Source of the DNA: an uncultured Chlorobiaceae bacterium
GTDB taxonomy: Bacteria; Bacteroidota; Chlorobiia; Chlorobiales; Chlorobiaceae
Direction of reading: 5' to 3'
Length of the DNA: 32,984 nucleotides
Assembly: GCA_903824045.1 (NCBI GenBank)
Contig: CAIJVD010000021.1
Span: forward strand, 1 to 32,984
This document shows, piece by piece, positions 1 to 32,984 of this stretch. A program made the position numbers and the translations under genes. Numbering within the stretch: position 1 is the first letter of the stretch; each line of letters starts with the position of its first letter. The notes beneath the pieces are model-generated. The model worked only from the letters and a program-made list of their open reading frames with translations, made no database searches and was not told the origin of the DNA.

Positions 1-2
1 CT

Positions 3-131
3 TGTCCGGCAACTTCGAACACCTTATCCGCTCTGGGGCAAAAAAGTGTTCGATGTTCAACCGGATTTCCTGTTCGACCTTTTGCGGACGACCTGTTCGA
101 AGTTCAGCGGATTTTGTGTTCGAGGTTCAAC
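3..131. repeat. Tandem TGTTCGA-type repeats with inverted copies
   Basis: Direct copies of the core TGTTCGA start at 47, 71, 94 and 117, a period of 23-24 bases. The better copies extend to TGTTCGAxGTTCAxCGGATT. Positions 13-21 hold the same core in inverted orientation (reverse complement TGTTCGAAG), followed by a weaker inverted unit. The block is therefore a set of inverted units facing a set of direct units around about position 40. Repeats of this form suggest a short interspersed or tandem repeat family. The family is not identified here, and the array may continue left of the window. Confidence 0.6.
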
Positions 132-1232
132 GGATTATGCAGGTTGCAAGTTCACTCACTTCCTGAAACCCTCTGCAAGCTTAGCCCGCAATCATATATC
201 GCCAATCCTCGTGATGCTGAAATTGCCATCAATATGATAGGCGATCCCGGAGAGCTTCTGGAAATTTTACTCACAAAAGAGGGCGCAGTCGCCGCTGCCG
301 GGCGGCTTGCGGGCGCGTTGCGCTTTGTCGGGCGTGCTGAAGAAGCTGAGCGGATTATCCACACCATGAAACTGGGAAAATACGATATTCGTGAAATCAA
401 CCCGTTTCATATTCCTGAGCCAACCCTTGGACGCATCCGTGAACGATCGCCCTATATCATGCGGTTACAGTCCTTGTGGTCGGGATGGCGCCAAGAGGTG
501 TTGGCTCTTTTCCCTCCAGCGCCGGGACTTCCGCAAAACGTTGCAGCCTATCTTGCCCATGTCGATGAACGCTATGTTGTGGATGCCTACAACTCACTCT
601 CCATAGAGGGCTATCAGGTCAGTGATGCACTTATTGACAGAGTCGCTAAACAGGGATGGAATCCTGATGATGACCAGCAAGATAAAAAAGACCGTGATGC
701 TCTTGCGGCACGAGGTTACTATCAAGCCTTTCGTTCTGTCAGAACAGCTATTGAGGAGATCCTGACGTGGAGAAATTCTGGCGCTATTGTCAGAAATGCG
801 CATCATCGATGGTATTCCGAGCTTTTCTCACCCGCGGTTACTGCCGGCCTTCTGGAGCCGCATCAGCTTGCCGGTTATCGGAATGGGCCGGTTTTTATTC
901 GCAACTCAATGCACACGCCGCTGCCTCGCGAGGCGCTGACCGATGCCATGGAAACGTTGTTTGATTTGATTGAACAGGAGTCGGAACCGGCAGTCAGAGC
1001 GGTACTCGGTCATCATCTCTTTGTTTTTATCCACCCATATTACGATGGGAATGGTCGTATTGGGCGATTTCTGATGAACGCTATGCTTGCCTCCGGGGGA
1101 TATCCCTGGACTGTTATTCGGGTTCAGCGACGCAGTGCCTACATGGATGCACTCGAAACAGCAAGCCGTGATGGTGATATCAAGCCACTTACCCTTTTTA
1201 TTGCTGAGGAGATGGGATTTCTCCCCAAATAA
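114..1232 (+). CDS. Fic-domain protein (probable AMPylator), start uncertain
   Basis: Fic proteins usually transfer AMP from ATP to a hydroxyl on a target protein. The full catalytic motif HPYYDGNGRIGR is present (catalytic His codon at 1032). About 147 codons upstream lies NSLSIEG (codons from 591), which fits the (S/T)xxxE(G/N) inhibitory helix placed N-terminal to the Fic core in class II, self-inhibited enzymes. No separate antitoxin is adjacent. The reading frame is open to the left edge of the window and passes through the repeat array. The only in-frame ATG is at 234, yet residues before it look coding, so I use the TTG at 114. The true start may be 114, 144 (TTG) or 234, or the 5' end may have been replaced by repeat sequence. 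The gene is convergent with the ETF-QO gene, 6 bases away. The Fic call is firm; target and start are unknown. Confidence 0.85.
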   Translation: MCSRFNGLCRLQVHSLPETLCKLSPQSYIANPRDAEIAINMIGDPGELLEILLTKEGAVAAAGRLAGALRFVGRAEEAERIIHTMKLGKYDIREINPFHIPEPTLGRIRERSPYIMRLQSLWSGWRQEVLALFPPAPGLPQNVAAYLAHVDERYVVDAYNSLSIEGYQVSDALIDRVAKQGWNPDDDQQDKKDRDALAARGYYQAFRSVRTAIEEILTWRNSGAIVRNAHHRWYSELFSPAVTAGLLEPHQLAGYRNGPVFIRNSMHTPLPREALTDAMETLFDLIEQESEPAVRAVLGHHLFVFIHPYYDGNGRIGRFLMNAMLASGGYPWTVIRVQRRSAYMDALETASRDGDIKPLTLFIAEEMGFLPK

Positions 1233-1238
1233 CTTTTT

Positions 1239-2876
1239 TCAGCTAAGCTTGTAGCCCGGGCCGCCGCCGCCTTCGGGGGTGCTCCAGGTGATGACGCTGT
1301 AGGGGTCGGCTACTTCGCAGGTCTTGCAGTGCAGGCAGTTCGAGGGGTTGATCCTGAGGGTTCGGCCGGCTCCGTCGGTCAGTTCGTAAACCTTTGCCGG
1401 GCAGAATCTTAAGCATGGATTTCCGAACTCTTCGGTGCATTTTTTCAGGCAGATCTCCCGAATGTTCTCTTCGCTGATCAGCAGGTGGCAGGGCTGATCT
1501 TCCTCGTGCATGGTGCCGGAGCGGTAGAGGCTCTCCTCCTTGCTGAAGGTCAGCCTTCCGTCTGGCGTGAAGCGCTCCCTCTCTTCTTTTACACTCCCCG
1601 GTTTTGGTGCTGATCCCTTCTCGCCCGCTTTGAGCGACAAACCCGGAAATGCGAGCTGGAGACCGGCATGGGCAAGTCCGGCATAGAGTCCGCGATCGAA
1701 TGCCTTTCGGTAGTTGCGTGCGCCGTGGAGTTCATCGAATGCCCAGGACTCCCTGAACCGCTTCTCATAGCTTTTCAGCCGTTTGTCGGAAAAATCGTTA
1801 TCGAGCAGTGCCTCAGAGAGGGTTTCGGCGGCAAGGATTCCCGATTTGATGGCGAGGTGAAGCCCTTTCTGGCGCTGCGTGTTTACCAGTCCGGCTGATT
1901 CACCGGTGACGAGAAAGCCCGGCCCGCAGAGAGGTCCCACGCTGTCGAGCCCTCCGGAGCTGATGCAGCGTGCTCCGGATTCGAGCATGCTGCCGCCTTC
2001 GAGGATTCCTGCAAGAAGGGGATGCTGCTTGAGGCGCTGGAGGTTGAGGTGCGGGTCGCAGTCGGGCGATGAGGGGCCCGGCGAGCTGACGAACCCGACG
2101 GAGAGAAGCGTCCCGGAGAGTGCATAGAGCCAGCCGCCGCCGTAACTCTCGGGCGACAGGGGGTAGCCGAACATGTGGTGTACCTCACCGACCGACAGTC
2201 GGCCTTCCGCCACCCGCCAGGTTTCTTTCACTCCCGTGCTGTAGCGTTGCGGGGCAGTTTCCCCGGCGGCGGAGAGCAGCGGCCGGAGCTGGCGGAGGAG
2301 TGAACCGTCCGACCCCTCTCCGATGACGACGGCTTTCGCCTTCAGGAGAATGCCGGGTTCAAAGCCAGGTTTTTTCCTGCCGTTCCTGTCTACGCCCTTG
2401 TCGTCGAGCAGGATGCCCGCAAGCCGGCCATTTTCGATGAGGGGGGCAACAGCAGCCGTATTGTCGAAGAGTTCGATGCCCTCTTTGCTGACCTCTTCGG
2501 CCAGCCAGTCTCCGAACCGGCTGAGAGAGATGAGCAGGGTGCCGCTGTTCCGGAACGCTTCGGGCACCAAGGGAAAGCGGAACTTTCTTTTTTTTGTCAG
2601 AAACCAGATCTTCTCGTCAGTTACCTCAGACTCGACCGGACAGCCTCGCTCAAGAAAGTCAGGCATGAACTCCCGGAGTGCCACGGGGTCGAGCACGGCT
2701 CCCGAGAGCAGGTGCGCGCCGGGGTATCGGCCCTTGTCGATGATGGCGATCGAGTGCTCTGCTTTGGCGTTGCGCTCTCTGAGGAGCCGCTGCAGGTGGA
2801 TCGCCGATGCAAGGTTTGCCGGCCCGGCGCCGACAAAGACGATATCGAATTCCAGTGACTCCCGTTCCTGGTTCAC
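1239..2876 (-). CDS. Electron-transfer flavoprotein:quinone oxidoreductase (ETF-QO)
   Basis: This 545-residue protein matches ETF-QO along its length. Known members pass electrons from reduced electron-transfer flavoprotein through FAD and a [4Fe-4S] cluster to membrane quinone, which would be menaquinone here. Visible features are an N-terminal FAD fold ([11 protein letters not shown], about residues 14-24), the family signature [12 protein letters not shown], and a C-terminal ferredoxin-like domain with RFCPAKVYE and [13 protein letters not shown], followed by a PEGGGGP tail typical of the family. The start is GTG at 2876. This codon shares four bases (GTGA) with the mgtE stop, so translation is probably coupled. 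The frame continues upstream but only as an antisense-like reading of mgtE. No etfA or etfB lies in the window, so the electron donor is unknown. A FixC-type or other flavoprotein role is the alternative. Confidence 0.85.
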
Positions 2877-4255
2877 AACAGAATACCTCCGAGGATGAGC
2901 GAGGCAACGCTGAAGTAGATGACAATGCCGGTAACGTCGACAAGCGTTGCCACAAAGGGCGCGGACGAGGTCGCCGGATCGAGGCCCAGCCGCTTCAGAA
3001 GGAGCGGGAGCATCGAGCCGGTAAGCGTTCCGAAGAGTACAATGCCGAGCAGCGAGACCCCTATGGTAATCGATACGTAGACCCAGGTAATGGTGAGATG
3101 GCCGATGATCATGGCCCAGATGATAACCCTCAGCACTCCGATCATGCCAAGCAAGCTCCCGAGCGCCAGGCCGGAAAGAATTTCGCGCTTCATGACCTGC
3201 CACCAGTCCCGTATGGTGATCTCTCCGATCGAGAGCGAGCGGATGATAAGGGTTGCGGCCTGCGAGCCGGAGTTTCCGCCGCTCGAAATGATGAGCGGGA
3301 TGAAGGTGGCCAGCACGATGGCTTTGGCCAGCTCGTCCTGGAAAAATGCCAGGGCAGAGGCGGTCAGCATTTCGCCAATGAAGAGGATTACCAGCCAGCC
3401 GGCCCGTTTTTTGACGAGCTGGAGAATGGGCAGATCCATGTAGGGCTCCTCAAGGGCCTCGACGGCACCGAATTTCTGGATCTCTTCGGTCTCCTCCTCT
3501 TCGGCCACATCGAGCATGTCGTCAACGGTCACAATGCCGATCAGGTAGCCGTTAGAGTCGACTACCGGCAGGGCGACCTTGTCGTAACGCTTGAAGGCCT
3601 CAAGGGCGTCTTTCTGGTCCTGCGTAGCCGTCAGGGTTATGATTTTGTCTTTGGAGATGATCTCTTCGACCTTGTTCTCCGGAGCCGAGAGCAGCAGCTC
3701 CCGCGACAGCAGCTCGCCAGTGAGTTTTCCGAAATCGTCAACGACGTAGATGACGTTGAGCGTTTCGCTCTCATGGCCGAAGGTGCGGATGTAGGTGAGC
3801 ACATGATCGACATCCCAGTCCTTCTTGACGCTGAGGCAGTCTGGCGACATGAGCCTGCCGACACTCCCCTCGGAGTAGGCCAGAAGGGTTTTGGCAATCT
3901 TGAACTCCTTGAAGGAGAGCAGCTTCAGGAGCTCCTGCACCACGGCTCCCGGAAGCTCTTCGAGGAGCGCTGTTCGGTCATCAGCCGACATGCTGTTGAG
4001 GATGTGGGTCACATCCTTCTGGGTCAGCGCCTTGAGCAGGTTCTCCTGGGCATCCAGGTCGAGATATTCGAAAGTTTCGGTCGCAATGTCTTTGGGCAGA
4101 AGCCGGAAGAGGATCGCCTGTTCGCTTTCAGGAAGGTCTGAAATGAGTTCGGCCAGATCTACAGGAAGCCAGTCGCCGAAGAGCCGTTGCAGCGCGCTGA
4201 AGTTTCGCTGTTCAATCAGTTCCCTGATTTCCGGCAAGAGAGGGGTGCCGATCAT
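2873..4255 (-). CDS. mgtE: Magnesium channel/transporter MgtE
   Basis: This is a 460-residue MgtE-family Mg2+ channel of the inner membrane. Residues 1-130 form the acidic helical N domain. Residues about 130-250 hold a CBS pair, with the repeated phrase [13 protein letters not shown] / [19 protein letters not shown]. Residues about 285-460 contain the five membrane helices. The pore signatures [13 protein letters not shown] (320-332) and [15 protein letters not shown] (426-440) are intact, including Asp440, equivalent to the ion-selecting Asp of the family. In characterised members the N and CBS domains bind Mg2+ and close the pore. The gene is transcribed away from parA and overlaps the ETF-QO gene by 4 bases. 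I see no Mg2+ riboswitch in the 210-base upstream gap. Confidence 0.95.
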
Positions 4256-4386
4256 GAGTGCAGAAAATAGTTGGTTATCATCGAGCGAACCCTGAAAAGC
4301 GGGCTTTTACTTTTACCGTAAGTTCACCAGCGAACGCTTCATTGAAGGGCCTTTCCAGCCTTTTGCCGAAGCGACATTATTATTAT

Positions 4387-4414
4387 TTGTATTGGTTTCA
4401 GTATGTATTATAAT
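4387..4414 (+). promoter_or_regulatory. Candidate sigma-70-type promoter for parA
   Basis: A perfect TATAAT lies at 4409-4414. TTGTAT, matching TTGACA at 4 of 6 positions, lies at 4387-4392, giving a 16-base spacer. Transcription would begin around 4421, about 45 bases before the parA ATG. This is the best consensus promoter I found in the window. It has not been tested. Confidence 0.5.
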
Positions 4415-4465
4415 GTAAGAAGTCACGATGGAACTTCAACTGCTGTAAATTTCCCTGGTTAGTAC

Positions 4466-5263
4466 ATGGGCCGAGTTATTGCGATTGCAAACCAGAAGGG
4501 TGGAGTCGGAAAAACCACAACTTCTGTCAATATAGCTGCCTCGATCGCTATTTCTGAGTTTAAGACACTGCTTATCGATATCGATCCTCAGGCCAATGCC
4601 ACATCCGGATTTGGCATTGAAACCGGCGACGAGATTGACAACACCTTCTACCAGGTTATGGTAAAGGGCGGTAATATTCAGGATGCTATCAAGCCTTCAA
4701 GCCTCGAGTATCTTGACGTCCTTCCATCCAACGTCAACCTTGTCGGCATGGAGGTTGAGCTGGTGAACATGAGGGAGCGCGAGTATGTGATGCAGAAAGC
4801 GCTGAAAGGGATTCGCTCCAAATACGACTATATCATTATCGACTGTCCGCCCTCGCTTGGTCTTATCACACTCAATTCGCTCACCGCGGCTGATTCTGTG
4901 CTCATTCCGGTTCAGGCCGAGTACTATGCGCTTGAGGGACTTGGCAAGCTGCTCAATACCATCAGCATTGTCAGGAAGCACCTGAATCCGAAGCTTGAGA
5001 TTGAGGGTGTGCTGGTGACGATGTTCGACTCGCGCCTCCGTCTTGCGACGCAGGTGGCCGAAGAGGTGAAGAAGTTTTTCAAGGAGAAGGTTTACAGAAC
5101 CTATATCCGCAGGAATGTCCGGCTTTCAGAAGCGCCGAGTCATGGCAAGCCCGCGCTGCTCTACGATGCCCAGAGTATCGGCTCCAAGGATTATCTCGAT
5201 CTGGCCCAGGAGATCTTCGAAAGGGACGGCAATATCAAAAAATTTAAAGTCCGGCAGCGGTAG
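4466..5263 (+). CDS. parA: Chromosome-partitioning ATPase ParA (Soj)
   Basis: This 265-residue ParA/Soj ATPase would form an ATP-dependent, nucleoid-bound dimer that moves ParB-parS complexes. The deviant Walker A motif [10 protein letters not shown] spans residues 10-19, with both the signature Lys11 and the P-loop Lys16. [12 protein letters not shown] (35-46) is the A' motif, and [13 protein letters not shown] is the Walker B region. The protein is short, without the N-terminal HTH found in plasmid type Ia ParA, so it is the chromosomal (Soj) type. parB follows after 24 bases and the two are almost certainly co-transcribed from the promoter at 4387-4414. No parS palindrome was found in the window. 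Confidence 0.95.
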
Positions 5264-5287
5264 CTGACCGGTAAGCTGGTAGAAGAT

Positions 5288-6175
5288 ATGTCAAAACAAG
5301 CATTGGGTAGAGGCCTGAAGGCCCTGATTCCGGATGAGGGATTCGATTCGGGTTCGAAGGATGAGGAGATTGTACCGCTTCAGGAGGGGAGTATAGGCAG
5401 TCTGGCGATTGAGAAGATACGCGCAAATCCCTTTCAGCCCCGCAAGGAGTTTGATGAAACCGCCCTCGAGGAGCTGAAAAACTCCATCATCGAGAACGGC
5501 GTCATTCAGCCGGTGACGGTGACCAGGGACGGCGATGGCTACCAGCTCATCAGTGGTGAACGCAGGCTGAGGGCCGTCACGCTGGCCGGCTTCAAGTTCA
5601 TTCCTGCCTATGTCATCGAGGCTCACGACGACTCCAGCAAGCTCGAACTTGCCCTTATCGAGAACATCCAGAGGGAGGACCTCAACGCCATCGAGGTTGC
5701 GCTTGCCCTGAAAAGCCTGACGACCAAATGCAGCCTGACGCAGGATGAAATTGCCCAGAAGGTAGGCAAGAACCGCTCGACCGTCAGCAACTTCCTCCGC
5801 CTGCTCAAGCTGCCGCTTCAGATTCAGGACAGCATCCGCAATCGCGAGATATCCTCCGGCCATGCAAGGGCGCTCATCAATCTTCCCGGCGAACAGCAGC
5901 AGATAAAGGTATGGAAGCAGATCCTCAGCCATCAGCTCTCGGTGCGTCAGACGGAGACGCTGGTCAACCGCATGTTCAAGGATCAGGCCAAGCCTGCAGA
6001 TGCAGGCGTGCCGGAGCGCTCCTCGCACATCACCCAGCTTGAGTCCCTGCTCAGAAACAGGCTGGCCACAAAGGTCCGCATTGTCGAGAAAAAAGGTGGC
6101 AAGGGCGAGATCCACATCCAGTATTTTTCTATCGACGATCTCGACCGTCTGCTCGAGGCCATGGGCAACGAGTAA
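5288..6175 (+). CDS. parB: Chromosome-partitioning protein ParB (Spo0J)
   Basis: This 295-residue ParB/Spo0J protein binds parS sites and spreads on DNA as a CTP-dependent clamp. An N-terminal segment resembling the ParA-stimulating peptide (GRGLKALIP, residues 7-15) is followed by the CTP-binding ParB/Srx domain with NPFQPR (47-52), GERRLRA (90-96) and ENIQRE (125-130). A central HTH (about 150-173, [20 protein letters not shown]) and a C-terminal dimerisation segment follow. The length is normal. It lies 24 bases downstream of parA and 55 bases upstream of dapB, in the same direction. Confidence 0.95.
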
Positions 6176-6230
6176 AACCGCCGGACCATCCGCTATTTGT
6201 CAACAACAATTTTCAGATGAACCACCAATC

Positions 6231-6977
6231 ATGAGGTTTACCCTTGTAGGAAACGGGAGAATGGGAGAGCAGGTCGCACTGGTGATTGCCAGATCCGGCT
6301 GCCATGAAACCGCTGCCGTTCTCGATGTCAATGTTCCGATTACCGCTGACCTCTTCCAGGGAAGCGACGCCATTATCGATTTTACCGTCAGGGATGCGTT
6401 TCTCGCCAACTTGCCGGCCATGCTTTTGTCCGGTGTGCCCATCGTTGTTGGCACAACGGGCTGGGACGATGTCCGCCAGGAGGTTCTCTCAAAGGTTTCC
6501 GCGGCAGGCTCCTCGCTTCTCTACTCGGCCAACTTTTCGCTCGGCGTCAACCTTTTTCTCCGCACCTTGCGTGAGGCGTCGCGCCTGATTGCACCCTTCA
6601 GCCAGTTCGACATTGCCCTCGCCGAGCAGCACCATACCGGCAAGGCCGATTTTCCCAGCGGCACGGCTCTCAGGGCGGCCGAAGTTGTTCTTTCGGCCAA
6701 CAGTCGCAAGACAACGGTGGTCAGGGAGCTTTCCGATGACAGGAAGCTGGCGGCGGATGAACTGCAGGTTGCCGCATTGAGGCTCGGCACGGTTTTCGGC
6801 AAGCATACCGCTTTTATTGATTCTGATGCCGACGAGATCATTATCTCCCATACGGCGAAGAACCGCTCGGGATTTGCCGCTGGCGCCGTTGAGGCGGCAG
6901 TCTGGCTCGCCGGTCGTCACAAGAGCGCGCCGGGGTTCTATACCATGGATGATTTTTTGAATGAAAAGCTTTCCTGA
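6231..6977 (+). CDS. dapB: 4-hydroxy-tetrahydrodipicolinate reductase
   Basis: DapB reduces 4-hydroxy-tetrahydrodipicolinate with NAD(P)H in the diaminopimelate branch that supplies lysine and peptidoglycan. The 248-residue protein starts with a Rossmann glycine motif (VGNGRMG, 6-12). It has GTTGW (74-78), SANFSLGVN (99-107) and the substrate-binding/catalytic signature [15 protein letters not shown] (132-146). Its catalytic HH pair (134-135) and Lys138 are in the usual spacing. The ATG at 6231 is chosen because the family N-terminus begins exactly there. Although the frame opens further upstream, that part overlaps parB and does not resemble DapB. The gene is probably transcribed with parAB. 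Confidence 0.95.
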
Positions 6978-6983
6978 GGAGTT

Positions 6984-7529
6984 ATGGCTGCCGACAGTGT
7001 GAATCAATCACCGCTTCCGTTTTCCGCAAAGCTCTATACGGTGCTCGTGGGGGCCATCCTTATTCTGCTCTCCACTACCGTGCCCTACCTGACCTTGATC
7101 AATGTCTTCCTTTTTGCCGGCGTTTTCATCTCCGGCACCATCGCGCTCAACCACTCAATCCTGCGATTTCAGGTGCGTCTGGCATTCAATGAGGCATTCC
7201 TTCTGGGCTGCTTTGCCGGCCTTGTTGGTGGCGTGCTTTCAGAGGGTGTTGGTTATATTCTGATGGAGCTCTTCCACTACAGGCCGGGTTCGGAAAGCCT
7301 TTCGCTCGTTATCAGGTGGGCGCTCGATATGGCTCAGAACAGGCCCGAGCTGCATGAACAGGTAGAGACCCTTGTGGCAGCCCAGAAGATGGCGCTCGCC
7401 CCCCTCAACCTGAGCCTTGCTGATCTGTTTATGAATATGGTTTTTTCCGGCGCTTTTTATGCCCCGATAGCAGGCCTCGGCGGTTCATTCGCCGTGCTGC
7501 GGCTCAAGAGGAAGGCCGCCAGAGGCTGA
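6984..7529 (+). CDS. Hypothetical small integral membrane protein
   Basis: I do not recognise this 181-residue protein. It has hydrophobic stretches at about residues 16-35, 38-52, 68-90 and 143-170, suggesting four membrane helices. A more polar middle segment (about 95-130) lies between the third and fourth, and the C-terminus is basic (LRLKRKAARG). A good Shine-Dalgarno (GAGGAG) lies just before the ATG and just after the dapB stop, 6 bases away, so it belongs to the dapB transcript. Its last 26 bases overlap the 3' end of menE, which runs the other way. The layout resembles DUF4199-like membrane proteins of the Bacteroidota/Chlorobiota, but I cannot confirm that. Confidence 0.7.
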   Translation: MAADSVNQSPLPFSAKLYTVLVGAILILLSTTVPYLTLINVFLFAGVFISGTIALNHSILRFQVRLAFNEAFLLGCFAGLVGGVLSEGVGYILMELFHYRPGSESLSLVIRWALDMAQNRPELHEQVETLVAAQKMALAPLNLSLADLFMNMVFSGAFYAPIAGLGGSFAVLRLKRKAARG

Positions 7530-8937
7530 GGGCCTGCTTGCTATACCATGCCCGGTCTGTCTTCTGCGACCCCGGCAGCCGCACCCACTCGTTTACCCGC
7601 TCGTAGCGCACAGGAGTTTTAAGCGACCCGACCAGGGCGCGCATGGCCCCGTTGAGCGTCTCCTCATCACCCTCATGTTCCGGCGCGTGGATGAATGCCA
7701 GCGGCCGCAGTCCATACTCCGGATCGGGCACCGGAACGACAACCGCCTCGATAATGCCGCCGACGCTCATCAGTGCTTTTTCTATCTCTTCTGGATGGAT
7801 GTTCTCCCCGCCCGAGATGAACATATTGTCCTTCCTGCCGAGAATAGTCACCATTCCATCTTCGCTAACGAGGCCGATGTCGGAGGTGTGGAACCACCCC
7901 TCGCTGTCGGTCTGAGGCCTTGGTACACCATCCTGCAGGTATCCCTGAAAGAGGGTTTTTCCCCTGACGAGAAGCTCTCCGTCCTCCGCCGCCCTAACCT
8001 CCCGCCACGGCAGCACTGTTCCGCTTTCACTATCCTCGCCGCTTACCGGAGCGGCGGTGGTGGCGATCTGCGAGCTCATCTCGGTTGAGCCGTAGCTCAT
8101 GTAGAGCGGCAGATGGCGGCGCGCGGCCTCGTCGAGGATCGACTGCGGTGCCGCGCTTCCGCCGAGGAGGATCGCCTTGAGGGCACCGAGGGGTGCGGCG
8201 GTGCTGCTGTTGCCGAGCAGGCGGTAGAGCTGCGTTGGTACAAGGGAGAGGTGTGTAACCGGATAGTTGGAGAGCGACTCTTCAATGGTCGCACCGGGAG
8301 TCGGCACAGCCAGAGCGCCCCCCGAGACGAAGGCCCTGAAGAGGAGAGAGTAGCCGCCGATATGGTAGAGCGGCAGGGAGAGCAGCCAGCACTCACCGGG
8401 GCCAAACGCGATATTCTCGCTGGATCCCAGGGCGCTGTGCCAGTGATTGGCAAAGCTGTGAACGGCCGCTTTTGCTACGCCCGAGCTTGCCGAGGTGTGG
8501 ATGATGGTCACGGGGCGCTCCATTGCTTCCTGCGCTTCCGGGGCGATTGGCCTTTCGCCTGAAGAGTCCTTCATGAAGAGTGAAGAGATCGGCATCGTGT
8601 CTCTCTCGTCGAGCAGGGCTGGCAGCTTTCCGGCATGAAGCACAAGTGCGGGCTGGAGGCGCTCGATCATGCCCTCGAGCAGCGCTTCAGGCAGACGGTA
8701 GTTGAGCGGAGCGGCAACCAGCCCGGCTTTCAGCATGGCGAGCAGCACGAGCACCGCCTCAGGGGTGTTTGGCGAGAGCATTGCGACAATGTCACCGGAC
8801 TTTGTTCCTCTTTCAAGCAGCAGGGCGGCAATGCGCGCCGCTTCATCATCGCACGCTTCGAACGAGATCGTCCCCTCCGCTGTTCTCAGTGCCGGGGCTG
8901 CGGCAAAAAGCCGTGCGGCTCTCTCTACAAGGTCCAT
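7504..8937 (-). CDS. menE: o-Succinylbenzoate-CoA ligase
   Basis: MenE activates o-succinylbenzoate with ATP and CoA in menaquinone synthesis. The 477-residue protein is an ANL-superfamily adenylating enzyme. The phosphate-binding loop is a variant, TSASSGVAK (148-156). Other signatures are YGSTE (282-286), GWFHTSDIG (347-355), the hinge GRKDN (367-371) and ISGGENIHPEEIE. A C-terminal Lys459 in GSQKTDR sits where the adenylation lysine is expected. It is the last gene of the men operon and overlaps menC by 13 bases. Its tail overlaps the converging membrane-protein gene by 26 bases. Position within the operon makes MenE far more likely than another acyl-CoA ligase. Confidence 0.93.
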   Translation of the reverse strand: MDLVERAARLFAAAPALRTAEGTISFEACDDEAARIAALLLERGTKSGDIVAMLSPNTPEAVLVLLAMLKAGLVAAPLNYRLPEALLEGMIERLQPALVLHAGKLPALLDERDTMPISSLFMKDSSGERPIAPEAQEAMERPVTIIHTSASSGVAKAAVHSFANHWHSALGSSENIAFGPGECWLLSLPLYHIGGYSLLFRAFVSGGALAVPTPGATIEESLSNYPVTHLSLVPTQLYRLLGNSSTAAPLGALKAILLGGSAAPQSILDEAARRHLPLYMSYGSTEMSSQIATTAAPVSGEDSESGTVLPWREVRAAEDGELLVRGKTLFQGYLQDGVPRPQTDSEGWFHTSDIGLVSEDGMVTILGRKDNMFISGGENIHPEEIEKALMSVGGIIEAVVVPVPDPEYGLRPLAFIHAPEHEGDEETLNGAMRALVGSLKTPVRYERVNEWVRLPGSQKTDRAWYSKQALSLWRPSS

Positions 8938-9991
8938 CGTGATTCCTGCCTGATCATATGCCTGTTGACTGCCAGGCTTTTCCTGTAGAGCGCTTCAGTA
9001 TCGAGCCAGCCGTCATCGGTTCCAAAGGGGGTCTCAAGCAGGTCGTGCGTCAGGTAGCGGAAGGTGTCGAGCCCGCACGGCGCAGGAGCGGGGGAGGCCG
9101 CCGCTGCAAGCATGGCATAAAACCCGAGGCTGACGCCGCTTTCAAATGCCGAGCTGAATACCGACAGCAGGTTCTTCTCCCTGCCAAGAGCCGCAAAGCG
9201 CATTGCAGCATTAATTCCGCCAAGGCGGTTCGGCTTCAGGATAAGGGCGCGAAGTGAGTTTTCCGGAAGGGTGTCGAGCAGCTCCGGCTGCTGCCAGAGG
9301 GTTTCGTCGAGCGCAGAGAGGGAGCCCGTCCGGGAGTGGAACTCCCCGATAAGCCGAGGTTCCTGGAGGGGCTCTTCGATGTAGGCGACGCTCCCTTCAG
9401 GGATGGTGCGGGCAAAAGCAACTGCGTCGTCGAGCGAGAGCGACTGGTTCAAATCGAGCCGCAGTTCGATGCCGCCGCCGAAGGTGCGGTGAAGTTCTGT
9501 GATGGTTTCGGCACTTTCAGAGAGGGCAGCGGGAGTGACCTTCAGCTTGAAGGCGCGGTAGCCGGTGTTGAAGAGCTTTTGCGCTCTCGCTATGACTGCC
9601 TGGGTACCCCCGAAGAGCAGAGCATTGAGGGGAACCTCATTCGTTTCTGTGGAGAGGGGCGCAAACGGAGAGCATCCTCTCTCGGCAGCATCGAGATTGA
9701 TCATGGCCATCTCCACCCCTGTGCGGACCGAAGGGTAGAGCTTCAGGGGGAGCGTGCCGCTGCGGGTAAAATCGTGTTCCGAGAGGAGTGCAACAAGCTG
9801 CCCCTCGGCCGCTTCGAGCGTTTCCTTGTGCAGGCCGGGAAGCGGGGCAATTTCGCCAAAGCCAACAAGTGACTCGTCAGCACTTTTCAGGGCCAGAAGA
9901 GCTCCCTCCCTATGGAGGAGCCGGAGTCCCCTGACGGTAACCGGCTCGGTGAAAGGGATGGAGTATCGGTAGAGTGTGGCGTGAGAGGCTC

Positions 9992-9995
<4 letters not shown>
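8925..9995 (-). CDS. menC: o-Succinylbenzoate synthase
   Basis: MenC dehydrates SHCHC to o-succinylbenzoate. This 356-residue enolase-superfamily enzyme shows the expected active-site set. The KxK pair is Lys150/Lys152 (FKLKV), the metal ligands are Asp181 (LDLN), Glu207 or Glu208 (YIEEPL) and Asp230 (LDETL), and the second catalytic lysine is Lys254 (LKPNRLGG). It overlaps menB by 4 bases (ATGA) and menE by 13 bases, implying coupled translation. The residue pattern would also fit dipeptide epimerases, but the gene neighbours decide for MenC. Confidence 0.92.
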
Positions 9996-10813
<818 letters not shown>

Positions 10814-10818
10814 AGTCG

Positions 10819-11643
10819 TTATGGTTCTTGCTGTTTGAAAAAATGGTGCAAACGCTCCACGAAAAGCTCCCGTTCCTCAAGCTGCAAGGCATGGCCGCAG
10901 CGGGGAAGGATTTCGCAGTCGGAGCCAAGGCATAACTTAACCATTTGGCGTGCAATCTCAACGTACCGCTCGTCTTTTTCCCCTGCAAAAAAGCGTACCG
11001 GCAGAGGGTTTTCCTGCAGGGCATCCCACATCGACGGCTGGTTTCCGGTGCCGAGAAGCCGAAGTGCACGAGCAAGGTTTTGCGGGTCGTTGATTTTGCG
11101 CAGTCGCTCCACCGCTCTATATGCCGGGTGGTTTCGGAGCGTGGAGAAGAGCGTCTGGCTGTACCACGCTTCGATGAATCCGGTAAAGTTTCTTTCGATC
11201 TTGCGAGCGATGCCCTCGTCGCTCGCCCGCCGGGCGATGCGCTCCTCCTCCGTCCGGAGGCCGGGTGATGCCGAGATGATGGCCGCCTGTGAGAAAAGGT
11301 CGGGGTGGCGAAGCAGCAGAGCAAGAGCGATGCGCCCTCCCATCGAGTATCCGACCAGCCGGTATGGCCGGGATGGCCTCTGGCGAACAAGGCAGGCAAG
11401 AGCCTCAACCGTCCGGTCAAAATACCCTTCCATCAAAAAGTCCGGTGCGATGAACGAACCTCCATGCCCCGGCAGATCAACCATCACACAGCAATACCTT
11501 TCCTGAAGTTTCTGTGCGATCGGCAGCCAGTCACTTCCCGATCCCAGAAACCCGTGAAGGAAGATAATCTGAGGCTGCGATTCCGCCCCGAGGGTGGCGA
11601 AGTGCAGCGGGATATCCGGTGAAGGTGTTGCCATGAGAGCCAT
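10819..11643 (-). CDS. menH: SHCHC synthase, alpha/beta hydrolase MenH
   Basis: MenH eliminates pyruvate from SEPHCHC to give SHCHC. This 274-residue alpha/beta hydrolase has the LHGFLGS turn (29-35), the nucleophile elbow GYSMGGR with Ser100, an acid at Asp224 (GEKDERY) and His251 (CGHALQLEE), a complete triad. A start at 11634 (MATPSPD) is equally possible and would remove three residues. The gene sits between menD and menB, exactly where MenH is expected. The 103-base gap after menD is the largest in the operon and could hold an internal promoter, but no clear -35/-10 pair is visible. Confidence 0.9.
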
Positions 11644-11746
11644 GAATGGTTAGGGGGTGGCAGCCGCCAGGATGAAAGAGTGTCACTGTAATATATGAAG
11701 CTCGATCACGTGCAGAAAATAATCCGGTTTTTCAATTCGACCCCGT

Positions 11747-13471
11747 TCAGAGGGTTTTGAATTTTGCCTGGAGGGCGCGGTGGAGGTTGAGGTTCTCCGG
11801 GCGGGTCGTCTCGACTTCGATAACGACGCTTCGGCTGCTGGTGAGGGCTGCTTTGTAGGTGTCGGTGAACTCCCGGTTCGTTATTGGGTGGGCGTAGTCG
11901 AGCGCGAATGTTCTGGCGGCCAGTTCGATGCTGAAGTTCTGGGGGGTGGCAAAGCACTCGTCGAGCCGGTCGGTTACTTTCGCTACGGGGAGGAAGGAGA
12001 AGATGCCTCCGCCGTGGTTGTTCAGGACGATGACAATCAGGCGGTTCCATGCGTGGTTGAGCAGAGAGAGGGCGTTCAGGTCGTGCAGGAAGGAGATGTC
12101 GCCGATGAGCAGGGTTGTGGGTGCCTGAAGTCCGGCAGCGAAGCCGGCGGCGGTGGAGATGATGCCGTCGATGCCGCTTGCCCCGCGGTTCAGTGCGGTG
12201 CGGAGCGGTGTTTTCGTCACCGGTGCAGCGAACAGGTTCATGTTCCGGGCCGGCATGCTGTTCGAGACGAAGATGGCGTGATTGTCGCCCGTGAGGGTTG
12301 AGACGATGCGTGCGGCAGATACCTCATTGACCGCACCGTCAGGAGAGCAGGCTTCCGCCTCGATCGTCCTGGCGGCTTCAGAAAAGAGTCTGCTGCACTC
12401 GGTGCTTTGGCCGGGTTTGCGGCAGCCCTGGAGTGCTGCGGCAACCGATGCCGGCGAGGCTTCGACATTCAGGGTGACGTTGTGGTCCGGGCTGAAGCGT
12501 CCGGGGTGCTCTCTGACGACAGCGTAGTGAAGGGGCGGGTGTTTCCTGATGGTCAAGCCGGGCTGTTTGCCGATCAGGCCGCCGCCGAAATGGATGACGG
12601 CGTCCGGCTTGAACTGTTCGGTAAAGGGTTCGTTCAGGAAGGCGAGCTGCCATGGAAGGCAGTTTTTGGAGAGCCTGATGCCGGAGGTAAGGTCACAAAA
12701 CAGGGGGATCTCCAGCGATTCCGCAAGCTTTTCAACGGCTTCTGCATCGAGAGGGTTCTCCATGTATCCAGCGACAAGTAGCGGTTGCTCGGCATGAGCA
12801 AGAATCGCTCTGAGTGCATCGACTCCCTCCGGCGAGGGTTCCTGTCGGGGGATTTCGAAGCGGCACCATGGCTCGCTGGAGGCTCGCCACTCCGAAAGTG
12901 GCAGCGCCCAGGGATGGTCGGGGTCGGGCAATTCCGGTTCGAGGGGCTCGCGGAACGGAGCGTTGAGGTGTACCGGGCCGGCTGGTGAACGGAGGCTGCT
13001 TTTTACACTCTGGTCGACTGTCGAGAGCAGCGACTTGAGCGGCGTGTCGGTGCCGGGAGATGGCAATTCGAAGCTCCACCGGGTATAGTCGCCGAAGATG
13101 TTCTGCTGGCGTATAGTCTGGTTGGCGCCCGATTCAAGCAGCTCGAAGGGACGGTCGGCCGAGAGGATGATCATTGGCTGCTGGTCCATTGAGGCTTCAA
13201 CAACTGCCGGAAAATAGTTGGCCAGAGCGGTGCCCGAGGTGCAGATGAGCACGGCAGGCATGCCGGTTGCGCGTGCGTAGCCCAGGGCATAAAAGGCGGC
13301 GGAACGTTCGTCGGGGAACATCCTGAACCGGGCTCTGGGGTTGTTGGCTACAGCAAGGGTGAGCGGTGTGGAGCGCGAGCCGGGCGAGATGCAGAAGAGG
13401 TCGGCTCCCTGGCGGATCAGCTCTTCGACGATGATGCTGCTCCAGAGCGTGTTGATTTGCCGGGTGTTCAT
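11747..13471 (-). CDS. menD: SEPHCHC synthase (thiamine-diphosphate enzyme MenD)
   Basis: MenD joins 2-oxoglutarate-derived succinyl semialdehyde to isochorismate, the committed step of menaquinone synthesis. The 574-residue protein shows the N-terminal CISPGSRSTPLTLA signature, RQQNIFGDYTRWS, and a C-terminal thiamine-diphosphate motif GDISFLHDLNAL followed by NNHGGGIFSFLP. The start at 13471 (MNTRQINTLWS) is favoured because it overlaps the menF stop by 4 bases (ATGA) and fits the family N-terminus. The frame extends to 13528 but only as a shadow of menF. Length is typical (about 560-580). Confidence 0.95.
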   Translation of the reverse strand: MNTRQINTLWSSIIVEELIRQGADLFCISPGSRSTPLTLAVANNPRARFRMFPDERSAAFYALGYARATGMPAVLICTSGTALANYFPAVVEASMDQQPMIILSADRPFELLESGANQTIRQQNIFGDYTRWSFELPSPGTDTPLKSLLSTVDQSVKSSLRSPAGPVHLNAPFREPLEPELPDPDHPWALPLSEWRASSEPWCRFEIPRQEPSPEGVDALRAILAHAEQPLLVAGYMENPLDAEAVEKLAESLEIPLFCDLTSGIRLSKNCLPWQLAFLNEPFTEQFKPDAVIHFGGGLIGKQPGLTIRKHPPLHYAVVREHPGRFSPDHNVTLNVEASPASVAAALQGCRKPGQSTECSRLFSEAARTIEAEACSPDGAVNEVSAARIVSTLTGDNHAIFVSNSMPARNMNLFAAPVTKTPLRTALNRGASGIDGIISTAAGFAAGLQAPTTLLIGDISFLHDLNALSLLNHAWNRLIVIVLNNHGGGIFSFLPVAKVTDRLDECFATPQNFSIELAARTFALDYAHPITNREFTDTYKAALTSSRSVVIEVETTRPENLNLHRALQAKFKTL

Positions 13472-14886
13472 GCTTCCTGACGGGTTATGGCCAGAATATC
13501 CCCTATTTTCTGTTCGACCTCCTCCCATTCGGCATGGGGATCAGAGCCCTTGACAAGTCCTGCGCCTGAGTAGAGGGTGACAAACCGGTCTTTGACAAGC
13601 GCCGAGCGGATGGCGACACAGAATTCGGCGGCATCCCTGCTCATCCAGCCGACCGGGGCGGCATACCATCCGCGGTTGAATGGTTCGAGCTCCATGATGT
13701 TTCTCATCGCTTCCGCCTTGGGGACTCCGCCGACGGCAGGTGTGGGATGGAGGCGCTTGAGAATAGCGGTGTCGTTCCGGAATTCAGGCCTGAGGGTTGC
13801 GCTGCATCTGGTATAGAGATGGGCAAGACGGTTGAGCTGCAGAACGTGGAGCTCATTTTCCATATCGACCTCGCTACAGAGAGGGGAGAGTTCGCTGTGG
13901 ATCATCTCACTGACGAACTTGTGCTCCCTGATATCTTTTTCAGAGTTCAGCAGCAGATCAGAGGCATCCTGGTCGCTGCCGGTGATGCTCCTCTTCGAGA
14001 CCGTTCCGGCCAGGGCTTCTGTGAGAAGCCTGTCGCCGTTTCTGAGGTAGAGCCTTTCCGGGCTGAAGCTGAAAAAAGCATGATGTTCGGCCGGTTCAAA
14101 GTGAAACCGGTAAACTGCATTGTCGGGATAGGGGTAGCGGAGCTGAAAGAGCAGGGGCGAGAACTCGGAGCTGAATTCGAGAATGGTCTGGCGTGCAAGC
14201 GCGACCTTTTTCATGTCGCTCTCTTCGAATGACCGAAGCGCCTTCAGGCAGTTCTCCTTCCACGCGGGTTCATCGGGGTTGTAGGTGATGCCGAGCAGTT
14301 CCGGCAGCCTTGAGCCTGAAGAGTCGCCCCCAGTCGTAACCGTGTCGAGGATCGCGATGATCTGCTCTGTTTTGGCTTGGTGATCATCCCCGTTTTTCAG
14401 GAAGAGACGGCAGGAGAGGGAGAAGGTGTTATGCTCAAAAGCGAGTTCGACGAGCGGCAGAATAAAGGTAAACGATGAAAAACCTTTCCATGCAGGGTCA
14501 AGCTTCTCCTCGTTGTTGAAGCGGATCCCGCCGAAATAGCGGGCCATTGGCTCCTTTCCCTCAAACTGTCGCTGGAGCTCATCGAAACTGTTCTCGTTCT
14601 CTGACTCGTTCTCAGCGCTGATACTGTCGGCTATGCCGATACCGGCGACCGCAAAATTCCTTTCACGGTTCTGCCAGAAAATTTTTGGATATACCTGCTG
14701 CCGGGAGAGCCAAAGGGGGATGTCGGAGGGCTGGACAGGCTGGCGAAATGTTATGCGGCGGCTCAGGGAGTGGTCCAAACCATTTTCCTGATTGAAACGG
14801 GTTATGGACTCTCTAAGCGTTGCAACAGCCGATTTGAGGGACAGGGGTTCTTCGGATGGTGTAATGGTATGGTAAAACTCACTCAT
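13468..14886 (-). CDS. menF: Isochorismate synthase (menaquinone-specific)
   Basis: This enzyme converts chorismate to isochorismate, the first dedicated step toward menaquinone. The 472-residue protein has the chorismate-binding fold. Visible motifs are MKKVALAR (catalytic lysine region), LTEALAGT, HPTPAVGGVPK and the C-terminal SGAGLVKGSDPHAEWEEVEQKI segment. The N-terminal third is variable, as is usual in the family. It is the first gene of the six-gene men operon. A promoter is expected in the 118 bases between it and the TPR lipoprotein gene, but no convincing hexamers are visible. EntC/salicylate-type synthases share the fold; context favours MenF. Confidence 0.94.
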   Translation of the reverse strand: MSEFYHTITPSEEPLSLKSAVATLRESITRFNQENGLDHSLSRRITFRQPVQPSDIPLWLSRQQVYPKIFWQNRERNFAVAGIGIADSISAENESENENSFDELQRQFEGKEPMARYFGGIRFNNEEKLDPAWKGFSSFTFILPLVELAFEHNTFSLSCRLFLKNGDDHQAKTEQIIAILDTVTTGGDSSGSRLPELLGITYNPDEPAWKENCLKALRSFEESDMKKVALARQTILEFSSEFSPLLFQLRYPYPDNAVYRFHFEPAEHHAFFSFSPERLYLRNGDRLLTEALAGTVSKRSITGSDQDASDLLLNSEKDIREHKFVSEMIHSELSPLCSEVDMENELHVLQLNRLAHLYTRCSATLRPEFRNDTAILKRLHPTPAVGGVPKAEAMRNIMELEPFNRGWYAAPVGWMSRDAAEFCVAIRSALVKDRFVTLYSGAGLVKGSDPHAEWEEVEQKIGDILAITRQEA

Positions 14887-15004
14887 ATGCGTTTGTCGGC
14901 GTTGTAACTCTCAAACACGATGCGGCGCTCTGGCTGGAACAAACTCTTACAATAATTCATCAATATCGGTTTCCTTCGCTCGCCCCTCTCGTAATTCTGG
15001 CGGG

Positions 15005-15610
15005 CTATTTTCCGGGGATCTCCTTGTTGAGGTGGCGCTGCAGTGAAACGGCAAGATAATTGTTTTTCAGCAGAAGCCAGTCATAAATCGAGCGTGCTTC
15101 AGCCAATTTCCCGGTGCGCGCGCAGCAGACGGCAAGGTTGTAGTGGGCCTCCACGAACGCTGTGCTGTTATCTATCGACTGACGGTAATAATTTGCAGCC
15201 TTGTCAAGCTCATTAAGCTGCATGTAGACATTGCCAATATCGTAGAGCCGCAGCGAGTCTTTCGGAGCATGCTCAAGGTGTTTGCTGAAAAAGAGAAGTG
15301 CCTCAGGGTAGTTTTTCCTGTTGAAGGCAAGCGCACCCAGAGCGTGCGATGCATCATCAAGTTCCGGGTCTATGGCCAGCGCAGTGCGGTATGCCTCATC
15401 GGCTTCAGCGAACCGCTTGTCGTGCACATAGGCATTCCCGAGACGGACTTGCAGTGCCGCATCTTTCGGATTCTTCCATACCTGCTCGCGAAGCGTATTG
15501 ATATCGTCCGACTTCTTGCTGCATGATGAGAGCACGAAGAGGGTTGCCAGCAGAAGAGCGGAGAAGGTGGCGCGTATCCGGGCGCCTGAACATGGAGATG
15601 ATGATTTCAT
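15005..15610 (-). CDS. TPR-repeat lipoprotein
   Basis: The 201-residue protein has a lipoprotein signal peptide: basic residues near the N-terminus, a hydrophobic core, and lipobox LSSC with Cys30 to be acylated. After it come three to four tetratricopeptide repeats, for example the segments around AALQVRLGNAYV, DASHALGALAFN, LRLYDIGNVYMQ and VEAHYNLAVCCA. Such proteins usually scaffold envelope complexes; the specific partner is not visible. The ATG at 15610 is preferred over an upstream start at 15799 because it gives a proper signal peptide. It is divergent from the HMA-domain gene and upstream of, but not clearly co-transcribed with, menF. Confidence 0.8.
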   Translation of the reverse strand: MKSSSPCSGARIRATFSALLLATLFVLSSCSKKSDDINTLREQVWKNPKDAALQVRLGNAYVHDKRFAEADEAYRTALAIDPELDDASHALGALAFNRKNYPEALLFFSKHLEHAPKDSLRLYDIGNVYMQLNELDKAANYYRQSIDNSTAFVEAHYNLAVCCARTGKLAEARSIYDWLLLKNNYLAVSLQRHLNKEIPGK

Positions 15611-15770
15611 AGTGTTGCAATATAAGCACTCGCCGAGTGATCTGCCAATGTGGCGACTCTCTTTATCTGTTGCGCGTTTTGAATGCGGGAAAAATTTCCG
15701 AATTGAGCTCTCTGTCCGTACCTTGAACCGCAGGGTTTTATTAGAATGCGATGACAATGATTTTATCACT

Positions 15771-15977
15771 ATGAAAAACGAATTCCAGGTTATCGGCATG
15801 AGCTGCGGCGGATGTGAGCTGCTCGTTCGTGAGGCTCTTGAGGAGCTTGAGGGTGTTACGGCGGCGGAAGCCTCTTTCAGGAGCGGTGTGGTCTCGGTCG
15901 ATTATGACCCCCAGAGGGTAAGCGTTCCCGCACTGACATTGGCAATCGAAGAGCAGGGTTTCAAGGTGAAGGCCTGA
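15771..15977 (+). CDS. Small HMA-domain metal-binding protein (CopZ-like)
   Basis: This 68-residue protein is a single heavy-metal-associated domain with the metal site GMSCGGC (Cys12 and Cys15, the MxCxxC motif). The beta-alpha-beta pattern ends GFKVKA, typical of copper or zinc chaperones. No metal-exporting P-type ATPase lies in the window, so its delivery partner is unknown. The start is the ATG at 15771, since the longer open frame is not similar to the family. It is followed after 19 bases by the NYN gene, which has its own good ribosome-binding site. Copper is the most likely ligand, by family only. Confidence 0.82.
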   Translation: MKNEFQVIGMSCGGCELLVREALEELEGVTAAEASFRSGVVSVDYDPQRVSVPALTLAIEEQGFKVKA

Positions 15978-15996
15978 ATAACAGAAGAGAGGAATT

Positions 15997-16740
15997 ATGG
16001 CAGTCGAAAAATCAGAGCGCCTTGCCGTGCTTATCGATGCGGACAATACGCAGCCGGCAATCATCGAGGGGCTGCTTGCGGAGGTCGCCAAATACGGGAC
16101 GTCGAGCGTCAAGAGGATCTATGGTGACTGGACTACGACGGCACTCAGAGGGTGGAAGGAGGTGCTGCTCGAGTACTCTATCCAGCCCATACAGCAGTTC
16201 GGCTATACAAAAGGGAAGAATGCCACCGACAGTGCAATGATTATTGATGCTATGGACCTGCTCTATACGGGGAAGTTCCACGGCTTCTGCATTGTGTCGA
16301 GCGACAGCGACTTCACCAAACTCGCCTCGAGAATCCGGGAGTCGGGTCTGATTGTCTACGGATTCGGAGAGAAAAAGACACCGTCGCCTTTTGTTTCAGC
16401 ATGCGATAAGTTCATCTACACCGAGGTTCTTCGCGCAAAAATCAATGAGAACGAGTCGATAGCCAAAAAGTCGATGGCTGAGCTCAAGCAGGATACAAGG
16501 CTTGTCAGGCTGCTGAGAAACGCGGTCGAGGCCTCTTCGGACGAGAGCGGCTGGGCGCACCTTGCCACAACCGGCAGCAATATCGCCAAGCAGTCCTCTG
16601 AGTTCGATCCCCGCAACTACGGCTATGGCAAACTTGGGGAGTTGCTTGCGGCGACAAAGCTTTTTGATTTCGAAGAGAGGATCATCGGAGAGGGGCAGTC
16701 CAAGGCGATCTACATCCGCGATAAAAGAAAGAAAGCCTGA
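15997..16740 (+). CDS. NYN-domain (PIN-like) RNase with C-terminal OST-HTH/LOTUS domain
   Basis: The N-terminal domain (about residues 8-145) is a NYN/PIN-like nuclease fold with a full acidic set: Asp14 and Asp16 (LIDADN), Asp78 (NATDSAM), and Asp103/Asp105 (VSSDSDF). The C-terminal part (about 165-247) matches the OST-HTH/LOTUS winged-helix pattern, including FDPRNYGYGKLGELL and an IYIRDKRKK tail. Proteins with this architecture are thought to bind and cut RNA, but substrates in bacteria are largely unknown. The 247-residue length is typical. A strong Shine-Dalgarno (AGAGAGGA) precedes the ATG. A terminator hairpin follows directly. Confidence 0.88.
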   Translation: MAVEKSERLAVLIDADNTQPAIIEGLLAEVAKYGTSSVKRIYGDWTTTALRGWKEVLLEYSIQPIQQFGYTKGKNATDSAMIIDAMDLLYTGKFHGFCIVSSDSDFTKLASRIRESGLIVYGFGEKKTPSPFVSACDKFIYTEVLRAKINENESIAKKSMAELKQDTRLVRLLRNAVEASSDESGWAHLATTGSNIAKQSSEFDPRNYGYGKLGELLAATKLFDFEERIIGEGQSKAIYIRDKRKKA

Positions 16741-16747
16741 TAAACAA

Positions 16748-16775
16748 AAAAGCCTCCCCGTGTGGGAAGGCTTTT
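16748..16775. terminator. Bidirectional intrinsic terminator
   Basis: AAAAGCCTCCCC pairs with GGGAAGGCTTTT around a GTGT loop. The stem has 12 positions with one C-A mismatch. It serves the NYN gene (+), whose stop is 10 bases before the stem. It also serves tRNA-Asp (-), where the hairpin is followed by a run of six T. Confidence 0.8.
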
Positions 16776-16779
16776 GGAG

Positions 16780-16854
16780 CGGAGTTGACGGGGCTCGAAC
16801 CCGCGACCTCCTGCGTGACAGGCAGGCGCTCTAACCAAACTGAGCTACAACTCC
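16780..16854 (-). tRNA. tRNA-Asp (anticodon GTC)
   Basis: The 75-base cloverleaf folds cleanly. The acceptor stem is GGAGTTG/CAACTCC, the D arm GCTC/GAGC, the anticodon arm CCTGC-CTGTCAC-GCAGG with GTC, and the T arm GCGGG-TTCGAGC-CCCGT. The discriminator is G, as required for aspartate. The 3' CCA is not encoded (CTCC follows), so it must be added by the CCA-adding enzyme. Confidence 0.95.
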
Positions 16855-16868
16855 GTTAATGAGGAGTA

Positions 16869-16897
16869 AATGTAGGGAGCCGGCTTCTAATATCCAA
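16869..16897 (-). promoter_or_regulatory. Candidate promoter for tRNA-Asp
   Basis: On the minus strand, TTGGAT (16897-16892) and TACATT (16874-16869) are separated by exactly 17 bases. Each hexamer matches its consensus at four of six positions. The -10 ends 14 bases before the mature 5' end, a sensible leader length for a tRNA. Confidence 0.45.
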
Positions 16898-17040
16898 ATA
16901 GTATTTTCCTTTTCTTGTGGCATTACCGGTTCTTATCCCTGATGGTATTTTTCCGCAGCAGCTTGTTTTTTAATCGTTTAGTGCGCCCTTTCCGGTATTT
17001 CTCCCCTTGTCCGCCCGGTTGCCTGGTCTGGTGGGGGGGG

Positions 17041-17153
17041 ATTTCTCTCTTCGTTCGAAATGACAGCCGGGGGCGTGGGGCGAAATGACAAGCGAGGGCG
17101 GGGCTGGGGCTACCGATGTGTCATCTCGTCCCGACTTGTCGGCAGAGAGATCT
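17041..17153. repeat. Imperfect palindromic intergenic repeat
   Basis: The left end reads ATTTCTCTCTTCGTTCGAAA then TGACA (17041-17065). The right end (17119-17153) runs TGTCATCTCG through AGAGAGATCT. The two are related as reverse complements at their outer parts (TGTCATyTCG ... AGAGAGA). Between them, CGAAATGACAnGCG-type units recur at about 17056 and 17081. The arrangement looks like a dispersed REP/MITE-like element; a genome-wide search is needed to confirm it. Confidence 0.5.
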
Positions 17154-17299
17154 TCTGGCGTTTTTCAATGGCAACTGGCGGAAAAAATAGCTTTATACCG
17201 TACTATTTGGCCGGATTTTCCTAAATTTATTTTGCAGTTAGCCGATCGTGCCGAGAGAGGCCCCAATCCATTATTTCCATTATTATCAATAGTACCATT

Positions 17300-18643
17300 A
17301 TGGCTGTAACAGACCCGAGAAACTCTTTTACCGTTACCGATAACCGGACGGGAAAAACATGCGAACTTCCTCTTGAGAACGGGTGCATCCATACCATGGA
17401 TCTTCGCCAGATAAAGCTCTCGGACGATGATTTTGGCGTTTTGGGATACGATCCCGGATTTTTGAATACGGCCTCCTGCAAAAGCCGGATCACCTTTATT
17501 GACGGCGACAAGGGTATTCTCCGCTATCGCGGCTACCCGATCGAGCAGCTTGCCGAGCAGAGTTCCTTTCTTGAGACCGCATACCTGCTGATCAAGGGTG
17601 AGCTCCCCGACAAGGAGCGGCTGGCGGTCTGGACCCACAATATTCGCCACCACACCATGACTCATGCCAATCTGGTGAAGTTCATGGACGGGTTCCGTTA
17701 TGACGCCCATCCGATGGGCATTCTGGTCGGGACAGTCGGGGCGCTTTCGACATTCTACCGTGACGCCAAGGATATCGGCAACGAGGAGTCACGCAAGCTT
17801 CAGGTACGCCGGCTTATCGGAAAAATTCCTACGCTGGCCGCCATGAGTTTCCGCCACAGCCTCGGATTTCCCTATGTGCTGCCCGATAATGAGCTGAGCT
17901 ATGCCGGCAACTTTCTCTCCATGATGTTCAAGATGACCGAGTTGCGCTACAAGCCCAATCCGGTTTTCGAGCGTGCGCTCGATGTCCTTTTCATTCTTCA
18001 TGCCGATCACGAGCAGAACTGTTCAACCAATGCGGTTCGCGCAGTTGCAAGTTCCGGCGTTGACCCCTATACTGCACTGGCGGCAGGATGCGCTGCGCTC
18101 TACGGTCCGTTGCATGGTGGAGCAAACGAAGCGGTTATTCACATGCTGCTGAAGATCGGCTCGGTTGACAAGGTGCCGGAGTTCATCAAGTCGGTCAAGG
18201 ATGGAGAGGGCCGCCTGATGGGATTCGGCCACAGGGTCTACAAGAATTATGATCCTCGGGCAAAGATCATCAAGGATATCGCCTTCCAGGTCTTCGAAGA
18301 GACAGGGCGCAGCCCGCTGCTCGACATTGCGCTCGAGCTTGAGCGGATCGCTCTGGAGGATGAGTACTTCATCAACCGGAAGCTCTATCCCAATGTGGAC
18401 TTCTATTCCGGCCTGATCTACCAGGCGATGGGCTTCCCGATGGATATGTTCCCGGTTCTCTTTGCAATCGGCCGGATCCCCGGATGGCTTGCGCAGTGGA
18501 TAGAGCAGGTCAAGGACCCGGAGCAGAAGATCGCAAGGCCGCGCCAGATCTATCTTGGCGAGGATGCTCGCGATTTTGTGCCGATGGAGAAACGCCCGAA
18601 GATAAGGCTGGACGAGCAGAAGGCGGGTATCTGCAGGCTATAG
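17300..18643 (+). CDS. gltA: Citrate synthase
   Basis: This enzyme condenses acetyl-CoA with oxaloacetate to citrate. The 447-residue protein is a full-length Si-citrate synthase. The catalytic triad corresponds to His272 (GPLHGGANEA), His311 (GFGHRVYKNYDPRA) and Asp367 (NVDFYSG). The HADHEQNCST segment (234-243) supplies the substrate-binding histidine. The N-terminal extension before the core is like that of the larger, hexameric NADH-regulated enzymes. Green sulfur bacteria fix CO2 by the reductive TCA cycle using ATP-citrate lyase, so this gene gives them the oxidative direction. The gene stands alone; gatC begins 42 bases downstream. Confidence 0.95.
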   Translation: MAVTDPRNSFTVTDNRTGKTCELPLENGCIHTMDLRQIKLSDDDFGVLGYDPGFLNTASCKSRITFIDGDKGILRYRGYPIEQLAEQSSFLETAYLLIKGELPDKERLAVWTHNIRHHTMTHANLVKFMDGFRYDAHPMGILVGTVGALSTFYRDAKDIGNEESRKLQVRRLIGKIPTLAAMSFRHSLGFPYVLPDNELSYAGNFLSMMFKMTELRYKPNPVFERALDVLFILHADHEQNCSTNAVRAVASSGVDPYTALAAGCAALYGPLHGGANEAVIHMLLKIGSVDKVPEFIKSVKDGEGRLMGFGHRVYKNYDPRAKIIKDIAFQVFEETGRSPLLDIALELERIALEDEYFINRKLYPNVDFYSGLIYQAMGFPMDMFPVLFAIGRIPGWLAQWIEQVKDPEQKIARPRQIYLGEDARDFVPMEKRPKIRLDEQKAGICRL

Positions 18644-18685
18644 AGCGCTGGCCACTGTTTTTATAAATTTTCTATCAGAATCACT

Positions 18686-18973
18686 ATGTCGGTTACCAAA
18701 GAAAATGTTGCTTATATCGCCGAATTGGCCCGCCTCCGCTTCACTGAAGAGGAGACGGTGACGATGACCAGCGAGCTCAACAACATTCTTCACTATATCG
18801 AGAAGCTTAACGAGGTCGATACCGAAGGGGTCGAGCCGCTCAGCAGTATTCATGACGAGCTGAATGAGTTGCGCGAGGATGTTGAGCTTCCTTCGCTCTC
18901 GCAGGAGGCCGTATTGCAGAATGCTCCTGAACGTCAGGACCGCTTTTTCAAGGTTCCGAAAGTGATCGGGTGA
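18686..18973 (+). CDS. gatC: Asp-tRNA(Asn)/Glu-tRNA(Gln) amidotransferase subunit C
   Basis: GatC is the small stabilising subunit of the GatCAB amidotransferase, which corrects mischarged Asp-tRNA(Asn) and Glu-tRNA(Gln). The 95-residue protein matches the family throughout: [16 protein letters not shown] near the start, [20 protein letters not shown] in the centre, and a C-terminal FFKVPKVIG. gatA and gatB are not in the window. It lies next to a DUF167 gene (7-base gap) and dtd, a second tRNA quality-control gene. Confidence 0.93.
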
Positions 18974-18980
18974 GGGTGCG

Positions 18981-19274
18981 GTGATCGAGCTCCGCGAGAA
19001 AAACGGCTGCGCACTCTTTCAGGTCAGGGCTCAGCCGCGCTCTTCAAAAAGCAGGGTCTGTGGCCCCTATAACGGCGGTCTGAAGGTGACCCTGAAAGCC
19101 GCCCCTGTTGATGATGCCGCGAACAAAGAGTGCTGTGAGCTCTTCTCCGGCATCTTCCGAATTCCCCCCTCCAGGGTCCATATTGTCGCAGGACAGAGCT
19201 CCCGAACCAAGACTGTCATGGTCGAAGGGGTTACGCCTGAGGCTGCCGCGCACATTCTTGAGCCCTATGGTTGA
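18981..19274 (+). CDS. DUF167 (YggU/UPF0235) family protein
   Basis: This 97-residue protein fits the conserved but functionally unassigned DUF167 family. It shows [12 protein letters not shown] near residues 15-26, [18 protein letters not shown] (about 33-50) and a late basic GQSSRTKTV segment, all family landmarks. The start is GTG at 18981, 7 bases after gatC. It is probably translated from the same message as gatC and dtd. Confidence 0.88.
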
Positions 19275-19295
19275 CCTTCAGCAAAGGGGGCTCCG

Positions 19296-19748
19296 GTGAG
19301 GGCCGTTGTGCAGAGGGTTGCCTCCGCTTCGGTCGCTGCGGATGAAGGCCGTTATGCGGCAATTGGGCCCGGCATGGTCGTTCTGCTCGGAATTGCTCCC
19401 GGAGACCGGGATAGAGAGTCTGCATGGATGAGCCGAAAGCTGGCCGCTCTCAGGATCTTTGAGGACAGCGAAGGGAAGAAGAACCGCTCGCTCAGGGATA
19501 CGGGTGGAGAGGCCCTTCTGGTCTCGCAGTTCACCCTCTATGGCGACGCAAGCAGAGGCAATCGGCCCGGCTTTTCAGGTGCAGCCCGTTTTGAGGATGC
19601 CCTCCCCGTCTATGAGCGATTTGTTGACATGTTTGAAGAGGAGATTTCCAGACCGGTTGCAACCGGATGGTACGGTGCGGATATGCAGCTCACCATTCTT
19701 AACGACGGCCCTGTAACCTTGATTATCGATACCCCAACACAGCCATGA
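19296..19748 (+). CDS. dtd: D-aminoacyl-tRNA deacylase
   Basis: Dtd hydrolyses D-aminoacyl-tRNAs (and glycyl-tRNA(Ala)), protecting translation. The 150-residue protein starts MRAVVQRV and has both active-site signatures, SQFTLYGD and [10 protein letters not shown]. The latter carries the Gly-cisPro-type element of the family. The start is GTG at 19296, with a purine-rich AAAGGGGG ribosome-binding site. It overlaps kdsB by 4 bases (ATGA). Confidence 0.95.
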
Positions 19749-20488
19749 ATGCCGTTATTCTTATACCCGCCAGGCTTGAGTCGAGCCGCCTCCCGAAAAA
19801 AATGCTTGCCGATATCGAAGGGGAGCCGCTCATTGTTCGCACCTGGCGCCAGGCATTGAAATCAAGACTCGCCGGGCGGGTCGTTGTTGCTACCGACAGC
19901 CCCGAGATCGCGTCGGTGCTGATCCAGCGCGGGGCGGAGGTTGTGATGACCTCTCCCGACGCAAGCTGCGGCACCGAGCGGATTGCTGAGGCCGCACGGG
20001 TGACTGGAGGCGATGTCTTTCTCAACCTGCAGGGGGACGAGCCGCTTATCTCTCCCGAAAATATCGATCTGGCTCTGGAGCCCTTCTTTTCGGGGAACCC
20101 TCCCGACTGCTCGACCCTTGTTTTTCCCCTCTCCGGGGATGAGCGCCGCCAGATTGAGGATCCTCATGTGGTGAAGGTTGTTATGGACGCGAAGGGCTAC
20201 GCCCTCTATTTTTCGCGCAGTGCAATACCCTATCGCCGCAACGAGCTGCCCTCTACCGTCTTCTACCGTCACATAGGGCTCTACGCTTTGGGTGCCGATG
20301 TCCTGCAGCGCTTCGCCTCGCTCGGTCCATCCATGCTCGAAGAGAGTGAATCGCTCGAGCAGCTCCGGCTGCTGGAAAACGGGTTCCGCATCCGCTGCGT
20401 GACGACGCTCGTTGACACTCCGGGAGTCAATACCGCCGAGGAGCTTGAGCTGGTGCGCTCGATAATCAGGAAGGGTTCTGAGGGGTGA
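19745..20488 (+). CDS. kdsB: 3-deoxy-manno-octulosonate cytidylyltransferase
   Basis: KdsB activates KDO with CTP to make CMP-KDO for the lipopolysaccharide inner core. The 247-residue protein carries the nucleotidyltransferase signature [15 protein letters not shown] (7-21), then [21 protein letters not shown] and [20 protein letters not shown] follows in the C-terminal half. Start and stop overlap neighbours: 4 bases with dtd upstream and 23 bases tail-to-tail with xseA. It indicates a Gram-negative envelope. Confidence 0.96.
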
Positions 20489-21674
20489 CGACGGCGGATT
20501 GGCTTGCATCATGGAAGATGATCTCAATCTTCTCCTCGGCACAGAGCTGCTCCGCTCTGGTGATGAACCGCCCCTCTTTTTTTATCAGCGCATACCCCCG
20601 TTCGAGGGTTTTTCTGTAGTCGAGCAGCCCAAGATGCCGGCGGACAGAGCCAAACTGCTGCACCCTGTCAAGAAATGCTGTTTTCATTGATTTTGAGATC
20701 TGCTCGACCAGTGCATCGAGACGCTCCTCGAACTGCTGGCGCTCGATCGGTGGCCGGTTGAATGCGTAGCTGCTGCAGATCGAGAAAACCTGCCTTTCCG
20801 CCCCCTCAAGGCGTGCCTTCAGCATCGACTCCACCCTTGAGTGGAGGGTGTCGATCCTCCGGAGCAGCTCAGCGGTGTCTGGTACGGCGAGCTCTGCGGC
20901 TATGGAGGGTGTACCCGCCCTGAGGTCTGCCGCCATGTCGGCAATGGTGATGTCGGTTTCGTGGCCGATGGCGCTGATGACCGGTATTGCGGAGTTGAAG
21001 AGTGCATCGGCAACGCGCTCCTCGTTGAATGCCTGCAGATCCTCAAGCGATCCTCCTCCTCGGGCAATGATGATGAGATCCGGCCGGTGGCGGGGATTTT
21101 TTGTGGCGTTGAAATATGCTATGGCAGCGGCGACCGATTCGGCAGCATCGCTGCCCTGAACCTTGACCGGATAGAGCAGCACCCTGGCAGCCGGAAATCG
21201 CCGCTCCAGCACGTTGCTCATATCCTCGATGACCGCTCCGGTCGGGGAGGTGATGAGCGCTATGGTTTCGGGGATTGCCGGGATAGGCTGCTTTCGTTCA
21301 GCCGCGAAGTAGCCGGCTTTTGCAAGTTTCTGGAGCAGGAGGGCGAACGCCTGTTGGAGCGCACCTTCGCCAGCCTTGGTGATGGAGGTGCAGATAAGCT
21401 GGTATCGTCCCGACGGGGGATAGACCTCGAGGCGTCCCTCTGCCACAACATCCATACCGTCCTGGAGCTCAACGCCGAGGCGGCCTGCGGTATGCTTCCA
21501 GATGATTGCCGGAATCTGCGCCCCTTCATCCTTCAGTGTCAGATAGGTGTGGCCTGAACCGTGCCGCTTGAAATTTGATATCTCCCCCCTGATCTTCACC
21601 ATGGGGAAGAGGGCTTCAAGGCCGCTTTTGATCTGCAGCGTCAGTTCACTGACCGAAAGAATCTCAGCGCTCAT
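20466..21674 (-). CDS. xseA: Exodeoxyribonuclease VII large subunit
   Basis: XseA is the catalytic subunit of exonuclease VII, which degrades single-stranded DNA from both ends. The 402-residue protein begins with an OB-fold domain ([19 protein letters not shown], about 26-44). It carries [19 protein letters not shown] and [21 protein letters not shown], the catalytic-domain signatures. The C-terminal coiled region is shorter than in E. coli (456 residues), as in many bacteria. No xseB is adjacent. The gene ends inside kdsB (23-base convergent overlap). Confidence 0.95.
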
Positions 21675-21844
21675 TCAGGAGTGTTCAGGAGTTGAGTGGT
21701 GGAACCGTCAGTTGAGATAATGCAAAACATCGAAGATTCTTTCAAAAGGGTTGCCTACAGCTCCCCATTCAATGATCACCTCTTTCACAAGTATAACCAT
21801 AAATACGTTACCATGCCTGGGCAACTCCTCGAAAAGTCGGACGC

Positions 21845-23158
21845 TCAATCACGTTGCTCGCATTTTGTGACGCTGTAAGCGCTGTAAAGCGGCAGGAAGG
21901 CCATCTTTTGACAGGCAAGATCTGCATACGGGCGATCGGAAAAGACCAGCGCTTTTCCACACGCCGGGTACGAAGCAAGAAAGAGATGCAGGCTTCTCAA
22001 GCTTCCTGCAGCACCGCTTTTTACCTCTACGGGATGAATCTTGCCGTCGAGAACCGCCAGATAGTCAACTTCAGCCGAACTGCTTTTCGCTTGTCGGTCC
22101 CAGTAATAAAGATTGCCTTTTTGTGATATTAGCATCTCCTGGCCAACAAACTGTTCTGCCATAGCGCCACGGCAGATGGCGAGCAGATCGTTTTTTCCGT
22201 ACTCACTGTCATTTGGCATACCGGAGAGATATCGCATCAATCCAATGTCGAGCATGAGTGCCTTGAATGACTTGGCAGAAGCAGTTGCACCTGAAGGGAG
22301 CCCGGAGGGATCGACCGAAGGAACTCTTCGCGCCACCTGGGCCAGGCATAATGCATCAAATGCTTTTTTCAGTGTCGGGTTGCTGTACCCTTCGCCCAGA
22401 CGTGCATATTTGATCTGTTTTCCGATATGCTGCGACAGTGAAGTGAATACCGAGTCAAGACAAAAGCGGTTAACCTTGGGAGTATATTTGGCAAAGTCCA
22501 TCCTGTAGGATTCAGCTATCTCTTTTTGTACCTCAAAGGCATCATACAATGAGTTGTGCTCGAGGTATGCATTGATAGCTGCGGGCATTCCTCCGATAAA
22601 GAAGTAGCGTTTCAGCTCCTCGCGAAGCAGTTCATGCACGGCTGGTGATATTTCAGCCGGATTGCCCAGAACAGCCTCTGCTGCCGGGGCGTTGCCGATG
22701 GCCTCCAAATATTCAGCAAAACAGAGTGGATAGAGATTGAGAAACTGGACTCTGCCCACTGGAAAGGAGCTCTCTTCAAGCGCAAATTCAAGGAGCGAGC
22801 CGGCTGCGACGACATGAAGTTCCGGCATCTCCTCATAAAAATAGCGCAAGGCGGTTATGGCACGAGGGCAAGCCTGTATCTCATCAAAAAAGAGCAGTGT
22901 TTTTCCTGGCGTGATCTTTTGTTGAAGGATGACTTCAAGGTCCGAGCAGATGCGCCTTACTTTAAGATCGCCATCAAAGAGTTTTCGCAGAGCCTGATTT
23001 CGCTCAAGGTCGACAAGCGCAAGGGTTTCAAACCGGGTTTTTCCAAACTCCTTGAGTGACCAGGTCTTGCCGACTTGACGAGCGCCACGCAAAATAAGAG
23101 GCTTGCGGCGTGTTGCTTCCTTCCAGCGCCGAAGATCGTTATCAATAAATCGAAGCAT
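21845..23158 (-). CDS. AAA-family ATPase with C-terminal DUF4143 nuclease-like domain
   Basis: The 437-residue protein has a Walker A motif GARQVGKT (25-32), a Walker B LLFFDEIQ (88-95) and a sensor-like segment VVAAGSLLEFAL. A C-terminal DUF4143 region contains a PD-(D/E)xK-like set: Glu335, Asp365 (AEVDYL), Glu378 and Lys380 (PVEVKSG). This family is common and often variably present in bacteria; its biochemical role is not established. The gene stands between housekeeping genes, with 170 bases on one side and about 250 on the other. It has more A/T-rich codons than its neighbours, fitting acquisition by transfer. Confidence 0.88.
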   Translation of the reverse strand: MLRFIDNDLRRWKEATRRKPLILRGARQVGKTWSLKEFGKTRFETLALVDLERNQALRKLFDGDLKVRRICSDLEVILQQKITPGKTLLFFDEIQACPRAITALRYFYEEMPELHVVAAGSLLEFALEESSFPVGRVQFLNLYPLCFAEYLEAIGNAPAAEAVLGNPAEISPAVHELLREELKRYFFIGGMPAAINAYLEHNSLYDAFEVQKEIAESYRMDFAKYTPKVNRFCLDSVFTSLSQHIGKQIKYARLGEGYSNPTLKKAFDALCLAQVARRVPSVDPSGLPSGATASAKSFKALMLDIGLMRYLSGMPNDSEYGKNDLLAICRGAMAEQFVGQEMLISQKGNLYYWDRQAKSSSAEVDYLAVLDGKIHPVEVKSGAAGSLRSLHLFLASYPACGKALVFSDRPYADLACQKMAFLPLYSAYSVTKCEQRD

Positions 23159-23190
23159 ATTCCCGGCTTTAGGATGACGTTGATTGTTTT

Positions 23191-23196
23191 ATTATA
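23191..23196 (-). promoter_or_regulatory. Candidate -10 element for the AAA/DUF4143 gene
   Basis: A perfect TATAAT on the minus strand lies 32 bases before the ATG, directly preceded by TG. No good -35 hexamer is seen at 16-18 bases, so the call rests on the -10 alone. Confidence 0.35.
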
Positions 23197-23407
23197 CAGG
23201 GCAATTTATAGCTTTCCTATATAAAAATACAAGGCATTTTTTCTTACTACCCCTACTGTAACGGTTGCTTTACTGGCAAGTCCGGGGGAGGGGACTCTCC
23301 TCTTCACGGGAGAATATCTGCCGGGTCTGGGTTTTGCGGGGGAAGTGTTATATTCGTTTTTATCAAACCTCAAGGTTACGAACCTGCACTGCCTGAAGCC
23401 CGATTGT

Positions 23408-24412
23408 ATGCCGCATCATGATCTGATAGACCAGCTCGCCCTGCAGCTGCATGTGGATGCGTCCGAGGCCGGACGCCTGCTCGGTGCGTTTTGCGGGGCG
23501 CTCTCGGCCGAACTGCTCGAAACGGGAAAGCTTTCCATCGGGGGGCTCGGGTCGTTCATTGTTGTTCATCGTCCGTCGGCAAGAAAAATTACCTCTTCGG
23601 GCGTTCTCCTTACCCCTCCATGCAACGCTCTTGTCCACGAGCGCAGGCTTTCCGGCAGGGACGATGCTGCGCGTCTGGCGGTTTCGAGGCTCTCCATGAG
23701 CACCCTGGAGGGGGCCCGCTTTGCCCGTGAGCTTTCGGCTCTTCTTGCCGATGGCGTCAAGAACAAACAGGAGATCCGGCTCAACGGCTTTGGCCGGTTT
23801 TCGCTTGAGGAGGGGATCTATCGATTCAGGCCTGAACACTCTCTCGAAGAGCTTCTGAACCGGGGGTATGGCGATCTCGGCGACCTCGTTGTCGGTTCGC
23901 CGGGAGCCGGTAGGGGTGTTATGGCGACCCGGATGGTTCGTTACGTCCTTCCGATCGCAGTGCTCGTGCTAATCGTTACGACGACAGCCTTTTATGGCCT
24001 TGGCGCCAGGAAGTGGCTGGATTTCCCCTCTTTTCAGCTATCGCGGTTTGTGCCGCACCCCGCTATGGCGCTTGACCACTCCCGTCCGGCCGGGGCCGCG
24101 ACGCTCGGGCGCGGCTCAGTTGCGGACTCGCTTCTGCTGGAGCACGGGGAGTACACCATTATCCTTGCAACCTTCCGCCAGAAGGCGACGGCAGAGCATG
24201 AGCTTATAGCGCTTCGCTCGGCGGGGATCGATTCCTATATATGGCCGGCATCGGTGGATGGAGTGAAATACTACAGGCTGATGACCGGCCGGTTTTCAAG
24301 CCGGACTGCCGCTTCAAATCGCCTGAAGGAGCTGCCTGCAAAGGCCTCCGGCGATGCCTATATTCAACATGTCATCAAAAGGGTTGTCCTTTATGGAGAA
24401 AAAGGGTTGTAG
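23408..24412 (+). CDS. Membrane protein with two HU-like domains and a SPOR domain
   Basis: The 334-residue protein has three parts. Residues about 1-80 and 96-150 each look like an HU/IHF-type DNA-binding fold of the kind seen in Bacteroidota/Chlorobiota HU-CCDC81 proteins; the signatures are LSIGGLGSF (42-50) and IRLNGFGRF (123-131). Residues about 178-199 form one membrane helix (LPIAVLVLIVTTTAFYG). Residues about 246-312 form a SPOR domain (YTIILATFRQKATAEHEL ... YYRLMTGRFSSRTAA), which in studied proteins binds glycan strands stripped of stem peptides at division sites. The layout implies a cytoplasmic DNA-binding-like N-terminus and a periplasmic C-terminus. The ATG at 23408 is preferred over GTG at 23345. 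The gene overlaps bchY by 20 bases. Confidence 0.8.
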   Translation: MPHHDLIDQLALQLHVDASEAGRLLGAFCGALSAELLETGKLSIGGLGSFIVVHRPSARKITSSGVLLTPPCNALVHERRLSGRDDAARLAVSRLSMSTLEGARFARELSALLADGVKNKQEIRLNGFGRFSLEEGIYRFRPEHSLEELLNRGYGDLGDLVVGSPGAGRGVMATRMVRYVLPIAVLVLIVTTTAFYGLGARKWLDFPSFQLSRFVPHPAMALDHSRPAGAATLGRGSVADSLLLEHGEYTIILATFRQKATAEHELIALRSAGIDSYIWPASVDGVKYYRLMTGRFSSRTAASNRLKELPAKASGDAYIQHVIKRVVLYGEKGL

Positions 24413-25634
24413 CACGTTGCATCCCCAGTCGATGTGCCCGGCTTTCGGCGGGCTGCGGGTGTTGACAAGAATCGATGGGGTACAGGTCTGCCTGGCGGCC
24501 GATCAGGGATGCCTCTACGGCCTGACGTTTGTGTCGCATTTCTATGCCGCGCGCAAGTCGATCATTTCGCCTGAACTCATGAATGTGCAGATTTCAGGCG
24601 GGAGCATGATCGACGATATTCGCCGAACGATCGACGAGATTGCCCTCGATCCGTCAGTACGCTTTATTCCGGTTGTCAGCACCTGTGTAGCCGAAACTGC
24701 GGGGATTGCCGAGGAGCTGCTGCCCCGAAGGGCGGGCAATGCAGAGGTGCTTCTGGTCCGCCTGCCGGCCTTTCAGATCCGGACGCATCCAGAGGCTAAG
24801 GATGTCGCCGTGGCAACAATGCTGAAGCGTTTCGGTGCATTTGAGAGCGATAAAAAGCCTAAATCGCTGGTGATTCTCGGAGAGATCTTTCCGGTTGACG
24901 CCATGAGCATCGGTGCCGTACTCCAGAAGATAGGGGTCGAATCGGTGATTGCGCTTCCGGGCACAGCTCTCGAAGACTATATCGAATCGGGTAGGGCCTC
25001 TGCCTGTGCAGTGCTTCATCCCTTTTATGAACGGACGGCGTCGCTCTTTGAGGAGAATCGGGTGAAGATCGTCAAGGGGAACCCTATCGGCGCAAACGGC
25101 ACAGGGCAGTGGATACGCCGTGTCGGAGAGGCGCTCGATCTCGATATGGAGGTTGTTGCGGCGGTTGCCGATGAGGAGGCAGCCAAAGCGAGGGAGGTGC
25201 TTGCACGATTCAGCGGCATTAAGGGCAAAGTGATCGTTGCGGGCTATGAGGGCAACGAACTGCCGGTTGTGCGCCTTCTGCTGGAGGCAGGTCTTGAGGT
25301 GCCTTACGCTTCGACCTCTATCGCCCGAATGGCGCTGGGGGAGGAGGACCACAGGGTGCTCTCGATGCTTGGCACGGAAATCCGCTACCGGAAATATCTT
25401 GAGGAGGACATGCAGGCGGTGATTGAGTATGAGCCCGACCTGGTGATCGGCACCACCTCGCTCGACAGTTTTGCCAAGGAGCGGGGGATTCCTGCGATCT
25501 ACTACACGAACAACATCTCGGCACGCCCGCTCTTCTTTGCCGCCGGTGCAGCCACGGTGCTCGGCATGATCAGCGGATTGCTTGCGAGGAAATCGGTGTT
25601 CCAGGAGATGAAGGAGTATTTCGGCGGGGTATAA
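24393..25634 (+). CDS. bchY: Chlorophyllide a reductase subunit Y
   Basis: BchY and BchZ form the nitrogenase-like catalytic component of chlorophyllide a reductase. BchX feeds it electrons to reduce ring B in bacteriochlorophyll a synthesis. The 413-residue protein carries PQSMCPAFGGLRV (11-23) and GCLYGLTFVSHFYAARKS (39-56), clear BchY signatures. Cys15, Cys40 and Cys98 have the spacing of the three cluster-ligating cysteines known from the related BchN. I infer that they bind the [4Fe-4S] cluster with BchZ. The start at 24393 (MEKKGCSTLH) lies inside the preceding HU-SPOR gene; starts at 24369 or 24354 are possible. bchX and bchZ are not in the window. A terminator follows. Confidence 0.93.
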   Translation: MEKKGCSTLHPQSMCPAFGGLRVLTRIDGVQVCLAADQGCLYGLTFVSHFYAARKSIISPELMNVQISGGSMIDDIRRTIDEIALDPSVRFIPVVSTCVAETAGIAEELLPRRAGNAEVLLVRLPAFQIRTHPEAKDVAVATMLKRFGAFESDKKPKSLVILGEIFPVDAMSIGAVLQKIGVESVIALPGTALEDYIESGRASACAVLHPFYERTASLFEENRVKIVKGNPIGANGTGQWIRRVGEALDLDMEVVAAVADEEAAKAREVLARFSGIKGKVIVAGYEGNELPVVRLLLEAGLEVPYASTSIARMALGEEDHRVLSMLGTEIRYRKYLEEDMQAVIEYEPDLVIGTTSLDSFAKERGIPAIYYTNNISARPLFFAAGAATVLGMISGLLARKSVFQEMKEYFGGV

Positions 25635-25639
25635 ACAAG

Positions 25640-25664
25640 AAAAGCCGGGCAAAACCCGGCTTTT
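25640..25664. terminator. Bidirectional intrinsic terminator
   Basis: AAAAGCCGGG (25640-25649) pairs perfectly with CCCGGCTTTT (25655-25664) across a 5-base loop. It lies between the convergent bchY (+) and frr (-) and can serve both. Confidence 0.85.
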
Positions 25665-25687
25665 GATCTCTTCGCTTTGCTTGAAGC

Positions 25688-26248
25688 CTATACTTCCATG
25701 ATCTCTTTTTCCTTGAGCACGATCAGGTCATTGAGCTGTTTTTCGAATTTATGGAGCATGTCGTCGGCATCCTTTTTGCCCCTGTTCTTCTCGTCTTCAC
25801 TGATGGCGCGATCCTTTTCGAGCTTCTCGATTTCATGGATCATGTCGCGGCGAAGGTTGCGGAGAGAGACTTTGGAGTCCTCGCCGAACTTTTTGGTGAG
25901 CTTGACGAACTCCTTGCGGCGCTCTTCGGTGAGCGGGGGAATGCTGACCCGGATGTTCTGGCCGTCAGCCGCAGGGTTGAGGCCGAGGTTTGCATCGCGG
26001 ATGGCTTTTTCCGTTGCCGAGACCATTGATTTGTCCCAGACCTGTACGCTGAGGGTGTGGACGTCGAGGACTCCGACATTGCCTACCTGCTTGAGCGGCA
26101 TCTGCTGACCGTAGGCCTCAACCTTGACGCGGTCAAGAATGGTTGTGGTCGCCTTTCCGGTTCTGATCGAGGCTAATTCGTGCTGAAAGGACTCGATGGT
26201 CTTTTTCATTTTAGGCTCGGTTCTCTGTGAAACCTCTCTGACACTCAT
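25688..26248 (-). CDS. frr: Ribosome recycling factor
   Basis: RRF splits post-termination ribosomes together with EF-G. The 186-residue protein has the typical length and landmarks: ELASIRTGKATTTILDRVKVEAYG, VNVGVL-type core residues around the domain II insertion, IRVSIPPLTEERRKE, and a C-terminal helix ending LNDLIVLKEKEIMEV. It lies downstream of rpmE, with the rpmE terminator in the 51-base gap, so some independent expression is likely. Confidence 0.97.
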   Translation of the reverse strand: MSVREVSQRTEPKMKKTIESFQHELASIRTGKATTTILDRVKVEAYGQQMPLKQVGNVGVLDVHTLSVQVWDKSMVSATEKAIRDANLGLNPAADGQNIRVSIPPLTEERRKEFVKLTKKFGEDSKVSLRNLRRDMIHEIEKLEKDRAISEDEKNRGKKDADDMLHKFEKQLNDLIVLKEKEIMEV

Positions 26249-26278
26249 GGTTTATCCGATCAGTTTAGTGCTGATTGA

Positions 26279-26310
26279 CAAAAAAAGGCGCAACTGCTGT
26301 TACTGTGCGC
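26279..26310 (-). terminator. Probable rpmE terminator overlapping its stop codon
   Basis: On the minus strand GCGCA (26310-26306) pairs with TGCGC (26292-26288), followed by a run of seven T ending at 26280. The 5' arm lies inside the last codons of rpmE, and the stop codon is in the loop. The stem is short, so efficiency is uncertain. Confidence 0.45.
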
Positions 26311-26527
26311 TGGCCTGAGCCGCTGCTGATTTGGCAAAACGCTTGTTGAAGCGCTCGACGCGTCCGGCGGTATCGACGAGGGTCTGCTTGCCGGTGTAGA
26401 AAGGGTGGCAGTTGTTGCAGATGTCAACCTTGATAGTCTGGCGTGTTGAGCGGGTTTCGAAGGAGTTCCCGCAGTTGGCGCAGTTCACGGTGACGCTCTT
26501 ATAGTTCGGGTGAATATCTTGTTTCAT
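26300..26527 (-). CDS. rpmE: 50S ribosomal protein L31
   Basis: This is a 75-residue L31 of the zinc-binding (C+) type. [10 protein letters not shown] and [15 protein letters not shown] provide two CxxC pairs for a zinc ribbon. The protein starts MKQDIHPNY, as in most L31 proteins, which fixes the ATG at 26527 rather than an earlier one. C+ L31 can act as a zinc store and be swapped for a zinc-free paralogue under zinc starvation; no paralogue is in the window. It is divergent from recG. Confidence 0.97.
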
Positions 26528-26625
26528 GACTTTCGTTGACTTTGTCGTACAATAAATGAAATGACCGCAGTAAAATTGTAAAGGTGCAAATATATAAGAA
26601 TTTCTCTCCAGAAACAACCACTAAT

Positions 26626-28746
26626 ATGAGCGGTTCCACGGCACTCTCCTTTCTCAAGGGCATCGGGGCGAAAAAGGCGGCCATCCTGAAAGAGGAGGGG
26701 ATTTCCACGCTCGAGGAGCTGATGGGGTACTTTCCGCGCCGCTACCTCGACCGGAGGGCCATGAAGAGCATTTCGACGCTGCTGGAGGGGGAGACGGTGA
26801 CGGTTGTTGGCAAGGTTATGCGTACGCAGTTAGAGGGTGCAAGCCCTGGACGCTCGCGCTTCAAGGTTTGGCTCGGCGACGCCACGGGGGTGCTCGAGCT
26901 GACCTGGTTTCGGGGCGTACGATATTTCTCGCGCACCATCGTTCAGGGAGAGGTTGTTGCGGTTTACGGCAAGGTGAACTATTTCGGCCGTCAGGCGCAG
27001 ATGCAGCATCCCGACTATGACAGGCTCTCTTTGGCCCTTGATGAGCACGCCGATACAGAGGGCAATGATTTCGATCTCTACAATACCGGCAAGGTCATCC
27101 CTATCTACCAGACCAGCGAGGCGATGAAGCAGGCGGGTCTGACTTCACGGCAGCTTCGCACGGTTATGGCGCGTGCCTTCGAAGTTGCGGCGCCAGCCAT
27201 CCAGGAGAACCTCAGTGCGGCGCTGCTTCAGGGTAGTGGCCTGATGCCGCTCGCTGAAGCCTATCGACAGATCCACTTCCCCTCTTCGCCGGAACTCCTC
27301 GAACATGCCCGGTACCGGATGAAGTGGACGGAGCTTTTCTATGCCCAGCTTCTTTTCGCCCTTCGTCGAAGCGATATGAGGCGTAACCGATCGGCGGCCC
27401 GGTTTACCCATTCGGGTGAGGTTACCGCCAAACTCTACCGGAAGCTTCCCTATGAATTGACCGTTGCACAGAAAGAGGCCATTCGGGAGATCTATCGAGA
27501 CCTCCGGAGTGGCAGCCCGATGAACCGGCTTCTGCAGGGCGACGTGGGTTCCGGAAAAACTGTTGTGGCCATGTTCGCCATGGCGCTTGCCGCCGATAAT
27601 GGACTGCAGTCGGCCTTCATGGCGCCGACCGAGATCCTTGCCGTTCAGCACTGGCTGGGGATGAAGCGCTTTTTCGAGCCGCTCGGCCTGAAGGTCGGGC
27701 TTCTGACCGGCAAGCAGCGCAAAAAGGAGCGCGAGGCTATCCTTGCGGGGCTTGCTTCAGGTGAGCTCAATATCGCGCTCGGCACGCACGCTCTCATTGA
27801 GGATGGGGTTAGCTATAAGGGACTCGGGCTGGTCATCATCGACGAGCAGCACCGGTTCGGGGTGCTGCAGCGCAAGGCGCTTCGCGAAAAGGCAGAGAAC
27901 CCCCATCTGCTGCTTATGACGGCAACACCAATACCGAGGACGCTCTCCATGGGCGTTTTCGGGGATCTTGACCTCTCGGTTATCCGCCAGATGCCTGCCG
28001 GAAGAAGGCCGATCAGGACATCGCTGCGCAATGAAGAGCGCAGGGAGGCGGTCTGCGATTTTCTTCGCGGGCAGGTTGCCGAAGGGCGGCAGGGTTATAT
28101 TGTCTATCCTCTCGTTGAGGAGTCGGAAAAAATGGATCTGAAAGCTGCAGTGGAGAGCTTCCGGCACCTTTCCGATGAGGTTTTTCCTGATCTCCGCCTC
28201 GGACTGATTCACGGCCAGATGACGCCGGAAGGGAAGGAGGGGGTGATGGCGCAGTTCAGGGCGGGCGAGCTCGATCTGCTCGTCGGCACGACGGTTATTG
28301 AGGTCGGCGTTGATGTGCCGAACGCTACGGTCATGATTGTTGAGCATGCCGAGCGCTTCGGCCTTGCCCAGCTGCATCAGCTTCGCGGCCGCGTCGGCCG
28401 GGGCGAGCACCAATCCTTTTGCATCCTGCTCCATGCGGCCGCGACGCTTGATGCTCGCGAAAGGCTTGACGCGATGGCTTCAACCACGGACGGGTTTATT
28501 ATCTCCGAAATCGACGCCAGAATCAGGGGGGTTGGCAATCTGCTCGGAAAGGAGCAGTCAGGGAGCCTGAGCGGACTGAGAATTGCTGATATCACGAGGG
28601 ATTTCGATATCATGCAGTCGGCAAGGAGGGCGGCATTCGAAATAGTCGAAGCGGATCCGGAACTGCGCCAGAGCAGCCATCAGATGATAAGAGCCTGGTA
28701 CCGGAAGCACTATCATAACCGGTTCAGCCTGGCCGATACAGGATAA
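26626..28746 (+). CDS. recG: ATP-dependent DNA helicase RecG
   Basis: RecG remodels stalled forks and Holliday junctions. The 706-residue protein has an N-terminal wedge/OB domain with an HhH-like GIGAKKAAIL start and YFPRRYLDRR. Helicase motifs follow in order: Walker A GDVGSGKT (305-312), DEQH (406-409), TATPIPR (432-438), and the C-terminal VGTTVIEVGVDVPNA and QLRGRVGRGEHQSFC motifs. I use the ATG at 26626 (MSGSTALSFLKG). A GTG at 26584 would add 14 residues that do not resemble the family. It is divergent from rpmE and followed by rsgA after 16 bases. Confidence 0.97.
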   Translation: MSGSTALSFLKGIGAKKAAILKEEGISTLEELMGYFPRRYLDRRAMKSISTLLEGETVTVVGKVMRTQLEGASPGRSRFKVWLGDATGVLELTWFRGVRYFSRTIVQGEVVAVYGKVNYFGRQAQMQHPDYDRLSLALDEHADTEGNDFDLYNTGKVIPIYQTSEAMKQAGLTSRQLRTVMARAFEVAAPAIQENLSAALLQGSGLMPLAEAYRQIHFPSSPELLEHARYRMKWTELFYAQLLFALRRSDMRRNRSAARFTHSGEVTAKLYRKLPYELTVAQKEAIREIYRDLRSGSPMNRLLQGDVGSGKTVVAMFAMALAADNGLQSAFMAPTEILAVQHWLGMKRFFEPLGLKVGLLTGKQRKKEREAILAGLASGELNIALGTHALIEDGVSYKGLGLVIIDEQHRFGVLQRKALREKAENPHLLLMTATPIPRTLSMGVFGDLDLSVIRQMPAGRRPIRTSLRNEERREAVCDFLRGQVAEGRQGYIVYPLVEESEKMDLKAAVESFRHLSDEVFPDLRLGLIHGQMTPEGKEGVMAQFRAGELDLLVGTTVIEVGVDVPNATVMIVEHAERFGLAQLHQLRGRVGRGEHQSFCILLHAAATLDARERLDAMASTTDGFIISEIDARIRGVGNLLGKEQSGSLSGLRIADITRDFDIMQSARRAAFEIVEADPELRQSSHQMIRAWYRKHYHNRFSLADTG

Positions 28747-28762
28747 CTGTCAAAAAAAATCA

Positions 28763-29743
28763 ATGGATGAGTGCACTTTGAAAGAGGATCAGGTAAGTGG
28801 GGCCGGCCGGTTGCTCGAGGGGATTGTGATCGAAGCAGCGGGCGCATCCTATGTGGTTGCCGAGGATGGGGGTGGTGAGTTTCGCTGCCGGACCTTTCCT
28901 GGAACAGGCACCGAAAACGAGGGCTCTTCACTTGTCGCCGTTGGGGACAGGGTTGAGGTGAAGGTGACCGAGTCGGGAACGGAGTCGATGGAAGGGGTTA
29001 TCACCAAGGTGCGGCTCCGCACGAGCGCCCTGACCAGAAAGAGGGATATCCGGCGCAACCGGAGCAAGGAGAAGGTGCAGGTGATAGCCGGCAATATCGA
29101 CCAGCTGGTTATTGTGGTTTCGGCCTTCAATCCTCCGCTCAGCACCCGGCTTATCGACCGCTACCTCGTTTTTGCTGAGTCCGAGCATCTCGCCCCGGTG
29201 GTCGTCGTCAACAAGATGGATCTCGGTGATGCCGAGGAGATTATGAAGCTGATGGAGCCCTACCGGGCACTCGGTTACAGGATTCTCTATGTGAGCGCAG
29301 GCCGTCAGACGGGCATTGAAGAGCTTCGGGAGGTTTTTTCGGGAAAGGTATCGGCGTTGAGCGGCCATTCGGGGGTTGGCAAGTCGACGCTCGTCAACCT
29401 GCTCTTTGGCCACAGGCGGCTCAAAACCGCCCGTACAAACCTCAAGACCGGCAAAGGCCAGCATACCACAAGCAATGCGGTCATGCTTGCGCTGCCTACC
29501 GGAGGCTATGTCATCGATACGCCCGGCATACGGGAGTTCAATCTGTCGGGGATTACCAGAGAGAACCTCCGGTTCTACTTTCCCGAGTTTCTTGTCCCCA
29601 TGCAGGAGTGCGCATTTTCCTCATGCTCGCATACGGTGGAGCCGGGATGCGCGATTCATAAGGGTGCCGAATGCGGCGATATTGATCCTGACCGTTACGA
29701 GAGTTATCTTGCACTCTACCAGAGCATTGATGAGGAGAGTTGA
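28763..29743 (+). CDS. rsgA: Small ribosomal subunit biogenesis GTPase RsgA
   Basis: RsgA is a GTPase that checks late 30S assembly. The 326-residue protein has an N-terminal OB fold. A circularly permuted GTPase domain follows, with G4 NKMD (150-153) before G1 GHSGVGKST (201-209) and G3 DTPG (252-255). A zinc knuckle with Cys283, Cys288, His290 and Cys296 closes the domain. All hallmarks are intact. It sits 16 bases after recG and 30 bases before the dehydrogenase gene, in one apparent transcription unit. Confidence 0.96.
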   Translation: MDECTLKEDQVSGAGRLLEGIVIEAAGASYVVAEDGGGEFRCRTFPGTGTENEGSSLVAVGDRVEVKVTESGTESMEGVITKVRLRTSALTRKRDIRRNRSKEKVQVIAGNIDQLVIVVSAFNPPLSTRLIDRYLVFAESEHLAPVVVVNKMDLGDAEEIMKLMEPYRALGYRILYVSAGRQTGIEELREVFSGKVSALSGHSGVGKSTLVNLLFGHRRLKTARTNLKTGKGQHTTSNAVMLALPTGGYVIDTPGIREFNLSGITRENLRFYFPEFLVPMQECAFSSCSHTVEPGCAIHKGAECGDIDPDRYESYLALYQSIDEES

Positions 29744-29773
29744 TCCAGTCGCCCTCTTCCTTTTTTTATCATC

Positions 29774-31165
29774 ATGAATTGCCCACAGAAGATGCTTATT
29801 ACCCTCAACCCGGCAACAGAGGCTCCGATAGCCGAATATAACACCATGAACTCCCCTCAGATCCAGGAGGCGATCACCTTGGCAGAGCGCGACTGCCGTG
29901 CATGGAGATCGATCTCTTTTCCGGATCGGGCGCTTTTGATGAGGCGGCTCGGATCGCTGCTTCGCCAGGAGCGGGATACGCATGCCGCCTTGATCAGCCT
30001 CGAAATGGGCAAGCCCTTCGGGCAGGCTCAGGCGGAAGTGGAGAAGTCGGCATGGGTTTGCGACTATTACGCGGAACATGCCGCATCGTTCCTGACGCCC
30101 GAAGAGAGTGATATTGACGGCGCCAGGGGGGTTGTGAGCTTCGAGCCACTCGGCCTTGTGCTTGGCATCATGCCCTGGAATTTCCCCTTCTGGCAGGTTT
30201 TCAGGCTTGCAGCACCGGCGCTCATGGCCGGAAACGGCGTTCTGCTCAAGCATGCGCCCAACGTGACGGGCTCGGCCATTGCCATAGAGAAGCTTTTCAG
30301 GGATGCAGGTTTTCCTGAGCATCTCTACAAGGCAGTGCATATCGCCCTTGAGGATACGGACCGCCTGACAGGAGAGATTATAGAACATCCGGCGGTAAAG
30401 GGGGTTTCGCTCACAGGAAGCACGGCTGCCGGTCGGGCAGTTGCATCGCGGGCGGGCAAGGCACTGAAAAGGAGCGTGCTCGAGCTTGGAGGCAGCGATC
30501 CCTATATCGTGCTTGACGATGCCGATATTGAGCAAGCCGTCACGCTCTGCAGCGCAGCGCGTCTTCTTAACAGCGGTCAGAGCTGCATCTCTGCCAAACG
30601 ATTTATCGTTCACTCCGGCATTATCGGGCAGTTTGAGTCACTGCTTCTTCGGCGCATGCGCTCTGCCGTTATGGGTGACCCTTTCGATCCAGCAGTAGAG
30701 ATAGGCCCCCTTGCTCGCAATGACCTTCGCCTCCAGCTTCATGACCAGGTAGTGCGCAGCATCTCACAGGGGGCTCGGCTGCTCTGTGGCGGGAGCATTC
30801 CTGAAGGCAAGGGGTTCTTTTATCCGCCAACGCTGCTCGGGGGAGTGCGGCGCGGGATGGCGGCATACAGCGAGGAGACCTTCGGGCCGGTAGCGACACT
30901 GATTGAGGCCAAGGATGATGAAGATGCAATCGCTATTGCCAACGATACCCCGTACGGCCTCGGCTCTGCGGTCTTTTCAGCCGATATTGCCAGGGCACTC
31001 GCTGTTGCGGGCCAGATTGAAGCAGGGAACTGTTTTATCAACAGCATAGTGAAGTCCGACCCCAGGATGCCTTTCGGTGGCGTCAAGGAGTCTGGATATG
31101 GTCGCGAACTCTCCAGCTACGGACTTCGTGAGTTCGTCAACGTTAAAAGCCTCTATATTGCCTGA
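29774..31165 (+). CDS. NAD(P)-dependent aldehyde dehydrogenase, succinate-semialdehyde type (Sad/YneI-like)
   Basis: The 463-residue protein is a complete aldehyde dehydrogenase. It has MPWNFPFWQ (Asn136), LLKHAPN with cofactor-binding Lys159, the general-base motif LELGGSDPYIV (Glu237) and the nucleophile NSGQSCISAKR (Cys271). EETFGPVA and the PFGGVKESGYGREL tail follow. The length and the SDPYIVLDDADIE stretch are closest to the YneI/Sad group that oxidises succinate semialdehyde. In a green sulfur bacterium this could bridge 2-oxoglutarate-derived semialdehyde to succinate, but that is inference. A start at 29792 is possible. It is convergent with the first HTH gene, 20 bases away. Confidence 0.88.
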   Translation: MNCPQKMLITLNPATEAPIAEYNTMNSPQIQEAITLAERDCRAWRSISFPDRALLMRRLGSLLRQERDTHAALISLEMGKPFGQAQAEVEKSAWVCDYYAEHAASFLTPEESDIDGARGVVSFEPLGLVLGIMPWNFPFWQVFRLAAPALMAGNGVLLKHAPNVTGSAIAIEKLFRDAGFPEHLYKAVHIALEDTDRLTGEIIEHPAVKGVSLTGSTAAGRAVASRAGKALKRSVLELGGSDPYIVLDDADIEQAVTLCSAARLLNSGQSCISAKRFIVHSGIIGQFESLLLRRMRSAVMGDPFDPAVEIGPLARNDLRLQLHDQVVRSISQGARLLCGGSIPEGKGFFYPPTLLGGVRRGMAAYSEETFGPVATLIEAKDDEDAIAIANDTPYGLGSAVFSADIARALAVAGQIEAGNCFINSIVKSDPRMPFGGVKESGYGRELSSYGLREFVNVKSLYIA

Positions 31166-31185
31166 AGAGCTGCTTTCCTTTGTCC

Positions 31186-31689
31186 TCAGAGGAGGATAGC
31201 GAGTTCCGAGAGGTAGGTCTTGATCGACTGGTGTTTTTCAAGACCGAGCTTCTTGTGTATCCTGTAACGAATGCTCTCCATTCCTCTTGTCGATATGCCG
31301 ACAGAACGGGCGATCTCCTTGGTGTCGTAGTTCAGTTTGACAAGCAGGCTGATTCTCAGCTCCCGCTGGTTGAGGTTGGGATGCTTTTTCTGAAGCTTTG
31401 AGAGGAATGTCGAGTCCGATTCGGTAAGCTCTATGTTCAGCCGTTTTTCGATGGTTTCGGTTTCAATCAAGCTCAGGCATGAATCAGTCATGCTTCTCTT
31501 GACGGTGGTATCGATTTCAAGGGCATATATCTGGTCGAGAAGATTTCTCAGGGCATTTGTTTTTTCGGCGATCGCCGTGGAGACCCTTGTCAGTTCCATG
31601 TCCTGTGAAGCTATGCGGGTCCTCAGTGCGGCGATCTCTTTTTCAAAATCAACCGCGGCCTTTTTAGTCTGTTCGGCTTGTGCGTTCAT
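31186..31689 (-). CDS. Coiled-coil/LuxR-like HTH regulator, copy 1
   Basis: The 167-residue protein has a heptad-rich N-terminal half (about 12-60) likely to form a coiled coil. It ends in a LuxR/GerE-like helix-turn-helix (LNQRELRISLLVKLNYDTKEIARSVGIS... region, about residues 108-160). No receiver, sensor or membrane segment is visible, so a ligand or partner may come through the coiled coil. The start MNAQAEQ at 31689 is chosen because the paralogue shares this ATG context. The longer reading (31701) would begin at an ATG that is out of frame in the paralogue. About 153 of 167 residues match copy 2. The function is unknown; a transcription regulator is inferred. Confidence 0.8.
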   Translation of the reverse strand: MNAQAEQTKKAAVDFEKEIAALRTRIASQDMELTRVSTAIAEKTNALRNLLDQIYALEIDTTVKRSMTDSCLSLIETETIEKRLNIELTESDSTFLSKLQKKHPNLNQRELRISLLVKLNYDTKEIARSVGISTRGMESIRYRIHKKLGLEKHQSIKTYLSELAILL

Positions 31690-31826
31690 TTTTGTGATCA
31701 TCGGGTTTGTTCAGTTATCGAACTCATTTATTTGTGTGTGCATCCGCTCTCTTGTTAATCGATCTTCCAGCGTACGGATTGCTTGCACTATTAACGGTTA
31801 CTAAAATCGACATCGTGTTACTGCGT

Positions 31827-31991
31827 CTACGTCGGGAAATGACGTAATTTAAAGTGTAATATGTCTTTTTTTTGCAGGAAAACCAATTCAAGGGGAGCTT
31901 CCGTGAGGAAATATAACTCTTTTCTGGGCTTGAATACGCTGAAACGGTAATCTTTCCTGACGTTATTTTTTAACTCATCCCGTTCTCCCAT
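31827..31991 (-). CDS. Candidate 54-residue protein
   Basis: A complete small reading frame runs from ATG at 31991 to TAG at 31827. A plausible Shine-Dalgarno (AGGAG) lies 9 bases before the start. The product begins MGERDELKNNVRKDYRFSVF and is rich in Lys, Arg, Phe and Leu, with no cysteine or membrane helix. It lies about 140 bases upstream of HTH copy 1 on the same strand, so the two could be co-transcribed. I recognise no family. Part of the corresponding sequence next to copy 2 (32821-32843) aligns with its 3' end but reads differently, so it is degraded there. It could be a chance frame. Confidence 0.35.
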   Translation of the reverse strand: MGERDELKNNVRKDYRFSVFKPRKELYFLTEAPLELVFLQKKDILHFKLRHFPT

Positions 31992-32095
31992 CGCAGCTAT
32001 CTCCTGTGCTGATTTTCAGCCGCCAGCTCCCGCCTTCCCTGAAAAAAGCAAAGGCCCACCTTTTATAGGCAGTCCTTATGAGTCGTTGTTGCTCC

Positions 32096-32143
32096 ATCAG
32101 GGAGGGCCCATCGTGCTAAACGAAGGTCGAGGCTCTCCCTGAT
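32096..32143. other. Perfect 9-bp inverted repeat downstream of HTH copy 2
   Basis: ATCAGGGAG (32096-32104) and CTCCCTGAT (32135-32143) are exact reverse complements around a 30-base spacer. They start 13 bases after the copy 2 stop in the direction of its transcription. There is no T-run directly beyond, so it is not a standard terminator. It may be an operator, an RNA 3' stem or a relic of the duplication. Confidence 0.4.
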
Positions 32144-32155
32144 AGTACAGTGTGT

Positions 32156-32659
32156 TCAGAACATGATCGATAACTCGGAGAGGTAGGTCTTGATCGACTG
32201 GTGTTTTCCAAGACCGAGCTTTTTGTGCATCCTGTAGCGGATACTTTCCATACCTCTTGTCGATATGCCGAGAGAGCGGGCGATCTCCCGGGTGTCGTAG
32301 TTCAGTTTGACAAGCAGGCTGATTCTCAACTCGCGCTGGTTGAGGTTCGGGTGCTTTTTCTGAAGCTTCGAGAGGAATGTCGAGTCCGATTCGGTGAGCT
32401 CTATGTTCAGCCGTTTTTCAATGGTTTCGGTTTCGATCAGGCTCAGGCATGAATCAGTCATGCTTCTCTTGATGGTTGTGTCGATTTCAAGAGCATATAT
32501 CTGGTCGAGAAGATTTCTCAGGGCATTTGTTTTTTCGGCGATCGCCGTGGAGACCCTTGTCAGTTCCATGTCCTGTGAAGCTATGCGGGTCCTCAGGGCG
32601 GCGATCTCTTTTTCAAAATCGACCGCGGACGTTGCTCTCTGTTCGGATAGTGCGTTCAT
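32156..32659 (-). CDS. Coiled-coil/LuxR-like HTH regulator, copy 2
   Basis: This 167-residue paralogue of the gene at 31186-31689 has the same layout: coiled coil first, LuxR/GerE-like HTH last. The two proteins differ at about 14 positions. Six lie in residues 4-11, one near residue 63 and the rest in the HTH and C-terminus (for example Glu to Gly in GLxKH and LL to MF at the end). The start MNALSEQ is at 32659; the frame extends to 32806 but that part is leader sequence. Just upstream, ATGATCATACAATGA forms a four-codon frame whose stop overlaps the start ATG. Beyond its leader the duplication is cut off by the IS element. Confidence 0.8.
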   Translation of the reverse strand: MNALSEQRATSAVDFEKEIAALRTRIASQDMELTRVSTAIAEKTNALRNLLDQIYALEIDTTIKRSMTDSCLSLIETETIEKRLNIELTESDSTFLSKLQKKHPNLNQRELRISLLVKLNYDTREIARSLGISTRGMESIRYRMHKKLGLGKHQSIKTYLSELSIMF

Positions 32660-32847
32660 TGTATGATCATCCGGTTTAATCGTCTGTAAAAGCCGTTTAT
32701 TTGTGTGTGCTCTTTTATTGCGAACGTCCTCAGGTTTAAGGGCGTCATCAACAGCCTGAAGCCGGGAATGGAAACTCTCTTGTCGAGCAGTTTCCCGAGG
32801 CGGCAATCAATGCCTGGGCTGACGTGATATCGGGTGTAGTATGCTTA

Positions 32848-32870
32848 GAGCTTATTCGTAAATAAATTGA
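32848..32870 (+). mobile_element. Probable left end of an IS element
   Basis: GAGCTTATTCGTAAATAAAT begins at 32848, about 80 bases before the transposase ATG. AT-rich ends containing GCTTATTCG are common termini in IS5-like elements. The similarity of the upstream duplication stops here, which also suggests a junction. The right end and any target duplication lie outside the window. Confidence 0.4.
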
Positions 32871-32928
32871 TCGATACTGGGAAAAACGTTATCTTTCTTC
32901 CAAAGGCAAATCATTATTATGGGAGAAG

Positions 32929-32984
32929 ATGATGGCGAAAACAAAGTCATGGGAAGTATCTGATTCGTTTTGGGGAAAAGTAGA
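32929..32984 (+). CDS. IS5-family-like transposase, 5' fragment
   Basis: The first 18 codons of a gene run off the right edge. The reading MMAKTKSWEVSDSFWGKV resembles the N-terminus of IS5-family transposases, which typically start with a short basic stretch then a YEVSDELWxxVEPLLP-like helix. A ribosome-binding site GGGAGAAG lies just upstream. Only about 18 residues are visible, so the family call is tentative. Confidence 0.55.
   Translation, partial: MMAKTKSWEVSDSFWGKV

Follow-up and report, generated by a model that had tools for sequence, protein, structure and literature searches.

The window, the whole stretch of 32,984 nucleotides that was analysed, is the entire contig C21 of a draft genome (2.09 Mb, 37 contigs) from an uncultured Chlorobiaceae bacterium, a placement with which the nearest relatives agree. 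Close to its right-hand end it encodes two closely similar proteins on the reverse strand, each composed of a coiled-coil and a GerE-like helix-turn-helix (HTH). The features of this region are as follows:

29774..31165, forward strand: aldehyde dehydrogenase (ALDH) gene, a conserved convergent neighbour used as synteny marker
31186..31689, reverse strand: copy 1, stand-alone coiled-coil/GerE-like HTH protein, 167 amino acids from the ATG at 31689, convergent with the ALDH gene
31249..31290, reverse strand: putative recognition helix of copy 1 (residues 134-147), in which only residue 144 differs from copy 2
31523..31626, reverse strand: 104-nt run in the coil region of copy 1, identical to copy 2
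31690..31752, reverse strand: copy-1 leader, an apparent relic of long-form coding DNA directly upstream of the internal methionine
32156..32659, reverse strand: copy 2, tandem duplicate of copy 1, 167 amino acids, 153/167 identical, sister in trees
32493..32596, reverse strand: 104-nt run in the coil region of copy 2, identical to copy 1
32660..32710, reverse strand: copy-2 leader, about 73% identical to that of copy 1, with a shared 15-mer at 32696-32710
32847..32984, no strand assigned: left end of a repeated element, within which the contig breaks

The first-pass annotation of this DNA described two 167-residue proteins of about 92% identity, 970 bases apart, with 104 identical bases in the coil and with differences clustered in the first eleven residues and the C-terminal part, and this description proved accurate. 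The proteins share 153 of 167 residues (91.6%), the DNA is 89% identical over 561 nt (an alignment that takes in about 50 nt of leader), the spacing is 970 nt and the longest stretch free of differences measures exactly 104 nt. Six of the 14 amino-acid differences fall in residues 4-11, one at residue 63 and seven in residues 124-167. Neither copy contains a frameshift or stop, a possibility that the annotation had raised against its own reading. The mechanically delimited open reading frames are longer, at 171 amino acids from the ATG at 31701 for copy 1 and up to 216 from the TTG at 32806 for copy 2. Directly downstream of copy 2 there is an inverted repeat (32096-32143; 13-nt arms, 92% complementary, 22 nt between them), beside which no T run was seen. 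Rfam models gave no match at the tandem-pair locus, and only a tRNA at 16780-16854 elsewhere in the window. The window also encodes the chlorophyllide a reductase subunit Y, BchY (24354-25631), upstream of recG and rsgA, and a cluster of menaquinone genes (7507-14886) comprising menE, menD and isochorismate synthase.

The repeated element begins 188 bp upstream of copy 2, and stretches of 137-141 nt that are 100% identical to it are found at the ends of contigs C4 and C1 and at the start of C17. The start of an open reading frame within 32847-32984 resembles an IS5-type transposase, to which we presume it belongs. When the body of the element was sought with two transposase families nothing was found in this genome, and the same families matched in 5 and 9 of 14 control genomes. 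It is possible that a neighbour of copy 2 is missing because of the contig break, although the genome is rated 99.96% complete.

Homologs of copy 1 are widespread, with at least one match in all 25 genomes of the same genus that were searched (its own included) and in 34 of 41 genomes overall. They occur in two lengths, a short form of about 167 amino acids and a long form of about 408 with an extra N-terminal region; our 111-row set contains 65 long and 45 short sequences and one assigned to neither. Many genomes have genes for both forms, which are often neighbours, and in relatives the member nearest to the same ALDH-rsgA-recG genes may be long (e.g. L033, L034, L035, L036, L046 and L057) or short (L048, L049, L050, L052 and L095). 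The genome under study encodes a third member, L003, also short and 49% identical; it is adjoined by a 432-residue open reading frame (L003 2054-3352), presumably an archaeal-type S-adenosylmethionine synthetase judging by its resemblance. Neighbouring pairs of short members are also present in relatives (G020:C2:67788-68901 and G011:C4:10036-11743). In another genome the STAS-domain region of a long member lies in two pieces with an internal TGA (G001:C8:59011-59735), possibly a decaying long gene.

Structure prediction for the long form L033 (48-row alignment, mean pLDDT 86.7) gave an alpha/beta domain, a helix spanning residues 200-297 and an HTH. Residues 22-153 of the model superpose on SpoIIAA (1tid_D; Z 11.3, rmsd 2.5, 112 aligned, VIA) and match other STAS domains too, and residues 342-406 superpose on the HTH of DosR (Z 9.3, rmsd 1.9, 64 aligned) and on LiaR (Z 8.8). 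Foldseek E-values for the long model are weak (best 4.5e-3), none of six long forms matched a Pfam model of the STAS family at E<=1, and the best Pfam hit to the N-terminal domain of L033 had an E-value of 0.15, which is not a good match. When a counterpart of the conserved phosphorylatable serine of STAS proteins was looked for, no serine was seen among the (nearly) invariant columns of 31 long-form N-terminal regions, the residue correspondence being tentative. The long form is predicted to consist of a SpoIIAA/STAS-like domain, a long helix and a LuxR/NarL-type HTH. This predicted fold is shared with SpoIIAA/RsbV-type STAS proteins by the long relatives only, which differ from these proteins in escaping the Pfam STAS model and in having the domain fused to a DNA-binding domain; no Pfam model used here picks up the fusion of a STAS-like domain to the coil-HTH module. 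Elsewhere in the order and phylum, other families have a related output module (25-39% identity; L028-L032) fused to TPR (four of the five proteins) or to a Y_Y_Y/propeller region (the fifth), whereas the module in the window is free and that of its relatives is joined to the STAS-like domain. Our literature searches listed no publication on this coil-HTH/STAS-like family, and the passages considered in PMC9239204 deal with unrelated matter.

The short-form model consists of two helices plus the HTH. It matches the C-terminal domains of VraR, NarL and DosR with a Foldseek probability of 1.00 but E-values of 0.05-0.2; neither the short nor the long model has a Foldseek match at E<=0.001, and sequence searches for solved relatives returned nothing convincing. 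The two copies score 19.5 and 19.7 bits against GerE (PF00196), below the Pfam cut-off of 23.5, and the short relative L089 scores 24.6. In contrast to the LuxR/NarL-type (GerE, PF00196) regulators DosR, LiaR, VraR and NarL, with which their C-terminal part is predicted to share the HTH fold, the window proteins have no detected receiver or autoinducer domain and remain under this cut-off; a REC domain was not matched at E<=1 in either copy or in six long forms, nor was a TPR domain in the window proteins. Helix 134-147 is taken to be the recognition helix because of where it sits in the HTH, in line with what is generally known of LuxR-type domains. Its only difference is at residue 144, isoleucine in copy 1 and methionine in copy 2, the latter being also the residue in 22 of 26 relatives, and the suggestion of altered DNA recognition made in the first-pass annotation is therefore not borne out. 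Because the recognition helix is nearly unchanged, both proteins would be expected to bind the same sites, and coil-mediated dimers, homo- and heterodimers alike, should form. These are most likely two sensor-less regulators acting on the same sites.

What the first-pass annotation overlooked is that the free-standing proteins resemble a shortened form of a larger, sensor-fused regulator found commonly within the genus. The short start maps inside the long helix, at a position where 27 of the 65 long genes have ATG and most of the others a codon for leucine. Positions -63 to +29 of copy 1 align with -62 to +29 of L033 at 73% identity (E 3e-12), with 30 nt of the alignment coding in both, and the copy-1 leader has a relic score of 18, compared with a maximum of 13 among 798 control contexts. 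The signal is weaker for copy 2 (score 11 against a control maximum of 7; p 0.013 in a separate test), the leader of which has no blastn match to long genes. Across the family, 30 of 45 short genes match long-form coding DNA around the start, including up to 30 nt of coding sequence, and 28 of the 43 short genes submitted to the relic-score test, which left out L068 and L003, scored above all 798 controls. The other 15 did not, among them all six of clade E and all three of clade F; some control contexts probably overlap the scored stretch, to judge from clade B, for which the control maxima are nearly as high. Upstream of L003 there is a weak long-form relic (best tblastn E 1e-4), and its leader match lies at a different place from that of other short genes. 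The leader relic suggests that the direction was from long to short, the short form being a truncated long form that would have lost its sensor part. A long-gene remnant directly upstream of copy 2 was also sought, but the end of the window gave no convincing match to long N-terminal regions. The shared leader 15-mer was considered as a genome-wide operator and rejected, as it occurs only at these two sites in the genome (allowing at most one mismatch) and is absent from other short leaders; it is better explained as having been carried along in the duplication than as the binding site of a regulon.

Trees of the C-terminal region were built from 111 rows, excluding matches that span fewer than 120 residues, identical sequences and L028-L032, and from 105 rows, after six long-branch rows (L003 among them) had been dropped following a warning from the larger tree. 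The short label requires six changes on the 111-row tree and four on the 105-row tree, and starred branches force at least two. Holding all 44 short rows together gives a best tree 28.9 log units worse (p-AU 0.055), so that several origins of the short form are favoured and a single origin is not rejected.

Copies 1 and 2 are sisters in both trees (support 100/94 with 111 rows and 100/98 with 105 rows), and the pair arose by a lineage-specific tandem duplication in which the gene was copied together with about 50 bp of leader. The earlier description of a recent tandem duplication of a stand-alone coiled-coil/HTH gene stands in this respect, although "recent" is to be read only in a relative sense, given a dS of 0.28 between the copies. 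With dN at 0.047, omega is 0.17, and both copies are retained under purifying selection. When counted by segment, the changes are uneven and synonymous ones are sparse in the coil: dS is 0.10 in codons 13-58, and the successive segments 3' of these have 0.29, 0.44 and 0.59. Synonymously differing codons number 3 per 33 sites in codons 13-58 and 21 per 74 beyond (Fisher p 0.043, for segment borders picked after the alignment had been inspected), and the mean position of synonymous differences is shifted 3' (P 0.008). Evenly spread divergence, which had been named as an outcome that would tell against the first reading, does not describe the pair, as a run of 104 nt has a probability of 0.0006 if 44 differences are evenly placed over 501 nt, and of 0.029 for synonymous sites only. 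Constraint on the DNA itself was ruled out as the cause of the identical stretch, since synonymous change between species is normal in this part of the gene: in comparisons of the window with 48 relatives that are at least 79% identical, the synonymous difference averages 0.72 in the coil segment, as against 0.65-0.83 in those that follow. As the coil DNA is not specially constrained, partial gene conversion, already offered in the first-pass annotation, is the natural reading of the identical stretch; it is likely, with moderate support.

Taken together, these observations lead us to regard as probable that the pair represents a truncated one-component regulator that was duplicated in tandem, partly converted in its coil and kept in both copies as unmodulated regulators. 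A one-component regulator would have come first, built from a SpoIIAA/STAS-like domain for sensing or interaction, a long helix for dimerisation and an HTH of the LuxR/NarL type. Some ancestor of the present gene would have lost the sensor part, with translation starting from a methionine inside the long helix and the former coding DNA left as leader. In the lineage of the window the short gene and about 50 bp of leader were then duplicated, after which the coil segment was most likely homogenised by partial gene conversion, while drift would have affected residues 1-11 and the 3' end. Both proteins would dimerise via the coil, bind the same sites and act without STAS input, with extra dosage or separate expression contributed by the second copy.

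It has also to be considered whether the short form, having coil and sites in common with the sensor-fused long form, acts as its competitor or negative partner, as the frequent co-occurrence of short and long genes, often side by side, and the high similarity of their coils and HTHs might indicate. We consider this unlikely, because a search with a STAS-domain alignment, which found the domain in 22 of the 25 same-genus genomes, found none in the window's genome, G012 or G020, and short proteins thus persist where no long partner is detected. A neutral duplication on its way to loss, with no distinct role for the second copy, would fit the repeated element close upstream of copy 2 and the seemingly decaying long member noted above, but an omega of 0.17 and two frames still intact at a dS of 0.28 make it quite improbable. 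The view taken in the first-pass annotation, that divergence has turned the copies into a heterodimer pair differing in DNA or partner recognition, with the coil kept for pairing, draws on the concentration of differences at the ends and on the 7.5 non-synonymous against 0.5 synonymous changes in codons 1-12. This we hold to be the least probable of the three, since the recognition helix differs at one residue, at which copy 2 carries the common one, and the N-terminal signal is confined to 12 codons; because that end is variable among short relatives, relaxed constraint is sufficient to account for it.

The tandem pair by itself is an ordinary duplication, and it is the origin by sensor truncation that is worth following. 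A broader proposition, which we put forward tentatively and as somewhat short of an even chance, is that, in green sulfur bacteria, a STAS-coil-HTH family has lost its sensor again and again at one and the same internal methionine, whereby sensor-coding DNA would become leader and free DNA-binding proteins would be born; in some lineages, that of the window included, this would have gone on until the last sensor-fused form had disappeared. The family would then show, with good sampling within one genus, how a regulator that depends on a signal may turn into one that is signal-free, its former coding sequence still being legible in the leader.
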